Shown: piece after piece, positions 1 to 63,873 of the stretch
Layout: every line of letters begins with the position of its first letter
How positions within the stretch are numbered: position 1 is the first letter of the stretch
Source of the DNA: Ruminococcus sp.
Lineage (GTDB): Bacteria > Bacillota > Clostridia > Oscillospirales > Ruminococcaceae
Assembly: GCA_020860605.1 (NCBI GenBank)
Contig: JAJBTZ010000090.1
Location: 457,441 to 521,313, forward strand
Direction: 5' to 3'
Length of the DNA stretch: 63,873 bases
Program-made: the position numbers and the translations under genes
The notes under the pieces: generated by a model
Databases searched by the model: none
What the model saw: the letters and a program-made list of their open reading frames with translations, nothing else
Told to the model about the DNA's origin: nothing

Positions 1-133
1 CCCTACGCAATTCAATGCCTATTTTTGCGAGAGTGAGAAGATTTTTTTGAATTTCAGGTTAACTGCACCCACGATTGCGAAAAAAGGCTAAAAAAATCCT
101 ATCAAAATAGCAGGAATATTTATAATTTTATTA

Positions 134-162
134 TTGTAAACGGGCTCAATTTGCTATATAAT
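134..162 (+). promoter_or_regulatory. Sigma-A promoter of the pot operon
   Basis: TTGTAA at 134-139 and a perfect TATAAT at 157-162 are separated by 17 bp, about 70 bp before the first gene. The upstream 130 bases are AT-rich and hold no coding sequence or clear structure that I can see. Confidence 0.7.
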
Positions 163-230
163 AAAAGGTGGCATTATGGGGTATCATGCTGCCGAAAAAA
201 TTGTTTAAAACAAGGAGACAAAGATTGTAA

Positions 231-1274
231 TTGAAAAATACTATCATCAGCATACGAAATGCTGTTGTCGAGTATGACGGGATTCAGGTGCTCAAGAGCA
301 TCAACCTCGACATAGTGGACAAGCAATTCGTAACACTCTTGGGTCCGTCGGGATGTGGAAAGACCACAACGCTTCGGATCATCGGTGGCTTTGCCGAAAT
401 GGCAAGCGGTGAGCTATTTTTTAACGGCGTGAAGATTAACAACCTCCCACCCCACAAGCGTGAGGTCAACACTGTCTTCCAAAAGTACGCGCTTTTCCCC
501 CATTTGAATATCTACGACAATATTGCTTTCGGTCTCAGGATTCAGAAGCTTCCTGAGAAAGAAATCGCAACCCGTGTCGGAGAGATGCTTGAGCTTGTGA
601 ACATGCAAGGCTTTGAGAAACGCTCGGTTAATTCTCTTTCCGGCGGACAGCAGCAAAGAATTGCAATTGCCAGAGCTCTCGTCAATCGCCCGAAGGTTTT
701 ACTTCTTGACGAACCGTTGGGCGCATTGGATCTTAAGCTCCGAAAGGAAATGCAGATAGAGCTTAAGAGAATGCAGCGAGAACTTGAGATTACGTTTATC
801 TATGTCACACACGATCAGGAAGAAGCCCTGACGATGTCTGACACGGTTGTAGTCATGAGAGACGGCTGTATTCAGCAGATAGGCACACCGCAGGACATCT
901 ACAACGAGCCTGCAAACGCCTTTGTTGCCGACTTTATCGGCGAGTCAAACATTATAGACGGAATAATGAGACGCGACTTCTTGGTCGAGTTTGCCGGAAA
1001 AGAATTCTCCTGTGTTGATCAGGGATTTGGGCCAGATGAGCTTGTTGACGTTGTCATAAGACCAGAGGATATCAAGGTCGTGCCTCAGTATCAAGGAGCT
1101 ATCGTCGGAGTAGTTGAAAGCTGCATTTTCAAAGGCGTTCACTACGAAATCGGCGTTGATGCTCTCGGCTACAAATGGAAAATACACTCCACTCAGAGCG
1201 AGGAGGCAGGAGCGATTATCGGCATGAATGTAACGCCTATGGACATACATATCATGCACAAGTCGGAGGCGTGA
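231..1274 (+). CDS. potA: Spermidine/putrescine ABC transporter ATP-binding protein PotA
   Basis: This is the cytoplasmic ATPase that powers polyamine uptake by the PotBC permease. Walker A (GPSGCGKTT) is at residues 38-46, the ABC signature LSGGQQQR at 136-143, Walker B (VLLLDEP) near 156-162, and the H-loop sits in [14 protein letters not shown]-like C-terminal domain follows at about 280-340. The length (347 aa) is normal for PotA. The start is TTG, since TAA lies directly upstream; AAGGAG at 212-217 is 13 bases away, a slightly long spacing. The gene is first of four; potB starts 5 bp after its stop and uses a GGAGG inside the potA end. Assignment to polyamines rather than another CUT1-type substrate rests on the complete potABCD set. 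Confidence 0.93.
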
Positions 1275-1278
1275 ACCG

Positions 1279-2088
1279 ATGAAGGTATCAAAGGTTTTCG
1301 CTGTCCCATACGCCGTATGGGTTCTGATTTTTACGATAATTCCTTTAGGACTTGTAATCGGATTCGCTCTTACCGATTCTGACGGAAATTTCACTCTCCA
1401 AAACCTGTTCGACATGTCAGACTATATGGCGGTACTCTTCCGCTCAATACTGTTTGCAATCATCGCAACGGTTATCTGCCTTGTTCTGGCTTTTCCCGCA
1501 GCATATATCATCTCGCGTGCAAAGTCGTTCATCCAGTCCTCGCTTATAGTTTTAATAATGGTCCCTATGTGGACAAACTTCATCTTAAGAACCTACGCCT
1601 GGATGACCCTTTTGGAATCCAACGGCCTTATAAACAAGTTTTTGGGGCTTTTTGGAATTGGGCCGCTCAATCTTATCAACACTGGCGGTGCTGTTATACT
1701 CGGTATGGTGTATAACTATCTTCCGTTTATGATTTTACCGCTCTACTCTGTTATGGTGAAGATTGATCCAAGTGTTATCGAAGCTGCAAAAGACCTTGGA
1801 GCCAACAACTTCAATCTCGTGAGAAGGGTTATTCTTCCCCTCTCTATGCCTGGAATCAACTCCGGCATTATTGCAGTTTTCATTCCGAGTGTTTCGACCT
1901 TCGTCATTTCAAGAATGCTCGGTGGCGGAACAAGCGACCTTATCGGTGATATTATCGAATCGCAGTTCCTTGGCACCTCATATAACCCACACTTGGGCTC
2001 TGCGATGGCACTGGTTCTTATGGTTGTCGTAATATTCCTGATGAGCTTGTTCAACCAGTTCGGCTCGGAAGAGGAGGTTATGCTATGA
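1279..2088 (+). CDS. potB: Spermidine/putrescine ABC transporter permease PotB
   Basis: This inner permease subunit has about six membrane helices; the first is VFAVPYAVWVLIFTIIPLGL near residues 6-25. The EAA loop that contacts PotA is visible in the stretch IEAAKDLGANNFNLVRRVIL at about residues 167-186. The length (269 aa) fits the family. It pairs with PotC to form the channel through which polyamines pass from PotD. The stop overlaps the start of potC (ATGA), so the two are likely translationally coupled. Confidence 0.92.
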   Translation: MKVSKVFAVPYAVWVLIFTIIPLGLVIGFALTDSDGNFTLQNLFDMSDYMAVLFRSILFAIIATVICLVLAFPAAYIISRAKSFIQSSLIVLIMVPMWTNFILRTYAWMTLLESNGLINKFLGLFGIGPLNLINTGGAVILGMVYNYLPFMILPLYSVMVKIDPSVIEAAKDLGANNFNLVRRVILPLSMPGINSGIIAVFIPSVSTFVISRMLGGGTSDLIGDIIESQFLGTSYNPHLGSAMALVLMVVVIFLMSLFNQFGSEEEVML

Positions 2089-2915
2089 AAAAGCTGTCCT
2101 CCAAAATCTACATGTACGCATTGTATCTGTTCTTATATCTTCCGATTATCGTTCTGATTGTATTCTCATTCAATGTTTCGAAGTCACGTTCCAACTGGAC
2201 AGGCTTCACTCTTGACTGGTACGTCAAGCTGTTCCACAACGAGACGATACTCACATCTTTAAGGAACACTGTTATAGTTGCCCTGGCAGCTTCGATCTTT
2301 GCAACAATCTTAGGCACCACCGCTGCTCTCGGCATAAACAGCATGAAAAAGCACTCCAAAACAGTTTTCATGAACCTGACATATATACCCGTTGTCAGCC
2401 CTGAGATCATTATGGGTGTTTCGCTCATGCTTCTTTTCCAGATTTTCAGAACCTCTTTTGGCTTCCAGTTTGGATTTGCATCACTAATACTGTCACACAT
2501 CTCGTTTGACGTTCCGTATGTCATATACAGCGTTCTTCCGAAGCTGAGAGGAATGAACCCGAGCCTTGTGGAAGCAGCTCAGGACCTTGGTTGCAACCAG
2601 AGACAGGCGTTCTTCAAGGTCGTTATTCCTGAGATTATGCCCGGCATTTTCACGGGATTTCTCATGAGTGTGACCTACTCGATCGACGACTTCGTTGTAA
2701 GCTACTTCACCTCCGGCACGAACGTGCAGACGCTGTCAATCACAATCGAGTCGATGACGAGACTGAAGGTGTCGCCTGAAATCAATGCTCTGTCTGCGAT
2801 TATCTTCCTGGTCATCTGTGCTATTCTCATAACGAAAAACATCCTCGATAACCGCAAAATGAGACGCGAACAGGAGCAGTTCCGTGCTGCTCAGAGGAAG
2901 GAGAGCCTGGTATGA
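2085..2915 (+). CDS. potC: Spermidine/putrescine ABC transporter permease PotC
   Basis: This is the second permease subunit (276 aa, about six membrane helices). The EAA loop is VEAAQDLGCNQRQAFFKVVI, followed by PEIMPGIFTGFLMSVTYSID, which is characteristic of PotC-like proteins. Its start overlaps potB by 4 bp and its stop overlaps potD by 4 bp, so potB, potC and potD form one coupled translation unit. The highly charged C-terminus (NRKMRREQEQFRAAQRKE) is cytoplasmic. Confidence 0.92.
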   Translation: MKKLSSKIYMYALYLFLYLPIIVLIVFSFNVSKSRSNWTGFTLDWYVKLFHNETILTSLRNTVIVALAASIFATILGTTAALGINSMKKHSKTVFMNLTYIPVVSPEIIMGVSLMLLFQIFRTSFGFQFGFASLILSHISFDVPYVIYSVLPKLRGMNPSLVEAAQDLGCNQRQAFFKVVIPEIMPGIFTGFLMSVTYSIDDFVVSYFTSGTNVQTLSITIESMTRLKVSPEINALSAIIFLVICAILITKNILDNRKMRREQEQFRAAQRKESLV

Positions 2916-4144
2916 GAAAACTTTTAGCTACTCTTCTGGCCTTTCTTGTCCTTGTACTTTCGCTTTGCGGATGCTCCGGCAACGCATATGGCTCATACAA
3001 TGAGCTTGACGAGGAGCTTCTCTCCGACTACGACTACACCCGCTTCATGGGACAGGGTATTATTCTGAATGTAGCCAACTGGGGCGAGTATATGTGCCTT
3101 AACGAAGCGGACATGTTAGACGTCAACGAAGCCTTCGAGGCTCTCACTGGCATTGAGGTCAACTATACGACTTTCGCCAGCAACGAGACTCTCTATTCGA
3201 AGATTCAGTCTGGAAGCGCTGAGTATGACATCATCATTCCGAGCGACTACATGATTTCGAAGATGATTGATGAGGGGCTTGTTCAGAAGCTTGACTTCGA
3301 CAATATCCCGAATATAAAGAATATCATGGACACGTTCCTCTATCCCGAATACGACCCGACGAACGAATACTCGGTTCCCTATCTTTGGGGAATGGTTGTT
3401 ATCATCTACAACACAACTATGGTCGATGAGGAGATAACATCCTGGGCTTCTCTCTGGGACGAGACTTATGCTGGGAATATCCTGATGTTCAATAACCCTC
3501 GTGACGCCTTCGGAATTGCCCTCACATACTTAGGTTATTCTCAGAACACTGAGGACGAGCTTGAGCTTCAGGAGGCTGCTCTTCTTCTCAAAGAGCAGAA
3601 GTCCATTGTTCAGGCGTATGTTATGGACGAGATTTTTGACAAGATGGAAGGCGGTTCCGCAGCGATTGCTCCATACTATGCTGGCGATGCTGTAACCATG
3701 ATGGCTGAGAACGAGGACCTCACCTACTGTATTCCTGTTGAGGGAACCAATCAGTTCGTTGACGCTATCTGTATTCCGACTACTGCTCAGAACAAGGAAG
3801 CAGCTGAGATGTATATAAACTTCCTCTGCGAAGCTGAGGTTGCCCTTGCAAACTGCGAATACACTGGCTATTCAACTCCGAATCAGGCAGCGTATGAGCT
3901 TTTAGACGAGGAAACGAAGAACAATCCTTTGCAATACCCATCGGAAGAATATCTCAACGAGCACACGGAGGTATTCGTCAATCTCTCAGACGAGACAAAC
4001 GAACTGATGCAGACGCTCTGGAATCAGCTCAAGATTGACGGAACAAACCCCTGGCTCGTACCCATTTTCCTTATTGCTATGCTGGCAGCGACTGTTTTCG
4101 TTAATGTCAGACGAGCAAGAAAAAAGCACTCCGATCATCTGTAG
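2912..4144 (+). CDS. potD: Spermidine/putrescine-binding lipoprotein PotD with an extra C-terminal membrane helix
   Basis: This is the extracellular substrate-binding component of the polyamine transporter. The N-terminus is a lipoprotein signal with the lipobox LCGC at about residues 18-21. The mature domain begins with ILNVANWGEYMCLNEADMLD, a typical PotD/PotF opening, followed by YSVPYLWGMVVIIYNTTMVD. Unusually, after the binding domain a hydrophobic helix (WLVPIFLIAMLAATVFVNV, about residues 377-396) and a basic tail (RRARKKHSDHL) follow. The protein could therefore be tethered at both ends. The 410-residue length exceeds that of ordinary PotD (about 350) for this reason. It is the last gene of potABCD. 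Confidence 0.9.
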   Translation: MRKLLATLLAFLVLVLSLCGCSGNAYGSYNELDEELLSDYDYTRFMGQGIILNVANWGEYMCLNEADMLDVNEAFEALTGIEVNYTTFASNETLYSKIQSGSAEYDIIIPSDYMISKMIDEGLVQKLDFDNIPNIKNIMDTFLYPEYDPTNEYSVPYLWGMVVIIYNTTMVDEEITSWASLWDETYAGNILMFNNPRDAFGIALTYLGYSQNTEDELELQEAALLLKEQKSIVQAYVMDEIFDKMEGGSAAIAPYYAGDAVTMMAENEDLTYCIPVEGTNQFVDAICIPTTAQNKEAAEMYINFLCEAEVALANCEYTGYSTPNQAAYELLDEETKNNPLQYPSEEYLNEHTEVFVNLSDETNELMQTLWNQLKIDGTNPWLVPIFLIAMLAATVFVNVRRARKKHSDHL

Positions 4145-4172
4145 ATTAAATCTGCAGATAGCATCTGTAGAT
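4137..4172. repeat. Three tandem 10-bp palindromes at exact 13-bp period
   Basis: ATCTGTAGAT (4137-4146), ATCTGCAGAT (4150-4159) and ATCTGTAGAT (4163-4172) are each self-complementary and spaced by exactly 13 bp. The potD stop codon lies in the first copy. Copies 2 and 3 can form a 13-bp hairpin, but no T-run follows, so this is not a normal intrinsic terminator. Confidence 0.8.
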
Positions 4173-4234
4173 TTAGAATAAAGCAATACCATTATACTAC
4201 TGTTATTCAAAATACAATATGGAGGCATGATTCA

Positions 4235-5386
4235 ATGACAATGTTAAAAAAGACCTCGCAGATCTTCAACCCTGAGCTGAGTGTAGCTCCACTCGGAATT
4301 ATCGCAATGGACAACGCCAAAGAGCTTGGGGACAAGATCAACAACTATCTCGTGACATGGGCAAGGCAGTCTGGACGCGATATTGACACGTTCCTTATCC
4401 CAGCAAGCTGCCCGAGATTCCAGTCTGGTGACGCCAAGGGCTTCATCTACGAGACAGTCAGAGGCTACGACCTTTTCTTCGTTTGCGATGTTGGAAACTA
4501 CTCCTGCACATACCCCTACTTCGGATATGAAAATCGCAAATCTCCCGACGACCATTTTCAGGACTTAAAACGATTGATTCAGGCTGCAGGAGGAAAGGCA
4601 CACAGAGTCAACGTTATCATGCCCCTTCTCTATGGTGGCAGACAGCACAGACGTAACGGCAGAGAGTCTTTGGACGCTGCATGTATGCTTCAGGAGCTCC
4701 AGAATATCGGAGTTGAGAATGTTCTCACGTTCGACGCTCACGACCCAAGAGTCATGAATGCTGTTCCACTGATGGGATTTGACAATATTGTCCCCTCCTA
4801 TCAGGCTCTCAAGGCTTTATTCAAGGCATTCCCTGACCTGATTATTGACAAGGAGCATTTCATGATTGTATCACCTGACGAAGGCGGAATGAATCGAAAC
4901 ATGCACTATTCTTCTGAGCTTCAGGTTACACTCGGAATGTTCTACAAGCGTAGAGACGTCAGTCAGGTTGTCGACGGCGTCAACAAGATCGAGGCTCATG
5001 AGTATCTCGGAAATGACGTTACTGGCATGGACATCTTCATTGCGGATGATATCATTTCCTCAGGCAAGTCGATGATCGAGGTCGCATATGATCTTAAGAA
5101 GAGGAACGCAAAGAGAATCTTCACCTATGCCACCTACTGCATCTTCACAAAGGGATATGACGAGATGGACAAGGCTTACGCTGACGGTATCATCGATGGA
5201 GTTTTCGGAACCAACCTGACTTATGCTCCCGAAGAGCTTCTCAAGAAAGAATGGTATCACGTCGTTGACTGCTCGAAGTATGTTTCTTACTTCATCACTG
5301 CTCTCAACCATGATATGTCTGTAAGCTCGATTATCGATCCCCACGAGAAGATCCAGACGCTTCTCAAGGAGCATAGAGGAAAGTAA
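4235..5386 (+). CDS. prs: Ribose-phosphate pyrophosphokinase (PRPP synthetase), long variant
   Basis: The enzyme makes PRPP from ribose 5-phosphate and ATP for nucleotide, histidine and tryptophan synthesis. The tandem phosphoribosyltransferase fold is recognisable: YGGRQHRRNGRESLDAACML in the first half, the flexible-loop stretch FYKRRDVSQ in the second, and the ribose-phosphate loop in the form IFIADDIISSGKSM (the classical enzyme has VDDxxDTGGT). At 383 aa it is about 65 residues longer than classical Prs and divergent at the PRPP loop, matching a long form seen in Clostridia. A GGAGG lies 8 bases before the ATG. It follows potD after 90 bp. A non-canonical substrate is possible, but Prs is the best call. 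Confidence 0.82.
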   Translation: MTMLKKTSQIFNPELSVAPLGIIAMDNAKELGDKINNYLVTWARQSGRDIDTFLIPASCPRFQSGDAKGFIYETVRGYDLFFVCDVGNYSCTYPYFGYENRKSPDDHFQDLKRLIQAAGGKAHRVNVIMPLLYGGRQHRRNGRESLDAACMLQELQNIGVENVLTFDAHDPRVMNAVPLMGFDNIVPSYQALKALFKAFPDLIIDKEHFMIVSPDEGGMNRNMHYSSELQVTLGMFYKRRDVSQVVDGVNKIEAHEYLGNDVTGMDIFIADDIISSGKSMIEVAYDLKKRNAKRIFTYATYCIFTKGYDEMDKAYADGIIDGVFGTNLTYAPEELLKKEWYHVVDCSKYVSYFITALNHDMSVSSIIDPHEKIQTLLKEHRGK

Positions 5387-5428
5387 TTCAGAATAAAGTA
5401 TCTTGAATATATCAGAAAGGAGACCCCA

Positions 5429-5932
5429 ATGCTTAAAGAATTCAATATAGGTGAGCTCACTTTCAACCCGTTTGAGAGAATTGGCAACGACTGGTGCCTC
5501 ATCTCAGCTGGGACTGAAGGAGATTTCAACACGATGACCGCCTCATGGGGCGGAGTTGGAGTCCTCTGGGGCAAGGAAGTTGCGACCTGCTACATCAGAC
5601 CTCAGAGGTACACGAAGAAGTTTGTTGACGGAAGCGACTACTTCACCCTCACGTTCTTCCCTGACGGCTACAAGAAGGCTCTCGGGCTCTGCGGAAGAGT
5701 TTCAGGAAGAGACCACAACAAGCCGAAAGAAGCAGGGCTCACTCCCCTCTTCACCGATGGAACGGTCACTTTTGAGGAGGCAAACCTCGTTCTGGTATGC
5801 AGAAAGCTCTATGCTCAGGAGATGACTGAAGACTCATTTGTCGACAAGGAAGTCCTCAGACGCAACTATCCTGAGATGGATCTTCACACGATGTATATCG
5901 GAGAGATAGTCAAGGCCTATAAGGCAGACTGA
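5429..5932 (+). CDS. Flavin reductase family protein
   Basis: This is a 167-aa FMN-binding split-barrel protein. MTASWGGVGVLWGKEVATCY followed by IRPQRYTKKFVD is the usual flavin-binding segment, and GLCGRVSGRDHNKPKEAGLT the second conserved block of the flavin reductase-like family. Such proteins bind FMN and can reduce flavin or act as ferric/oxygen reductases; the substrate is unknown. AAAGGAG is 8 bp before the ATG. The gene follows prs by 42 bp and precedes a hairpin that overlaps the next gene's ribosome-binding site. Confidence 0.82.
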   Translation: MLKEFNIGELTFNPFERIGNDWCLISAGTEGDFNTMTASWGGVGVLWGKEVATCYIRPQRYTKKFVDGSDYFTLTFFPDGYKKALGLCGRVSGRDHNKPKEAGLTPLFTDGTVTFEEANLVLVCRKLYAQEMTEDSFVDKEVLRRNYPEMDLHTMYIGEIVKAYKAD

Positions 5933-5951
5933 AAAACATTCTAAAACAAGG

Positions 5952-5998
5952 CTCCCTTTCATAAACTCATCTTAGGACGAGTTTCGGAAGGGAGTTTT
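5952..5998 (+). terminator. Hairpin with T-run that contains the ribosome-binding site of the next gene
   Basis: CTCCCTT (5952-5958) pairs with AAGGGAG (5988-5994) and an inner stem AAACTC (5963-5968) pairs with GAGTTT (5979-5984); TTTT follows at 5995-5998. AAGGGAG is also the Shine-Dalgarno of the P-type ATPase, 7 bp before its ATG at 6002. The element can thus terminate the flavin reductase transcript and hide the ATPase start in read-through RNA. Confidence 0.7.
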
Positions 5999-6001
5999 AT
6001 C

Positions 6002-8482
6002 ATGCAGGAAAATAATTTTGGCGGGCTGAGCGAACAGGATGCTGAAAAGAAGCTCAAAGAATTTGGCCACAACCGCCTTAAATCAAAGAACAAGAAGAAT
6101 CCTGTCGGGATATTTCTGTCGCAGTTCAAGGATATTATGGTGATTGTGCTCCTCTCGGCCACTGTGATTTCTGTCGCCATGGGAGAGATTTATGATGCTG
6201 TGACGATTATTCTGATTGTGCTTATGGATGCTATTCTCGGGTTTATTCAGGAATACAGGACAGAAAGGACGATGGAGGCTCTTGAGAAGCTGACGGCTCC
6301 AACTGCAAGAGTGATCCGGGATGGGAGCGAAAGGGTGATTGACGCTTCGCTCATTGTTCCTGAGGATGTAATTCTAATTGAATCGGGTGATCAGGTCCCT
6401 TGTGACGGGAGAATCCTTCGCTCAAACGGGCTTTGGTGCAACGAATCGATCCTCACCGGCGAATCAGAGGCGGTAAGAAAAGGTAGTCAGGATAATTCGG
6501 TTTACATGGGGAGCTCGGTCACGAGGGGAAACGCAGTTATACTATGTGAGCAGACGGGAATGAACACGAAGATGGGACAGGTTTCTTCGCTCATAGATGA
6601 GGCTGGTTCCGAGGAGACGCCTCTTCAGAGGAAATTAGGGTCGCTTGGGAAGACGCTATGCTTACTCTGTGCTGCTGTCTGCGTTCTGGTTGTGATTGCT
6701 GGAATACTCAGAGGCGAGCCGATTTTTGACATGCTGATGACTGGAATCACTATTGCAATTGCAGCAATTCCAGAAGGTCTTCCGGCAACGGTGACGATCG
6801 CCCTTGCTCTGTCTGTCAGGAGAATGATGAAGAGGAACGCTCTTGTGAGGAGGCTTCATTCGGTCGAGACTTTAAGCTGCGCCAATGTCGTCTGCACCGA
6901 CAAGACTGGAACTCTTACCGAAAACAAAATGAGTGTCACGAAGATAAGAACAGCTGACAAGGAGTTTAGCCTTACAGGCGATTTGATCACAGATAAATGT
7001 CTCGATGAACTTCTCAGGTGTGCTGTTCTCTGCAATAATGCCAGTGGCGACATTGGCGACCCGACTGAAGTCGCTCTTTTAGCTGTTGCTAAGAGATTTG
7101 ATTTCAGTGAAAGTGGTTACACAAGGCTCTCGGAGATACCTTTTGACAGCGAAACGAAAAGAATGAGCGTTACTGTTTCGGGAAATCGTGGCGTGAAAAC
7201 GTATTCCAAAGGCGCGCCTGATGTGGTGCTGAAAACCTGCAGGATGATTTATACTGAATCAGGTGTTGAGGCTATGACAAGTGAACGAAGGCGGGAGCTC
7301 TACCAGATAGTTGATGACTATGCTGCTGGTGCACTACGTGTAATGGCGTTTGCCTTTACGGATGAGAAAACGGGTTGCGAAGTCTTCTTAGGACTCATGG
7401 GGATGTTAGATGCTCCGAGATCGGAGGCAAAGGAGGCGGTCAAGGAGCTTAGAAAAGCTGGAATCAGGACGGTTATGATCACTGGCGACCACAGGCTGAC
7501 TGCCGAGGCGGTTGCGAAAGAGGTTGGAATTCTCAGGCGTGGGGATATGGTCATCTCGAAAGACGAGATCGACAGAATGAGCGACAAAGAGCTCGACAGG
7601 ATTATTTCGAAGGCTGCGGTTTTTGCGAGAGTCGATCCGAGTGACAAGCTTAGGATCGTCCAGTCGCTCAAGAGGAAGGGCAACATCGTCGCCATGACGG
7701 GTGACGGTGTCAACGACGCTCCTGCTGTGAAGGAGGCTGACATCGGGATTGCAATCGGGCAGAACGGCTCTGAGGCCTGCAAGCAGGCAGCTGACATGAT
7801 TCTCCTTAATGACAACCTCTCGACAATCTGCGAAGCGGTCAGGCAGGGCAGGACGGTCTATATGAATATCAGGAAATTCGTCAGGTATCTCATCTCCTGC
7901 AATATCGGAGAGGTAATGGTAATGTTTCTGTCGATAGTTCTTGGGATGCCGGTGGTACTGCTTCCGACGCAGATTCTGCTTGTGAACCTTGTGACCGACG
8001 GGCTCCCTGCAATGGCGCTGAGCCTTGAAAAGAGCGAGAGCGATATTCTTCGAATGAAGCCTTCGGAGTTCTCAGGAAGCTTTTTCAGCGGAGGGCTGCT
8101 GGGAAAGATTTCGGTCAGAGGAATTCTTATAGGGCTTTGCACTCTTGGGTGCTTTGCTTATTCGCTGAAGCTTGGATGTACTCTTGAAACCGCAAGAACC
8201 TGCGCTCTGGTGACGCTGATCGCGAGCCAGCTGATACATGTTTTCGAGTGCAGGAGCGAGCATAAGTCAGTATTCAGAATGAATCCGTTCGAAAATCCGG
8301 CTCTCATACTGGCAGTGCTGGTTTCCGGCGGAGTGACTGCACTCTGCATTTACCTGCCGTTTTTGTCGGTTGCTATGGAGACGACGCCACTCATACTGCC
8401 GGAGATGGCCTGGTCGCTGATGTTTGCAGCTGCTGTGCCGATAGCTTCAGGGCTGCTGGGGCTCATAGCTAATCGGGAATAA
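6002..8482 (+). CDS. Calcium-translocating type P-type ATPase (class II)
   Basis: This membrane pump (826 aa) uses ATP to export a divalent cation, most likely Ca2+. A cation-ATPase N-terminal domain (GLSEQDAEKKLKEFGHNRLK) is followed by two membrane helices and the actuator loop with LTGESEAV. Next come the PEGLP helix, the phosphorylation motif DKTGTLT with catalytic Asp at about residue 300, KGAPD in the nucleotide domain, MTGDGVNDAPA in the hinge, and a C-terminal block of about six helices with LVTDGLPAMALS. PEGLP and the last motif are typical of SERCA/PMCA-like bacterial pumps. The ribosome-binding site lies in a hairpin stem, suggesting control of translation. Confidence 0.88.
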   Translation: MQENNFGGLSEQDAEKKLKEFGHNRLKSKNKKNPVGIFLSQFKDIMVIVLLSATVISVAMGEIYDAVTIILIVLMDAILGFIQEYRTERTMEALEKLTAPTARVIRDGSERVIDASLIVPEDVILIESGDQVPCDGRILRSNGLWCNESILTGESEAVRKGSQDNSVYMGSSVTRGNAVILCEQTGMNTKMGQVSSLIDEAGSEETPLQRKLGSLGKTLCLLCAAVCVLVVIAGILRGEPIFDMLMTGITIAIAAIPEGLPATVTIALALSVRRMMKRNALVRRLHSVETLSCANVVCTDKTGTLTENKMSVTKIRTADKEFSLTGDLITDKCLDELLRCAVLCNNASGDIGDPTEVALLAVAKRFDFSESGYTRLSEIPFDSETKRMSVTVSGNRGVKTYSKGAPDVVLKTCRMIYTESGVEAMTSERRRELYQIVDDYAAGALRVMAFAFTDEKTGCEVFLGLMGMLDAPRSEAKEAVKELRKAGIRTVMITGDHRLTAEAVAKEVGILRRGDMVISKDEIDRMSDKELDRIISKAAVFARVDPSDKLRIVQSLKRKGNIVAMTGDGVNDAPAVKEADIGIAIGQNGSEACKQAADMILLNDNLSTICEAVRQGRTVYMNIRKFVRYLISCNIGEVMVMFLSIVLGMPVVLLPTQILLVNLVTDGLPAMALSLEKSESDILRMKPSEFSGSFFSGGLLGKISVRGILIGLCTLGCFAYSLKLGCTLETARTCALVTLIASQLIHVFECRSEHKSVFRMNPFENPALILAVLVSGGVTALCIYLPFLSVAMETTPLILPEMAWSLMFAAAVPIASGLLGLIANRE

Positions 8483-8487
8483 CTAAT

Positions 8488-8516
8488 AAACCGCTTCCCT
8501 TCCCGGAAAGCGGTTT
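8488..8516. terminator. Bidirectional terminator between convergent genes
   Basis: AAACCGCTT (8488-8496) pairs with AAGCGGTTT (8508-8516), with T-rich sequence on both strands. It separates the P-type ATPase from the convergent FAD dehydrogenase. Confidence 0.85.
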
Positions 8517-8520
8517 TATG

Positions 8521-10107
8521 TTACGGAGCGAAGCTTTTCATCACTTCGAGTGCTGCTCTTATGCCGTCGACAGCTGCTGACATGATTCCTCCGGCATAAC
8601 CGGGGCCTTCGCCACAGGGGATGAGGTTTTCGGTGCCGACAGCCCTCATATTCTCGTCTCTTGGGATGCGAATTGGCGAAGAGGTTCTCGTTTCGGGAGC
8701 TGTGAGAACTGCTCCCATGTCGCCGAAGCAGGCCATTTCGGTGGCGAATTTCGTGAGGCCTTCCTTCATCATGTCGCTGACGAACGGTGGGAAAAGCTGG
8801 TTTAAATCTCTGTCGACAACCCCTGGCTTATAGCTTGGTGTGACAGAACGGTTGGTGGGAGTTCCTAAGAAGTCCCCTACCGTCATTGCAGGAGCCCTGC
8901 TGTCACCGCTCAAAAGATACGCTTTTTTCTCGATATCGGAGGCGAAGGCGATTCCGTCGAGAGCATCGTGGCCAAAGTCGCTTGGATTTACTGAAACAAC
9001 TATTGCAGCGTTGGCATTTTCGCCGTCACGACTGTACATGCTCATGCCGTTTGTGACGATGGTTCCCTTCTCGCTTGCGGAGGCGACGACCATGCCACCT
9101 GGGCACATGCAGAATGTGTAGCAGGCTCTGCCATCGGGGCGCCTGTGGGAAAGCTGATACTCCCCTTTCGGGAGAAGCGGGTTTCCGGCATAGTCGCCAT
9201 AAAGGCTCCTGTCGACGCTGTCCTGAGTGTGCTCAATTCTGGCACCGACTGAAAATGGCTTCGGTTCGAGCTTGATGCCGTTCTGAAGGAGCATTTCAAA
9301 TGTATCCCTTGCGGAATGGCCAATCGCTAAGATTAAAGCGCTCGCTTCGATTTCGCCTGACGGAGTTGAGACTTTGGTTATTCGCTCGCCATCAAAGGTG
9401 ATGCCTGCAAGTTCTGAATGAAGGCGGACTTCTCCGCCGTTTTCGATTATACGCTCACGGATATTTCTGACTATGTCACGAAGATTATCGGTGCCTAAGT
9501 GTGGCTTTGCGATTCTTAAGATGCTTTCGGGTGCTCCGAAGGCGACGAATTTCTCGAGGACATATCGGCACAATGGGTCGTTGATTCTGGTTGTGAGTTT
9601 GCCGTCCGAGAAGGTTCCGGCTCCGCCTTCGCCGAACTGGACGTTAGTCGACTCATCGAGCTCTCCGCCGGACCAGTACTGGGAAATCTTTTCGACTCTC
9701 TCGTCGACCGAGCCTCCACGCTCGAGGACTATCGGCTTATAGCCATATTCCGAGAGAATAAGTGCTGCAAACATTCCGGCAGGCCCAAAACCAGCGATCA
9801 CTACCCTGCCGTCTGATTTCTTATCCGAAATCGTTGGAGCGAGCTCAAGCTCCTCGAAATATTTGACATTCTGCTTCTTCGAAAGCTCTCGCTCGAGCTT
9901 TTCTGAGTCGAGAGAAAGAAGAACGGAGCTGACAAGGCGGATGCCTTCACGGGCTCTTTCGCGCCTTCTTGCATCCAGAGAAGTCTTGTATATCGACGCC
10001 GATAGGACATGACGCTTGCCTATGCCGATTTCACGGAGTGATGCTGAAACTATTTCGGCTTCGCCAACATCAAGCGGGGTTTTTATATTCATGACTATAA
10101 TCGGCAT
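8521..10107 (-). CDS. NAD(P)/FAD-dependent dehydrogenase of the COG2509 type
   Basis: This 528-aa flavoprotein has an N-terminal domain of about 90 residues (MPIIVMNIKTPLDVGEAEIV...) typical of the uncharacterised FAD-dependent dehydrogenase group. A Rossmann dinucleotide-binding motif VIAGFGPAGMFAALIL follows at about residue 105. Also visible are NVQFGEGGAGTFSDGKLTTR, a hallmark of this family, and a C-terminal GEGPGYAGGIMSAAVDGIRA that closes the FAD site. The substrate is not known. It is a single gene on the minus strand with its own AAAGGTGG ribosome-binding site; a terminator separates it from upstream cdaR. Confidence 0.87.
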   Translation of the reverse strand: MPIIVMNIKTPLDVGEAEIVSASLREIGIGKRHVLSASIYKTSLDARRRERAREGIRLVSSVLLSLDSEKLERELSKKQNVKYFEELELAPTISDKKSDGRVVIAGFGPAGMFAALILSEYGYKPIVLERGGSVDERVEKISQYWSGGELDESTNVQFGEGGAGTFSDGKLTTRINDPLCRYVLEKFVAFGAPESILRIAKPHLGTDNLRDIVRNIRERIIENGGEVRLHSELAGITFDGERITKVSTPSGEIEASALILAIGHSARDTFEMLLQNGIKLEPKPFSVGARIEHTQDSVDRSLYGDYAGNPLLPKGEYQLSHRRPDGRACYTFCMCPGGMVVASASEKGTIVTNGMSMYSRDGENANAAIVVSVNPSDFGHDALDGIAFASDIEKKAYLLSGDSRAPAMTVGDFLGTPTNRSVTPSYKPGVVDRDLNQLFPPFVSDMMKEGLTKFATEMACFGDMGAVLTAPETRTSSPIRIPRDENMRAVGTENLIPCGEGPGYAGGIMSAAVDGIRAALEVMKSFAP

Positions 10108-10133
10108 TTACTTTCCACCTTTACGCTCAAAAA

Positions 10134-10162
10134 ATCGGGGCAGAAGAAGCCTTCGCCCCGAT
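10134..10162 (-). terminator. Terminator downstream of cdaR
   Basis: On the minus strand ATCGGGGC pairs with GCCCCGAT (10134-10141 with 10155-10162) and a run of T follows toward lower coordinates. Confidence 0.85.
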
Positions 10163-10178
10163 AATTGTTATTTTCTGA

Positions 10179-11510
10179 TTACTCCTCGACTTCCAACTCT
10201 TCAGTTGTCTCAACATTCTCGATGCTCACATAAACCCTATACTTACCATAGCTCCAGACATTGTCGTAGCCTGGGACATAAATTGTGAGGTCCATGATGG
10301 TGTAGCTCGTGTTGAGATTTGCATAATCAAGCATGTCTATCTCGGCAATGACATCAGACGAGCTTATCTGCTCGAGGACATCAGCTGGGCCGACAAGTGT
10401 TACATTCTGAATCTGAGCTTGTTCTACAGTCACCGTCTTGTCGTCGGTGCTGTTCACAATATAAATCTGCGAATTACTAATCGTCACAACTTTCTCAGTG
10501 TAGCCTTCAAGGTCGAACGTCACCGTTGCGGTGTCGATTCCAGAAATATTCTCGTAGTAACTCGACTCGTCAATCGTGATATTGAAGACGCTTCCGACAG
10601 TGATGTCGTTTACAGAGATATAGTCGAGATTGATGGATTCAATACTGCTGACATTGGCGTTCTGGGACCTGACGGAAATGCTCGACGGACTGATGTTATA
10701 GGCTATCGACGTCAGATCGAAGGAGTCTACCGACGAGGTCAGCGTGATTCCAAGATCAAGAGATTTAAGGAGATATACTGGCACCGTAACTTCGAAGCTC
10801 TCGTTGTCAGCGGTGACGTCCTCGCTTTCGAAAACTTCATTTCCGCTGTAGAAGACAACAGAATTGAGGTTTGAGGTCATGGTGGACTGGATAGTGGCTG
10901 CGTTGTCGATCTTGACAGCCACAGAGGTTATCTGGTCGATATAGTCCTGAGGGCCATAGAGCTCGATTGTAGACGGAGAAATAAGAACCTCATCCTCGTC
11001 GATGATGTAGCCATCAGCTGCCGTCAAGTTCGAGACATCGGCGACGAGAGTTCCATCCTCGACTGAATAGGTCTTCGTGACCATGTAGTCGAAGTCGACC
11101 TTGACGGTGGAGGGCTCGATCTGTACGACCTCAATGGTATCACCGTTGGCACTGGTTACAACGAGGGAAAGCTCATAGGAGCCGGTGGCTCTTACTGCAT
11201 CAACGTTTATTCCAACGTGGACGTCATCGGCGGTATAGTCGCCGATAAGATATCTCTCGCCAGAGATTACGAGATTCACAGAATCGACAGAGGTCTTCAT
11301 GACCGAAATTCCAGCAACATCGGCATAGGAGCCGTCGAGAGAAAAGTCGATGGGGACATCTCTTAAGGTGATGGTCGTCTCGGGAAAGACGGTGAGCGAC
11401 ATGATTATCCAGATGACAAACGCAAGAAATACGGAAAAGAGCATCAGGTAGAAGTTACCGCTCTTGAAGAAACTAGTCTTCTTGGTTTTCTCGGTCGTTT
11501 TCTCCGCCAT
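10179..11510 (-). CDS. cdaR: CdaR/YbbR-domain regulator of diadenylate cyclase
   Basis: This membrane-anchored extracytoplasmic protein (443 aa) is the usual partner and regulator of CdaA. A single N-terminal helix (FYLMLFSVFLAFVIWIIMSL) follows a Lys/Thr-rich cytoplasmic stub. Outside the membrane are about four YbbR repeats, seen as recurring stretches such as PSTIELYGPQDYIDQITSVA and AQIQNVTLVGPADVLEQISS. The start at 11510 is chosen because AAGGAG lies just before it; a start 66 bp further upstream has no such site. It overlaps the end of cdaA by 38 bp, so the two are likely made together. The usual third gene, glmM, is not adjacent. Confidence 0.88.
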   Translation of the reverse strand: MAEKTTEKTKKTSFFKSGNFYLMLFSVFLAFVIWIIMSLTVFPETTITLRDVPIDFSLDGSYADVAGISVMKTSVDSVNLVISGERYLIGDYTADDVHVGINVDAVRATGSYELSLVVTSANGDTIEVVQIEPSTVKVDFDYMVTKTYSVEDGTLVADVSNLTAADGYIIDEDEVLISPSTIELYGPQDYIDQITSVAVKIDNAATIQSTMTSNLNSVVFYSGNEVFESEDVTADNESFEVTVPVYLLKSLDLGITLTSSVDSFDLTSIAYNISPSSISVRSQNANVSSIESINLDYISVNDITVGSVFNITIDESSYYENISGIDTATVTFDLEGYTEKVVTISNSQIYIVNSTDDKTVTVEQAQIQNVTLVGPADVLEQISSSDVIAEIDMLDYANLNTSYTIMDLTIYVPGYDNVWSYGKYRVYVSIENVETTEELEVEE

Positions 11511-12393
11511 TGTTCTTCTCCTTTCTCGTGAACAGCTTGCCGAGCAATCTCTTGTCCGACTGGAGCTTATCATCAATTATCTGGGATTTGAGATACTTTA
11601 TGATTCTGTCCTTGGTGTAGCCACGGGTGAGCTCGCCGTTTTCAGCAATCGAGATGGTTCCTGTCTCCTCAGAAACCACAACGATAATAGCATCGGAGTT
11701 TTCACTCATGCCGATTGCTGCTCTGTGGCGGGAGCCGAGCTGCTTGTTGATTCGCTCTTCCTTCTGAGGAGTCGGGAGGAAGCAGCCAGCAGCGATGATT
11801 CTTGCATTTCTTATAATAACTGCACCGTCGTGCAGAGGAGTTTTCGGGAAGAAGATGCTGCCGAGTGTGGCGACACTCGGGATGCAGTCCATGACTGTTC
11901 CGTTGTCAATCTGCTCGCCCAGGCGAGTGGTTCTCTCGATTACTATGAGGGCACCTGTTCTTGTTTCGGATAGCTGACTTACGGCTTCACCGATGACCTC
12001 GATGGTGTCATCCCAGTTCTTGGCCTCGTCGTCAGCTTTATAGCCTCCTCCACCGAAGATTCCGAGACTTTTGACGTTCGTCTGGCCCATTTTTTCGAGT
12101 ATTCGTCTGAGCTCCGGCTGGAACACGATTATGACAGCCAGGATGCCGATCTGGAAGAAGTTCTCAAGAAGATACGACATGACCTTAAGCTGCAGCCACG
12201 AAGCAACGATATAAACCCCGACAATGATTAAGATTCCTGTGAGGAGCTGCTGAGCCCTGGTCTCACGAATGATTTTGATAAGCTTATAGAGGATATACGC
12301 CAATATGATAATGTCAATAATATCCCTGAAAGATATTGAACTGACTATACTTATGAACTTTACCCAGGTATAGGTGACAAATTCCAAATCCAT
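11473..12393 (-). CDS. cdaA: Diadenylate cyclase CdaA (c-di-AMP synthase)
   Basis: The enzyme makes the essential second messenger c-di-AMP from two ATP, which controls potassium and osmolyte uptake and cell-wall homeostasis in Firmicutes. Three N-terminal membrane helices span about residues 22-95. The DAC domain carries DGA at 189-191 (PLHDGAVIIRNARI) and RHRAA at 222-226, the two signature motifs of the active site. At 306 aa it is slightly longer than B. subtilis CdaA, the excess lying in the charged C-terminus, which overlaps cdaR. AAAGGGA precedes the ATG. Confidence 0.94.
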   Translation of the reverse strand: MDLEFVTYTWVKFISIVSSISFRDIIDIIILAYILYKLIKIIRETRAQQLLTGILIIVGVYIVASWLQLKVMSYLLENFFQIGILAVIIVFQPELRRILEKMGQTNVKSLGIFGGGGYKADDEAKNWDDTIEVIGEAVSQLSETRTGALIVIERTTRLGEQIDNGTVMDCIPSVATLGSIFFPKTPLHDGAVIIRNARIIAAGCFLPTPQKEERINKQLGSRHRAAIGMSENSDAIIVVVSEETGTISIAENGELTRGYTKDRIIKYLKSQIIDDKLQSDKRLLGKLFTRKEKNNGGENDRENQED

Positions 12394-12431
12394 TTCCCTT
12401 TCCGCCTGACAACGGCATTAATACTTCTTCT

Positions 12432-12460
12432 ATTTTACCAGCTATCGCGCGAAATTTCAA
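12432..12460 (-). promoter_or_regulatory. Sigma-A promoter of cdaA-cdaR
   Basis: Reading the minus strand, TTGAAA (12455-12460) and TAAAAT (12432-12437) are 17 bp apart, about 40 bp before the cdaA start. Confidence 0.65.
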
Positions 12461-12463
12461 TAG

Positions 12464-13618
12464 TCAAAGTCCATCTTTTGCGATTTTTTTTACTTCTCCC
12501 ACGAGTCTCTTAACGTCTGTCTCAGAATTAAAAACAGACGGCGAGAACCTGACGGTTCCTTCTGGCAGAGTTCCCAAGGTTATATGAGCTAATGGCGCGC
12601 AGTGAAGTCCTCCTCTGAGAGCGAAGCCTCGCTCGGAAAGTGCTCCTGAAACTGCTGAGGACGGGATTTCGTCTATATTGAACGAAACTATCGGCACAAA
12701 GCGGTTGCCGGTTCTGTAGACTGTCACGTTGTCGGTGCACTTGAGGCCATCTAAGAAAATCTCGCAGAGGGACTGCTCGTGCTCGAAAATGTCATCCATG
12801 CCGTAGCTCTCAACATAGTCGATTCCGGCCTTCAGGGAGGCGATTCCGACGGTGTTGAGGGTTCCACTCTCGAGTCTTTCTGGCATGAAGCCGGTTTGCT
12901 CGAGCTCGGCGGAGGTGGCGCCAGTTCCGCCTTCGATGATGGTTTTCGGGACATATTTGCCGTCAGAGATGAGAAGGCCGGTTCCAGTCACGCCATAGAG
13001 GCCCTTGTGGCCGGCTGTGCAGATGAAGTTCATGCCATCATCAAGGCTCAAGGGAATGACTCCACAGGCCTGAGCGCCATCTACGATGAAGCAGACGCCC
13101 ATGCTCTGGCAGATTTCGGCTATCTCACGGATCGGCATCACTCTGCCGGTGACGTTGCTGGCAGCTGTGCAGACTACACAGCGGGTACCGGGAGTTATGA
13201 GCCTATAGAAGTTTTCGAGGGTTTCCTCGTCAGTCTTCCCTACCATCGCCACGTCAACTATCGCACCGGCTTTTGAGAGGGCATAGGCGGGGCGAGCGAC
13301 GGAATTGTGCTCCATCGAGGAGATGACAAGCCTGTCCCCAGGCCTGACTATTCCTTTGACGGCAAGATTGAGGGCATGGGTGCAGTTACTGGTGAAGACC
13401 GTGTTTTCAGGGCTGGAGCCGAACATCTCGGCAGCCTTGCACCTTGCGTCATAGACCATCGCTGCTGAATTATATGAATAAGCGTGCCCCGACCTGCCCG
13501 GGTTTCCGCCATATTTAACGGGAGCTTCCGCTGTGGCCTTGACGACTGACGGAGGCTTTGGGTAGGTCGTGGCTGCATTGTCGAAGTAAACACTGTTTAC
13601 TGTGTTGGCTGTTTTCAC
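12464..13618 (-). CDS. Cysteine desulfurase family aminotransferase (class V), possible selenium/sulfur carrier partner
   Basis: This PLP enzyme of 384 aa begins VKTANTVNSVYFDNAATTYP; DNAATTYPKP is the start typical of IscS/Csd-like proteins. The PLP lysine is in CTAGHKGLYGVTGTGLLI, and the C-terminal Cys loop is present as RGGLHCAPLAHITLGTLPEG. It likely removes S or Se from (seleno)cysteine. The closest group I recognise is the EF2568-like branch, often linked to selenium metabolism, rather than the Suf desulfurase, which occurs separately at 53.6 kb. I chose the GTG start at 13618 because AAAGGA is 9 bp before it; an in-frame ATG at 13645 has no such site. It is paired with the upstream DUF3343 gene. 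Confidence 0.82.
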   Translation of the reverse strand: MKTANTVNSVYFDNAATTYPKPPSVVKATAEAPVKYGGNPGRSGHAYSYNSAAMVYDARCKAAEMFGSSPENTVFTSNCTHALNLAVKGIVRPGDRLVISSMEHNSVARPAYALSKAGAIVDVAMVGKTDEETLENFYRLITPGTRCVVCTAASNVTGRVMPIREIAEICQSMGVCFIVDGAQACGVIPLSLDDGMNFICTAGHKGLYGVTGTGLLISDGKYVPKTIIEGGTGATSAELEQTGFMPERLESGTLNTVGIASLKAGIDYVESYGMDDIFEHEQSLCEIFLDGLKCTDNVTVYRTGNRFVPIVSFNIDEIPSSAVSGALSERGFALRGGLHCAPLAHITLGTLPEGTVRFSPSVFNSETDVKRLVGEVKKIAKDGL

Positions 13619-13648
13619 ATTGACAGATCCTTTCGTAAAGACCATATT

Positions 13649-13870
13649 TTACATTTCGACAGTCCCGCGACCTTTGATCGCAATGCCGTTTTTCTCGAGA
13701 ATTCCCGCAACATAGTCGGGATTATCCCGAATTCTCACCGAGTAGCCACAGCCAGAGGAGAGATTCTTCGGAGTCTTCGACACCTCGCAGAATATCCCCA
13801 TGCTGTTTAAAAGCTTCTTCGCCTTCATCGCGTAGGTGATCGAGGAAACGGCTAAGAGGGTGTATTTCAT
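13649..13870 (-). CDS. DUF3343 protein, putative Se/S carrier
   Basis: This small soluble protein (73 aa) starts MKYTLLAVSSITYAMKAKKL and has one conserved cysteine in NLSSGCGYSVRI. This is the DUF3343 family, now described as a putative Se/S carrier-like domain. Its stop lies about 30 bp from the start of a class V desulfurase, the gene pairing typical for the family, so it may accept persulfide or selenide from that enzyme. ATG at 13870 gives the usual family N-terminus; an in-frame GTG lies 15 bp upstream. A GGCC-type hairpin (GCCTCC/GGAGGC) sits in the leader at 13895-13920. Confidence 0.75.
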   Translation of the reverse strand: MKYTLLAVSSITYAMKAKKLLNSMGIFCEVSKTPKNLSSGCGYSVRIRDNPDYVAGILEKNGIAIKGRGTVEM

Positions 13871-13955
13871 GTCACATTGTTGCACCTCGCATTATTGAGG
13901 TCGCCTCCATATAGGAGGCTATCATAGTATATGTGTAAATTCGTCAGCATGACAC

Positions 13956-13983
13956 AAAAAAGCCCTGCCGGAGCAGAGCCTTT
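13956..13983 (-). terminator. Terminator downstream of ispDF
   Basis: On the minus strand an 11-bp stem (AAAGGCTCTGC with GCAGGGCTTTT, two G-U pairs) is followed by TTTTTT. Confidence 0.75.
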
Positions 13984-13994
13984 AGAGCGATTTA

Positions 13995-15152
13995 TCAGCC
14001 TTTTATCAGGGAGACGGCATGGGCAGCTATCCCCTCTCCACTGCCGGTGAAGCCGAGGCCTTCCTCAGTCGTGGCTTTTACTGAGACGGAGCTTATATCT
14101 GTTCCCATCGCGTTTGCCAGAGTTTCTCGCATCGTGAGAATATATGGCGAGAGCTTTGGCTTTTGGGCGATGACGGTGATGTCGGTGTTGACGATTGAGA
14201 AGCCGTTTTCTCTGAGAATCCGGCAGACTTCCTTCAGGAGTCTAATGCTGTCGGCGCCTTTGTAGCGGTCGTCGGTGTCGGGGAAGAGCTTTCCGATGTC
14301 ACCGAGGGCTGCTGCTCCTAAGAGCGAATCCATGAGGGCATGGGTCAGGACATCGGCGTCAGAGTGGCCGAGGAGGCCACGTTCATAGGGGATTTCAACT
14401 CCTCCCAAAATCAGCTTTCTGTCGGGGACGAGCTTGTGGACGTCGTAGCCGTGACCGATTCTTATGTTGGTGCCAAGTAAGCCTTCTGCCATCTTTAGGT
14501 CCTCCATGACGGTGATTTTCAGGTTGTTTCTCGAGCCCATGGTCAGGTGAGGCGTGATGCCGACTGAATCGAGGAGCTGGGCATCATCGGTGTAATCCCC
14601 TGCTGAATTCTCAAGGGCGTACAAGTATAGCTTTCGGGAGAAGCTCTGGGGAGTTTTTATGAGATAATATTTCGAGCGGTCGGGGGAATAGGAATTCTCT
14701 GAATCCATGAACCTTATCGTCTCGATCATGGGGGTTGAGACGATTGAGCTGCCGTAGTTGAAGGCGTCATCGAGAGAGGCTCTGATTTCTTCATGGGAAA
14801 TAAGCGGTCTGGCGCCATCGTGGATCATGATTATGTCTTCAGTCGCTGCCTTAACGGCGTTTGCGACAGACTGCTGGCGGGTTTCGCCGGAATGGACGAA
14901 GAGAATCGGCTTCGATATTCCCTCAAGCGCTGTTTTATAGGCCTCCACAAGATCATCAGGGGCTGCGATTATTATCCGCTTGATCTCGTCGAACTGGCAG
15001 AAGGGCTCACAGGAGCGATAGATGCAGGGCTTGCTGGAAATATTCATCAGGAGCTTGTTCTCGCCACCCATGCGGGTGCTTCTGCCTCCGCAGGCGAGGA
15101 TTAATTCGGCAGAATTTGTCGCCGGCATCAGTTCCCCTATATTCATACTCAT
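13995..15152 (-). CDS. ispDF: Bifunctional IspD/IspF of the MEP isoprenoid pathway
   Basis: This fused enzyme (385 aa) performs two non-consecutive MEP pathway steps: CTP-dependent cytidylation of MEP, and cyclisation to MEcPP. IspD covers about residues 12-225, with the nucleotide loop [15 protein letters not shown] near 19-33 and [11 protein letters not shown] near 108-118. IspF begins at about 229 with [11 protein letters not shown] (metal ligands Asp237 and His239), [13 protein letters not shown] at 263-275 and [14 protein letters not shown] at the end. Clostridia often carry separate genes, but fusions are known. The start at 15152 has GGGTGA close upstream; the open frame extends to 15284 without a better site. 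Confidence 0.92.
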
Positions 15153-15221
15153 TTTTTCACCCGATTTCTTTTTGGTATCTCGATTATAGCACACTGGCGG
15201 GGAAAAATCCACCTTAAAATC

Positions 15222-15253
15222 AAAAAAGGCCTCCATTTTATGAAAGCCTTTTT
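15222..15253 (-). terminator. Terminator downstream of the sortase gene
   Basis: On the minus strand AAAAAGGC pairs with GCCTTTTT across a loop of about 14 nt, ending in T6. It closes the pilus locus. Confidence 0.75.
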
Positions 15254-15256
15254 GGA

Positions 15257-16207
15257 TTATTTGTCCTGGAAATCGTGATGGCACTTCTTTCGAGGGAAGG
15301 ACACGACGATGAAGAGGAGGATTATTAAGGGAACCGCCACGCAGATTGACACGATGAGCGAGTCGATCTTATATGCCTCAGCTGTGACGCGGATTGTCGT
15401 CTTCGCAGCCTCAGTCTCGATGCGATGGCCACGAACCAGCAGCCTCTGGGTGTTGATGCCGTAGGGCGTGCAGGTCATCAGCGTCACATAGTCCTGACCG
15501 TCCTCGATATAGAGATCCTGAAGCTCATAGGGGTAGATGATGCTAATCTTATCGACCTCATACGTCAGAACCTCGTTCAGGATTGTTATCGTGAAGGTGT
15601 CGCCGAGCTCCATCTGGTCTAAGTGTGTGAAGAGGGTCGCCGACGGGAGTCCTCTATGAGCAGAAATGACGCAATGGGTGCTCTCCCCGCCGACAGGCAG
15701 GCTCGAGCCCTCAAGGTGGCCGGCAGCGATCTGCAAAACACTTGCAGAAGTTCCATGATAGATGGGGAGCTGGACGCTTATCTTATCAATCGTGATATAG
15801 CCCATGACGCCAGTGCCGGAGACATTCAGCAAGCTGTCATACCCCTCGAGCAAATCCGGGTTTGAAAGCGCCATCGCAGAGCCAAGCGAAGCCACCGCCT
15901 CGTTATACTGGTTAGCAGCCTCGAAGAGCTCTGAATAGTCCGTCTCAGACAGCGAAGAAACCGCCTCGTCATAGCTCGCGACGACCTTCGTTGAAACCCT
16001 CTCGTTCCACCAGTTGGAAAATGTCGGATAGACGACAATAGCGATCCCAAGGAGCAGAGTCAGGACGAGCAAAAACGTCACCGGCGACCTCTTCCCCTCC
16101 TGCCGTCTCTCCGCTCTCTTCTGAGCCCTGGCCTTCTTCCTGCGGTTCTTGACATCGTCAAGGGTCAGCACCTTAGGAGTGAAATCTTTTTCGTTATTAC
16201 CTTCCAC
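15257..16207 (-). CDS. Class C (pilus-type) sortase
   Basis: This membrane transpeptidase (316 aa) should join pilin subunits through LPXTG-like signals. A Lys/Arg-rich cytoplasmic stub is followed by a helix at about 44-61 and a second helix at 284-303 near the C-terminus, the two-helix topology of class C enzymes. The catalytic triad is His184 ([12 protein letters not shown]), Cys246 ([12 protein letters not shown]) and Arg255 (RLLVRGHRI). [20 protein letters not shown] and [12 protein letters not shown] are class C hallmarks. The usual DPF/DPW lid is not seen; [12 protein letters not shown] occupies that region. The start is GTG with AAGGAG 10 bp upstream. A DUF559 gene and repeats separate it from its likely pilin substrates. 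Confidence 0.9.
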
Positions 16208-16243
16208 AAGAAATCAACTCCTTCGGTGCCCCAGCTCCCCGGT

Positions 16244-16342
16244 GGACCCTCTCAGTCAGCTCCGCTGACAGCTCCCCCGGAGGGGGAGCCGAGTCTTGCC
16301 TCTCCCTCCGGGAGAGGTGGCGCGAAGCGCCGGAGAGGGTCC
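16244..16342. repeat. REP-like palindromic element, copy 1
   Basis: This 99-bp unit runs from GGACCCTCTCAGTCAGC to CGGAGAGGGTCC. It contains three nested hairpins (GTCAGCnnnGCTGAC, CTCCCCCGGAGGGGGAG, CCTCTCCCnnnGGGAGAGG) plus GGCGCGAAGCGCC, inside GGACCCTCTC/GAGAGGGTCC ends. It lies between the sortase and DUF559 genes. Confidence 0.9.
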
Positions 16343-16358
16343 GTAAAGGCAAAGCATC

Positions 16359-16760
16359 TTAATCGTAGATATACTCATCACCTTTGAGCATTTCTATTCT
16401 TTGTTTAATAACCCGATCAATAGTCTTACAAACAGCATTGAATTCCTGATCTACTTGAGCATTTGTAAACCTAAGAACTTTCAGATGGTATCTCTTAATT
16501 ATAACGCTTCTGTCTCTGTCATACGCCAAACCATCTTCTGTATAGTGCTGATTGCCATCAACTTCAATAACCAATCTGGCTGAGGAACAATAAAAATCAA
16601 CTATGAATGACTCTATAATTCTTTGCCGATATATCTTCACTGGATACCCTCTTAAAAACATATACCACAGTTTTTTCTCCTGCGGGGTCATGTTCTTTCG
16701 AAGTTCCTTCGCTCGGTCGAGCATATCATTGTTCTTCTTTACAGGTCCGTACTGAGGCAT
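16359..16760 (-). CDS. DUF559 endonuclease-domain protein
   Basis: This 133-aa protein has the Vsr/PD-(D/E)XK-like DUF559 fold. It reads AKELRKNMTPQEKKLWYMFL, then KIYRQRIIESFIVDFYCSSA and LVIEVDGNQHYTEDGLAYDR, where the conserved D, E-x-D and Q-H residues of the putative nuclease site are present. The biological role of stand-alone DUF559 proteins is not established. The start at 16760 is chosen for GGAG 8 bp upstream; the frame is open to 16799. It is flanked by direct copies of a palindromic repeat on both sides and interrupts the pilin-sortase cluster, which suggests a later insertion. Confidence 0.8.
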   Translation of the reverse strand: MPQYGPVKKNNDMLDRAKELRKNMTPQEKKLWYMFLRGYPVKIYRQRIIESFIVDFYCSSARLVIEVDGNQHYTEDGLAYDRDRSVIIKRYHLKVLRFTNAQVDQEFNAVCKTIDRVIKQRIEMLKGDEYIYD

Positions 16761-16818
16761 GGAAAATACTCCATTCATTTTTCTCACATTGTACACCATG
16801 AAAGCCAGTTTGTCAATT

Positions 16819-16916
16819 GGACCCTCTCAGTCAGCTTCGCTGACAGCTCCCCCGGAGGGGGAGCCGAGCTTGCCTCTCCCTTCGGGAGAGGTGGCGCGAA
16901 GCGCCGGAGAGGGTCC
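16819..16916. repeat. REP-like palindromic element, copy 2
   Basis: This 98-bp unit is nearly identical to the copy at 16244 and in the same orientation. With the copy at 16941 it fills the gap between the DUF559 and pilin genes. Confidence 0.9.
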
Positions 16917-16940
16917 GCGCCTGCGGTTCAGCTCCTCAGT

Positions 16941-17038
16941 GAACCCTCTCAGTCAGCTTCGCTGACAGCTCCCCCGGAGGGGGAGCCGAGCTTGCCTCTC
17001 CCTTCGGGAGAGGTGGCGCGAAGCGCCGGAGAGGGTCC
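16941..17038. repeat. REP-like palindromic element, copy 3
   Basis: This 98-bp unit is almost identical to copy 2, 24 bp downstream of it in tandem. It ends 5 bp from the pilin stop codon and may also act as its transcription terminator or RNA stabiliser. Confidence 0.9.
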
Positions 17039-17042
17039 TCAA

Positions 17043-18785
17043 TTAATCTTCCTTATTCCCAAGTCTCTTCTTAGTAATCAACAGCACCACCGCGCCGACC
17101 ACCAAGATTCCACCGACGACGTAGAAGATGGTAGTACCAATGCCACCGGTTTCGGGCATGTTAGCACCTTGACTATTCAAGATTCTGATATTGCTCTGCC
17201 CTTCATTATCGCTAATAGAACTTGTACCGTAATCAACAAGTGTCTTAGTAGTACTGTTGATCTTGAACATAATATCTGCAGTCAAAGGGTTGAAGCCTTG
17301 TGGAGTATCGGTCTCTTTAAGGTAGTAAGTTTCATCAGCATCAAGACCAGCTATCTTGAAAGTACCATCAGAAGCAGTTGTTATCTGTGTAACATTATCT
17401 GGATCAGTGTCTGTTGTGCCGTTAACAACCCAATATCCATGCGTTGGCGAATCAAGATCGTCATCGTATGTAACATCAACATAAGTCGGTGTATTAGAAC
17501 CGTCAAGGTAATACAGCTTGAATCCGACATTCTCCAAAGCAGTTACACCAGCATAAGCATCATTGTAATACTTATAAGCTTCTACTTCGTAGACATAGGT
17601 CATAGTTGTGCTCTTTGCAGTGTAAGAGCTGTTACCATATGTTACATAAGTCTGGTTGTCGTTTGATTCATCATAAACCTCGGCGTCAGATGTAACAGTC
17701 GCTTTGTAGCTGACTATCATGTAGGAATCTTCATCAACATAGTTGTATGCTGATGTAGTCAGGTCGAAAATGATGTCGAAATCGCCCAAAACATAGTAAT
17801 CAGTGTCAGGATCAGGAGTAGCTACACCAGTAACCACTGTATATGGAGGATTCGAGGTAGCATCATAGGTATAGTAAGTTGTGTCTCCGAAAGCAGTCAG
17901 CTTGCCAACCATGTAGTATACACCAGAGTCTTCGACAGAGTAGTCACCATCATTAGTCTGCAACGTTGATTCTGTTCCTGCGTCTGTTCCACTGTAGAGC
18001 TTTATTACGATAGAATCAATGTAAATGTCTAATCCTGCTTCTGCAAGATCATGCATAACAAGATTTGTAGCATCATTGATGTTTGTAATCTTTACTTGGA
18101 AGTAAACATCGTCACCAATCTGAGCGTTGTTCTCTTTGCTATTCGTATCGTAAGTCTGACCAGCTTCATCGTAGACTGTCTTATCAACACTTGGGTTTTC
18201 GTTTTTGTCATTAAGAGTAGCAGTTGTCGGATACGTTCCACCTACAGCAACCGCAGAACCAACAGTAGTTGTTACAAAGTAGTAGCCAGGTGTATTACCT
18301 GTAATACTGATCGTAGCAGAACCGTTATCTGCTACTCCTTGTGCAGTAGCATAAGAATGTGAAGTATCTGTATCCACTTGGGTCTTCAAAGCTGATACAA
18401 CTTCAGATGCAAGATAACTGTCCGACCCAGTAGCTGCATCTAAAACTTCAACAATATAAGTTGCGTTTGTACTATCAGTTGCAGTAAGCTTGAAGTAGGC
18501 AGTTGAAGATGCAGTCGAGACTACAGCTCCTGTATTGCTGTATACATCAGACAAATAATAAATTGTATTGTAAAAGAAGCTTTTTGAGCTCAATGTATAG
18601 ATGTATGTAGAGCCAGACGCTTCCGCGTCAAAGATCTTATAAGCATAGTAGATTTCACCATCGTTGTTTGCTCCGTCAGGTGTATTAACAACAATGCTGT
18701 AGTCATCTGCCGACACACTTACCGCCAAGCTCATTATCATCGTTATCGCCAAGATAACGGCCATTATTTTTCTTAAATTTGTCAT
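17043..18785 (-). CDS. Major pilin, isopeptide-forming fimbrial subunit with MPETG sorting signal
   Basis: This secreted 580-aa protein has a Sec signal peptide (about residues 1-26, ending SVSADD). A central D2-type isopeptide-forming domain begins near NPSVDKTVYDEAGQTYDT, and a Cna-B/SpaA-type domain carries an E-box YYLKETDTPQGF that would supply the catalytic Glu for a Lys-Asn crosslink. The C-terminus has MPETGG at 543-548, a hydrophobic helix and the short basic tail KKRLGNKED, the normal cell-wall sorting signal. It is the likely pilus shaft polymerised by the class C sortase at 15.3 kb. A classical YPKN pilin motif is not seen. AAGGAG precedes the ATG by 8 bp. Confidence 0.87.
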   Translation of the reverse strand: MTNLRKIMAVILAITMIMSLAVSVSADDYSIVVNTPDGANNDGEIYYAYKIFDAEASGSTYIYTLSSKSFFYNTIYYLSDVYSNTGAVVSTASSTAYFKLTATDSTNATYIVEVLDAATGSDSYLASEVVSALKTQVDTDTSHSYATAQGVADNGSATISITGNTPGYYFVTTTVGSAVAVGGTYPTTATLNDKNENPSVDKTVYDEAGQTYDTNSKENNAQIGDDVYFQVKITNINDATNLVMHDLAEAGLDIYIDSIVIKLYSGTDAGTESTLQTNDGDYSVEDSGVYYMVGKLTAFGDTTYYTYDATSNPPYTVVTGVATPDPDTDYYVLGDFDIIFDLTTSAYNYVDEDSYMIVSYKATVTSDAEVYDESNDNQTYVTYGNSSYTAKSTTMTYVYEVEAYKYYNDAYAGVTALENVGFKLYYLDGSNTPTYVDVTYDDDLDSPTHGYWVVNGTTDTDPDNVTQITTASDGTFKIAGLDADETYYLKETDTPQGFNPLTADIMFKINSTTKTLVDYGTSSISDNEGQSNIRILNSQGANMPETGGIGTTIFYVVGGILVVGAVVLLITKKRLGNKED

Positions 18786-18898
18786 TTTAAGAACTCCTTA
18801 ATAATTATTTGCAGTCTCCCTGAGGCTTCGGAGTCAAAGACTCAGGCTCGGATTTACTGCTTCCGGCAGGGGGTGTTACCCCCCGAAATGCTTTCTGA

Positions 18899-19078
18899 GA
18901 CCCTCTCAGTCAGCTGCTTCGCAGCTGCCAGCTCCCCCGGAGGGGGAGCCAAGAATTGCTTCTTGCACAACTCTTGAGTCCACGCGAATTCCCTTGTCTC
19001 CCCCTTCGGGGGAGATGTCGGCGAAGCCGACAAAGAGGGTCCGCTAGGAGATGTCGCCATCGGCGACAGAGAGGGTTA
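18899..19078. repeat. Diverged REP-like element, copy 4, with a partial fifth unit
   Basis: The 144-bp unit 18899-19042 keeps the GACCCTCTCAGTCAGC and GAGGGTCC ends but has about 45 bp of different sequence in the middle. A partial unit (GAGATGTCGCC...GAGAGGGTT) follows to 19078. Together they occupy most of the 299-bp gap between the giant adhesin and the pilin genes; the remaining 110 bp show only the pilin ribosome-binding site. Confidence 0.75.
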
Positions 19079-19084
19079 GCAGGT

Positions 19085-22000
19085 TCACCCTGCTTCATCT
19101 GGTCCTGCCCTTGTGTCCCCCTTTCTTACGATTCTTGGAATTTCGAATTTGCGAGTTCTCACGTCGGGAACACTCTCGTGGTCGGGGCGAGGGACCCGTT
19201 CGCGGGTCGGCTCCTCCACAAGACTCTTCTTCTGACGTGAAATGTTTCTATAAGCTCCCGCTCCGAAAAGCGACAGCAAAATCAGCATTACGCCGAATTC
19301 GTACATACGGGTGTAGTCGATCGAGATGCCTGTCTCTGGGAGGACGTAGGAGGTCGCGAGGTTGGAGATGACAATCTCTCCGCCTCCGTTCTCGCCTTCA
19401 GTCTGAGAATATGTCGTCGTGAAGGCAGTCGTCCCGCCGGAGTAGCTGGTTTCGAGGAAGTAGTAGTTGCGGTTGAGGGTGACGGTCTTGCCGTTATAGG
19501 TGACATCAAGCGTCAACGGCAGATTCGCCACGGCAACGGTGAAGTTGTTAGAACTGTTGAGGGTGTAGACATAGGAGGTGCCAGTGCCGTCAGTATAGGG
19601 CACTCCCGCGCCTGTCGAGACGCCGATGAGGCTCGACTTGAGGAAGGTGTCCTCCGCCACGAGCTCAGCAGTCGTGACGACCTTAAGGTCGGTGACGGTG
19701 GCAGAGAACTGTGACCCGCTGATTGCGAGAACAAGGGCGTTATAATCCGCAAACACCGCAGCAGCGTTGGTATAAGAGTTATTCGCGAGCTGCTGCCTTA
19801 TATCGGCGGAGGAGTAGGTCAGATAGTAGACGGTGTTGCCACTCGAATCAGTTCCCGAAGAAACCGTCGGCGAAACACTCGCCAGCGTGCCGTATTCATT
19901 AAACGACTTATCGCCCTGAATCAGCAGCGAGATGTTATTGAGAACTGATACTTCATCCGCTGTGTCAACCCCTGTTAAAGTTATCACGACATTCGAGTCG
20001 AGATCAGAGTAAATAGCGTCGAAGAAAGCATAACCAGTGAAGTCAGTGTTTGTCTCCGTGTTATTAGTCCCCGAATAGTTATACGTAGGCTCGCTCCCCG
20101 CATTGGAAATAGCGTTCCAGGTGTTGTTGGTCTGGCCACTGTGGCTGATGGTGATGGTGCCATCCCCATTGCCACTGTAAGTCTGCCCACCATCCTCAGT
20201 CACACCCACCAAGTAAGGATGATACAGCGTAACCGCGTAACTCGCATCCGAGGCAATAACGCCCGAGATCGATTCGGTGACGGTGTAGGGGGTGAGGATG
20301 GAGACGGAGGTTATAGTGATACAATCTGCACTGTTTGTTGTGACAATTATTGCATTATAATCATTTAGATCATATGTACTACCATTTAGAAGTTTTGAAG
20401 CATCTACAGAAATGTAGCCACTGCCAACCTTGATTTGAGATGTAACATTATACCAGTCAGGACTGCTATAATCCGTGGTATATTGGATACCAACTTGTGT
20501 ACTGGTTGGAACACTTGTACATGTATAACCGATGTATATAACTGCACCTTCGGTTTCAAGCGCGCTTATCACATCAGAAGCATCCCAATTATATTCTTCA
20601 CGAGTGAGGAAGGTTGGCCAACCGTATTGTGCAATTGCAGTACTATAATCGCTTGTTTCGGTATATACGTATGTCTGCTTTGACGTTGTACCAGTTGCAG
20701 GTACGACAACTTTGATCTCCGTTATTTCTGCGTCTATACAGCCATTAAGCCATATACAATTAAGGTCATCATAACTGAAATAAGCTCCGTTATTTTCCAA
20801 AGTCAAGTCATCAACGCTCACTGATATAGTTCCTGACCCAGCAGAAATATCAGTTAATTGAATGTATTTTTGCGGATATATAGTAGATCCACCATCAATA
20901 TACTCACTTTGTAAACCTATCTGCAATGTACCACCATCAGATGTAGCAGTATAAGTTACACAGATCAAAGCACCGTCTTGCTGTAAGGCTTCAGCAATAG
21001 TATCGATACTACCACTAAAGTAATTGCTATACCAGTTTCCAGTCCATGTTGATGACACCATTGTCTTAGAAATGGTACCTGACGTTGCAATCAAGCTAGC
21101 GGGTGTAACGATTTCAAAGCTTACCATAGTAGCATCTTCTGGCGTGCTGTTGCCAAAGCTCAGGAACAAGTCATTCCAAATTGCACTGATTTCGTCGGCT
21201 GTATCATAACCGGCGGACACAAACTTCTCTTTGAGCTCGCTCAAGCTAAATGTAACAGTGTTGTAACCTGTCGAAGGAGAATCAGATACCGAGCCAGAAT
21301 TAGGAACATAGAATACAACATCGCCATAGTTATTTCCAATCTTCGATTGGAATACCAATTGCATATCACTCGTGCTGACAGCGTTATTAATGACTACTTC
21401 AATATATGAATCTTCATAGTCTTCATCAAACATCGCAGCTATAACATTATCCCTAAAAGTCGTGCTATAATTGGAAACACTGTTCCATTCACTGACATTG
21501 TATGTTATACCACCTACAACTGTATTGTTATAGAGCGAACGAGTAGTTGTAAAACTGTACAGCGTCGCTGTAGTATCTGCTACTACGCCAGTTGACGTCG
21601 TCAACGTCACCAGCTCCGTCGCGGTGGACGTGGTGGAGGTTTGGGTGGCTTCGCCATTGGTGACGGTGTAGACGTTGCCTTGATCGTCGGTGAGGTAGTA
21701 GTAGAGCTGGACCTCAGCAGAATAGCCGGAAGTGTTGGTGATTTCCTCGCCGTCGGTGCCGATCCAGACCTTGGTCACTTCGATCGTGGTCGAGGTCTCG
21801 GTGTTGGTGGCGGTCACGGAGGCACTGCCGGAGGAGAGGTCGATGGCGGTGGCGTAGGTGAGGCCGTCGGTTGTTCCAGTAGTGGTGGCCCAGGTCGAAG
21901 GTCGATCGTGGTCGTCGCCACTGTCAGCACTCCACCAGAAGTAGAACTCGGTGTTATCTTCCCAACCGATGTTGTAGCCATCGGCAGCGGTGACCTCGGT

Positions 22001-25000
22001 CAGCTTGTAGGCTTTGTTGGTGGTGAAGACTGACTCGTCATAGGTTATCTTTATGACGCCGTTCGAGTCGGTCTTATATGTGCCGATTTTCTTCCAGATT
22101 TCGTCTCCAGAGGTGTTGACGCCTTCATAGGAGTAGAGGGCAAACGTCGCTCCAGAGATAGTGCCACCGTCAGTGTTGCTGACTTTGGTCAGTTCGAATG
22201 AGGTTATCGGTGTGTTGTAGATGTAGAAGCTGGAGCCAGTCGCCGTGGTAATCCTGCTGACTTCGGTGGACGAATCCCAATCATAGGGATATCTACTACT
22301 CATAGAGTCGTAAGTTGGTGAAGCAGTTGAACTGTCATCATACCAATAGAAGTAATGCTTCGTCTCACTATCAAGGAGATAGTCTCCAGGAACGTAGGTC
22401 TCTACGATATAGTAAAGAGTGTTTGGCTTGTACCAGGCTTCATAAGCAGTTGCATTTCCGCTGTTATCTCTGTCAGTCACTGGGTTTATTGTTATAGTAC
22501 CACCACTGCCGGTTGTGAAGGTTACGGCTGTGCCAGTATCTTTGCCGTCCTCTGTCGCTGGTTTCCATTCTCCTGCGGTAGAATCATACCAATACAGCGC
22601 AAACACTGCTCCTGGAATGGATGTGGAAGTGTGAGCACCAGACTTGACAATCGTCAAGCCACCGGCATTGGAGATGGTGCCGGTTATCTTAGGCTCGTAG
22701 TAGGTGTAGGTTCCATCCGAATCAGAATCGACGGGAATGTTTTGCTCGCCTGTCAAGGTGGCTGTATTCACCAGATATATACCCTGCCCGTCATAACTGC
22801 TTGACCAGTTATTTTCATAAGTTATGTAATACGAATACTCTACTAAAATGGCAGTTTCATCAGGAACTTCTGCTGTTAATTCGTGATAGTAGTCGTTAGA
22901 CCATTGGGACGCAAAGTATTCCGAATAATCCCAGTCTATATTCATCTTCACCTTGTAATAGTAGGTGATAGATTTATCTGACTCTGTAAATGGATAAATT
23001 GATGAGCTGTAGCCTGACCAGCTTGTGAAATCTGAGCCAGTGTAAAGCGTTACAGTATTATTATCATCATCCACATAAGTATAGGTATACTCGCCACCGC
23101 CCAAATCAGTTACAGTTACCTTGTAAAGCTTATAGAAGGCCACAGAGTTGTAGATCAGGTTGGCATACAACTGTTGGTTGTATTCCTCATATGTCATCAA
23201 CAAGTCAGTGAATGTCAGAGGCTCGCCGTTGTTGAGCGTTTCTTCATCAAGATTCACTGCGACGTAATAGTCAAGTATATTGTCGCCATCAGAAGCATTC
23301 ATGCCTGAAGAATCAACATTCTTTTCAACAGGGTCATGATCATAAGTGGTTGTCGTGCCTTGATCAACATAGGTATGAGTGATATCCTGCTCCTGAGTAT
23401 CTTCGCCATATTTGACGCTGTTGAGTTCAACGTAAACAGAATTCTTAAGTTCATAGGTTACATCCGCTTGTTCTGTTCCCCATCCATCAATTGTAGTAGT
23501 GTAGGTCAGAACGATATAGCCGTTGTTACGGTCGATTGAATCAATATAAGCGTTGTTAGGAATGTTGACCGTCACTACGGTTGGACTATTTGCTCCTGTT
23601 GTTAACTCTCCTGTCACATTGGTATTATTAAACGTAACTGTCGACAAATCGCTGCCATTAACTTCCATCGTCTGCGTACTATACCCTATCTGCACCTTAA
23701 CGGATGAGAGAGTGACCTCAGCAGGGAGAGTATCGGTGATGACCAGATCGCCTGATGTACCATCTAAATCAGAGATATCAACATAGACCTTCCATGTAAC
23801 AGTTCCGTCGGAAGAGGTTGTGGTCTTGGAAGTGGTAGAAGCATTGCCGTCGCCATCGGTCTTATAAACACTCTCGCGCCAGGTATAGCTTGCAGGGTCA
23901 TATGTCGAGCCGACATAAAGCGTGTTGGCATAGGTATGACTCTTGCTCACGCCTTCGGTCGTGCCTGTAGATTCGTAACTCCAGGTAATAGCGCCGGGGC
24001 CAGCGATATTCTTATTGAGAGTTATCTGCCAGACAGTAAACTTATAGTCAGCATAAGTAGCAGTATCATTAAGTATTGTCTGGTAGTCAATCCAGCCAAT
24101 CCTATTACCATTAGCATCAAAAGCGAATACTTGGACTGAATAATCGCCACTTTGATAGTAGTAGGTATCACTGCCATTGCCAGTATCATTAACAGTAATC
24201 GTTCCACCAGTCGAGCTGGCTATATCTTTCATGAAATCGGTCAGCTGCTCATAAGTGAAGTACTGATAAAGCGAAGACAAAGTATAGTATGAATAGTTGT
24301 CGCCGTACTCGCTGTTGCCGAGATAGTCCGCAATTATTGTGCCCTTGCCAATGCCAGTTGAGGGGATTGTAATAACAGAAGTCCATGAAAGCGTAAGAGT
24401 GCCGTCGGAATTTTCGACAACTGTGTCGATATCCTTGGCGACGGAGCCGGAGCTGTAAACCTGGAACTCGTTGGAGTCTTCGCCGACGGAGTTGCCATTT
24501 GCGTCGGTTACGTCAACTTCGTTATGCACCCACGTGCTACTGCCCATGCTTATGCCTGAGTCGGTGGTGTAGGTAATGGTGTAAGTAAGCCTATTGGCGT
24601 CATTCGTGCTATCACCATCCTCATCTGTAACCGCCAGGAACTTATAGCCGGTAATGTTGCCGTTAGTGTCCTTTACCACAGTATAGTCGGTGCCTTCTGT
24701 AGCGGTGGTGTTCTGATCATAGGTAATTGTGATGTCACTTGCCTGTGAGAACATATCATCGGAAAGAGTATAGCCAGCGATATTTGCGCCAGAGGTATTG
24801 AACTTGATGATCCAGGTTATCTCGCCGGTGTCGGAGTCATACGAATACGACTTATCTACCTCAACCTCGGAAGTTTCAACAGTTTTGGTTACGGTGGCAC
24901 CGTCAGTGATGGTGTCGTTGTCCTTTTTAGATGTCGCCTCAGCAGAGTTCTTGATAGACGAGCTTACGGTGCCAGTAAGTTCATCAAAGTAAACCGTGTA

Positions 25001-27655
25001 TTGGATGGTGTAGCGGTCGCCGTCAGATCCAACAGGTTCGTACTGTGTACCATTGACTGCGTCTGAACCAGTAAGGGGTGACAAAGTAATCGAAAGAGAA
25101 CCTGCATCTGCATCTGTGGTGGCATTGTAGTATAAATCGGTTTCTGAACCAGTTATGGTATCAGTAGTGCTTGTAACCGTACTACCCGTTACCCACGACA
25201 GCCAATAGTAAGAATTATCGCTCGAATAATTTCTGACGCTGTATTCATAGGTAACGTCGCCGACCTCAATTCTATCTATGGTTACATCAGTCGTATAAGT
25301 GTAGTTATTGAGGATTTCGAGAATATCAGACAGCTCAATAACGCCAGTACCACTTTCGGAAGTGATTGTGACGGTGTATGTTATCGAATTGTTGGTATAG
25401 TCATAGTTAGTTGCGGTTTTGGTGACAGTGAGGTCCTGCACCCATGACTCGTTCTCCTCTTTTTCGATGGAGCTGACTGGGATAATAATTTTCAAGTTAT
25501 CGCCATAGGATATAGTAACATCGGTGCCATCGGATTCAACCTCTTCGGCAGGGATAGCATACTGCGTATAGTCGATCTTGCCTGTTAGGGCATCTCCCGT
25601 ACTGTGTGCACTATAGTAATCTTCAACATCAAAGACTACTTTGATGTAGTACTGTCCTGAGGTTGAATCGTACTCATAGTAGTAGTGATAAGCTATGGTA
25701 TTTTCATCCATACCATTTCTTTCAACATTCAAAACACTATCGTCAACTTCAACACCTTCAGGGAGATAGATATAATATGTCGCATATACCCCGTTATCTG
25801 GTTGTATATTACTACCGTCAAGATTAAAAGTTGTGACAAGCTCAAGAGAAAGGCTTCCGTCAGAATAAGAAACATTGGAAGCTGTCCATGTAACAGTAGA
25901 AGTTGACAGTTTGGTGCCATCTTCATAATAAAGTACATCTGCTGAGTACGTTGTAGTGCTTGGCTCATCCTCCAACGTAGAAACCCCATACGGATCATAC
26001 CCGACCGTTCCCACGAAATAGTAGTAGACTTCGTCTGTTAAGGTGTTGACCTTGTCGTATTCTTCGGTGGTGAGGGCCAGGGTGCCGGCTTCTTCTTCGG
26101 CGTAAATTTGTTCCCAGATGGCCATCAGCTGGGTCCAGACGGACTCGGCGGTGGCAGTGTTGGCGGAGGTCAGGGTCAGAGCGTAGGTGTAAAGCTCGGT
26201 CACTTGCGTGACGTAGTCGGTGGCGGTGGAGGTCAGAAGGAGGGTTTCCTCCTCGGCTTCGGTTTCCTCCTCGGCTTCGGTTTCCTCCTCGGCTTCGGTT
26301 TCCTCTGCTTCGGTTTCGCCAGTTTCGGTCTCTTCTTCAGAGGCGGTTTCTTCAGTGAGCTCTTCAGTTGGTTCATCCTCAACTTCGACAGCTTCTTCCT
26401 CGACGATTACTTCTTCCTCGAGGTCGGCCTCCGTTTCATCGACGGTTTCAGTCACTTCTTCTGGCTCGATTTCAGCGGTGTAGGTGACGTTGGCGTAGCC
26501 CAAAATAGCCGGTGTTACTTCGGCTTCGGCATTTTCAGGGTCGGAAGAAACGGTGACGATTTCTGGCTCGGTGGCGGTTTCGGTCGCTGTGCTGTAGGAG
26601 ACGAGGGCGACGGTGTCGGTCGAGCTGCCTTCTGAATTGGTGATGGTATAGTTGCCCTGGATGACGGTGATTGTCTGATTGGTTTCGTCGATGAAAATGA
26701 CTATAGCGGTCACGTCTGCCCTGCCGTCGAGGTCGTTGTCGATGAAAACAACGTCGCCAACCACAGGAGAATAGCTGTCAACGGTCTGATAGTAGCCTGA
26801 GTTTGCAAGATCAATAGACCAGGCGTAGGCGCCGGAATTGTATGTAAAGTCATCTGCTATTACAGCATAATCAAGGCAGAATGCGACAAACATCGAATCC
26901 CAGTCGGAATATTCGCTTCCGTAATATGTACCGCCATACCACGCGCCATAGCGGGTGTAGCCCATGTGGGTTGTGCCGTCATCGGCAAGTGTGTAGTTGG
27001 CTGTTGATTCGGTGTAACCGAGCTGTGAATAAGCGATATTGACGATGTCGGTTCTCAGGTCATTGGTGAGTACAGGAAGGGTCGCTTCCCAGACTGAAGC
27101 GTCTTCAATATCCGCTGTCAGGTCGACGAGGCAGTCGACGGTGTGAGTGTGCTCTTCAAGGCCACAGGTAAGGGTCTTTTCGTAACATTCGTCAGTATGA
27201 GCATGAGCTTCGGCCTCTTCCAGACCACAAATCAGTACGAGCTGAGTTTCATAACAGGACTCGCCATGGGTGTGGCCTTCAGACTCTTCCAGAGCGCAGA
27301 CGAGGTTTCCCTCTTCATCGTAGCAGGATTCATCGTGAGTATGGCCTTCCGACTCCTTCAAACCGCAGACAAGAGCCTGCTGCTCTTCGTAGCAGGAGTC
27401 ATCATGAGTGTGGCCTTCAGTTTCCTCCAGGGTGCAGATAAGTGTGTATTCGTAGCACTCGTCTGTGTGGACATGCTCCTCGTAACCGCAATAGGTTTCA
27501 TTGGTCATGGTGATGCCAGTATAGCGGAGCTGCCAATAGACGATGAGGGACACTACAAGCGCTAAAATAAGCAAAACAGACCCAAGCAATAATCGCTGAC
27601 GGCGATCGTGCCTGAATCTGTCTATGTACTTTAGCATCGTGCTTCCCATACCCAT
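19085..27655 (-). CDS. Giant LPETG-anchored multidomain adhesin, probable pilus tip or ancillary subunit
   Basis: A single 2,856-residue surface protein. Order: membrane/signal helix (22-41); six Cys-HxHxxxC repeats (about 56-176); a CHAP-like fold (202-352) without its catalytic Cys and His; an acidic Glu/Thr linker (about 370-490) partly encoded by 18-bp tandem repeats; at least five adhesin/isopeptide-type beta domains (about 560-1650); two SpaA-type domains (from LTIVKSGAHTSTSIPGAVFA and FELTKVSNTDGGTISGATFA); a Cna-B-like domain (EVTKVWIGTDGEEI); about four tandem beta-sandwich modules (about 2030-2700) in an AT-richer stretch; LPETG at 2772-2776, a helix and an unusually long 54-residue basic tail. 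It lies upstream of the pilin and sortase. Starts at 27667 (GTG), 27655 and 27649 are possible; AAAGG supports the ATGs. Confidence 0.88.
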   Translation of the reverse strand: MGMGSTMLKYIDRFRHDRRQRLLLGSVLLILALVVSLIVYWQLRYTGITMTNETYCGYEEHVHTDECYEYTLICTLEETEGHTHDDSCYEEQQALVCGLKESEGHTHDESCYDEEGNLVCALEESEGHTHGESCYETQLVLICGLEEAEAHAHTDECYEKTLTCGLEEHTHTVDCLVDLTADIEDASVWEATLPVLTNDLRTDIVNIAYSQLGYTESTANYTLADDGTTHMGYTRYGAWYGGTYYGSEYSDWDSMFVAFCLDYAVIADDFTYNSGAYAWSIDLANSGYYQTVDSYSPVVGDVVFIDNDLDGRADVTAIVIFIDETNQTITVIQGNYTITNSEGSSTDTVALVSYSTATETATEPEIVTVSSDPENAEAEVTPAILGYANVTYTAEIEPEEVTETVDETEADLEEEVIVEEEAVEVEDEPTEELTEETASEEETETGETEAEETEAEEETEAEEETEAEEETLLLTSTATDYVTQVTELYTYALTLTSANTATAESVWTQLMAIWEQIYAEEEAGTLALTTEEYDKVNTLTDEVYYYFVGTVGYDPYGVSTLEDEPSTTTYSADVLYYEDGTKLSTSTVTWTASNVSYSDGSLSLELVTTFNLDGSNIQPDNGVYATYYIYLPEGVEVDDSVLNVERNGMDENTIAYHYYYEYDSTSGQYYIKVVFDVEDYYSAHSTGDALTGKIDYTQYAIPAEEVESDGTDVTISYGDNLKIIIPVSSIEKEENESWVQDLTVTKTATNYDYTNNSITYTVTITSESGTGVIELSDILEILNNYTYTTDVTIDRIEVGDVTYEYSVRNYSSDNSYYWLSWVTGSTVTSTTDTITGSETDLYYNATTDADAGSLSITLSPLTGSDAVNGTQYEPVGSDGDRYTIQYTVYFDELTGTVSSSIKNSAEATSKKDNDTITDGATVTKTVETSEVEVDKSYSYDSDTGEITWIIKFNTSGANIAGYTLSDDMFSQASDITITYDQNTTATEGTDYTVVKDTNGNITGYKFLAVTDEDGDSTNDANRLTYTITYTTDSGISMGSSTWVHNEVDVTDANGNSVGEDSNEFQVYSSGSVAKDIDTVVENSDGTLTLSWTSVITIPSTGIGKGTIIADYLGNSEYGDNYSYYTLSSLYQYFTYEQLTDFMKDIASSTGGTITVNDTGNGSDTYYYQSGDYSVQVFAFDANGNRIGWIDYQTILNDTATYADYKFTVWQITLNKNIAGPGAITWSYESTGTTEGVSKSHTYANTLYVGSTYDPASYTWRESVYKTDGDGNASTTSKTTTSSDGTVTWKVYVDISDLDGTSGDLVITDTLPAEVTLSSVKVQIGYSTQTMEVNGSDLSTVTFNNTNVTGELTTGANSPTVVTVNIPNNAYIDSIDRNNGYIVLTYTTTIDGWGTEQADVTYELKNSVYVELNSVKYGEDTQEQDITHTYVDQGTTTTYDHDPVEKNVDSSGMNASDGDNILDYYVAVNLDEETLNNGEPLTFTDLLMTYEEYNQQLYANLIYNSVAFYKLYKVTVTDLGGGEYTYTYVDDDNNTVTLYTGSDFTSWSGYSSSIYPFTESDKSITYYYKVKMNIDWDYSEYFASQWSNDYYHELTAEVPDETAILVEYSYYITYENNWSSSYDGQGIYLVNTATLTGEQNIPVDSDSDGTYTYYEPKITGTISNAGGLTIVKSGAHTSTSIPGAVFALYWYDSTAGEWKPATEDGKDTGTAVTFTTGSGGTITINPVTDRDNSGNATAYEAWYKPNTLYYIVETYVPGDYLLDSETKHYFYWYDDSSTASPTYDSMSSRYPYDWDSSTEVSRITTATGSSFYIYNTPITSFELTKVSNTDGGTISGATFALYSYEGVNTSGDEIWKKIGTYKTDSNGVIKITYDESVFTTNKAYKLTEVTAADGYNIGWEDNTEFYFWWSADSGDDHDRPSTWATTTGTTDGLTYATAIDLSSGSASVTATNTETSTTIEVTKVWIGTDGEEITNTSGYSAEVQLYYYLTDDQGNVYTVTNGEATQTSTTSTATELVTLTTSTGVVADTTATLYSFTTTRSLYNNTVVGGITYNVSEWNSVSNYSTTFRDNVIAAMFDEDYEDSYIEVVINNAVSTSDMQLVFQSKIGNNYGDVVFYVPNSGSVSDSPSTGYNTVTFSLSELKEKFVSAGYDTADEISAIWNDLFLSFGNSTPEDATMVSFEIVTPASLIATSGTISKTMVSSTWTGNWYSNYFSGSIDTIAEALQQDGALICVTYTATSDGGTLQIGLQSEYIDGGSTIYPQKYIQLTDISAGSGTISVSVDDLTLENNGAYFSYDDLNCIWLNGCIDAEITEIKVVVPATGTTSKQTYVYTETSDYSTAIAQYGWPTFLTREEYNWDASDVISALETEGAVIYIGYTCTSVPTSTQVGIQYTTDYSSPDWYNVTSQIKVGSGYISVDASKLLNGSTYDLNDYNAIIVTTNSADCITITSVSILTPYTVTESISGVIASDASYAVTLYHPYLVGVTEDGGQTYSGNGDGTITISHSGQTNNTWNAISNAGSEPTYNYSGTNNTETNTDFTGYAFFDAIYSDLDSNVVITLTGVDTADEVSVLNNISLLIQGDKSFNEYGTLASVSPTVSSGTDSSGNTVYYLTYSSADIRQQLANNSYTNAAAVFADYNALVLAISGSQFSATVTDLKVVTTAELVAEDTFLKSSLIGVSTGAGVPYTDGTGTSYVYTLNSSNNFTVAVANLPLTLDVTYNGKTVTLNRNYYFLETSYSGGTTAFTTTYSQTEGENGGGEIVISNLATSYVLPETGISIDYTRMYEFGVMLILLSLFGAGAYRNISRQKKSLVEEPTRERVPRPDHESVPDVRTRKFEIPRIVRKGDTRAGPDEAG
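26245..26313. repeat. 18-bp tandem repeats inside the adhesin gene
   Basis: TTTCCTCCTCGGCTTCGG occurs three times without change (26245-26298) and a 15-bp variant follows. The coded minus-strand peptide is a repeated EEETEA. Copy number changes would keep the reading frame. Confidence 0.92.
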
Positions 27656-27696
27656 CGCGCCTTTCACAGCAGCTTGGTGTTACTCAAAAATATTGG

Positions 27697-27726
27697 ATTA
27701 TAATCGCCTAGACTTTTTAATCCGAA
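27697..27726 (-). promoter_or_regulatory. Possible own promoter of the giant adhesin gene
   Basis: On the minus strand a TATAAT (27697-27702) follows TTCGGA (27721-27726) by 18 bp, overlapping the end of the AP2 gene. The -35 is poor (3 of 6), so this may be weak; no terminator separates the two genes. Confidence 0.4.
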
Positions 27727-28599
27727 TTACTTCTCCGGCGCCGACTTCCCATTCTCGGACGGGAGATATTCGTTGTAATACCAGCCAATAAAATTTTCGT
27801 GTACTTCTTCTCCGCACTCACGTGCTTTGATGGCATCTTCCTTTTTTTCAAATGATCCGAGATAATACGACTTGCCACAGAAGCCTATTCTTGCATACCA
27901 TCTACTGCTGCCTTTGCTCCAGTAGACACCAGTGTGTCCACTCGTGTTGGTTGAACGGAGCCTGAATTTGCTCGATTCAAGTGCTGCTATCGAGGTTCCT
28001 CCGACAAGCTTCAGATTTCTTTCGCATGCATCGGAACGCATACATCCACAGCTCTTCGTCTGACCGCTCTGGAGGTGAGACTGGCTGACTATGACTTCGT
28101 TGCCACAATCGCATCTGCACTTCCATCTGTGTACTCCATTTTCTTTTCCGGCGTATTCGGTGACTGTGAGCCTGCCGAAACGTTTGCCTACATAGTTCTT
28201 GAGGCTCGGATGCGAAAGGCATCCACAGCTCTTGCGATAGCCCGACTGGAGCTGATGAAGCCTGACGTCGATTTCTCCTCCACAATCGCAAATGCAGTGC
28301 CAGACAGTATCGCCATAGGCACTGCGAGCATTTGTGCAATAAACTGCTGTAAGCTTTCCGAAGCGCTTCCCGGTTATATCCTTCTGTCTGGGATTCACTT
28401 TTGATACGCATCCGCAGTCCAGAGCGGTTCCTCGCCTTAGGGTTCTCATATCCACGAGTATCTCATTTCCGCAGTCGCACCGGCATTTCCAGACGATATA
28501 GCCGTTTTTCCGTTCGCCAGAGTCACACAGCACTGTAAGCCGTCCGAATCTATCGCCTTCGGCGATGGATGGCTTAACCTTTCTATTACCTGAAGGCAT
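27727..28599 (-). CDS. AP2-domain protein with three zinc-ribbon-like repeats
   Basis: This 290-aa protein has three repeats of about 50 residues (15-65, 76-128, 137-187), each with the pattern G.RFGRLTV...W.CRCDCGNE...L..G...SCGC. They supply a CxCxC and CGC set that could bind zinc. A C-terminal AP2/ERF-type DNA-binding domain spans about 220-268 (GVYWSKGSSRWYARIGFCGK, YYLGSFEKKEDAIKAREC). Single-repeat relatives are common in phage and mobile-element proteins of Firmicutes, often with AP2 or HNH domains; function is not established. AGGGGAG 5 bp before ATG 28599 decides the start. It sits between the switch-like region and the adhesin gene, so it could be a locus regulator. Confidence 0.78.
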   Translation of the reverse strand: MPSGNRKVKPSIAEGDRFGRLTVLCDSGERKNGYIVWKCRCDCGNEILVDMRTLRRGTALDCGCVSKVNPRQKDITGKRFGKLTAVYCTNARSAYGDTVWHCICDCGGEIDVRLHQLQSGYRKSCGCLSHPSLKNYVGKRFGRLTVTEYAGKENGVHRWKCRCDCGNEVIVSQSHLQSGQTKSCGCMRSDACERNLKLVGGTSIAALESSKFRLRSTNTSGHTGVYWSKGSSRWYARIGFCGKSYYLGSFEKKEDAIKARECGEEVHENFIGWYYNEYLPSENGKSAPEK

Positions 28600-28637
28600 C
28601 CTGACTCCCCTCATATTTTTTTATACTACGAGACAAG

Positions 28638-28649
28638 AAGGTGTACCTT
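28638..28649 (-). other. Candidate recombinase crossover site 1 (inverted copy)
   Basis: AAGGTGTACCTT: 5-bp inverted arms around an asymmetric GT centre (28643-28644), extended to TTTTT on the right. It is the reverse complement of sites 2 and 3 and lies 39 bp upstream of the AP2 start codon. Confidence 0.6.
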
Positions 28650-28712
28650 TTTAACGGTAATTATTGTCTAAATACTGCGAAAAAAATTTTGAGATTTTTG
28701 CACAATTTGCAC

Positions 28713-28741
28713 TTGCATTTGTGTTGAATGTGTGTTATAAT
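28713..28741 (+). promoter_or_regulatory. Strong sigma-A promoter inside the candidate invertible segment
   Basis: TTGCAT (28713-28718), 17 bp, perfect TATAAT (28736-28741). It fires on the plus strand, toward the 3' end of the recombinase gene and into a terminator at 28868-28893, with no coding sequence in its path. It lies between site 1 and sites 2/3. Confidence 0.75.
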
Positions 28742-28784
28742 AACAAGCACAAGATAATCTGTAGCAAAAAAATTGTACGACAAA

Positions 28785-28796
28785 AAGGTACACCTT
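28785..28796 (+). other. Candidate recombinase crossover site 2
   Basis: AAGGTACACCTT with AC centre at 28790-28791 and an AAA extension on the left, giving AAAAAGGTACACCTT. It is inverted with respect to site 1; the distance between centres is 147 bp. Confidence 0.6.
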
Positions 28797-28808
28797 GCTG
28801 TCGCCTAT

Positions 28809-28820
28809 AAGGTACACCTT
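28809..28820 (+). other. Candidate recombinase crossover or accessory site 3
   Basis: AAGGTACACCTT with AC centre at 28814-28815, extended to TTTTT on the right. Its centre is 24 bp from that of site 2. With site 2 it forms a larger imperfect inverted repeat, so it may be an accessory binding site rather than a second crossover site. Confidence 0.55.
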
Positions 28821-28867
28821 TTTGGCACAATTGAGTAGATTTAATCTTTATTTAACCGAAAGCTAAC

Positions 28868-28893
28868 AAAGCCACATCACTGTGGCTTTTTTT
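28868..28893 (+). terminator. Terminator facing the switch promoter
   Basis: AAAGCCACA (28868-28876), loop TCAC, TGTGGCTTT (28881-28889) and a T7 run on the plus strand. The T-run overlaps the recombinase stop codon. It would stop transcripts from 28713-28741; it may also terminate the recombinase mRNA weakly on the other strand. Confidence 0.8.
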
Positions 28894-29491
28894 ATGCTCT
28901 GCTTTCGTATCTTTCGGCACGGTATCTGAAGGTTGAAACCGCCATTCCGCACTCTTTTGCTGCTCCTGTGCAGGAGTTTTCTCCCGATTTCCAGCGCCGA
29001 TAGCAATCGTCGAAGTTCTCTGGAAGTGGAGAAGGAGCCCTTCCGCATCTGACTCCCCTCGCCTTCGCTGCTGCGATGCCCTCCGCCTGACGCTGGCGGA
29101 TATTCGTCCTCTCGTTCTCTGCAACAAACGAGAGAACCTGAAGCACAATGTCCGAGACGAAGGTGCCGATAAGGTCTTTGCCACGTCTTGTGTCGAGAAG
29201 AGGCATGTCGATAACACATATATCAATCCCCTTTTCTTTCGTCAGAAACCGCCATTGCTCCTGAATTTCCTCATAGTTTCGCCCGAGTCGGTCGATGCTC
29301 TTTATGTAGAGCAGGTCGCCCGGCTTCATTTTTTTAATGAGCAACTGATACTTTGGGCGATCGAAGTCCTTTCCGCTCTGCTTGTCAAGCAGGATGTTCT
29401 TCTCGGGGACATTCTGCTCCCGCATAGCGATCATCTGCCTGTCCTCGTTCTGGTCACGGGTGCTAACTCTCACATAGCCATAAATCTTCAT
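28892..29491 (-). CDS. Small serine recombinase (resolvase/invertase family)
   Basis: This 199-aa site-specific recombinase has catalytic Ser10 in YGYVRVSTRDQNEDRQ, the conserved arginines near residues 68-71 (IDRLGRN), a long E-helix region (VLSFVAENERTNIRQRQAEG) and a C-terminal helix-turn-helix (about 160-199, TGAAKECGMAVSTFRYR). Size and layout match resolvases and DNA invertases, not large serine integrases. MKIYGYVR is the standard N-terminus and GAGGT precedes it, so 29491 is the start. No transposase accompanies it, and its neighbours are three inverted/direct copies of a palindromic 12-mer. A promoter invertase role fits best; plasmid-type or Tn resolvase is the alternative. Confidence 0.9.
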   Translation of the reverse strand: MKIYGYVRVSTRDQNEDRQMIAMREQNVPEKNILLDKQSGKDFDRPKYQLLIKKMKPGDLLYIKSIDRLGRNYEEIQEQWRFLTKEKGIDICVIDMPLLDTRRGKDLIGTFVSDIVLQVLSFVAENERTNIRQRQAEGIAAAKARGVRCGRAPSPLPENFDDCYRRWKSGENSCTGAAKECGMAVSTFRYRAERYESRA

Positions 29492-29523
29492 TTTTAATAC
29501 CTCATTTGATTTAGTCACCATAT

Positions 29524-29569
29524 AAAAAGGTGCCAGATTTATTATATCTGACACCTGAGCGAGGTTCAA
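29524..29569 (-). promoter_or_regulatory. Recombinase promoter with overlapping palindromic operator
   Basis: On the minus strand TTGAAC (29564-29569), 17 bp, TATAAT (29541-29546). An 11-bp inverted repeat (29528-29538 with 29546-29556) surrounds the -10. Its right end on the minus strand reads as AAAAAGGT on the plus strand (29524-29531), identical to the first 8 bases of crossover site 2 with its extension. The same palindrome followed by T5 could also form an attenuator-like hairpin in an upstream transcript. Confidence 0.65.
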
Positions 29570-29667
29570 AGCCTGTGAGTTTACTGTCCAGAAGCAGGAT
29601 TATCAAAGTTGCCTAATTTTTCATCAGAATTTCAGGAAGCAATACGACATTCTGAACAAATTTGTGC

Positions 29668-29696
29668 TTGTATTTGCCTTTGTTCAGTGCTAAAAT
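29668..29696 (+). promoter_or_regulatory. Promoter of the cytidylate-kinase-like gene
   Basis: TTGTAT (29668-29673), 17 bp, TAAAAT (29691-29696) preceded by TGC, an extended -10. Confidence 0.6.
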
Positions 29697-29756
29697 AGTA
29701 ATAGCAGAAAAATAAGCATGCAATCATACGTCATACAGTGAAATGGAGGGTTTATT

Positions 29757-30377
29757 ATGAAGCGAATTGTTGCAATCAGCCGAGAGCTAGGCAGCGGAGG
29801 ACGAACTATAGGAAAGCTGGTGGCTAAGCAAAAGAATATTCCCTACTATGATAGGGAGTTAATTGACGAGGCTGCCAAGGCATCTGGCATTCCATCAGAA
29901 TACATCGAAAAATCTGATCAGAAGGTCACTAACAGTTTATTATACAATCTTGCCATGGGTAGTTGTTACAGCTACGGCTTACTGGAGGAGGCAAGCAACC
30001 AGCCTCTTCCCTTAACAACGACAGTTTTCTGTGCTCAACAGGAGATTATCAGAGGCTATGCGGATGCTGGTAGCTGTGTCATCGTTGGCAGGTGTGCAGA
30101 CTATGTACTAAGAGATCGTGACGATGTTCTTAGTGTATTCATCTACGCAGATATGGACAAGCGCGTTGAACATGGCGTGAAGGAATACGGAATGCATGAG
30201 GAGACAGCACGCAAGGAGATCGCTCGGTCTGACCGCGAACGTGCTCACCATTACAGCATGTTTACCGACAGAACATGGGGTGACAGGAGAAATTACGACA
30301 TCATGTTGAACAGTGGCGAAGTTAGCTATGAGAACTGTGCAAAGATCATCTGCGAGATGATGGACATGAAAGCTTAA
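29757..30377 (+). CDS. Cytidylate kinase-like family protein
   Basis: This 206-aa protein of the cytidylate-kinase-2 group carries the P-loop-like N-terminus MKRIVAISRELGSGGRTIGK, the substrate segment YYDRELIDEAAK, the conserved VIVGRCADYVLRD, and the lid stretch IARSDRERAHHYSMFTDRTW. The family resembles NMP kinases but stand-alone members are poorly characterised; the true Cmk is usually elsewhere, next to ribosomal protein S1. It forms a unit with the small membrane protein 57 bp downstream, which ends in a shared terminator. GGAGG is 9 bp before the ATG. Confidence 0.8.
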   Translation: MKRIVAISRELGSGGRTIGKLVAKQKNIPYYDRELIDEAAKASGIPSEYIEKSDQKVTNSLLYNLAMGSCYSYGLLEEASNQPLPLTTTVFCAQQEIIRGYADAGSCVIVGRCADYVLRDRDDVLSVFIYADMDKRVEHGVKEYGMHEETARKEIARSDRERAHHYSMFTDRTWGDRRNYDIMLNSGEVSYENCAKIICEMMDMKA

Positions 30378-30434
30378 AGGCCTATAAATATAGTACCATA
30401 TACATGGTTTGTAAAGAAAGAAGGTGCAAACACT

Positions 30435-30602
30435 ATGTGTAAGATTTGCAAGATGGACGAAGAGGAACTCAAGAACTTCAAGAAGGAACACAGCACGTTT
30501 ATCGCAGTAGGCACAACACTTATTGTTGTTGGCGTTGTAGCTCTCCTGTGGGAGTGTGCAAAGAAATGTTGCTGCAAAAAATGTGCAGGTAAAAAAGAGT
30601 AA
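30435..30602 (+). CDS. Cysteine-rich single-span small membrane protein (55 aa)
   Basis: The small open frame has AAGAAGG before its ATG. The protein starts MCKICKMDEEELKNFKKEHS (a CxxC at 2-5), has one membrane helix at about 22-39 (FIAVGTTLIVVGVVALLW) and a tail ECAKKCCCKKCAGKKE with five cysteines. I do not recognise a family. Cysteines on both sides of the helix suggest metal or thiol chemistry or palmitoyl-like anchoring, but this is only a guess. It lies between the cytidylate-kinase-like gene and a terminator. Confidence 0.7.
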   Translation: MCKICKMDEEELKNFKKEHSTFIAVGTTLIVVGVVALLWECAKKCCCKKCAGKKE

Positions 30603-30617
30603 AGGCCAAAAATCTTA

Positions 30618-30676
30618 AAAAGCCTCCTTGGCTGACTTCCGAAACCTTTCGGAAATCAACTGCGGAGGCTTTTCTT
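30618..30676 (+). terminator. Terminator after the small membrane protein gene
   Basis: AAAAGCCTCC (30618-30627) pairs with GGAGGCTTTT (30664-30673); an inner TTCCGAAACCTTTCGGAA hairpin fills the loop. Confidence 0.8.
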
Positions 30677-30724
30677 GTCTGTTAATCCACAACTCTTGCC
30701 ATGCAAAATATTATATAATAGCTC

Positions 30725-30753
30725 TTGAATAATGGTCAAAAATAATGTAGAAT
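30725..30753 (+). promoter_or_regulatory. Promoter of comM
   Basis: TTGAAT (30725-30730), 17 bp, TAGAAT (30748-30753), about 40 bp before the start codon. Confidence 0.6.
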
Positions 30754-30794
30754 AGTATATAAGAATCAAAATTCATCTGGGAAGGGTTGACGGT

Positions 30795-32327
30795 ATGTTT
30801 TCAGAAATCAAAAGTGTAGGGCTATTCGGAATGAATGCTTTTGAGGTTACAGTTGAAGTAGAAGTCTCCAAGGGCATGGAACGATTTGATATAGTAGGTC
30901 TCGCAGACATTGCCGTCAAGGAATCACGCGAGAGAATCCGCTCCGCTTTTCGCTCCTCAAAGATCAATTTTCCTGCCGTCAGCATCGTGGTGAATCTCGC
31001 TCCCGCTGACGTCAAGAAGAGTGGCTCTTCACATGACCTCGCGATTGCCGTCGCCATCCTCGGCTCATGTGGCAAGTTTCCGATGGATAAGACTGAGGAC
31101 TCCTGCTTCGTGGGAGAGCTTTCCCTCGGTGGAGATTTGCGTCCTATCAACGGTGTCCTTCCAATGACAATATTTGCCCAGAAAATGGGCATAAAGAAGA
31201 TGTTTGTCCCGAAAGAAAACGCCTACGAGGCTTCCGTTGTTGAAGGGATCGATGTCTATGGCGTCGATTCACTGAGCGAGCTCGTTGCCTTCTTTAATGG
31301 GGACATAATCCTTGAAAAGGCTCCTCCCTATGTCCCAGTTGAAAAGAGCGCTGGCGACCTCCTCGATTTCGCCGATGTCAAGGGGCAGCAGTTCGCAAAG
31401 AAAGCTCTTGAAGTCGCCGCTTGCGGAGGACATAATCTTCTGATGATAGGCTCTCCTGGCTCCGGCAAGAGTATGCTTGCTAAACGGCTTCCGTCAATTC
31501 TCCCGAAGATGACTTTTGAGGAGTCAATAGAAACCACAAATATCTATTCAATAGCGGGTCTGATTGACAAGAACGCTCCTCTCGTGACTGAAAGACCTTT
31601 CCGCTCACCACATCACACCATCTCGGCAGCTGGTCTTGCTGGTGGTGGAGGAATCCCACGTCCCGGTGAAATCTCACTTGCTCATAATGGGCTCTTGTTC
31701 CTGGACGAACTGGCCGAGTTCTCACGCTCAACTCTCGAAATTCTCCGCCAGCCGATTGAAGACGGGAAAGTTACGATTTCGAGAGCCTCTGGCACGGTTA
31801 CATATCCTTCAAATATCATGCTCGTAGCAGCGATGAATCCCTGCCCCTGTGGCTACTACGGTCATCCTAAGAAAAAGTGTACCTGCACAAGAAAGCAGGT
31901 CTCACAGTATCTCTCGAAGATTTCTGGACCGCTTCTTGACAGGTTTGACCTTCACATCGAGGTCGCTCCCGTTGAGTACGAGAATATTTCTTCAACCAAG
32001 AAAGAGGAGTCGAACGAGGCCATCCGTGAACGCGTCCAAAAGGCGAGAGAAATCCAGAATGAGAGATACAAGGGCACAGGAATCACCTGCAACGCCCGAA
32101 TCACTTCTGAGCTCCTGCACGAAGTCTGCCCGCTTACCGAGGACGCGAATACACTCTTGGGCGAAGTCTTTGACCGTCTCGGACTTTCCGCCAGAGCATA
32201 CGACCGTATTCTCAAGGTCTCAAGAACCATGGCTGATATGGGCGGCGAGGAGCGAATCGACCGCAAACACGTTGCTCAAGCTGTCAGATATCGTTGCCTT
32301 GACAGGAAGTATTGGGAAAACGGATAA
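30795..32327 (+). CDS. comM: YifB/ComM family Mg-chelatase-like AAA+ ATPase
   Basis: This 510-aa protein has an N-terminal ChlI/Lon-protease-like domain (VEVSKGMERFDIVGLADIAV). The AAA+ core has Walker A GSPGSGKSMLAKRLP at about residues 218-232, Walker B LLFLDELAEF, and a Cys-rich insert NPCPCGYYGHPKKKCTC typical of the family. The C-terminal magnesium chelatase helical domain follows (LSARAYDRILKVSRTMADMG). ComM is a hexameric helicase that promotes branch migration during integration of transformed DNA in proteobacteria; the role in Clostridia is inferred. It is a single gene between a promoter and a terminator. Confidence 0.9.
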   Translation: MFSEIKSVGLFGMNAFEVTVEVEVSKGMERFDIVGLADIAVKESRERIRSAFRSSKINFPAVSIVVNLAPADVKKSGSSHDLAIAVAILGSCGKFPMDKTEDSCFVGELSLGGDLRPINGVLPMTIFAQKMGIKKMFVPKENAYEASVVEGIDVYGVDSLSELVAFFNGDIILEKAPPYVPVEKSAGDLLDFADVKGQQFAKKALEVAACGGHNLLMIGSPGSGKSMLAKRLPSILPKMTFEESIETTNIYSIAGLIDKNAPLVTERPFRSPHHTISAAGLAGGGGIPRPGEISLAHNGLLFLDELAEFSRSTLEILRQPIEDGKVTISRASGTVTYPSNIMLVAAMNPCPCGYYGHPKKKCTCTRKQVSQYLSKISGPLLDRFDLHIEVAPVEYENISSTKKEESNEAIRERVQKAREIQNERYKGTGITCNARITSELLHEVCPLTEDANTLLGEVFDRLGLSARAYDRILKVSRTMADMGGEERIDRKHVAQAVRYRCLDRKYWENG

Positions 32328-32344
32328 GCGAAATAACTGCATGT

Positions 32345-32397
32345 AAAAATAGGTTGCTGCGTCACAGTGAATTGTGGTGTAGCAACCTATATTTTCT
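32345..32397 (+). terminator. Terminator after comM
   Basis: ATAGGTTGCT (32349-32358) pairs with AGCAACCTAT (32381-32390); ATTTTCTC follows. Confidence 0.75.
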
Positions 32398-32579
32398 CTC
32401 GCATTTGTTGCATGTCGGATATATCATTCCCAGGAATTAATCTGAGCCGTCGCTTCAAAAAATTCACAAAAAATTCGTCTGAAAATTGCGTTAAACTGGT
32501 CATTGGCACTTGTAAAGTGATGAAAAAAGCTGTATAATTAGATGAATGGGTATGAAACTGAAGAAATGGGAGGAATCTT

Positions 32580-33776
32580 ATGGCAAAGAATGGTTTGAAT
32601 TGGGATGATCTCGGCAACGACATCCGCGATGTTATAGATAAAGCAATTTATTCTCAGGATTACACCGAGCTGAATGAATCGGTCCGCAATCTTGTCGGGA
32701 ATGTTGTTAATATGGGCACAGATTTTTTCAGAAGAGCTACTGGAGGCAATTCTGATTCTTACTACGACGATTCGGACAGAGGTAGCTCTGAAAATGGCAG
32801 AAATTCCGCTCCGAGAGTTGTGCCTTCGGCAAAGAATCTTCCGGCACTTTATGGGAATCCTTCGAAGATCACTTCAGGCGGAGTCATGAAGATAATCGGC
32901 GGAATTATCCTTGCCGGTGGCGCTGTATGCCTTTCAGCTCTGATAGCCTTCGTCGGATGGTGGTTCTACATGGATTTTGGGCTGCTGACTGTTTTGCCTG
33001 CTCTTGCAGGAATAGTTATCGGCTTGCCTCTTATTGTCAGTGGCGGAAAACAAGTAGGATTTGCGAACAGGTTCAAGACTTACAGGCAGATTTTAGGGCA
33101 GAAAACCCAGTGTGCCATTGAGAAGCTTTCTCAGGGCGTTGGAAAAAGCGTCAAGAAGGTCAGAAAAGACCTTCAGAGAATGATCGACGATGGGCTTTTC
33201 CTTGAAGGTCACTTCGATGAAGAGCAGAAGATCCTGATCACGAGCGACGAGACATATGAAGACTACCAGAAGAGTCTTATCAGACAAGCTGAGGAGAAGG
33301 CCAAAAACTTAGCGAAAGAAAGGCAGTCCGAAAAAGAGGCAAAAGACGCAAAGGTTCAGGAAGTCTTAGACAAGGGTAACGCGTTTATCGCTCAGATAAG
33401 AGCCTGCAACGACGCTATCCCGGGTGAAGAGATTTCCGAAAAGATTTCGAGAATGGAGCTTATTGTCAGGAGGATTTTTGAAAGAGCTGAAACCAACCCT
33501 GAGATCGTTCCTGACCTCAAGAAGCTGATGGATTATTACCTTCCGATGACGGTGAAGCTTCTCAATGCTTATGCCGACATGGACAAACAGCCGGTTCAGG
33601 GAGAGAACATTCAGGCTTCGAAGCGTGAAATCGAGGAGACGCTTGACACTCTCAATCAGGCGTTTGAAAAGCTTTTGGATGAGCTTTTCTCCGATACGGC
33701 TATGGACGTTTCGAGCGATATTTCCGTCCTCAATATCCTTTTAGCACAGGAAGGGCTCAAGGACGACTTCAAATAA
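32580..33776 (+). CDS. XpaC-like 5-bromo-4-chloroindolyl phosphate hydrolysis family protein
   Basis: This 398-aa membrane-associated protein has a soluble N-terminal region (about 1-100), two close helices (about 103-155: VMKIIGGIILAGGAVCLSAL and LLTVLPALAGIVIGLPLIVS), and a long helical C-terminal region. The end has MTVKLLNAYADMDKQPVQGE and SSDISVLNILLAQEGL, the pattern of the XpaC family. Despite the name, the biochemical role is unknown. Its adjacency to telA (47 bp gap) is the classic Firmicute arrangement and supports the call. GGGAGG precedes the ATG. Confidence 0.82.
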   Translation: MAKNGLNWDDLGNDIRDVIDKAIYSQDYTELNESVRNLVGNVVNMGTDFFRRATGGNSDSYYDDSDRGSSENGRNSAPRVVPSAKNLPALYGNPSKITSGGVMKIIGGIILAGGAVCLSALIAFVGWWFYMDFGLLTVLPALAGIVIGLPLIVSGGKQVGFANRFKTYRQILGQKTQCAIEKLSQGVGKSVKKVRKDLQRMIDDGLFLEGHFDEEQKILITSDETYEDYQKSLIRQAEEKAKNLAKERQSEKEAKDAKVQEVLDKGNAFIAQIRACNDAIPGEEISEKISRMELIVRRIFERAETNPEIVPDLKKLMDYYLPMTVKLLNAYADMDKQPVQGENIQASKREIEETLDTLNQAFEKLLDELFSDTAMDVSSDISVLNILLAQEGLKDDFK

Positions 33777-33823
33777 GTGCAAAATTCACTATTTCATAAA
33801 ATCATAAGAACAGGAGAGTTACT

Positions 33824-34978
33824 ATGGACAATGTAAACGAGCAAGAATTCACCAGCGTTCCAGAGCTGACACTGGAGCCAGTCCTCGAAACCGAGACTAT
33901 GGCTGAGATTGTCGAGGCTGAGACCCAGTCTCCGCAGGTTGTAGAATCGAAGCTTTCGCCTGAGGAGCAGAAGATGGTCACAGACTTTGCTGCTAAAATT
34001 GACATTGAGAACACCGCTCAGATTTTGCAGTATGGCGCCAGCACTCAGAAGAAGATGGCTGACTTTTCGGATGCTGCTCTGGCAAATGTCAGGACTCAGG
34101 ATTTGGGCGAAGTCGGAGATCTGATTTCCAGCATGGTCAACGAGCTCAAGGGCATCAATGAGGAGGAAGAAAAGGGCATCCGTGGCTTCTTCCGCAAGCA
34201 GTCGAACAAGCTTGAAACCATGAAGACCAAGTATGCCAAAGCTGAGGTCAACGTCGAGAAGATCGGCGACGCTTTGCAGGAGCACCAGGTAAGGCTCCTG
34301 AAGGACTCCGCTGTTCTTGACAAGATGTATGACCAGAACTTAGCTTATTTCAAGGAGCTGACCATGTATATCATGGCTGGCAAGCAGAAGCTTGAGGAGA
34401 CCAGAAACGGCAAGCTTGTTGAGCTTCAGAACAGAGCCAAGGAAACTGGCCTTGCCGAGGACGCTCAGGCTGCCAAAGATCTTTCGGACAAGTGCGACAG
34501 GTTTGAGAAGAAGATTCACGACCTTGAGCTCACAAGAGCTATCTCCATCCAGACTGCTCCGCAGATAAGGATGATTCAGAATAACGACAACGTCATGGTC
34601 GAGAAGATTCAGACGACTCTCACGAGCACTATTCCCCTTTGGAAGAACCAGATGGTTCTGGCGCTCGGAATTGAACATTCAACCGAGGCTGCTCAGGCTC
34701 AGAGACAGGTTACCGACATCACCAACGCTCTTCTTAAGCAGAACGCCGAGAAGCTCCACACTGCTTCTGTTGAGACCGCTCAGGAGGCTGAGAGAGGAAT
34801 TGTCGATATCGAAACCCTTAAGCAGACCAACGAGCAGCTCATCCAGACACTTGACGACGTCATGAAGATTCAGTCTGAAGGCAGAACCGCAAGACTTGCT
34901 GCTGAGGCTGAGATGGTCAAAATGGAGGATGACCTTAAGGCTAAGCTTCTCCAGATTCGCAACGGCGACCAAGCTTAA
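33824..34978 (+). CDS. telA: TelA-family toxic anion resistance protein
   Basis: This cytoplasmic, mostly helical coiled-coil-rich protein (384 aa) has GIRGFFRKQSNKLETMKTKY, a family hallmark near residue 119, and SIQTAPQIRMIQNNDNVMVE with TTLTSTIPLWKNQMVLALGI in the C-terminal half. TelA proteins were linked to tellurite and cell-envelope-stress resistance, but the mechanism is not known. It follows xpaC, and the pair probably acts together at the membrane. AGGAGAG lies 9 bp upstream of the start. Phosphohexomutase follows 44 bp later, possibly in the same transcript. Confidence 0.9.
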   Translation: MDNVNEQEFTSVPELTLEPVLETETMAEIVEAETQSPQVVESKLSPEEQKMVTDFAAKIDIENTAQILQYGASTQKKMADFSDAALANVRTQDLGEVGDLISSMVNELKGINEEEEKGIRGFFRKQSNKLETMKTKYAKAEVNVEKIGDALQEHQVRLLKDSAVLDKMYDQNLAYFKELTMYIMAGKQKLEETRNGKLVELQNRAKETGLAEDAQAAKDLSDKCDRFEKKIHDLELTRAISIQTAPQIRMIQNNDNVMVEKIQTTLTSTIPLWKNQMVLALGIEHSTEAAQAQRQVTDITNALLKQNAEKLHTASVETAQEAERGIVDIETLKQTNEQLIQTLDDVMKIQSEGRTARLAAEAEMVKMEDDLKAKLLQIRNGDQA

Positions 34979-35021
34979 ATCGCCGTGAAAAATATAAATA
35001 CATTGAAAGGGACATTTTACC

Positions 35022-36761
35022 ATGAGTGAAATAAGACCAAGCGAGGCTGAGCTTTACAAGCTTTGGCTCGAGAATGCAACAGAGGACCCGGATTTAATCG
35101 AGGAACTCAAGTCGGTTGAGGGTGACGAAGAGGCTATCAAGGACCGCTTCTACCGCGACCTCGAATTCGGAACTGGAGGACTTCGTGGCGTTATTGGTGC
35201 TGGAACCTACAGGCTCAACATCTACACCATCAGAAGAGCTACCCAGGGACTTGCTGACTACGTCAACGAGGCTTATCCCGGACAGGACAACGCTGTCGCC
35301 ATCGCTTACGACTCGAGAATCAAGTCGGATCTCTTCTCGAAGGAGGCTGCAAGAGTTCTTGCTGGAAACGGAATCAAGGCTTACATCTACAGTGAGCTTA
35401 TGCCGACTCCTATGCTTTCGTGGGCTGTAAGAACGCTTCACTGCAAGGCTGGTATCGTCTGCACCGCTTCTCATAATCCTTCGAAGTACAATGGCTACAA
35501 GGCTTACGGCTCTGACGGCTGCCAGATGACCATTGAGGCTGCTGACACAGTCTTAGGCAAGATCAACGCCACTCCTATGTTTGGCGGAGCGAAGCTTGTC
35601 GGATTCGATGAAGGTCTCGCAAGTGGAATGATCGAATATATCTCTCAGGATGTCATCACTGCTTACCTCGATGAGGTCCAGAAGCAGCAGATTCACCCGG
35701 AGGTCTGCGCTGCAAGCGGTTTGAAGGTTGTCTACACTCCTCTTAACGGAACTGGCAACAAGCCTGTAAGAGCGATTTTAAAGAGAATCGGCGTCAACGA
35801 CGTCACCGTTGTTCCCGAGCAGGAGAACCCGGACGGCAACTTCCCCACCTGCCCGTTCCCGAATCCCGAAATCAAGGAAGCTTTGCACCTGGGATTAGAA
35901 CTCTGCAAGACTGTAAAGCCTGACCTTCTTCTCGCTACAGACCCCGACTGCGACAGAGTTGGCATCGCTGTTCCTGACAAGGGCGGAAACTACGTCCTGT
36001 TCAGCGGAAACGAAGTCGGAGCTATGCTCCTTGAATACATCTGCAAGGAAAGAATCAAGCTCGGCACTATGCCCGAGAATCCTGTTGCTGTCAAGTCAAT
36101 CGTTTCAACTGCTATTGCAGACGCTATCGCTGCTGACTATGGCGTTGAGATGAGAAACGTTCTGACTGGATTCAAGTTTATCGGCGAGCAGATCGGCTAC
36201 CTCGAGGCTGCTGGCGAAGCTGACAGATACATATTCGGCTTTGAGGAGAGCTATGGCTATCTTGCTGGCTCTTATGTAAGAGACAAGGACGCTGTTGTCG
36301 GCTCTATGATGATTTGCGAGATGGCCGCTTACTACCGTTCGATCGGAGTTTCCCTCCTCGATGCAAGAGAGGCTATGTATAAGAAGTATGGCAACTATGT
36401 CCACACTGTCGAGAGCTTCGTTTGCGAAGGCGCTGCCGGCATGGCTGAGATGGCGAAGATCATGGGCGACCTCCACGAGAATCCTCCGAAGGAAATCGCA
36501 GGGTTCAAGGTTGTTGCTCTTGCTGATTACCTCAAGAAGACCGACACCGACCTTGTTACAGGCGAATCAAAGGGAATCGACCTCCCGAAGTCAGACGTCC
36601 TCAAGTTCACCCTCGAGAACAAGGCAACCGTCATCATCCGTCCCTCCGGCACCGAGCCGAAGATCAAGGCTTATTACACCACTATTGCGGCTGTAAGAGA
36701 AGATGCAGTTGAGCTCGGACAGAAGATTGCGAAGGAGTTTAAGGCTTCCTTGGGGTTCTGA
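35022..36761 (+). CDS. pgcA: Phospho-sugar mutase (phosphoglucomutase/phosphomannomutase family)
   Basis: This 579-aa alpha-D-phosphohexomutase has the phosphoserine loop in GIVCTASHNPSKYNGYKAYG (catalytic Ser of TASHNP near residue 150). The metal loop is LLATDPDCDRVGIAVPD near 306-322, the sugar loop GFEESYGYLAG near 406, and the phosphate-binding loop IIRPSGTEPKIKAYY near the C-terminus. The length of about 580 aa and GGLRGVIGAGTYRLNIYTIR in the N-terminus match the PgcA/PGM2 branch, which interconverts glucose 1- and 6-phosphate. It is not GlmM, which is shorter. Confidence 0.92.
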   Translation: MSEIRPSEAELYKLWLENATEDPDLIEELKSVEGDEEAIKDRFYRDLEFGTGGLRGVIGAGTYRLNIYTIRRATQGLADYVNEAYPGQDNAVAIAYDSRIKSDLFSKEAARVLAGNGIKAYIYSELMPTPMLSWAVRTLHCKAGIVCTASHNPSKYNGYKAYGSDGCQMTIEAADTVLGKINATPMFGGAKLVGFDEGLASGMIEYISQDVITAYLDEVQKQQIHPEVCAASGLKVVYTPLNGTGNKPVRAILKRIGVNDVTVVPEQENPDGNFPTCPFPNPEIKEALHLGLELCKTVKPDLLLATDPDCDRVGIAVPDKGGNYVLFSGNEVGAMLLEYICKERIKLGTMPENPVAVKSIVSTAIADAIAADYGVEMRNVLTGFKFIGEQIGYLEAAGEADRYIFGFEESYGYLAGSYVRDKDAVVGSMMICEMAAYYRSIGVSLLDAREAMYKKYGNYVHTVESFVCEGAAGMAEMAKIMGDLHENPPKEIAGFKVVALADYLKKTDTDLVTGESKGIDLPKSDVLKFTLENKATVIIRPSGTEPKIKAYYTTIAAVREDAVELGQKIAKEFKASLGF

Positions 36762-36780
36762 TTGAATTTCAGACATAATA

Positions 36781-36811
36781 AAGCCCGCAGGTTTTGAACC
36801 TGCGGGCTTTT
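36781..36811. terminator. Bidirectional terminator
   Basis: AAGCCCGCAGGTT pairs with AACCTGCGGGCTT, with T-runs on both strands, between convergent pgcA and the aminopeptidase. Confidence 0.9.
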
Positions 36812-36829
36812 GAATTACTACGAATAAAA

Positions 36830-38077
36830 TCAGTTGAACTCTGCGGTGAAGTTGCCGTTTTCGAAAATCTGGACAGCCTGGCCTTCATGAGTGTAGCCGA
36901 CAATCGACATATCGGGTGCTCCGACCATGAAGTCGACATGGATCATAGAGTCGTTGACGCCCATGGCATCGAAATCTTCCTTCTCGAGCTCTTCAAAACC
37001 TTCGACACAGTCGTTGAAACCTCTGCCGAGAGCGATGTGGCAGCTGGCGTTCTCATCGAAGAGGGTGTTATAATAAAGGATGTTCTGCTTGTTGATGGGA
37101 GACTCGCAGGGAACCAGTGCTACCTCGCCGATCATGGAAGCACCTTCGTCCATGGTGACCATCTTCTCAAGGAGCTCTCTTCCTTTTTCTGCTCCGAAGT
37201 CAACGACCTTGCCGTCCTTGAACTCAAACCAGAAGTTCTCGATGAGCTGACCTTGATAGGAAAGAGGCTTTGTGGAGACAACCTTGCCCTCTGCCTTGCC
37301 TTTTTCAGGGGTGGTGAATACCTCGATAGTGGGCATGTTCGGGTTGAAGTATCTGCCGTTTAAGTCAGTCTCTCCGCCACCGCACCATCTGCCCTTGGGC
37401 ATGAGCCAGACCTTGAAGTCGGTGCCGTTTGAGGACTTATATTCAAGTCTCTCGAAATGATAAGCGTTGAGCTTAGCACATTTTGTCTTGAAGTCTTCGT
37501 TGACCTGATTCCAGACCTCGATCGGGTCGTTGTCATCAGTGACATAAACAGTCTCTAAAATTGCTTCCCAAAGCTTTTCCATTGCCTGGCTCTTGCGAAG
37601 ACCCGGGAAGACCTTCTTTGCCCAAGCCTCTCCAGGGACAGCAGCTATAGTCCACTGGTGACGGTTCTCCATCTTATCAGAATAGGGCTTCATAACCTTG
37701 TATCTTGCACGGGAAGCCTTCTGCATCTTCTCCATATTGATGCCCTTGAGGCCATCGGGGTCGCTCGACTCAATCGAGATTCTTACAGGGAGCTCCTCAC
37801 TCTGCCACTTCATCTTCTCTTCCTGCCAAGGAAGTACGGTTGAAAGGGTCTTGACGGAAGCGTGTCTGTAGTTGAGCTTGGTGATGGAATCGCAGCCCCA
37901 CTCGACATTGACCTTCTTAGCTCCCGCCTTATAAGCCTCGTCGACGACGAGTGCAGCGAATTCAGCCTGATCGACATCGGCATAGACCTGAACAGTCTGT
38001 CCCTTTTGGACATTTGCGCCAACTCTTACTATGAGCTTGGCGTACTTTTTTATAGTTGATTTTTTCGTAAGTACCAT
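36830..38077 (-). CDS. M29 family metallo-aminopeptidase
   Basis: This 415-aa cytoplasmic aminopeptidase resembles AmpS/AmpT. The N-terminus (KYAKLIVRVGANVQKGQTVQ) is the standard M29 opening. The metal site is spread over VFTTPEKGKAEGKV, MIGEVALVPCESPI, NASCHIALGRGF and DSMIHVDFMVG, which supply the Glu, Glu, His and His-x-Asp ligands of the family. The enzyme trims N-terminal residues from peptides. It is a single gene; GGAAA lies before the ATG and a bidirectional terminator lies behind it. Confidence 0.92.
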   Translation of the reverse strand: MVLTKKSTIKKYAKLIVRVGANVQKGQTVQVYADVDQAEFAALVVDEAYKAGAKKVNVEWGCDSITKLNYRHASVKTLSTVLPWQEEKMKWQSEELPVRISIESSDPDGLKGINMEKMQKASRARYKVMKPYSDKMENRHQWTIAAVPGEAWAKKVFPGLRKSQAMEKLWEAILETVYVTDDNDPIEVWNQVNEDFKTKCAKLNAYHFERLEYKSSNGTDFKVWLMPKGRWCGGGETDLNGRYFNPNMPTIEVFTTPEKGKAEGKVVSTKPLSYQGQLIENFWFEFKDGKVVDFGAEKGRELLEKMVTMDEGASMIGEVALVPCESPINKQNILYYNTLFDENASCHIALGRGFNDCVEGFEELEKEDFDAMGVNDSMIHVDFMVGAPDMSIVGYTHEGQAVQIFENGNFTAEFN

Positions 38078-38163
38078 TTCCTTTCAGCATATTACATTGC
38101 GGTTCATCCCGCCTAAATTAAAAGGATAGCACATCGGAAGCCAAAAGTCAATATTTTTGCCCT

Positions 38164-38637
38164 TTATTTCGCCTTTTTCGGCGAATTTTCAGAAATCATT
38201 ACTTCCGGGAGCCACTTTTGGTGAGGTATGCTCTCTCTGAAAAGGAAGTGCCTCAGGATATCTTCATAGTAAATCGCCGGAATCGACAAGAGTAGCCACA
38301 GCACCGAATACGGCAGACATATCTGCCCCATGGCATTGAGTGGCAGCTGCGAATAGTCCCAGACATCAAGCCCCATCACGAGGTTCACAATCACCCCAGA
38401 TGTAAACTCCATCACCGTAATCGTGAGGCTCCCGAGGCAAGCCTGCCACAAAAGGCAAGGCGCTTCCCCACCCTCGTCCATGCTCCCGATAATCACCAGA
38501 CACACCCCACCGACCAGAAACATCGAAATATGCGAATATCCCCGCCAGATAATTTCCAAGAGCCCATAAGTAAGCCCACCAGCGACAAATATCACCACTC
38601 GCTTCGCAACAGAAACCGCCACACTTCTTTCCCGCAT
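38164..38637 (-). CDS. Putative ABC-transporter type IV-like membrane protein (PF06541 family)
   Basis: This 157-aa protein has about four to five membrane helices. The pattern MEFTSGVIVNLVMGLDVWDY followed by SQLPLNAMGQICLPYSVLWL is diagnostic of this Firmicute family (formerly DUF1113). Function is unknown; the ABC-transporter label comes from database grouping and no ATPase is fused. GAGGAG precedes the ATG by 8 bp. It lies downstream of the five-gene ABC-2 operon with an 85-bp gap and may be its last gene. Confidence 0.78.
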   Translation of the reverse strand: MRERSVAVSVAKRVVIFVAGGLTYGLLEIIWRGYSHISMFLVGGVCLVIIGSMDEGGEAPCLLWQACLGSLTITVMEFTSGVIVNLVMGLDVWDYSQLPLNAMGQICLPYSVLWLLLSIPAIYYEDILRHFLFRESIPHQKWLPEVMISENSPKKAK

Positions 38638-38722
38638 AATAACTTCTCCTCAAAAATACTTCCATTATTTTTGCCGGAATTAGGGAAATAATACTGAATA
38701 GGAGAGATTTTATTGATACTAA

Positions 38723-39244
38723 CTACTTCTCTACTATCCTCACCCTCACATTCTCGGGATAGAGGGACAGGACGAGGTCGTTGGGCTTTTGTGAGCCGAG
38801 GGTGTCCCAGTCGTAGGGGTATGGGAGGAGGACGGTGACCGTTTTGCCGGATTCTATCGTGCATTTAGAGCCGCCGATGCCACCATTCAGATAGCCGAAG
38901 AGATAAGGGTTGATGCCTCCGCCAGAGGTGTAAGCGTATTGCATACAGAAGGAGGAGAGGTCGAGGGCCTGGGGCTCGTCTGTCGGATTGGTGATTTCGA
39001 GAGTCAGAATCAGGTCGGATTCATCAGAACAGTTCAGGACTTCTTCGCCGTAAATCTTCGCGAGCTCTTCGGATGAGTATATGCCGTCGCAGGTGCAGAT
39101 CAGTTCTAAGTCGTGGAAAATGAAGGTCTCGCCGGTGGAGTAAACGGCTTTTTCGGTGAAGTGGTACTCGACAGCGTTGACATAGACGACCCTTGTGGTG
39201 AAGGCTATCGCAAGCATGGTGATAATTGATATAATTCGCTTCAT
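38723..39244 (-). CDS. Secreted protein of unknown function at the end of the ABC operon
   Basis: This 173-aa protein has an N-terminal hydrophobic signal (MKRIISIITMLAIAFTTRVV) and no lipobox. The exported part resembles an Ig-like DUF4352/DUF5027-type domain: SDLILTLEITNPTDEPQALD followed by LSSFCMQYAYTSGGG. Its start overlaps the ATPase stop by 4 bp, so it is coupled to the transporter. A second extracytoplasmic protein of similar beta-rich build is encoded by the first gene of the operon, suggesting both bind the same ligand or protect the transporter. Substrate unknown. Confidence 0.65.
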   Translation of the reverse strand: MKRIISIITMLAIAFTTRVVYVNAVEYHFTEKAVYSTGETFIFHDLELICTCDGIYSSEELAKIYGEEVLNCSDESDLILTLEITNPTDEPQALDLSSFCMQYAYTSGGGINPYLFGYLNGGIGGSKCTIESGKTVTVLLPYPYDWDTLGSQKPNDLVLSLYPENVRVRIVEK

Positions 39245-39870
39245 GGGACTATCCTCCCAGCGTCGATTCTGAGGACTTCGTCGGAGATGAGTTCGAGCTC
39301 TTCCCTGTCGTGGCAGGCGACGATGATGAGGGAGCCGTGAGCTTTGAGCTTTGCGAGAATATGGCGGATATTCTCTACTCCGGCGTCGTCGACGGCGTTG
39401 ATGGGCTCGTCGAGGATGACGAGCTCAGGCTCGCCCATGACGGCAGCTGCGATGCCGAGCTTCTGCTTCATGCCAAGGGAGAAGCTACGGTATTTCCGCT
39501 TGTCTTCGGGATCGAGGCCAACATCACTTAGAACTGCTTTGAGCTCGTCGTCCGAAAGATGCTCCCTCAGGTCGCTCAAGAGCCTGAGATTCTTGAGGGC
39601 TGTGTATTCAGGGAGGAAGGACGGGTTCTCGATCAGGACTCCGACGCTTCTCGGGAAGGAGATGTCTTTGCCCAAGATTTCACCGTTAATGACGACTTGC
39701 CCGCTTGTGGGCCTGATGAGGCCACAGATGAGGCGCATGAGCATCGTTTTGCCACTGCCGTTCTTGCCTTGGAATCCATAAACCTTGCCACCTTGGAGGG
39801 TGAGGCTGATGTTGTCAAGGATGGTGACGCCCTTGATGGTTTTTGATACGTTTTTAAGATCTAATTGCAT
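39241..39870 (-). CDS. ABC transporter ATP-binding protein (ABC-2 export type)
   Basis: This 209-aa ATPase has Walker A GKNGSGKTMLMR at about residues 36-47, the signature in FSLGMKQKLGIAAAV (SLGMKQ replaces LSGGQ), Walker B LVILDEPINAVDD, and a His switch as ACHDREEL. The substituted signature is common in antimicrobial-peptide and lantibiotic-immunity type ABC-2 exporters, so defence or bacteriocin self-protection is plausible but unproven. It lies 2 bp after the upstream permease and overlaps the next gene by 4 bp. Confidence 0.88.
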   Translation of the reverse strand: MQLDLKNVSKTIKGVTILDNISLTLQGGKVYGFQGKNGSGKTMLMRLICGLIRPTSGQVVINGEILGKDISFPRSVGVLIENPSFLPEYTALKNLRLLSDLREHLSDDELKAVLSDVGLDPEDKRKYRSFSLGMKQKLGIAAAVMGEPELVILDEPINAVDDAGVENIRHILAKLKAHGSLIIVACHDREELELISDEVLRIDAGRIVP

Positions 39871-39872
39871 GA

Positions 39873-40658
39873 TTATTCCTCGTCTCCTTGGCTTTTTAAG
39901 ATGTCCCGCTTGTTGAAGGCGATGAGGCCTGCTGTGAGGCTGAAGGCGAATACTATCCCCAGCGTCAGGTAGCTCTCAGCGGTGCCGATGCCGTATTCCG
40001 AAAAGGCTGAGAGCTTCAGGAGCTGGGAGCAGTTCGGGAAGAGCAGTGGAGTTGTTATGTAGGTGGAGGCTGCGGAGAGGGCTGCTACGGCGATGAAGCT
40101 GACGATTGGCGAGGTCAGAGTCATCAAGAAGAGCTGGAAAACGCCTGTCACGAAGGACGTTACGATAGGCAAGAGAAGCGCTGCACTCGAAAACTCTTCC
40201 GAAACGGCGAAAAGATTGATTTCCCACGAGATTGGAACTCCTAAGACTATGCAGAACAGAAGCGATGTTATAGTCATCACGAGATAGTATGCGAGAACCG
40301 TTAATGCTATCCATGCCACTTTCGAAAGATACCATCTCGAGCGTGAACCGCCATAAATCAGGACGCTGACGCCGTGGTTGTCGTATACCGACGAGAACGG
40401 ATAGCTGCCGATTATCCACATAAGATATAGCTGGATAAGATACCAGACTATAGGAAATCTGAATTCCTCGCCACTTTGCGGGAACGGCGGGATGGATTTT
40501 ACGAGATAGAGGATGTAGTCGAAGCTGCTGAGGTTCAGGGACAAGAGCTCGGCGTTTCTTCGTAGAGAGACATTCGCGATCAGGACTATGCCGGCGAGAA
40601 CTATGAGCTTCGGGAGATTTCGTAGGAAGCCGACTTTCAGGTCATATTTAAAATACAT
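39873..40658 (-). CDS. ABC-2 type permease, second of two
   Basis: This 261-aa polytopic membrane protein has about six helices: an N-terminal helix (LPKLIVLAGIVLIANVSL), then a soluble loop with YGGSRSRWYLSKVAWIALTV, the YGGSR/RWYLSK segment being the usual coupling-helix region of this group. No family-specific substrate is recognisable. It overlaps the other permease by 11 bp, which makes a heterodimeric transport channel with the following ATPase likely. Confidence 0.8.
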   Translation of the reverse strand: MYFKYDLKVGFLRNLPKLIVLAGIVLIANVSLRRNAELLSLNLSSFDYILYLVKSIPPFPQSGEEFRFPIVWYLIQLYLMWIIGSYPFSSVYDNHGVSVLIYGGSRSRWYLSKVAWIALTVLAYYLVMTITSLLFCIVLGVPISWEINLFAVSEEFSSAALLLPIVTSFVTGVFQLFLMTLTSPIVSFIAVAALSAASTYITTPLLFPNCSQLLKLSAFSEYGIGTAESYLTLGIVFAFSLTAGLIAFNKRDILKSQGDEE

Positions 40659-41490
40659 CTTTTTTGCGCTCCAAAAAGTAGAATGCCGTAAAACTTGCTG
40701 CCATAAATACTATAAATTCGGTCAGGATTATTCCAAAACTTATCCCGTCGACAGTCTGAATCGGCCTCAGGAAAGTGATCGGGCTGAACTGGGAAAGGGA
40801 GAAGAGGGAGAGGACATAGTCGAGGACTTCGAAGACGATGAAGCTGCCGGTGACGGCAAGGAAGGGAGATGGGGTGAACATACTTAGCATCAGCGCGAAG
40901 CTCGCCATGCAGCCACACCAGAGCATGTCGATCAGGATATACAGGAGTGTGTATAAAATGGGCATCGTGTAGAAGAGCTCTCCCCACATGTTGCCGGATT
41001 GGACATAGTAGTTCTGGGTGACGGCTTCGGGAGTGAGCATCGGGAAGACGAGCATGGTGAGCATAAGGCTTGACAGGAGGATTACTCCGCTTACCAAAAA
41101 GCCGCTGAGGAAGGAGACTATGTACTTCGCCATGAAGCAGTCATGGCGGTCAATTCTTGTGAGAAGGTTCTTCAGATACCCGGTTTTCTTGTCCTTGCAA
41201 TAGGCCCCCGCATAGGGAAACGCAGCTATTATCGGGAAGAGAAGATATAGGATGATCGGCGGGAGAGCGTCGTATTCGAGCTCGATGCAGGAGTTGAAGA
41301 CCGTTTTCGGGTAATAAAGATAGCCTGAAACCTTGTCGCCATAGAGGGCATATTGCTCGGCAAATAGGTTGGCTTCCACAATCTCATACACGAAGAGCCA
41401 GACGACCAGTGCGAGGCCTATCAATATGGCTATATAGAGCTCTTTTGAGGAGAAGAGCCTTCGGAGTTCCAGTTTCAATGCCACTTTCAT
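40648..41490 (-). CDS. ABC-2 type permease, first of two
   Basis: This 280-aa membrane protein starts MKVALKLELRRLFSSKELYI, the N-terminal amphipathic segment of ABC-2 permeases, followed by a first helix, a large extracytoplasmic loop and five more helices. The segment AYCKDKKTGYLKNLLTRIDR is the typical cytoplasmic coupling loop. It overlaps the lipoprotein stop (4 bp) and the second permease (11 bp). Confidence 0.82.
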   Translation of the reverse strand: MKVALKLELRRLFSSKELYIAILIGLALVVWLFVYEIVEANLFAEQYALYGDKVSGYLYYPKTVFNSCIELEYDALPPIILYLLFPIIAAFPYAGAYCKDKKTGYLKNLLTRIDRHDCFMAKYIVSFLSGFLVSGVILLSSLMLTMLVFPMLTPEAVTQNYYVQSGNMWGELFYTMPILYTLLYILIDMLWCGCMASFALMLSMFTPSPFLAVTGSFIVFEVLDYVLSLFSLSQFSPITFLRPIQTVDGISFGIILTEFIVFMAASFTAFYFLERKKDVF

Positions 41491-42110
41491 GAAAGCTCAC
41501 CTAAACTGTCGGCAAGCTTGATGAGGGGATTGGTATAATCGCTGTCATCGCCGAAGTCGGTGAATGCTGCTCCCAAGGCGATGTATTTTGCGTCTTCGAG
41601 ACCTGATTTCGCCATAAGATAGCCTATTGTCACGGTTTTGTCCTCGTTCGCAGTCACATTCACGGTGAAAGCGTTGTGAACGTCATCGGGAGCTGCGGAG
41701 TCGCTGAGGTAGCTAGGTTCCTTGAAGTCGTAGTTCTTGCTCGATTTTCCGTAGCAGAGCCAGAAGCAGGAAAGGCTGAGAGAGTCGATGGTTTCGGGGC
41801 TGTTGAGAGTTACTTCTACTGTCACAAAAACATAGCCGTCGGCGAGGGTGCCGTCGTCAGAAAGTGCTGAGTACCAGTCGTTGATTCTGTCAAAGTCTGA
41901 GACTGAGGTTATCTTCCCCTCCTCAACGTTGACAGAGTTCACAGTGCAGTCGACATAGATGGCGTTGTCGGTCTCGGCAACATAGTATGGGATAGAGTAG
42001 GATTCATCAGAATTGCTCTTGCTTTCGGAGTACATCATGTCATCTGAGCCACAACCGACAAGGGAAATTGTGAGAGTGAGTGAAATAATAAAAGCGAATA
42101 ATCTTTTCAT
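41487..42110 (-). CDS. Lipoprotein at the head of the ABC-2 operon
   Basis: This 207-aa protein has a lipoprotein signal (FAFIISLTLTISLVGCGSDD, lipid-attachment Cys at about residue 20) and an exported beta-rich domain. It contains GYVFVTVEVTLNSPETIDSL, similar in style to the last protein of the operon. No enzyme motif is seen. ATG at 42110 has AAAGGA 8 bp upstream; the ATG at 42116 is too near that site. It probably acts outside the cell with the transporter, for instance as a ligand-binding or immunity lipoprotein. Confidence 0.7.
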   Translation of the reverse strand: MKRLFAFIISLTLTISLVGCGSDDMMYSESKSNSDESYSIPYYVAETDNAIYVDCTVNSVNVEEGKITSVSDFDRINDWYSALSDDGTLADGYVFVTVEVTLNSPETIDSLSLSCFWLCYGKSSKNYDFKEPSYLSDSAAPDDVHNAFTVNVTANEDKTVTIGYLMAKSGLEDAKYIALGAAFTDFGDDSDYTNPLIKLADSLGELS

Positions 42111-42140
42111 AATCATGTTCCTTTCGGGTTTGATGCTTAA

Positions 42141-42170
42141 AGTTTACACCACGCATTTCCCGAGAGTCAA
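42141..42170 (-). promoter_or_regulatory. Promoter of the five-gene ABC operon
   Basis: On the minus strand TTGACT (42165-42170), 18 bp, TAAACT (42141-42146), about 30 bp before the lipoprotein start. Confidence 0.65.
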
Positions 42171-42185
42171 TAAATATTAAGAAAT

Positions 42186-42212
42186 CTTAATCTAATCTTA
42201 ATAGTTCTTAAT
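42186..42212 (-). promoter_or_regulatory. Three phased direct repeats upstream of the ABC operon promoter
   Basis: CTTAAT occurs at 42186, 42197 and 42207 (ATTAAG on the transcribed strand), spaced 11 and 10 bp, ending 15 bp before the -35. Six-base direct repeats with 4-5 bp gaps on one DNA face are the usual layout for OmpR/PhoB-family response regulators. No such regulator is in the window. Confidence 0.5.
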
Positions 42213-42221
42213 AATTGGCAT

Positions 42222-42258
42222 AAAAATGCCCGCCACGATTCGCTTGTGACGGGATTTT
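42222..42258 (-). terminator. Terminator after the amidohydrolase gene
   Basis: On the minus strand CCCGTCAC pairs with GTGGCGGG (42246-42253 with 42229-42236), followed by ATTTTTA. Confidence 0.8.
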
Positions 42259-42260
42259 TC

Positions 42261-43088
42261 TTATAATCCTAAGATATCGGAGATGTTGCCATAGGCTATC
42301 TTTTCGATTTCAGAGTCGGTGAAGTCCATCTGATTGAGGATTTCGCAATAGGTTTCGTAGATGTTTTCTGGCTCTACGCGATAGACTTGCGGATAGTCTG
42401 TAGCAAAAATCAGACGATCGGCTCCAAATTCGCGGAGAATACGGTTGGAGGTCTTGATTCCATAGATGCGAACGAGTTCAGGAAGGTAGGTTGAGATGTC
42501 GACATATTCATTGCCCTCAAGGGCATCCTGCCAACGGGAACCGCCTATGTGGGAGATTATGATGGTTCCGTCTGGGAAGATTCTCTGGATGTTGTGGATT
42601 CTCGAAGGAGAGCACAGGTCGAAGTCGGTTCCTCCGAAGGGGTAGGAATGAATCATTATCGGAATTTTCAGGTCACATGCCGTTCTTATCACCGGGACCA
42701 TCTCGAGAGAATCAACCGGGATCCCGAGGTTTGAGGGGTGAAGCTTGAGACCCTTCAGACCATATTCATTGACAGCCTGCTCAAGGAAGTGAGGCGCTGT
42801 GTCGTAAAAATATCCTCCTGCTGGGAGAACATCTGCAAACGAGATGAATCTGCCATCGGATGTATTCATCATTTCCGCAAGCCATTGGTTTGTCCTGCTG
42901 CAATCGGGATAGTAGGTTGCACCTTCATTTATCGGAACCAGGACGGCTTTTTCGACGTTGTATTCGTCCATGAGGCGTATGTATTCTTCGCGTTCCGCAT
43001 GCTTCCACACTCCATCAATCCAAGCGAGGGTTTCTTCGGGTGCGAGATGAACATGAGCATCGATTTTCTTGACGGTTTTCCAATCCAA
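42261..43088 (-). CDS. Amidohydrolase family metal-dependent hydrolase
   Basis: This 275-aa TIM-barrel hydrolase has the first metal motif in KKIDAHVHLAPEETLAW (HxH near residues 12-14), a mid-protein His in IPIMIHSYPFGGTDFDL and another in TIIISHIGGSRWQDALEG, and the last catalytic Asp in LIFATDYPQVYR. This is the ACMSD/Amidohydro_2 branch, whose members are decarboxylases or hydrolases; the substrate is not predictable. The start is TTG at 43088, preceded by AGGAGG at 8 bp, so no ATG is needed. It follows ddl by 17 bp and ends the cell-wall operon. Confidence 0.8.
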   Translation of the reverse strand: MDWKTVKKIDAHVHLAPEETLAWIDGVWKHAEREEYIRLMDEYNVEKAVLVPINEGATYYPDCSRTNQWLAEMMNTSDGRFISFADVLPAGGYFYDTAPHFLEQAVNEYGLKGLKLHPSNLGIPVDSLEMVPVIRTACDLKIPIMIHSYPFGGTDFDLCSPSRIHNIQRIFPDGTIIISHIGGSRWQDALEGNEYVDISTYLPELVRIYGIKTSNRILREFGADRLIFATDYPQVYRVEPENIYETYCEILNQMDFTDSEIEKIAYGNISDILGL

Positions 43089-43105
43089 ATCGGATTCCTC
43101 CTTAA

Positions 43106-44293
43106 TTATGCCTTTCCGCCTTTAACGCCTTTGGTGCCACCGAGGTGGACACCACTCAGGACATTGGTGTCGAAGGTATAGGTGATGCTTTGCTGTTCGC
43201 GGTAGCGCTTGAGGGAGAGGGAGATCATTCTCTCGAGGAGAACTGAATACTTGACACCCTTGGGCTCCCAGAGATAGAAGGAAAGCGAGCCTGGGATGGT
43301 GTTGATTTCGTTTAAGTAGACCTCGCCAGAGTCGTTGTCGATCATGAAGTCGATTCTGGCAACGCCGTTGCAGCCGAGAGCTTTGAAAGCCTTGACAGCG
43401 TATTCCTGAATGGCGGTGGTGTTCTCCTGAGAGATGTCTGCCGGAATGACTCGCTTGGTGCTGGCCATGCCCTTTGATGACTTGGATCCTCCCATATACT
43501 TGTCGTTGAAACTGAGAATTTCGTCGGCACTGACGGGTCTTTCGCAGACGGAGGCTTCGGCTTCCCTGTCGTCCCCCAGAACCGAGCAATTGACTTCAGT
43601 CAGGTTCGTGATAGCCCGCTCGACTAAAATCTTCTTTGAGTATCTGAAGGCGTCTGAGAGGGCAGTTTCGAGCTTCTCGCGGTTATCCGCCTTTGAGATT
43701 CCAATGCTGGAGCCTAAGTTGACAGGCTTGACGATGACGGGATAGTCAAACTTCTTTTCAATGCCGAGCATGACGAGGTTCGGGTTCTCGTCGAATTCGT
43801 CTGAATAGCAGAGCATACAGTCGAGAACCGGGATTCCGTTGTCCTTGAAGACACACTTCATGGCGTATTTATCCATGCCGAGAGCTGACGAAAGTACGTC
43901 ACAGCCGACATATGGGATTCCGAACATATTGAGATATCCAGCGATGGTTCCGTCCTCGACATTGGTGCCATGAACTATTGGGAAGGCGATGTCGATATAG
44001 TCGACAAAGGGCTTCTGGAAGAGCTTGGTTTCTACTCTATGGAGCTCTACCCTGTCGCCTACTTTGGCAAATGTGACGCGGTAGCTCTCCGAAAGAAGCT
44101 TCTTAATGTCTTTATAAGCCTCGATGTCGGCCTCATGCTCGCCAGTGTACATTTCGCCAGTCTTGGCTATGTAGATGGGGATGATGTCGTACTTATCCTT
44201 GTCGAGGTAGGAGTAAGCCTGAAGAGCAGAGATTATCGAAATCTCATGCTCGGTGCTTCTGCCCCCGAATAACAGTGCCAGTTTTATTTTCAT
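43106..44293 (-). CDS. ddl: D-alanine--D-alanine ligase
   Basis: This ATP-grasp enzyme makes the D-Ala-D-Ala dipeptide for peptidoglycan. The N-terminus has LALLFGGRSTEHEISIISAL (family signature), FPIVHGTNVEDGTIAGYLNM near residue 110, the ATP-grasp segment YPVIVKPVNLGSSIGISKA, and the second signature GVARIDFMIDNDSGEVYLNE. The 395-aa length is somewhat above the 300-370 norm; the excess lies in an N-domain insertion and a Gly/Lys C-terminal tail. I see no VanA/VanC-type feature, but ligand specificity was not modelled. Directly downstream of murF (22 bp), whose substrate it supplies. AAGGAAG precedes the ATG. Confidence 0.92.
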   Translation of the reverse strand: MKIKLALLFGGRSTEHEISIISALQAYSYLDKDKYDIIPIYIAKTGEMYTGEHEADIEAYKDIKKLLSESYRVTFAKVGDRVELHRVETKLFQKPFVDYIDIAFPIVHGTNVEDGTIAGYLNMFGIPYVGCDVLSSALGMDKYAMKCVFKDNGIPVLDCMLCYSDEFDENPNLVMLGIEKKFDYPVIVKPVNLGSSIGISKADNREKLETALSDAFRYSKKILVERAITNLTEVNCSVLGDDREAEASVCERPVSADEILSFNDKYMGGSKSSKGMASTKRVIPADISQENTTAIQEYAVKAFKALGCNGVARIDFMIDNDSGEVYLNEINTIPGSLSFYLWEPKGVKYSVLLERMISLSLKRYREQQSITYTFDTNVLSGVHLGGTKGVKGGKA

Positions 44294-44315
44294 ATATTGG
44301 TCTTCCTTCCTTATA

Positions 44316-45878
44316 TCAATAATTATCGGGTAAGTCGTTCTCTAAGAGTATTATCTTACGTTTTCCCTCGGTTGTCAAGGAGTAAACTTTCTGCATTGCC
44401 TCATTTAACGATTCCGAAACGTAGATTTTATCCTCAGGATAACCTGCTTCGGTGAGGCCATCGTGGATGGGCTTGGTCTGAGCTGAACCAACGAGTGCCA
44501 CGAAGTCGCAGACTGAGGCTGCTTCGGTGCCGAATTCTTTATTCAGCTCGTACTGACGGGAGCCGAGCTCGATCATTCCGGGAGTGACTAGGATTTTCAT
44601 GCCATCAGTCATCGAGAGAGCCTCGAGAGCTGCTCTTGCACCTGAAGGGTTCGAGTTGTAGGCGTCATCGATGACGGTATAGTCACCCTTATTGATTAGC
44701 TGAAGGCGGTGAGGGACGCTTTCGAGCTTTCGAGCAGGTGCCTTAAGCTCGTCAAGAGTTATCCCGAGAGAATTCGCAACTGCAATCGCTCCGCAGATAT
44801 TCACGACATTATGCCTGCCGATAAGAGGCGTCCTGTATTCGCAGCTCTTGCCAGATGGAGCATGAACAGTGAACTGGGAGCCCTTTTCGGAGATAGTGAG
44901 ACCGGTTACATAGTAGCCAGCGCGGTCGTCTATGCCATAGGAAATGTGATCATAGCTGGGTGCCACCGACTGGATATTTTCGTCATCCATGTTCAAGAAA
45001 AGCATACCCTTGCCCTTGACAGCATCGGCGAGCTCGAACTTGGTCTTTTTTACGTTCTCGATCGAGCCGAAGCTTTCGAGATGCATCTCCCCTACTGAGG
45101 TTATGATTCCGTGAGTAGGATGGACGATGTCGCAGATTTCTTTTATATCACCGACGTTTTTGGCACCCATTTCGCAGAGGAAGATGTCGTGAGTGGCTCT
45201 CAAAGAGCCTCTGATAGTCTTTACAACGCCGAGAGGCGTATTGAAGTTTCCAGGGGTTTTCAGGACATTATACTTGACGCTAAGGAGTGAATCGAGGAAG
45301 TATTTGACGCTGGTTTTGCCGAAACTGCCGGTGATGCCGATAACTGTCAGGTTGGGACAATCGGCTAAGATTCGCTTCGCATCATTTATATAGCGCTGGT
45401 TGATGGCGAGCTCCATCGGACGGTTTATGAGATTCGCAAGGAGAACCATCCATGGGACTAAGAATATCCAGAGAGCCATCAGTGGCACGGAGATTTTCAT
45501 GGGAATAGTCCACAAGAGAATTATCGGGATGATATAGAGCACCGCAAGAGTTACTATAAGCCTCTTGACTCTGGCTGTATATTTGAGTGGGACTTTATCA
45601 TTGCCCTTCGGGAGCTGAGGAAGGGCTGTCAGCAGGATAAGTATTGCTGTCAGCACAAGCGGGATCAGGGAGTTTGTGCTGATTACACTCAATGCGATAG
45701 CAATCACAAGTACTACAAGATGCACCACCATATAAGTTGAGGCATGGGAAAAGAGCCACTTGGCCTGAACACGAGGCTTATAGGAATTCAGCTGGAACAT
45801 GTGGATGAAGTGGCGGGCTGACAAGCTGGCTGCGAATAGATATACAAGTATACTCAGCACCATGAATGTATAAATCAT
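44316..45878 (-). CDS. murF: MurF-type UDP-MurNAc-tripeptide--D-Ala-D-Ala ligase with N-terminal membrane domain
   Basis: This 520-aa protein adds D-Ala-D-Ala to UDP-MurNAc-tripeptide. Residues 1 to about 155 hold four to five membrane helices (first helix FMVLSILVYLFAASL); ordinary MurF has none. The Mur ligase core follows: P-loop TVIGITGSFGKTSVKYFLDS, NFNTPLGVVKTIRG, the central CEMGAKNVGDIKEI with conserved Glu, HNVVNICGAIAVANSLGITL, and DAYNSNPSGARAALEALS, which is MurF-specific. The membrane domain probably places the enzyme near MraY. It lies between a hydrolase gene and ddl, tightly spaced (19 and 22 bp). GGAGGT is 8 bp before the ATG. Confidence 0.88.
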   Translation of the reverse strand: MIYTFMVLSILVYLFAASLSARHFIHMFQLNSYKPRVQAKWLFSHASTYMVVHLVVLVIAIALSVISTNSLIPLVLTAILILLTALPQLPKGNDKVPLKYTARVKRLIVTLAVLYIIPIILLWTIPMKISVPLMALWIFLVPWMVLLANLINRPMELAINQRYINDAKRILADCPNLTVIGITGSFGKTSVKYFLDSLLSVKYNVLKTPGNFNTPLGVVKTIRGSLRATHDIFLCEMGAKNVGDIKEICDIVHPTHGIITSVGEMHLESFGSIENVKKTKFELADAVKGKGMLFLNMDDENIQSVAPSYDHISYGIDDRAGYYVTGLTISEKGSQFTVHAPSGKSCEYRTPLIGRHNVVNICGAIAVANSLGITLDELKAPARKLESVPHRLQLINKGDYTVIDDAYNSNPSGARAALEALSMTDGMKILVTPGMIELGSRQYELNKEFGTEAASVCDFVALVGSAQTKPIHDGLTEAGYPEDKIYVSESLNEAMQKVYSLTTEGKRKIILLENDLPDNY

Positions 45879-45897
45879 AGGTTATGACCTCCGGGTT

Positions 45898-46668
45898 TTA
45901 TAGTGGAATTCCTAAGAAGGAACGGATAGCGCGATCGCATAGCTCTGGGGCCTGAAGGAAGGAATAGTGGCCAGCGCCAGTTACTCGGACGAGTCCGGCA
46001 TCAGGGATGAGCTTCTCGAAGGTCTCGCCATCTGAGATGGGCGTTGCGGTGTCGGCAGTGCCCCAGATGAGAAGGGACGGGACGCTGATTTTTGGCAGAA
46101 GCCCTGTTAAATCCTCATTTACGACTTTCACGAGAGTTGCACGCATTGTCGGAGTTGAATTCTTATAGTCAGCGGAGCCACGTTTGCTTCTGAGGTTATC
46201 GAGAGCGTTCGGGAAGAGGGCTTTGACAGGCTTGAGACTCAGGACAGCTTTCCCGACTTTATAACAGGCAAGGCTGAGCTTTTGCTTCAGGGTCTTTTTG
46301 GGCTTGATGCCAGCTGAGTCGATGAAGATGGCCTTTGTAACGCTTGGGAGGAGATTTCCTGAGAGCTCTTTTATCATTATTCTGCCACCGAAGCTGTGCC
46401 CGATGAGGCAGACTGGCTTAACCTTAAGCTCATCCAGGAAGGCGTTTACGAAGCTTACGTAATCGTCGACGCTCCAAGGCTCTGGAGGCTCTTCGCTTCC
46501 GCCGAAGCCAGGCAAATCCAATGCCAATGCAGTATATTTTTCCGAGACGGTGGTCATGAGCTTATCAAAAAGCTCGATATTCGCTCCCCAACCGTGAAGG
46601 AAGAGGACAGTTTCTCCCTCTCCTGCCATTTTATAATTTATATTTATGCCATTTACAGCTATAGTCAT
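45898..46668 (-). CDS. Alpha/beta hydrolase
   Basis: This 256-aa serine hydrolase has the oxyanion region VLFLHGWGANIELFDKLM, the nucleophile elbow in CLIGHSFGGRIM (G-x-S-x-G), the acid in LIWGTADTATPISDGE, and the catalytic His in VTGAGHYSFLQAPE. The substrate is unknown. The start at 46668 has AAGGAG 6 bp upstream; the frame is open to 46716. It is the first gene of the hydrolase-murF-ddl-amidohydrolase operon, so a cell-wall role is possible but only by context. Confidence 0.85.
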   Translation of the reverse strand: MTIAVNGININYKMAGEGETVLFLHGWGANIELFDKLMTTVSEKYTALALDLPGFGGSEEPPEPWSVDDYVSFVNAFLDELKVKPVCLIGHSFGGRIMIKELSGNLLPSVTKAIFIDSAGIKPKKTLKQKLSLACYKVGKAVLSLKPVKALFPNALDNLRSKRGSADYKNSTPTMRATLVKVVNEDLTGLLPKISVPSLLIWGTADTATPISDGETFEKLIPDAGLVRVTGAGHYSFLQAPELCDRAIRSFLGIPL

Positions 46669-46706
46669 ACTGAGCTCCTTAATGTTCACATAATCTGTCA
46701 TGATAC

Positions 46707-46735
46707 AGTATATCACTTTGCAAGAAAAATTTCCA
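46707..46735 (-). promoter_or_regulatory. Possible promoter of the hydrolase-murF-ddl operon
   Basis: On the minus strand TGGAAA (46730-46735), 17 bp, TATACT (46707-46712). Confidence 0.5.
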
Positions 46736-46805
46736 CTGTTTTTTGTACATTTTTGAGCGAATGTCGAATCTGTGAAATTATATCCGAAATCACTCTCATT
46801 AGGGC

Positions 46806-46834
46806 TTGAAAAAATCGGGCTGTTGTGCTACAAT
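46806..46834 (+). promoter_or_regulatory. Promoter of the decarboxylase operon
   Basis: TTGAAA (46806-46811), 17 bp, TACAAT (46829-46834) with TGC in front, 35 bp before the first start codon. Confidence 0.7.
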
Positions 46835-46868
46835 AATCTTGATTCGGCAATTTGAAAGGAGAACTGCT

Positions 46869-47177
46869 ATGATACTTTTAGAAGCGCAAACCCCGTCAAC
46901 CGGCACCGTAGTCGGTCTCGGCATTGGCACGGTTTTCTTCGGACTGATTTGTCTTATCGCAATCTGCTATCTGCTCGGCTTCATCATGACGAGAGTAAAC
47001 AAGGGCAAGGCTGATAAAGAGCCTGCTACTGCAAATACAACTCCCGCTGTAAGCGCACCTGCAAACGAGCCTATCGTCAACAGACAGGAGCTTATCGCGG
47101 CTGTTTCCGCCGTTATTGCGGAAGAGCTCGGGCAAGACGTAGAAGCAATCAGGATTAAATCTATTAAGAAGCTGTAA
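46869..47177 (+). CDS. oadG: OadG-type gamma subunit of a Na+-pumping decarboxylase
   Basis: This 102-aa protein has one N-terminal membrane helix (LGIGTVFFGLICLIAICYLL, about residues 17-36), an Ala/Pro-rich linker and a C-terminal helix EELGQDVEAIRIKSIKKL. This is the usual layout of OadG, which assembles the complex and holds a metal ion. ATG at 46869 is chosen for AAAGGAGA just upstream. It opens an operon of gamma, biotin carrier, beta and alpha subunits. Confidence 0.85.
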   Translation: MILLEAQTPSTGTVVGLGIGTVFFGLICLIAICYLLGFIMTRVNKGKADKEPATANTTPAVSAPANEPIVNRQELIAAVSAVIAEELGQDVEAIRIKSIKKL

Positions 47178-47220
47178 TACTTTTGTGCAGCATTTTACAA
47201 CAATGGAGGAAGGTAACATT

Positions 47221-47571
47221 ATGAAACACTATCACGTTAATGTAAACGGAACCGATTACGAAATCGAAATCGAGGAAATTTCAGCTGAGGAAGCAAAGTC
47301 CCGTCACGCTGATCCTATGCCTGCTACTACAGCTCCCGCTGCAGCTGCTCCTGCAGGTGCTGAGACCATCTCTGCTCCTATGCCTGGAACTATTCTTGAT
47401 GTCAAGGCATCAGTTGGTCAGTCTGTCAACAAGGGCGACGTACTCATGATTTTGGAGGCTATGAAGATGGAGAACGAAATCATGGCTCCGAAGGCTGGCA
47501 AGGTTGTCTCTGTAAACGTTTCAAAGGGTGCTTCAGTCAAGACTGGCGACGTCCTTTGTGCAATCGAATAA
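47221..47571 (+). CDS. Biotin carboxyl carrier protein of the decarboxylase
   Basis: This 116-aa protein begins MKHYHVNVNGTDYEIEIEEI, has an Ala/Pro linker (about 38-50) and a biotinyl domain with the EAMKMEN motif, whose Lys carries biotin. It moves CO2 from the alpha subunit to the membrane beta subunit. A separate carrier is needed because the alpha subunit in this operon lacks its own biotin domain. GGAGGAAGG precedes the start. Confidence 0.92.
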   Translation: MKHYHVNVNGTDYEIEIEEISAEEAKSRHADPMPATTAPAAAAPAGAETISAPMPGTILDVKASVGQSVNKGDVLMILEAMKMENEIMAPKAGKVVSVNVSKGASVKTGDVLCAIE

Positions 47572-47615
47572 TTGCGGTTTTAACCGTATTTACGGAAAGG
47601 AGACAAAAAGCTTAA

Positions 47616-48857
47616 ATGGATGCAATTTTAGATTTTTTGAAAACCACCGGCTTTGCAATGATTGCAGATAACTGGAAGGTTATCATTATGCTTGCTATCT
47701 CATGTTTACTTCTGTACCTTGCGATAGTCAAGAAGATGGAACCGCTGCTTCTGCTGCCGATTGCCTTCGGAATGTTACTCACAAACATTCCTGGCTCCGA
47801 AATGTTCCACGAGGTTCTCTTCGTTGATGGACATATTCACTGGGATCTGTTCGGTGGCGCAGCGATAACGCAGGAGTTTATCGACAGCATTGAAAACACG
47901 GTTGTGGCGAGCACGCTGACTGCTGGAGAAACAATTTCTGTCGGACTTTTGGATGTCCTCTACCTTGGAGTTAAGCTCGGTATTTACCCTTGCCTTATCT
48001 TTATAGGCGTTGGTGCACAGACCGACTTCGGCCCCTTGATCGCTAACCCGAAGACCTTGCTCCTCGGTGCTGCTGCTCAGGTTGGTATCTTCATTACATA
48101 CCTTGGAGCTACTCTTATGGGCTTCACTTCGCAGGAAGCAGGAGCTATCGCCATCATAGGAGGTGCTGACGGTCCTACAGCCATTTACACCACACAGATT
48201 CTGGCTTCAAACCTCTTGGGCCCGATTGCGATTGCAGCTTACTCGTACATGGCGCTTGTGCCTGTTATCCAACCGCCGATTATGCGAGCTCTTACAACTA
48301 AGGAAGAGCGCAGAATCGTCATGAAGGAATTAAGACCTGTTTCCAAGACCGAGAGAATCCTCTTCCCGATTGTTGTTACTATCTTTGTAGCACTTCTTGT
48401 TCCTTCTGCTGCTCCACTTATCGGATGCCTGATGCTTGGTAACCTCATGAGAGAATGCGGAGTTACCGAGAGACTTTCAAAGACCGTTCAGAACGAGCTT
48501 ATGAATATCTGCGTTGTATTCCTCGGCGTTTCCGTCGGTGCTACTGCTACTGCAAACACCTTCCTGAACCTCAAGACTCTTGAAATTCTTGTCCTCGGTA
48601 TCGTTGCGTTCAGCTTGGGAACCGCTTGTGGCATACTCCTTGCAAAGCTCATGAACGTCTTCTCGAAGAACAAGATCAACCCGCTTATCGGCGCTGCAGG
48701 CGTTTCCGCAGTTCCTATGGCAGCGAGAGTTGCTCAGAAGGAAGGCCAGAAGGAGGATCCCTCAAACTTCCTGCTCATGCATGCCATGGGTCCGAACGTT
48801 TCGGGAGTTATCGGCTCTGCTATCGCTGCGGGTGTTCTTATCTCGCTTCTGGGCTGA
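47616..48857 (+). CDS. oadB: Na+-translocating decarboxylase beta subunit
   Basis: This 413-aa membrane protein with about ten helices uses decarboxylation of carboxybiotin to export Na+. Hallmarks are [20 protein letters not shown] followed by [38 protein letters not shown] with the functional Asp, and [20 protein letters not shown] at the end. The family serves oxaloacetate, methylmalonyl-CoA and glutaconyl-CoA pumps alike. The alpha subunit points to oxaloacetate. Confidence 0.93.
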
Positions 48858-48874
48858 TATGAAAGGAGTTCTAC

Positions 48875-50311
48875 ATGGCTACTAATAAGTTATATATAAC
48901 TGACACAATCTTAAGAGACGCTCACCAGTCTCAGGCTGCCACGAGAATGAGGCTTGAGGATATGCTTCCAGCTTGCCCTACACTTGATTCCATCGGATAT
49001 TGGTCACTTGAGTGCTGGGGAGGCGCTACCTTCGACACCTGCATGAGATTCCTGAACGAAGACCCTTGGGAGAGGTTGAGAGCCTTGAGAAAGGCTCTTC
49101 CGAACACAAGGCTTCAGATGCTTTTCCGCGGACAGAATATCCTGGGGTATAAGCACTATGCCGACGACGTCGTTGACGCGTTTGTAAAGAAGTCTATCGA
49201 GAACGGCATTGACGTCATCAGAATCTTCGATGCTCTTAACGACACGAGAAACCTGAAGGCTGCTATCACCGCCACGAAGAAGTATGGCGGAATGTGTGAG
49301 GCTGCTATCAGCTACACTACCAGCCCTGTTCACAACAAGGAATACTTCGTCAAGCTCGCTATGGAGCTTGAGGAAATGGGTGCTGACACCATATGCATCA
49401 AGGATATGGCGAACTTGCTTCTTCCATATGATGCTGCCGAGCTCGTCAAGGAGCTTAAGGCTCACGTCAAGATTCCGATTCACCTTCACACTCATAACAC
49501 CACCGGCACCGGCGACATGGTCAACCTCATGGCTGCTCAGGCAGGAGTTGACATTGTTGACACTGCCCTTTCGCCTCTCGCAAACGGCACTTCACAGCCG
49601 GCAACTGAGTCTCTGGTCGCTACACTTGCTGGTACCGACAGAGACACTGGACTTGACCAGATGAAGCTTGCTGATGCAGCTGCTCACTTCAGAAATGTTG
49701 CGAACAGGCTGAAGGCTGAGGGCTCACTTGATCCGAAGGTCCTCAATGTCGACACAAAGACCCTTATGTATCAGGTTCCTGGCGGAATGCTTTCTAACCT
49801 CATTTCGCAGCTCAAGCAGGCCAACGCTGAGGATAAGTACTATGAGGTACTTGCTGAGGTTCCGAGAGTCAGAGAAGACTTCGGCTATCCTCCGCTCGTA
49901 ACTCCTACCAGCCAGATCGTCGGAACTCAGGCAGTTATGAACGTTCTCTCTGGCGAGCGCTACAAGATGCTCACTAAGGAGTCTAAGGGACTCTTGAGAG
50001 GCGAATATGGTCGTCTCCCGGGCGAGGTCAACGAGGATGTCAGAAGAAAAGCTGGAATCAGCGATGACGAGGTCATCACATGCCGTCCTGCCGACAATCT
50101 CGAACCAGAGCTCGACAAGTACCGCGAAGAGGTCAAGAACATCCCTGGCTTCAACGGTTCTGAAGAGGATGTCCTGAGCTATGCCCTGTTCCCACAGGTT
50201 GCGACGAAGTTCTTTGCTTCCAGACTCGAGAAGGAAAAGAAGGTTGCTGTCACAAAGCCAGCTGACAACGGTCCGAGAGTCCTTTATGTGGATGACTGCT
50301 CGATTCAGTAA
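48875..50311 (+). CDS. oadA: Carboxyltransferase (alpha) subunit, oxaloacetate decarboxylase type
   Basis: This 478-aa carboxyltransferase has the DRE-TIM fold start TDTILRDAHQSQAATRMRLE and GYWSLECWGGATFDTCMRFL, common to OadA and pyruvate carboxylase. Metal and substrate residues follow in TICIKDMANLLLPYDAAELV and IHLHTHNTTGTGDM, then the PYC_OADA domain. It ends without a C-terminal biotin domain, which is supplied by the separate carrier. It probably decarboxylates oxaloacetate, coupled to Na+ export; with a biotin carboxylase elsewhere it could instead work as pyruvate carboxylase subunit B. It starts 17 bp after the beta subunit and ends at a terminator. Confidence 0.9.
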   Translation: MATNKLYITDTILRDAHQSQAATRMRLEDMLPACPTLDSIGYWSLECWGGATFDTCMRFLNEDPWERLRALRKALPNTRLQMLFRGQNILGYKHYADDVVDAFVKKSIENGIDVIRIFDALNDTRNLKAAITATKKYGGMCEAAISYTTSPVHNKEYFVKLAMELEEMGADTICIKDMANLLLPYDAAELVKELKAHVKIPIHLHTHNTTGTGDMVNLMAAQAGVDIVDTALSPLANGTSQPATESLVATLAGTDRDTGLDQMKLADAAAHFRNVANRLKAEGSLDPKVLNVDTKTLMYQVPGGMLSNLISQLKQANAEDKYYEVLAEVPRVREDFGYPPLVTPTSQIVGTQAVMNVLSGERYKMLTKESKGLLRGEYGRLPGEVNEDVRRKAGISDDEVITCRPADNLEPELDKYREEVKNIPGFNGSEEDVLSYALFPQVATKFFASRLEKEKKVAVTKPADNGPRVLYVDDCSIQ

Positions 50312-50328
50312 TTAGATACCAAATAATA

Positions 50329-50355
50329 AAATCCCCGAGACTTTCTCGGGGATTT
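50329..50355. terminator. Bidirectional terminator after oadA
   Basis: AAATCCCCGAGA pairs with TCTCGGGGATTT (50329-50340 with 50344-50355). Confidence 0.9.
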
Positions 50356-50375
50356 ATTCATATATAAATACAAAG

Positions 50376-51002
50376 TCACGAACGCATTACAATTGCAATT
50401 ATGCAAATTATAATAAGTGCAACAAGCACATACTTTAGAACTGTGTTGGCTTTGCTATACGCCTTGGGATCATTCCGACTGTTATTACTGTTGCTTGAAA
50501 TGTTGCTGTCAGGAACATCCATGGGTCCATTTTCGAAATCAGCCTGCTGAGGAGCATCTGTAACAGATTCACTATGTTTAACTCGATGCGGATTCATAGA
50601 CTCTTCAATGGCGCTTTGAACACTTTGTTTTATGTATTGCTCATTTATGCCATATGAAGTCCAAAGAGTAATTATTGGCAGCCCCGCTTCTTCGCAAATA
50701 TTTTTTACTTTATTATCTCGATTCTTTCTACTGTATTGCTGATGCGAAGCATCGTTGATTTCAATAATCGCTACAGGGTGATAGTCCTCTACTCGGCAAA
50801 TCAACCCATCCGCAATTCTGAAAAGCTCATTCTGAAACTTTGCGTTGTCAGTTCGTATCAGAATACTTCTCAAAGAGACTTGTGGAAGAACAATATAACC
50901 ATCAGGTAAAGATTTTTTTATTGCTCTCAAATACGCTCTCTCCGTATTTGTAATAAGAGATTTCTTGACTTCATATAAGTATTTTTGCTCTTCAGACATC
51001 AA
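50376..51002 (-). CDS. DUF2726 domain protein with C-terminal membrane anchor
   Basis: This 208-aa protein has a DUF2726 domain: TNTERAYLRAIKKSLPDGYI, VLPQVSLRSIL, then LICRVEDYHPVAIIEINDAS followed by RDNKVKNICEEAGLPIITLW. The Asp, ExN and lysine arrangement fits a restriction-endonuclease-like fold. A polar linker leads to a single C-terminal helix (YVLVALIIICIIAIVMRS), so it is probably tail-anchored. Function unknown. The gene is AT-rich relative to its neighbours, a sign of possible transfer. Confidence 0.75.
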   Translation of the reverse strand: MMSEEQKYLYEVKKSLITNTERAYLRAIKKSLPDGYIVLPQVSLRSILIRTDNAKFQNELFRIADGLICRVEDYHPVAIIEINDASHQQYSRKNRDNKVKNICEEAGLPIITLWTSYGINEQYIKQSVQSAIEESMNPHRVKHSESVTDAPQQADFENGPMDVPDSNISSNSNNSRNDPKAYSKANTVLKYVLVALIIICIIAIVMRS

Positions 51003-51077
51003 TATTCACTCCCACTTATGATGGTATAATTCTACATCAAAGAGCTGCAAAAGTCAATAAGGGAATAACAAATTGTA

Positions 51078-51106
51078 TTGCATTATCCCGTAAATTCATG
51101 TATAAT
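51078..51106 (+). promoter_or_regulatory. Promoter of the GH127 gene
   Basis: TTGCAT (51078-51083), 17 bp, perfect TATAAT (51101-51106), 70 bp before the start codon. Confidence 0.7.
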
Positions 51107-51175
51107 AAATGAGGTTGAGGCCTTAGAATAAACAGGTTATATCCATATACTATAAAAGTGAAAGGAACATATGTT

Positions 51176-53092
51176 ATGAAGAATCAACATCAGATCAAAC
51201 AGACGGCATATAAACCTGACGATGGGTTCATCGGCGAAAAGCAACGGCTCATCAGGGAGACGGTTATTCCCTATCAGTATTCAGTGCTGAAGGACGAGGC
51301 ACCAGACACTGAGAAGAGCCATGTTATTGCGAACTTTATTAACGCTGGGAAGGCACTTCGGGGCGAGGACGTTGGCGACGGATTTTACGGAATGGTGTTC
51401 CAGGACAGCGACGCTGCAAAGTGGCTCGAGACGGTCGCTTATTCGTTGGCAATTCACCCTGATAAAGAGCTTGAGGCCACGGCTGACGAGGTTATCGACA
51501 TTATAGCCTCCGCTCAGGATGAGGACGGATACCTCGACACCGCTTTCACCGTCAAGGACAGAGACCACCGCTGGCAGAACCTTCTTGAAGGGCACGAGCT
51601 CTACTGTGCTGGGCACATGATGGAGGCTGCCTGTGCCTACTATGAGGCCACCGGGAAGGACAAGCTCCTGAAGGTCATGGAGAAGAACGCCGAGCATATC
51701 TACAGTGTGTTCATCACTGGCGGGCACAAGGGCTATCCCGGACACCCGGAGGTCGAGCTGGCGCTCATGAAGATGTACCACCTTACGGGAAACCACAAGT
51801 GCCTCGAGCTTGCGAAGCATTTCATAGATATCCGTGGCGTTGACCCTCAATACTTCGAAAAGGAGCGGAAGTCACGCGACTGGGTTGTCTGGGGTGGAGA
51901 CGGAAGAGATCACGACTATATGCAGTGCTCGAAGCCTGTGAGAGAGCAGTCGGACGCTGTCGGGCACTCTGTGAGAGCGGTTTATCTCTACACTGCGATG
52001 GCTGACCTGGCAAGCGAGACTGACGATGCGGAGCTTTTGGAGGCCTGCAACAGGCTCTGGGAGAGCATCACCGGGAAGAGGATGTACCTGACTGGTGGCA
52101 TCGGCTCAAGCTGCAATGGCGAGGCGTTCACGGTCGATTATGACCTGCCGAACGATACGGCTTACTGCGAAACCTGTGCCTCTATAGGACTCATGTTCTT
52201 CGCTTCGAGAATGCTCGAGAGCAATGCTGACGGCAAGTTCGGCGACGTTATGGAGAGGGCTTTTTATAACACTGTTCTCGCTGGAATTCAACTTGACGGG
52301 AAGAGCTTCTTCTATGTCAATCCGCTTGAGTGTGTTCCGGGAATCTCTGGGGTTGCTTCTACTCATCGGCACGACCTGACCTATAGGCCGAAGTGGTACG
52401 CTTGTGCCTGCTGCCCTCCGAATCTGGCGAGATGTGTCTGCGCTTTCGGAAAGTATGCCTATGGTGAGAACGAGAAGACAGCTTTCTGCCACATGTTTGC
52501 TTCTGGCGAAGTCGATTTTGAGAACGGGCTTAAGCTTTCCTGCAAGACAGAGTACCCGTATGGGTTCGATGTTAATTACACTGTCCTTGACAGCGAGAGT
52601 GAGCTTGCACTCAGGATTCCTGAGTGGAGCAAGGAGTTTAGCTTGACAGTTAACGGGGAGAAAGTGACCAAAGAACTGAGAAACGGCTACGTTTATCTTG
52701 ATGTCAAGAAAGGCGACGAGATCGCTTTGAAGCTCGATTCGCTCCCCTACTATGTTTATCCTTCAAGCAGGATTCCTGAGCTTACTGGGTCGGTTGCAGT
52801 TTGCCGTGGTCCACTTGTCTACTGCTTTGAAGGCAAGGACAACGGCTGGTGCGACGGAAACATTCTCTCACTATCTCTGACGGGAAGCAGCGATATTTCC
52901 CTGGAAAAGGCGGAAGGATTGCCGAGTGATATCGTGGCACTCAGGGTTCCGGCTGTTAAATCTTGTGAAGTCAAAGGGCTTTACACGATGGAGAAGCCAA
53001 CCTATGAGGAAGGACTTGCGAAAGCGATCCCCTACTACGCCTGGTGCAACCGTGGAGAGAACCAGATGAGGGTCTGGATGAACCTAAAATAG
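51176..53092 (+). CDS. GH127 family glycoside hydrolase (beta-L-arabinofuranosidase type)
   Basis: This 638-aa cytoplasmic enzyme of the (alpha/alpha)6 barrel type releases L-arabinofuranose from plant hydroxyproline-linked or other arabinosides. The Zn-thiolate site is visible: DTAYCETCASIG (Glu and Cys near 332-334) and WYACACCPPNLARC (adjacent Cys near 410-411), as in HypBA1, where a cysteine is the nucleophile. The barrel has EGHELYCAGHMMEAACAYYE and YLTGGIGSSCNGEAFTVDYD. It has no signal peptide. ATG at 51176 fits AAAGGA 11 bp upstream; an in-frame GTG is at 51158. No transporter or other arabinose gene is adjacent. Confidence 0.9.
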   Translation: MKNQHQIKQTAYKPDDGFIGEKQRLIRETVIPYQYSVLKDEAPDTEKSHVIANFINAGKALRGEDVGDGFYGMVFQDSDAAKWLETVAYSLAIHPDKELEATADEVIDIIASAQDEDGYLDTAFTVKDRDHRWQNLLEGHELYCAGHMMEAACAYYEATGKDKLLKVMEKNAEHIYSVFITGGHKGYPGHPEVELALMKMYHLTGNHKCLELAKHFIDIRGVDPQYFEKERKSRDWVVWGGDGRDHDYMQCSKPVREQSDAVGHSVRAVYLYTAMADLASETDDAELLEACNRLWESITGKRMYLTGGIGSSCNGEAFTVDYDLPNDTAYCETCASIGLMFFASRMLESNADGKFGDVMERAFYNTVLAGIQLDGKSFFYVNPLECVPGISGVASTHRHDLTYRPKWYACACCPPNLARCVCAFGKYAYGENEKTAFCHMFASGEVDFENGLKLSCKTEYPYGFDVNYTVLDSESELALRIPEWSKEFSLTVNGEKVTKELRNGYVYLDVKKGDEIALKLDSLPYYVYPSSRIPELTGSVAVCRGPLVYCFEGKDNGWCDGNILSLSLTGSSDISLEKAEGLPSDIVALRVPAVKSCEVKGLYTMEKPTYEEGLAKAIPYYAWCNRGENQMRVWMNLK

Positions 53093-53102
53093 CGAAAAAA
53101 AG

Positions 53103-53131
53103 AAGCAGGAGCCATGCGGTTCCTGCTTTTA
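53103..53131. terminator. Bidirectional terminator between GH127 and suf
   Basis: AAGCAGGA pairs with TCCTGCTT, with A/T runs on both sides. Confidence 0.8.
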
Positions 53132-53134
53132 TTA

Positions 53135-53563
53135 TTATTCGGTTTTGTCGAGCATTTCGCTCATTGTCCGCCAGCCGAGGACGGCACACTTGACTCGAGA
53201 GGGCATATGTGAGACGTCCTTCAGAGCTCCTGCTTCTTCAAGCTCCTCTATTTCTTCGTCTGAGGCTTCGCCCTTTATCATCCTTAAGAACAGGTCTGAG
53301 AGGTGCTGAGCCTCTTCTTTTGTCTTTCCGATGACGAGGTCGAGCATGATGTCAACTGATGCCTGAGAGATGGCGCAGCCGTCACCCTCAAAGGAACCGT
53401 CGACGATGACTCCGTTTTCAACCTTGAGCTGAAGGACGATGTCGTCGCCACAGGAAGGGTTCACGCCTTCGAGAGCACAGGTTGCGTCCTCGAGTGTTCC
53501 CTTGTACTGAGGGTAGAGATTGTGGTCGGTCAGGACTTCGTTATAGAATGTGTTAGTCGCCAA
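53135..53563 (-). CDS. sufU: SufU iron-sulfur scaffold / sulfur-transfer protein
   Basis: This 142-aa protein is of the SufU type. Its three conserved cysteines are in GVNPSCGDDIVLQLKV, SFEGDGCAISQASVD and SRVKCAVLGWRTM; the 18-20 residue insertion of SufU relative to IscU is present (FLRMIKGEASDEEIEELEEA). SufU is a zinc protein that accepts sulfur from SufS. Its start overlaps the end of sufS by 11 bp. Confidence 0.92.
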   Translation of the reverse strand: MATNTFYNEVLTDHNLYPQYKGTLEDATCALEGVNPSCGDDIVLQLKVENGVIVDGSFEGDGCAISQASVDIMLDLVIGKTKEEAQHLSDLFLRMIKGEASDEEIEELEEAGALKDVSHMPSRVKCAVLGWRTMSEMLDKTE

Positions 53564-54764
53564 GGCCCATTCGCCTCCTTAATGTTTTCAGTGACTGTAT
53601 GAAGCGGTCGATGTCACTTTCGTCGTTATAGAATGCAAGGCTTGCACGTGCCGAAGAACGGACTCCTAAGAATGTGTGGAGCGGTTGAGCGCAGTGGTGG
53701 CCAGCACGAATTGCGACCTCGTCCTCGTCTAAGATTGCCGAGATGTCGTGAGGATGGACACCATCGACGGTGAAGCTGACGATGCCGGAATGGTTGCGAT
53801 AATCGCTACTGCCGATGATATTGACGTGTGGAATCGCCTGCATTTGTTCGAAGAGAAGCTTGGTGAGCTCAGTCTCTCTCGAGTGAATCGCGTCCATACC
53901 GATGCTGTTGATATAGTCGATGGCTGCTGCAAGGCCGACTGCATCGCCAGCACTGACGGTTCCAGCCTCGAACTTGTGAGGGAGTTCGGCATAGGTGGCG
54001 CTGTCACGGGTGACATACTCGATCATCTCGCCACCGCTGAGGAACGGGGGCATCTTTTCAAGGAGCGATTCTTTGCCGTAGAGAACTCCGATGCCCATCG
54101 GAGCCATCATTTTGTGGCCTGAGAAGGCGAGAAAGTCGCAATCAAGTTCTGTTACATCGATAGCCATGTGTGGAGCGCTTTGGGCAGCATCTACGAGGAC
54201 TACTCCGCCGTTTTTGTGAACCAGCTGGATTAGCTCCCTGACGGGATTCTCGCTGCCAAGGACGTTTGAAACCTGAGCCATGGCTGCAAGCTTGGTCTTT
54301 TCCGTGACGGCTGCCCTCAGCTTTTCAAGAGGATAGGAGCCGTCGGGCTCACATTCGAGGTACTTCAAAGTGGCGCCAGTTTTACTTGCGACCATCTGCC
54401 ATGGAAGAATGTTTGAGTGGTGCTCGGAAATCGTGATGAGGATTTCGTCGCCTTCGTGAAGATTGTTCAGGCCATAGCTGTAGGCGACGAGATTTATGCT
54501 TTCAGTGGTGTTGCGGGTGAACACGATTTCGCTCGTTTTGCTGGCGCCAATGAAGTCTCTCACCTTCTCACGGGCGTTTTCGTAGTGCTCGGTGGCGTCA
54601 TAGGCGAGAGAATAGAGGCCTCTCAGAGGGTTCGCATTCGAGTACTCATAGAAATCCCGGACAGCGTCCAGAACCACGGAAGGCCTCTGCTCGGTAGCAG
54701 CGTTGTCGAGGTAAGCTATGTCGGTGCTCTTGAGAAGTGGGAAATCGTCTTTATAATTACGCAT
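53553..54764 (-). CDS. sufS: SufS cysteine desulfurase
   Basis: This 403-aa PLP enzyme takes sulfur from cysteine for Fe-S assembly. The N-terminus reads MRNYKDDFPLLKSTDIAYLD then NAATEQRPSVV. Also visible are FTRNTTESINLVAYSYG, the PLP lysine in LAFSGHKMMAPMGIGVLYG, and the catalytic Cys in IRAGHHCAQPLHTFLG. GGAGG 5 bp before the ATG at 54764 sets the start; the frame is open much further upstream, through the sufD end, without a better site. It overlaps sufD by 8 bp. Confidence 0.94.
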   Translation of the reverse strand: MRNYKDDFPLLKSTDIAYLDNAATEQRPSVVLDAVRDFYEYSNANPLRGLYSLAYDATEHYENAREKVRDFIGASKTSEIVFTRNTTESINLVAYSYGLNNLHEGDEILITISEHHSNILPWQMVASKTGATLKYLECEPDGSYPLEKLRAAVTEKTKLAAMAQVSNVLGSENPVRELIQLVHKNGGVVLVDAAQSAPHMAIDVTELDCDFLAFSGHKMMAPMGIGVLYGKESLLEKMPPFLSGGEMIEYVTRDSATYAELPHKFEAGTVSAGDAVGLAAAIDYINSIGMDAIHSRETELTKLLFEQMQAIPHVNIIGSSDYRNHSGIVSFTVDGVHPHDISAILDEDEVAIRAGHHCAQPLHTFLGVRSSARASLAFYNDESDIDRFIQSLKTLRRRMGLGD

Positions 54765-55803
54765 CTTCGCCTCCATCTGCCTCAGGAGTGATGAGGCTGT
54801 GGGCAAGCGTTCTGACTTCTTCGTCGGGAATGTGGGAGATAATGGCGTCGAGCTTGGCGTGAGCGATGATGTCCTCGGCAGCTTCGGCAGAAATTCCACG
54901 TGAGCCGAGGTAGAAGATGATATTGTCGTCAAGTCTGCCGATCGAGGCACCATGGTTGCCCTCGACGTCCTCCTCGTCGCAAAGAATCAGAGGGATCGTC
55001 TGGTTGACCTGATTGTCACCGAGGAGGAGAATGTCCTCATTCTCGGTGCCCTTCGCGCCAGCACAGCCCTTGATGAGGTCGATAGTGCCACGGAAGGTCT
55101 TCGTGGAGTCGTTCTCGAGTATTCCCGAAGCGAAGATATTCGATTCGGTTTTCCTGCCGGTGTGGCGGACGACATAGTTCATATCGAGGCTCTGATTTGT
55201 CTTTACTCTGTAACCAGCGTTTGCAGTGAATGAACTGTGCTCGCCAGATAAATCTGCTGAGACAGCGACATATTCATGAGCTCCACCGAGCTCGAGCTTG
55301 GTGAGATTGAAGTTAGCGTTTTTATCGCAGGTGCAGCCGATGTCGGTTATCACGTCACAATCGCTGCCGACTGTCTGGATTACGGTCAGGTCGACAGTCG
55401 AGCCAGCTTCGGCTGAAATCTTTATTTCAAGGACTGCTGTCCCCTCGCCTGTCATAATAACAGAAACAGGGAGAACGGCGTTTTCTTTTGCGTGAAGGAA
55501 GAGCCTTGCGGACTTTCCGCCAGTGAAATCGTAGCTTAAAATAGCTGGAGTTGCTTCGCTGTCGGATTCGATGAGAAGGCTGTCGCCTTGGAGGAGTTCA
55601 CCTAGCTTGTCCCCTGCTGCGGATTTTACGTTATCTAAAGTCTCATTCTGAATGAGCTTAAGCGAATCGGGAAGCTTTTTGATTTCAGGGGTGCAGAAGG
55701 CTGTCGGGATTTCTCCTTGATAACTTGCCTCGTTCATCTTGAGGCTATTCCAGGTTCTGACGGGAAGCGGATTTAAAAGTATATTTTCAGTTTCAGTTGT
55801 CAT
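54757..55803 (-). CDS. sufD: SufD subunit of the SufBCD Fe-S assembly complex
   Basis: This 348-aa beta-helix protein pairs with SufB. The family end is clear: DEEDVEGNHGASIGRLDDNI followed by FYLGSRGISAEAAEDIIAHA. The N-terminal part (NPLPVRTWNSLKMNEASYQG) is short, as in Clostridia. AAGGAGG precedes the ATG. It lies between sufB (12 bp) and sufS (overlap), in the order C-B-D-S-U. Confidence 0.9.
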   Translation of the reverse strand: MTTETENILLNPLPVRTWNSLKMNEASYQGEIPTAFCTPEIKKLPDSLKLIQNETLDNVKSAAGDKLGELLQGDSLLIESDSEATPAILSYDFTGGKSARLFLHAKENAVLPVSVIMTGEGTAVLEIKISAEAGSTVDLTVIQTVGSDCDVITDIGCTCDKNANFNLTKLELGGAHEYVAVSADLSGEHSSFTANAGYRVKTNQSLDMNYVVRHTGRKTESNIFASGILENDSTKTFRGTIDLIKGCAGAKGTENEDILLLGDNQVNQTIPLILCDEEDVEGNHGASIGRLDDNIIFYLGSRGISAEAAEDIIAHAKLDAIISHIPDEEVRTLAHSLITPEADGGEDA

Positions 55804-55815
55804 ATCTTCCCCTCC

Positions 55816-57222
55816 TTAGCCTATTGCGCCCTTCATCTCGAGGCGGATTAAGTTATTCATTTCGACGGCGTACTCGAGCGGAAGCTCCTTCGAGACGTTG
55901 TCGGCGAAGCCTCCGACGATCATCGCTCTCGCGTCCTCTTCCGAAATGCCACGGGACATGAGATAGAAGACTGCATCGTCGCTGATTCTGCCGATTCTGG
56001 CTTCGTGGCCGACATCGGCATCGCCGGTGCGGATGTCCATTGCGGGAATCGTGTCGGAGCGGGAGATGTCGTCGAGCATTAATGACTGGCAGGAAACGAC
56101 AGCCTTGCTCTTGTGGGCGTTCTTGCCGACGATTACGGAACTTCTGAAAGTGCTTACACCGCCATCTTTCGAGATGGATTTTGTGTTGATATATGAGGAC
56201 GTGTTCTCGCCGATATGGACGACCTTGGCGCCAGTGTCGAGGTTCTGGCCCTTGCCGGCAAATGTAATGCCGGTGAATTCCATGCGGGAGTTCTTGCCCT
56301 TTAAGGTTGTCATCGGATAAAGGTAAGAGACATGGGAGCCGAACGAGCCGGAAACCCATTCCATAGTTCCGCCTTCCTCGACGGTTGCACGCTTGGTGTT
56401 GAGGTTATACATGTTCTTCGACCAGTTTTCGATCGTCGAATATCTGAGTCTCGCGTTCTTTCCGACAAAGAGCTCAACACAGCCGGCATGAAGGTTTGCG
56501 ACGTTATACTTTGGAGCTGAGCAGCCCTCGATAAAGTGGAGGTCTGCGCCTTCGTCGACGATTATGAGAGTATGTTCGAACTGTCCTGCACCGGGAGCGT
56601 TCAGCCTGAAATAGGACTGAAGAGGGATCTCGACCTTGACGTGTGGCGGGACATAGACGAACGAGCCACCAGACCAGACAGCACCATGAAGGGCTGCAAA
56701 TTTATGGTCAGTAGGCTTGACGAGCTTCATGAAGTGGCTCCGAATCATGTCGGCGTATTCACCATGCATTGCGCTTTCGAGGTCGGTGTAGACGACACCC
56801 ATGGCTGCGACTTCTTCCCTGACGTTATGATAGACGAGCTCAGAGTCGTACTGAGCGCCGACTCCTGCCAGCGACTTTCTCTCAGCCTGAGGGATTCCGA
56901 GGCGCTCAAATGTATCCTTGATTTCGTCAGGGACGTCGCTCCACTTGGCACTCATCTTGGTGTTTGGCCGGACATAGGTGACGATATTGTCCATATCGAG
57001 GCCATCGATTGGCGGGCCCCAGTTTGGAACCTGCATCTGGTTATATATCTGAAGCGACTGAAGCCTGAACAGGTTCATCCAGGCGGGGTCGTTCTTCTCT
57101 TTTGAGATTTTGTCGACGATTTCCTCTGTCAGACCAGCATTGAGCTTATAGTTATCAGTGTCCTCGTTTCGGAAATCGTACATGTTGCGGTCGATACTCT
57201 CGACCTGACTTTTTTCTTTCAT
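55816..57222 (-). CDS. sufB: SufB subunit of the SufBCD Fe-S assembly complex
   Basis: This 468-aa protein has a long parallel beta-helix where nascent Fe-S clusters form. Hallmarks are YVRPNTKMSAKWSDVPDEIK, LHGAVWSGGSFVYVPPHVKV, NLHAGCVELFVGKNARLRYS with the family Cys, and TGDADVGHEARIGRISDDAV near the end. MKEKSQ at 57222 is chosen as start; an earlier in-frame start would run into sufC and only a weak ribosome-binding site (AGTGAG) is seen. The 7-bp gap to sufC suggests coupling. Confidence 0.94.
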   Translation of the reverse strand: MKEKSQVESIDRNMYDFRNEDTDNYKLNAGLTEEIVDKISKEKNDPAWMNLFRLQSLQIYNQMQVPNWGPPIDGLDMDNIVTYVRPNTKMSAKWSDVPDEIKDTFERLGIPQAERKSLAGVGAQYDSELVYHNVREEVAAMGVVYTDLESAMHGEYADMIRSHFMKLVKPTDHKFAALHGAVWSGGSFVYVPPHVKVEIPLQSYFRLNAPGAGQFEHTLIIVDEGADLHFIEGCSAPKYNVANLHAGCVELFVGKNARLRYSTIENWSKNMYNLNTKRATVEEGGTMEWVSGSFGSHVSYLYPMTTLKGKNSRMEFTGITFAGKGQNLDTGAKVVHIGENTSSYINTKSISKDGGVSTFRSSVIVGKNAHKSKAVVSCQSLMLDDISRSDTIPAMDIRTGDADVGHEARIGRISDDAVFYLMSRGISEEDARAMIVGGFADNVSKELPLEYAVEMNNLIRLEMKGAIG

Positions 57223-57229
57223 TCTTCGC

Positions 57230-57988
57230 TCACTTTCCCGCCAGCTCGATATACTTTTCGTAGCCGTTTTCGTTGATATCATCGACCACTGAGGCGTCGC
57301 CATCGGCGACGATGTGGCCATCGACGATTACGTGGGTCTTGTCGATATCGAAGGCGTCAAGGATTCTTGTCGAGTGAGTGATGACGAGGAGAGCGCCGTT
57401 CTCCTCCTCGAGATAGGTCTTGATGCCGTTGGAAACGAGCCTTACGGCATCGACATCGAGGCCGGAGTCGGTTTCATCTAAAATTGCGAGCTTCGGGCGG
57501 AACATGAGAAGCTGCAAGATTTCCGTTTTCTTTTTCTCGCCGCCTGAGAATCCGACGTTAAGGTCTCTCTTGGCATAAGAGGGATCGAGCTGGAGGAGCT
57601 CCATGGCAGCTTCTAACTTCTTCTTGAAATCAAAAAGTTTGATTCTCTTGCCGGTTCTCTGCTCGAGAGCGCTTCTTAGGAAGCTTTCGACTGTGAGGCC
57701 AGGGACCTCGAGTGGCGTCTGGAACGAGAGGAACATTCCAGCCTTGGCGCGCTTGTCGGGAGATTCGGAAGTGATGTCATTTCCGTCAAAGATAATTTCG
57801 CCAGAATTTATTGTATACTGGGGGTTGCCCATCAGGGCGTAGCCGAGGGTCGACTTGCCAGCACCGTTAGGGCCCATGAGGACATGAGCCTCACCCTCAT
57901 TAATCTGCATGTTGACATCATGCAGGATATGTTTGTCGTCGATAGAGACGTTTAGGTTGTTAACACTCAAAAGTGTAGACTTGGACAC
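57230..57988 (-). CDS. sufC: SufC ATPase of the SufBCD complex
   Basis: This 252-aa ABC-type ATPase has Walker A LMGPNGAGKSTLGYALMG near 37-54, the signature VGFSGGEKKKTEILQLLM, Walker B LAILDETDSGLDVDAV, and the SufC-specific HSTRILDAFDIDKTHVIVDG. It drives the conformational change of SufBD during Fe-S cluster assembly. First gene of the operon, behind a good sigma-A promoter. Confidence 0.95.
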   Translation of the reverse strand: MSKSTLLSVNNLNVSIDDKHILHDVNMQINEGEAHVLMGPNGAGKSTLGYALMGNPQYTINSGEIIFDGNDITSESPDKRAKAGMFLSFQTPLEVPGLTVESFLRSALEQRTGKRIKLFDFKKKLEAAMELLQLDPSYAKRDLNVGFSGGEKKKTEILQLLMFRPKLAILDETDSGLDVDAVRLVSNGIKTYLEEENGALLVITHSTRILDAFDIDKTHVIVDGHIVADGDASVVDDINENGYEKYIELAGK

Positions 57989-58049
57989 TATATTTCACAC
58001 TCCGTTTTTATCTACATTATAAAAACCAACCGCAAAAGTAGGTTAAAGA

Positions 58050-58078
58050 TATAGTAACACACTTGAAGCCTCTTGTCA
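58050..58078 (-). promoter_or_regulatory. Promoter of the suf operon
   Basis: On the minus strand consensus TTGACA (58073-58078), 17 bp, TACTAT (58050-58055). The 5' leader of about 55 nt has AACC...GGTT symmetry at 58023-58043 that could be an Rrf2 operator, but this is weak. Confidence 0.75.
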
Positions 58079-58129
58079 AGGGAATATGCCCCATTTTGGA
58101 CGTCACAAATCAAGATTTTTGGCGGGGAC

Positions 58130-58158
58130 TTGAAATTTTACCGTGGCTGGTGTATACT
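58130..58158 (+). promoter_or_regulatory. Promoter of the Rrf2 regulator gene
   Basis: TTGAAA (58130-58135), 17 bp, TATACT (58153-58158), back to back with the suf promoter (about 50 bp apart). Confidence 0.7.
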
Positions 58159-58181
58159 ATTATCAGATTGGAGTGAATGTA

Positions 58182-58586
58182 ATGTTTATCTCATCAAAGG
58201 GCAGATATGCCCTGAGAGTTGTTGTTGATATAGCTGAAAGGGAGACGGAGGATTATATCCCGCTTCAGGAGATTGCCGACGGCCAGCATCTCTCGGAAAA
58301 ATACCTCGAAGCAATAGTCAAGAGCCTTGTCACCGGCGGAGTTCTTGAAGGCCAGCGAGGAAAAGGCGGAGGCTACCGCCTGAGCCGTTCTCCTGACCAG
58401 TGCACTGTCGGCGAGATCTTAAGGCTCACCGAAGGCGAATTAGCGCCTGTTTCTTGCGTCGACAAGTCGGTTGAGCAATGTGAGAGGCGCTACGAGTGCC
58501 GGTCCTACCCCATGTGGCAAGGTCTCGACAAGATGATTTCGGAGTATCTCGATGGGTTTACGATTAAGGATTTGATGAGGAGCTGA
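58182..58586 (+). CDS. Rrf2-family Fe-S sensing regulator (SufR/IscR-like)
   Basis: This 134-aa winged-helix regulator begins MFISSKGRYALRVVVDIAER, the typical Rrf2 start, with the recognition region LSEKYLEAIVKSLVTGG and wing GQRGKGGGYRLSRS. Three cysteines at 92, 100 and 106 (SCVDKSVEQCERRYECRS) are spaced much as the [2Fe-2S] ligands of IscR (92, 98, 104). It likely senses Fe-S status and controls the divergent suf operon. The start at 58182 follows GGAG; an upstream in-frame start would lie in the promoter. Confidence 0.9.
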   Translation: MFISSKGRYALRVVVDIAERETEDYIPLQEIADGQHLSEKYLEAIVKSLVTGGVLEGQRGKGGGYRLSRSPDQCTVGEILRLTEGELAPVSCVDKSVEQCERRYECRSYPMWQGLDKMISEYLDGFTIKDLMRS

Positions 58587-58685
58587 CCCCTCCACCATGC
58601 TTTTATTGGCTGCGGTGGCTGAAGCCACCTTGCCAAGCTATTTTCGCCTGTTTTGGTATCTATAATAGTAGAGGAGGAGTAAAGC

Positions 58686-59075
58686 ATGGCCAAAATAAAA
58701 GTATTATTTATTCAGGAGAAGAAGATCAAGAAGGGAGCAATAAGCTTAAGCGACCTGATTGAGAACGAGGTGCCGGACACTTATGAGTTTGAGCATGTCA
58801 GTGCGAAAGAAGATATTATTGGCAAAGTGGCGGGGTTCCATCCGCAGATCGTTTTCGTCTCTAACAGCAAGGCTTATGACATCTTCGACCTCGTCCAAAA
58901 GATTAAAGAGCTTGACTCCGAGATTGTGATTCTGGCGATGGTATACACCAATTTGGGCTCCGAGCGTGAGATGATGGACGGGCTTACTGAGATGGGAGTT
59001 TACAAATGCTATACTTCCCAGCTGTCGGTTGATTCGCTGATTCACGATATGTTTGTCTCCCTTAATATGGAATAA
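58686..59075 (+). CDS. Receiver-like protein without phosphoacceptor Asp
   Basis: This 129-aa soluble protein has the length and alternating strand/helix pattern of a CheY-like domain. Strands are IKVLFIQEK, QIVFVSNSK and IVILAMVY, and the helix EMMDGLTEMGVYKCYTSQLS resembles the alpha4-beta5-alpha5 region. The site where the phosphoacceptor Asp should end strand 3 reads VFVSNSK, and no acidic pocket is seen in strand 1. It has no output domain. It is 13 bp upstream of an ABC exporter gene, so it may regulate that transporter through protein contact. The family is not recognised; the fold is inferred. Confidence 0.55.
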   Translation: MAKIKVLFIQEKKIKKGAISLSDLIENEVPDTYEFEHVSAKEDIIGKVAGFHPQIVFVSNSKAYDIFDLVQKIKELDSEIVILAMVYTNLGSEREMMDGLTEMGVYKCYTSQLSVDSLIHDMFVSLNME

Positions 59076-59088
59076 GCGAGGTGGGAAT

Positions 59089-60879
59089 ATGAAAGAAAAA
59101 AGACGAGTACAGTTAGATGATATGATAAGCTCGTTCCGGGAAATATGGAGGTATGATAAGAGGCTGTTTCTCATACTGCTTGTTACTGTCTTTATCAATG
59201 CTTTAAGACCGTTTCCGAATATCATATTGTCAGGACTGATTATAGACAGCATTTCTCAGAAAGAGGCATATTCACAGATTGTCTTCTATGTTCTTCTGAT
59301 GTTCGGGTCGATATTTGTCCTCGAAGCTATCAGCATCTACTTAGGGAAGATAAAAGAATATCTCTTTTTGAAGTTTACCAACAAGCTTAATAATGACATC
59401 AGCCAGAAGTGCCTGAACATGGATTATGAGCAGTTCAACGATACTTCTTTTCAGGACAGCATACAGCTCACGAATCAGATTGCTCAGGGCAACAATTACT
59501 TTACCAGTATCACAACGGTATTTGATACGTTGTCTAATATCATCTCGCTGATAGGTATAGTTGCCATCATGACGATGCTGAACAAGTGGCTGTTTCTGAT
59601 TGCTGTGGTTCTGATTGGGTTGCAGTCGGTTTTGCAAATCGTAAGGCAGAAATACAACCTCCAGTTTCAGAGTGACTCTTCAAGAGAACAACGACGGCTC
59701 GGCTATGTGTCTCAGATTCCGAAAAACATTCCTGCGAAGAAAGACATTGATATGTTCGACCTTCGGAGCTATGTTTTCAGCAAGATTGAGCATTTTCAGA
59801 AGAATATACTGAGCCTCAACCTTCGTAGGATTAAGAAAGACGGTGTGATAAATCTTGCTACCTTCCTCTTCACCACGATATTCCAGATTTCTGCTTATCT
59901 GCTGATTGGAATTGATGCGCTGCAAGGCACAATCTCAGTCGGTGAGTTCACGATGGGTGTGGCGTCGCTTATCAGCTTTATGTCGGCATTCTCATATGTG
60001 GCGACGAATATGCTGAACTTCAACAACAGTCTGAGCTATATCCACATGTATAAATCCTTCCTTACATATGAAAGCAAGTTTGATGATGATAAGGGACTGA
60101 AGCTGGAAGACCTCAACCTTGACGATATTGAAATTGAGTTCAAGAATGTGTCGTTCCGCTATCCTAACAGCACTTCCTATGTTCTCAAGAACATCAACCT
60201 GAAGCTCAGCAGTAAGGAAAAGTTAGCGGTTGTTGGGTATAATGGAGCTGGAAAAACGACTTTCACGCTGCTCCTGACCAGAATGTATGAACCGACAGAG
60301 GGCGAAATTCTCCTCAACGGAATCAATATCCAGAAGATAAACTACCGGGATTATCTGAAAATCTTTTCGGCAGTAAATCAGGATTTCTTCCTGTTCCCGT
60401 TCACTATTCTCGAAAACGTTGCCGGAAAGAGCGAGGTTACAGATGAGGAAAAAGAAAAGCTCATGGAGCTGTGCCGGAGCGTTGGAATGGAAGAAAGAAT
60501 CGGGAGGATGTACCGTGGCTTGGACACGCCTATCACGAAAGAGCTGTTTGCCGCAGGAATAGACTTGTCAGGCGGAGAAAGGCAGAAGATTGCGATTTTG
60601 CGGTCTCTTTATAAAGACTCTCCTGTTCTCATCCTTGACGAACCGACAGCCGCATTGGATCCCATCGCCGAATGTGAGATATACCGCAACTTCGCCGACA
60701 TATCCGACGGCAAGCTCACGGTGTATATCTCCCACAGAATCAACAGCACCCGCTTCTGCGACAAGATAGCCGTGTTCGACCACGGTCAGATTAAGGAGTA
60801 TGGGACGTTTGAGGAACTCATGGACCTGCATGGGCTGTATTATACCTTCTTTGAGACGCAGGCGGAGATGTATAAATGA
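59089..60879 (+). CDS. ABC exporter, fused permease and ATPase
   Basis: This 596-aa half-transporter has about six membrane helices within residues 24-310 (LFLILLVTVFINALRPFPNI). The ATPase domain follows, with Walker A VGYNGAGKTTFTLLLTR near 380-396, the signature IDLSGGERQKIAILRSL, Walker B SPVLILDEPTAALDP, and His switch VYISHRINSTRFCD. No N-terminal peptidase is fused. It probably forms a homodimer; the substrate is unknown (peptide, lipid or drug). Start at 59089 follows GAGGTGGG. A terminator with a 12-bp stem follows. Confidence 0.87.
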   Translation: MKEKRRVQLDDMISSFREIWRYDKRLFLILLVTVFINALRPFPNIILSGLIIDSISQKEAYSQIVFYVLLMFGSIFVLEAISIYLGKIKEYLFLKFTNKLNNDISQKCLNMDYEQFNDTSFQDSIQLTNQIAQGNNYFTSITTVFDTLSNIISLIGIVAIMTMLNKWLFLIAVVLIGLQSVLQIVRQKYNLQFQSDSSREQRRLGYVSQIPKNIPAKKDIDMFDLRSYVFSKIEHFQKNILSLNLRRIKKDGVINLATFLFTTIFQISAYLLIGIDALQGTISVGEFTMGVASLISFMSAFSYVATNMLNFNNSLSYIHMYKSFLTYESKFDDDKGLKLEDLNLDDIEIEFKNVSFRYPNSTSYVLKNINLKLSSKEKLAVVGYNGAGKTTFTLLLTRMYEPTEGEILLNGINIQKINYRDYLKIFSAVNQDFFLFPFTILENVAGKSEVTDEEKEKLMELCRSVGMEERIGRMYRGLDTPITKELFAAGIDLSGGERQKIAILRSLYKDSPVLILDEPTAALDPIAECEIYRNFADISDGKLTVYISHRINSTRFCDKIAVFDHGQIKEYGTFEELMDLHGLYYTFFETQAEMYK

Positions 60880-60914
60880 GATTTAAGTTGTGAGAGAAAA
60901 GGAGTAATTGAATT

Positions 60915-60953
60915 AAAAAAGAGCGTATGGCTGGGATGACATACGCTCTTTTT
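60915..60953 (+). terminator. Terminator after the ABC exporter
   Basis: AAAAAGAGCGTATG pairs with CATACGCTCTTTTT, loop about 10 nt. Confidence 0.9.
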
Positions 60954-60977
60954 GTTGTTTCCGAGATGAATGCATTT

Positions 60978-61026
60978 CGATAATAAATACACGAATAGCG
61001 AATAAAAATTAACGATAATCGATAAT
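60978..61026. promoter_or_regulatory. CGATAAT repeats upstream of a consensus promoter
   Basis: CGATAAT occurs at 60978, 61013 and 61020; the last two are in tandem and end 7 bp before the -35 at 61033. They may bind the XRE regulator encoded at the end of the following operon. Confidence 0.4.
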
Positions 61027-61032
61027 TTCCTA

Positions 61033-61061
61033 TTGACACGGGTGAAAGAAGGTGATATAAT
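61033..61061 (+). promoter_or_regulatory. Perfect consensus sigma-A promoter
   Basis: TTGACA (61033-61038), 17 bp, TATAAT (61056-61061), 30 bp before the ABC gene. A fully consensus promoter usually needs repression, consistent with a regulator in the operon. Confidence 0.85.
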
Positions 61062-61092
61062 TCAGTCAGAAACGCTGAAGGAAGGTTACTAA

Positions 61093-61779
61093 ATGGAAAA
61101 AGAAATACTGAAGGTAAGTGGCATGAACAAGTCCTATGGAGAAGAATTGATATTCCAGGATGTTAATTTTGAAATCCAAGAAGGTGAAGTTGTGGGATTT
61201 CTGGGCAATAACGGCACTGGCAAAACCACTATGATGAAAATAATTCTTGGTCTGACCCCCTATTCTTCGGGACAAGTTCAGTATCTTGGCGACCCTCATT
61301 ACCTCGAAAAGGCGGATTCGCTCAATTCAATCGGATATTTGATGGAAACGCCATTATATGGTTATCTGGATGCACACGATACGCTGAAGCTGATGTCATA
61401 TTATAGCGGGCAAAGCATCACAGATGCTCAGATCGACGAGCTCCTGAAAAAAGTGAGGTTAAAAGCAAGCAAGAAAAAGGTCAAAGAGTATTCGTTCGGC
61501 ATGTGTCAGAAGCTAAGGCTGGCGATTGCGTTCATGTATAGTCGCAAGCTTCTGATCCTTGATGAACCGACGGTTGGTTTGGACCCTCAGGCTGTGGATG
61601 AGTTTGTCGATATCATCAAAGAGATGGTAGCGGAAAAGGATGTCAGCGTACTATTGTCAAGTCATCAACTGGAAGCGATTGAACCGCTATGCGATAGGTA
61701 TCTATACATATCCGACCATCAAATTAAAGAGAAAGCAGTAATTGACAGAAGCATATACAGGAGGATTAGCAATGAGTAA
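61093..61779 (+). CDS. ABC transporter ATP-binding protein
   Basis: This 228-aa ATPase has Walker A GNNGTGKTTMMK near residues 37-48, signature region YSFGMCQKLRLAIAFM (SFGMCQ in place of LSGGQ), Walker B LLILDEPTVGLDPQAV, and the His switch LSSHQLEAIEPLC. The type is that of ABC-2 exporters for peptides, lipids or Na+. It overlaps the permease start by 8 bp. A GAAGGAAG lies before the ATG. Confidence 0.88.
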   Translation: MEKEILKVSGMNKSYGEELIFQDVNFEIQEGEVVGFLGNNGTGKTTMMKIILGLTPYSSGQVQYLGDPHYLEKADSLNSIGYLMETPLYGYLDAHDTLKLMSYYSGQSITDAQIDELLKKVRLKASKKKVKEYSFGMCQKLRLAIAFMYSRKLLILDEPTVGLDPQAVDEFVDIIKEMVAEKDVSVLLSSHQLEAIEPLCDRYLYISDHQIKEKAVIDRSIYRRISNE

Positions 61780-62524
61780 TGTTATTATCGGAGAGATGTA
61801 TAAGCAGTTAAAGAAAAAGAGCATTATCATAATTGCCCTTGTTGCTGTTATTCCCTTTGCATTTTCGTTTCTGATTTATGCAGAGCCTTCTTTCCTGGAA
61901 ATGGACGGCGAATTCGGATATCTGTCTTATATGGTTGTTATGTGGCAGTCAATGTGGTCTATGTTCATTCCACACATATTGGTTGTATACCTGATCTCCT
62001 GTGTAACCGAGGACGAGGCTCAAGGGCAGATTCTTTATGAGTTCAGCAGGATTCCAGACAGAGGCTCCTTGGTCTTGGGACGGCTTATGTCCATTATGAT
62101 AATGGTTGTCGGGTACATAATTGCATTTTTTGTGTCGGCAACCGCAGGATTCTTGGCCTTTATAACAAGAACAGAACACTATAATCCGAGTGACGTTATA
62201 TCCCATGAGGAAATTGTTCAACTGTGGACTGGATTTTTGATCTTGCTACTTGTTGTAAGCTTGATATATTCCATTTCGTCGAAGGTGAAACCTATCATCA
62301 CACTGGTGATAGTCATTATCGGGCACTTTTTGCTGAGCAATATATCCTATATAGAAAACTGGAAGATAATTCCTGGGACATTAGCCTACAACATGGAGTA
62401 CACAGTTGATAGTGAAAATATGCCGCTGGTTATAGTATATCAATCTATTATTCTTGTCGCACTGATTACAATGTGCCTGGTGTACAAGAAAATAGATTAC
62501 AAGCATATGGAAGTAACATTTTAA
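61772..62524 (+). CDS. ABC-2 type permease
   Basis: This 250-aa membrane protein has six predicted helices: MYKQLKKKSIIIIALVAVIP opens the N-terminal helix, then WQSMWSMFIPHILVVYLIS, LGRLMSIMIMVVGYIIAFFV, LWTGFLILLLVVSLIYSIS, a fifth helix and a last one at the C-terminus. The segment DEAQGQILYEFSRIPDRGSL between helices 2 and 3 is the ABC-2 coupling loop. GGAGG is 7 bp before ATG 61772, which overlaps the ATPase stop. Confidence 0.8.
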   Translation: MSNVIIGEMYKQLKKKSIIIIALVAVIPFAFSFLIYAEPSFLEMDGEFGYLSYMVVMWQSMWSMFIPHILVVYLISCVTEDEAQGQILYEFSRIPDRGSLVLGRLMSIMIMVVGYIIAFFVSATAGFLAFITRTEHYNPSDVISHEEIVQLWTGFLILLLVVSLIYSISSKVKPIITLVIVIIGHFLLSNISYIENWKIIPGTLAYNMEYTVDSENMPLVIVYQSIILVALITMCLVYKKIDYKHMEVTF

Positions 62525-62544
62525 CAGAAGAAAGGTATGGTCTT

Positions 62545-63132
62545 ATGAAGAAAATCGAGAAAATTTCAAATGTAATTTTTGTAATCCTGAGAGCTTTACA
62601 GGTTGTAAGCGTGGTGATTGCAATTTTGTGTGCAGTTGTGCTTACCATCGGATTAGTCAGTAATTCATTAAGCACAAGAGTATCAGTAGATCTGGGATAT
62701 GTGTCACTTGATGTAGCGGACAAAATAGTGCCAACAATGCTGAATTCTCAGATGTTCTTAATGGTCGTACTTGTTACGAGCATTATTATACTGAGTGTTA
62801 TCTTCATGGTACTGCAATTGCTTTGCAAAATCTTTGACCCAATGCGTAAGGGACGGCCTTTTGAGAAAAGTGTGCCGTCAAATATCAAGAAAATCGCCTT
62901 GCTCGTTTTGTGTGGCGGTACCGTATGTGAGATTCTGAAAAATATACTCATAACATATCTGACCAACTCGCTCAACATCACGGAGATTCTTTTGAACGAA
63001 TATGTGGAGAACGTCAAAGTGGATGTGAACTTTAATGCTGTCTATATAGTATTTGCAATTCTTCTGTGGCTCATCGCACTTGTATTTGAGTATGGTGCAA
63101 TGTTGCAGCAAGAGTCGGACGAAACTTTGTGA
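62545..63132 (+). CDS. DUF2975 membrane protein
   Basis: This 195-aa protein has four membrane helices: a long one near residues 10-40 (SNVIFVILRALQVVSVVIAI), a second at 78-105 with FLMVVLVTSIIILSVIFMVL, a third near KIALLVLCGGTVCEILKNIL, and a last one close to the C-terminus. PMRKGRPFEKSVPSNIKKIA is the family hallmark. DUF2975 proteins regularly stand before a small XRE regulator, as here. They may sense membrane or metabolite state; function unknown. GAAAGG lies before ATG 62545. Confidence 0.8.
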   Translation: MKKIEKISNVIFVILRALQVVSVVIAILCAVVLTIGLVSNSLSTRVSVDLGYVSLDVADKIVPTMLNSQMFLMVVLVTSIIILSVIFMVLQLLCKIFDPMRKGRPFEKSVPSNIKKIALLVLCGGTVCEILKNILITYLTNSLNITEILLNEYVENVKVDVNFNAVYIVFAILLWLIALVFEYGAMLQQESDETL

Positions 63133-63146
63133 TGGAGATGCCTGCC

Positions 63147-63365
63147 ATGGGGAAAATTGTTTTGAGACTTGACCGCGTAATGGCGGATCGGAAGATTTCT
63201 TTAAAAGAATTATCGGAAAAAGTAGGAAGAAGCAACGTAAACCTGTCCAAGATTAAGACAGGAAAAATCAGCGCTATCCGTTTTTCCACATTAGAGGCCA
63301 TCTGCGAAGCCTTGAATTGCCAACCTGGAGATATTCTTGAGTATGTCCCAGATTCAGAAGAGTGA
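63147..63365 (+). CDS. Small XRE-family regulator (YozG-like)
   Basis: This 72-aa helix-turn-helix protein begins MGKIVLRLDRVMADRKISLK, and continues with the HTH SEKVGRSNVNLSKIKTGKIS, then FSTLEAICEALNCQPGDILE. It is the usual partner of DUF2975 proteins, and probably controls its own operon at the consensus promoter upstream. GGAG 9 bp before ATG 63147 decides the start; the frame is open to 63129, where it would overlap the DUF2975 stop. Confidence 0.87.
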   Translation: MGKIVLRLDRVMADRKISLKELSEKVGRSNVNLSKIKTGKISAIRFSTLEAICEALNCQPGDILEYVPDSEE

Positions 63366-63383
63366 TAAATGTTTTGACAAAAC

Positions 63384-63417
63384 AAAAAAGAGCGACTGTA
63401 AAAAGTCGCTCTTCTTT
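63384..63417 (+). terminator. Terminator after the XRE gene
   Basis: AAGAGCGACT (63388-63397) pairs with AGTCGCTCTT (63404-63413); T-rich on the plus strand and A-rich on the other side, so it may also serve the tRNA-Trp transcript. Confidence 0.85.
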
Positions 63418-63421
63418 CGTC

Positions 63422-63497
63422 TGGCAGGGGCAGAAGGACTTGAACCCTCGGCACGCGGTTTTGGAGACCGCTGCTCTACCATCTGAGCTATACCCCT
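63422..63497 (-). tRNA. tRNA-Trp (CCA)
   Basis: On the minus strand the cloverleaf folds with a 7-bp acceptor AGGGGTA/TGCCCCT, a T-arm with GGTTCAAGTCC, and the anticodon loop CTCCAAA with anticodon CCA. The 3' CCA is encoded. Confidence 0.95.
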
Positions 63498-63501
63498 AAG
63501 G

Positions 63502-63578
63502 TGGTGGGCCAACAGGGACTCGAACCCCGGACCGACCGGTTATGAGCCGGTAGCTCTAACCAACTGAGCTATTGGCCC
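63502..63578 (-). tRNA. tRNA with CAT anticodon (elongator Met, or Ile2 if lysidine-modified)
   Basis: The acceptor is GGGCCAA/TTGGCCC, the anticodon stem CCGGC/ACCGG and the loop CTCATAA. The CCA end is encoded. Met versus Ile(k2CAU) cannot be fixed by eye; it lacks the three G-C pairs of initiator tRNA in the anticodon stem. Confidence 0.9.
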
Positions 63579-63613
63579 TTAGGATAAACCCAATTGTTGA
63601 CACCGTATATAAA

Positions 63614-63661
63614 GCAAAAAGCCCTCACGAGGGAAACTCAAGGCATTCCTCGTGAAGAGCC
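63614..63661 (-). terminator. Terminator between the two tRNA pairs
   Basis: On the minus strand GGCTCTTCACGAGG pairs with CCTCGTGAGGGC, followed by TTTTT. It separates Lys-Glu from CAT-Trp. Confidence 0.7.
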
Positions 63662-63662
63662 A

Positions 63663-63738
63663 TGGTGACCCGTGCGAGAATCGAACTCGCGTTACCGGCG
63701 TGAGAGGCCGGTGTCTTAGCCGCTTGACCAACGGGCCA
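63663..63738 (-). tRNA. tRNA-Glu (CTC)
   Basis: The acceptor is TGGCCCG/CGGGTCA, the anticodon loop CTCTCAC gives CTC, and the T-arm has AGTTCGATTCT. The 3' CCA is encoded. It starts 1 nt after the end of the Lys gene. Confidence 0.92.
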
Positions 63739-63739
63739 A

Positions 63740-63815
63740 TGGTGCACCATCGGGGACTCGAACCCAGGACCCACTGATTAAGAGTCAGTTGCTCTACCAA
63801 CTGAGCTAATGGTGC
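63740..63815 (-). tRNA. tRNA-Lys (CTT)
   Basis: The acceptor is GCACCAT/ATGGTGC with discriminator A, the anticodon stem CTGA/TCAG with loop CTCTTAA (anticodon CTT), and the T-arm has GGTTCGAGTCC. The 3' CCA is encoded. Confidence 0.94.
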
Positions 63816-63873
63816 AAAAAGTGTCGGCAACACCAATTTTCCCAGGACGTCGCCATCCAAGTATCGTAGGCGA

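Follow-up and report, generated by a model that had tools for sequence, protein, structure and literature searches.

What does a small serine recombinase do directly in front of a group of surface-protein genes, and does the DNA between them act as a switch? The stretch analyzed here, 63,873 nucleotides in length (the window), comes from a draft genome of 2.28 Mb with Oscillospiraceae MAGs as its near relatives. Along the minus strand, the recombinase gene is followed by about 290 bp of non-coding DNA and then by genes for an AP2-like protein, an LPETG surface protein, a SpaA pilin-like protein, a DUF559 protein, and a class C sortase.

29541..29569, minus strand: putative recombinase promoter TTGAAC-17-TATAAT (promoter scan), within a conserved dyad
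28892..29491, minus strand: small serine recombinase of 199 aa, proposed invertase (PF00239, E=4.1e-27; phrog_125 'DNA invertase', E=3.8e-51)
27727..28599, minus strand: AP2-like protein with three zinc-ribbon-like repeats (translation), first gene downstream of the switch
19085..27667, minus strand: giant surface protein of 2860 aa with C-terminal LPETG (translation), proposed phase-variable adhesin
17043..18785, minus strand: pilin-like SpaA protein with LPXTG anchor (profile matches); a shared transcript with the switch is only putative
15257..16207, minus strand: class C (pilus) sortase (NF033745, 268.5 bits, cut-off 160); a shared transcript with the switch is only putative

Promoter switches operated by serine invertases, and invertons in general, are of a known kind. 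We consider it highly likely that this locus is one of them, a self-contained invertible promoter (inverton) of the serine recombinase that would flip the AP2-like gene and the adhesin ON or OFF.

The recombinase frame, whose start we corrected to ATG 29491, is intact and matches the resolvase N-terminal catalytic domain (PF00239) with 95.5 bits against a cut-off of 23.3. It carries Y-x-R-x-S and D-R-L-x-R type motifs, the active-site motifs of small serine recombinases, and loose patterns for these two motifs recur in 80/80 and 78/80 of the fetched relatives, respectively. Its −10 box is enclosed by a dyad, AGGTGTCAGAT-ATAATAA-ATCTGGCACCT, followed by a T-run (window 29528-29569); a similar dyad and T-run lie upstream of the recombinase in the related loci L063-L066, with a diverged version in L067. 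This dyad could be an operator or, with the promoter placed in its loop, a terminator of transcripts arriving from upstream. The AP2-like gene probably starts at ATG 28599. Its product reaches 18.2 bits against AP2 (PF00847), below the Pfam gathering cut-off of 33.3, and also hits phage families annotated as HNH endonuclease (phrog_374 and others); homologs of 71-84% identity occupy the same position in four relatives.

Between the recombinase and the AP2-like gene lie three 12-mers of the form AAGGT-NN-ACCTT (28638, 28785, and 28809), each with 5-bp inverted arms, and with GT as the central dinucleotide of the first copy and AC in the other two. Positions, asymmetric 2-bp centers, and the reversal of the first copy all agree with what a sequence-only reading of this DNA had claimed. 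The exact AAGGTGTACCTT is confined to these three places in the whole 2.28-Mb draft genome (93 contigs), in which a reversed control pattern has one match, and among 5000 first-order Markov shuffles of a 1700-bp stretch, two contained such a 12-mer and none contained two. With one mismatch allowed, three matches in the whole window are unremarkable (shuffle mean 1.46; 15/100 reached 3); it is by exactness, clustering, and orientation that the 12-mers stand out, not by the one-mismatch count. The 12-mer had been taken for the site itself, and while it does form the core, its extent had to be revised: the functional site covers about 28 bp, not 12, and reads roughly TTTACAGGAATGT-GT-ACNTTYCTGTAAA across the recombinase family.

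28630..28657, plus strand: recombination site 1, 28 bp, core GT, PWM 20.8 (12-mer 28638-28649)
28713..28741, plus strand: extended −10 promoter TTGCAT-17-TGnTATAAT, inside the segment, pointing away from the adhesin genes (OFF)
28777..28804, minus strand: recombination site 2, core GT on the minus strand, 147 bp from site 1, PWM 23.8
28801..28828, minus strand: recombination site 3, intact 12-mer core with weaker flanks, 171 bp from site 1, PWM 9.9
28868..28889, plus strand: hairpin terminator (terminator scan), called on both strands

The window locus thereby presents two inverted sites with an asymmetric 2-bp core, as expected of an inverton, and site 2 is the best-fitting partner of site 1 within the window by matrix score. 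The promoter postulated at 28713-28741 is indeed found between the sites, as TTGCAT-17-TATAAT with an extended −10 TGn. It is missing from the list of our default consensus promoter scan because that scan demands at least 4/6 matching −35 bases and the −35 here has only 3/6. A promoter in the segment occurs in 5/5 clade members checked (the window, L064, L065, L066, and L067), in L067 as TTGCAA-17-TAAAAT. The terminator proposed downstream of it likewise corresponds to a hairpin called by the terminator scan (28868-28889), and none is seen there by eye in the close relatives L064, L065, and L066. A small RNA gene of about 150 nt, made up of the OFF promoter, a hairpin of sites 2 and 3, and the terminator, is not claimed (fold z = −2.77, with 2/200 shuffles as stable; nothing above gathering in Rfam, and sub-threshold matches only at a loose E-value), since the hairpin follows from the near-palindromic sites 2 and 3.

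Is the segment found inverted elsewhere? We searched 60 relatives with the switch stretch; nine had some match, and the whole segment was matched in G024, G025, and G030. In G025 and G030, the segment match lies on the strand opposite to that of the neighboring recombinase end, as reading of the sequences confirms. These genomes share contigs with the recombinase loci described below (L065 is G025, L066 is G024, L064 is G030, L067 is G027, and L063 is G013), and the two sets are therefore not independent. The promoter faces the AP2 gene in G025/L065 and G030/L064 and points the opposite way in G024/L066 and the window, with the flanks unchanged. Between L064 and L066, 190 bp are inverted at 95.8% identity, with collinear flanks on either side (97.9% over 142 bp and 100% over 29 bp), and L065 is inverted relative to the window at 80% over 195 bp. 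A second pair of loci, L112 and L125, shows 164 bp inverted at 97.0% identity between flanks of 98.6% and 97.7%, before cargo of restriction-methylase type. In G024, G025, and G030, as in the window, a recombinase gene adjoins the sites. The comparison of orientations that the sequence-only reading had proposed, once run, finds the segment in both orientations, the hallmark of an inverton, between related species. This is the opposite of one outcome that the reading had named as a refutation, a lack of inversion in every related strain.

The sequences of L064 and L066 further reveal that the outer half-sites stay in place and the inner half-sites are swapped, which locates the crossover within the shared core around the central GT; serine recombinases cut at the central dinucleotide, and exchange within the core is expected of them. 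A third, degenerate core lies on the recombinase side in L066 and on the AP2 side in L064, and this change of sides indicates that the outer pair, homologous to site 3, was used in that lineage. Given both orientations in relatives, the exchange in the shared core, and the second pair L112/L125, the locus is very probably a promoter switch of a serine invertase, with the window in the OFF orientation. The inverted segments and the half-site exchange lend support to the earlier proposal of an invertible promoter controlled by such an enzyme. Site structure, inversion between species, exchange of core half-sites, and promoter conservation are what sequence comparison gives.

Some sequences diverge or end at the first site. 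In L063 (same contig as L046), homology to L066 stops inside the first-site core, right after GTGTAC, and neither the far site nor the AP2 gene is present, a pattern suggestive of a rearrangement at that very site. The contigs of L082 and L099 break off precisely at ...GTGTAC in the first site. Contig ends at ≤150 bp occur in 6/80 loci on the 3' side versus 1/80 on the 5' side, which are small numbers, and the excess vanishes with distance (7 versus 6 of 80 at 500 bp, 7 versus 8 at 1000 bp). Contig ends at the first site would fit coexisting orientations in one sample and offer minor support for them.

In the mechanism we propose, the recombinase (28892-29491) would bind the 28-bp sites as dimers, pair two oppositely oriented sites, cut the central GT/AC dinucleotide, and rejoin the ends with the DNA between them flipped. 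The flipped unit would measure 147 bp (between the centers of sites 1 and 2) or 171 bp (sites 1 and 3) and would carry one strong promoter. In the OFF state, represented by the window, this promoter would point toward the recombinase, its transcript ending at the 28868 hairpin before the recombinase gene is reached; in the ON state, the inverted promoter would aim into the AP2-like gene and read on to the giant adhesin. From adjacency and co-conservation, we infer that this recombinase acts on these sites; flipping in this strain, the ensuing transcription, and the adhesin as the payload that matters are predicted in the same spirit.

Could the element instead resolve DNA or regulate its own recombinase, as a res-type resolvase site or a set of autoregulation sites? 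The closest solved relatives of the recombinase are the Sin and gamma-delta resolvases, with Sin of staphylococcal plasmids nearest in sequence (2r0q, E=2.3e-27), and the window locus has three sites, as do many res loci. However, whereas Sin is a resolvase, the window's recombinase family shows inversion: the outer sites are inverted, the segment is found inverted between relatives, and outside the window's close relatives the site listing gives two positions per locus, not three. Resolution would act between directly repeated sites. As the segment is inverted in relatives, we reject this reading, to which we give hardly any credence. That the switch is a fossil, with recombinase or sites dead in this strain and the locus locked OFF, would accord with the weak flanks of the window's outer site (PWM 9.9), with the extra terminator that has appeared in the window, and with the relative L063, in which the far half-site and AP2 are absent. 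Against this, the recombinase frame is intact with its serine and arginine motifs, and sites 1 and 2 keep intact cores and fit the family matrix, which leaves a dead switch quite improbable.

The inversion may also be real and yet have the AP2-like protein, as a regulator or recombination accessory factor, for its main target, with the adhesin expressed separately. AP2 is the first gene, and it is kept with the recombinase even in L067/G027, where the gene after AP2 is not an adhesin, so that the adhesin is not an obligatory target. More distant AP2-like genes, whose segments share about 40% identity with the window's, directly follow the recombinase and switch in three loci of other clades (L090, L094, and L116), meaning that AP2-like genes recur as first cargo gene; in addition, a TATAAT-like sequence precedes the adhesin. 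Yet AP2-like matches occur in just 7/80 loci (L064-L067, L090, L094, and L116), and elsewhere the switch therefore directly precedes other genes. Moreover, the terminator scan lists no minus-strand terminator at 27600-28600, that is, between the AP2-like gene and the adhesin, which makes read-through plausible, and a paralogous adhesin without an evident promoter of its own suggests, by eye, reading from upstream. On balance, we find AP2 as the main target unlikely but not negligible.

That paralog, a second giant adhesin of the same type elsewhere in the genome (G000:C23:397606-398613; L161, L164), has an open frame of 2777 aa and 79% identity to the window adhesin over the first 341 residues. 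The site scan found no switch site near it within the stretch fetched. It closely follows a signal peptidase-like gene, also judged by eye, and this arrangement suggests that adhesins of this type are read from upstream genes.

In the preferred reading, a promoter switch of the AP2-like gene and the adhesin, the control once claimed over both genes is thus kept in graded form: the AP2-like gene stands as the first target, and the adhesin would be reached only via read-through, there being no intervening terminator listed. The order of AP2-like gene and giant adhesin is the same in G024, G025, and G030. Control of the pilin and sortase genes by the switch, also part of the earlier claim, is only putative; gaps of about 300 bp before the pilin, 240 bp before DUF559, and 150 bp before the sortase separate these genes, a promoter-like TTGACA-17-TACAAT (11/12) at 16816-16788 overlaps the start of the DUF559 frame, and a terminator-like hairpin (15253-15223) directly follows the sortase. 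The sortase, perhaps together with the DUF559 gene, may be transcribed from a promoter of its own at 16816-16788. The locus points to DNA inversion as an on/off switch for surface adhesins in uncultured Oscillospiraceae.

How widespread is this arrangement? A search of a genome collection counted 488 recombinase relatives, of which the best 80 were fetched. The site matrix was evaluated by two-fold hold-out, trained on one half and tested on the other, in place of a matrix trained on the loci that it scored. Six of the 80 loci were too short for the scan, leaving 74 held-out loci with a search zone of 360 bp after the recombinase. An inverted site pair scoring above 20 lies just 3' of the recombinase in 64 of these 74, with no convincing pair in the other 10. 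Control stretches from the same loci gave no pair in 594 and none above 5.3, and none of 222 shuffles exceeded 8.9. Sequence comparison accordingly assigns the switch to a Clostridia family, in which it stands in front of many kinds of gene, and the site motif together with the recombinase family makes such switches findable by simple sequence search. A simple promoter score called 13 ON-like, 44 OFF-like, and 6 undecided of 63, a tally that carries no conclusion because the score is uncalibrated and called L066 undecided where the alignment says OFF. In L036, two AAGGTATACCTT sites (L036:2122 and L036:2248) lie 126 bp apart after a 63% identical recombinase; their AT core is symmetric, so that orientation there cannot come from the core dinucleotide.

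Relatives of the recombinase also occur on phage contigs, with 13 in IMG/VR, among them L146-L156 at 58-74% identity. A 3' scan of 12 such loci gave negative best scores in all 11 with enough sequence (L148 had too little), and a whole-locus scan of 11 (L146-L156, with L157 left out) found no pair and one weak single site in L151. Hence, some members of the recombinase family do not drive a switch of this kind, and those on phage contigs may invert something else.

The distances between paired sites are not evenly distributed. In the held-out loci, center-to-center spacings fall into bands of 113-117, 127, 134-140, and 146-149 bp, followed by 161, 169, and 170 bp. Thinning at 93% positional recombinase identity left 42 loci, for which a scan of periods from 6 to 20 bp gave a best period of 10.7 bp. 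At 10.5 bp, these loci yield a mean vector of 0.77 and an approximate Rayleigh p of 1.5e-11, which is too small because the loci are related to one another; when each length is counted once, p is about 0.002. The spacing class changes at least 11 times on a tree of 92 recombinases, many of whose forks are unsupported. Such phasing would reflect selection that keeps both sites on one face of a short loop. With Hin/Gin and the Salmonella flagellar switch, the locus shares a small serine recombinase, two inverted sites of about 26-28 bp, and a flipped promoter. Hin inverts about 1 kb with a Fis-bound enhancer between the sites, according to the accessible text of PMC3798978. Here, in contrast, the sites are 113-170 bp apart with a spacing that follows the helical repeat, leaving little room for a separate enhancer as judged from the spacing. 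We tentatively suggest, at somewhat less than even chances, a portable cassette of recombinase, two helically phased sites, and promoter, placed before unrelated cargo in gut Clostridia and inverting without a Fis-type enhancer, in which the sites would lie on the same face of a very short loop and the bending and twist of 11-16 helical turns would serve as control instead. Its cargo would comprise adhesins, S-layer proteins, DNA methyltransferases, restriction enzymes, acyltransferases, and an Erm-type gene. The phased short spacing offers a testable clue to how a serine invertase could function without a classical enhancer.

Among known systems, Mpi, the master invertase of Bacteroides fragilis, is a serine invertase that flips surface-gene promoters, many of them distant. 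The present switch resembles it in flipping promoters of surface genes with a serine invertase and differs from it in that the exact core occurs at one locus only in the genome; the recombinase scores 41.8 bits against the Mpi family model NF009949, whose cut-off is 272. The gut invertons of the PhaseFinder and PhaseFinderDC surveys are also similar, being intergenic invertible promoters near surface genes and often beside an invertase. Among the open-access titles and abstract openings listed, none describes this recombinase and site family, which is no proof of novelty; the first inverton survey is reportedly that of Jiang et al. 2019. In the available part of PMC11892184, the most significant link between invertons and an invertase concerns a Clostridia group (32/33 invertons) with tyrosine-type recombinases, and the word 'serine' does not appear in its main text as available; one inverton group of that study, with motifs in its supplements, could be identical with the present family. 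The accessible portion of PMC5903667 reports 15 Firmicutes samples that bore inversion signatures, 14 of them Clostridia, with signaling genes prominent nearby.

In 53/61 loci, an ORF of ≥90 aa on the same strand begins no more than 300 bp from the far site. The cargo scan covered 56 of these 61 first ORFs, the longest cut at 1500 residues; L081 (which repeats L080), L136 (same first gene as L134), and L094, L102, and L116 (ORF far or doubtful) were omitted, and L112 was kept though its ORF starts 2 kb away. Among the first 25 of 42 Pfam families, we find S-layer homology (5), InlB-type repeats (4), Eco57I methylases (4), BspA leucine-rich repeats (3), SPFH (3), TadZ-like (3), C5 methylases (2), MBOAT (2), and Erm-type rRNA methylases (2), and PADLOC identifies type IIG enzymes (5 members) and type II methyltransferases. 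The cargo is diverse, with surface proteins and DNA methylases prominent, and as far as sequence tells, the same kind of switch precedes many different genes in related gut bacteria. Where the cassette stands before genes of restriction-modification type, switching may shield some cells of a gut Clostridia population from a phage and leave the rest exposed.

Resistance genes under invertible promoters have been reported only from Bacteroidales in a human gut survey, according to the accessible text of PMC8748976. In L134, L136, and L142, which are records of three genera, the cassette does not differ in its first 195 bp past the recombinase, and an Erm-type rRNA methylase gene follows the far site at 230 bp in L142 and at 1012 bp in L134 and L136. 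The switch in these three loci is a candidate driver of the Erm-type gene.
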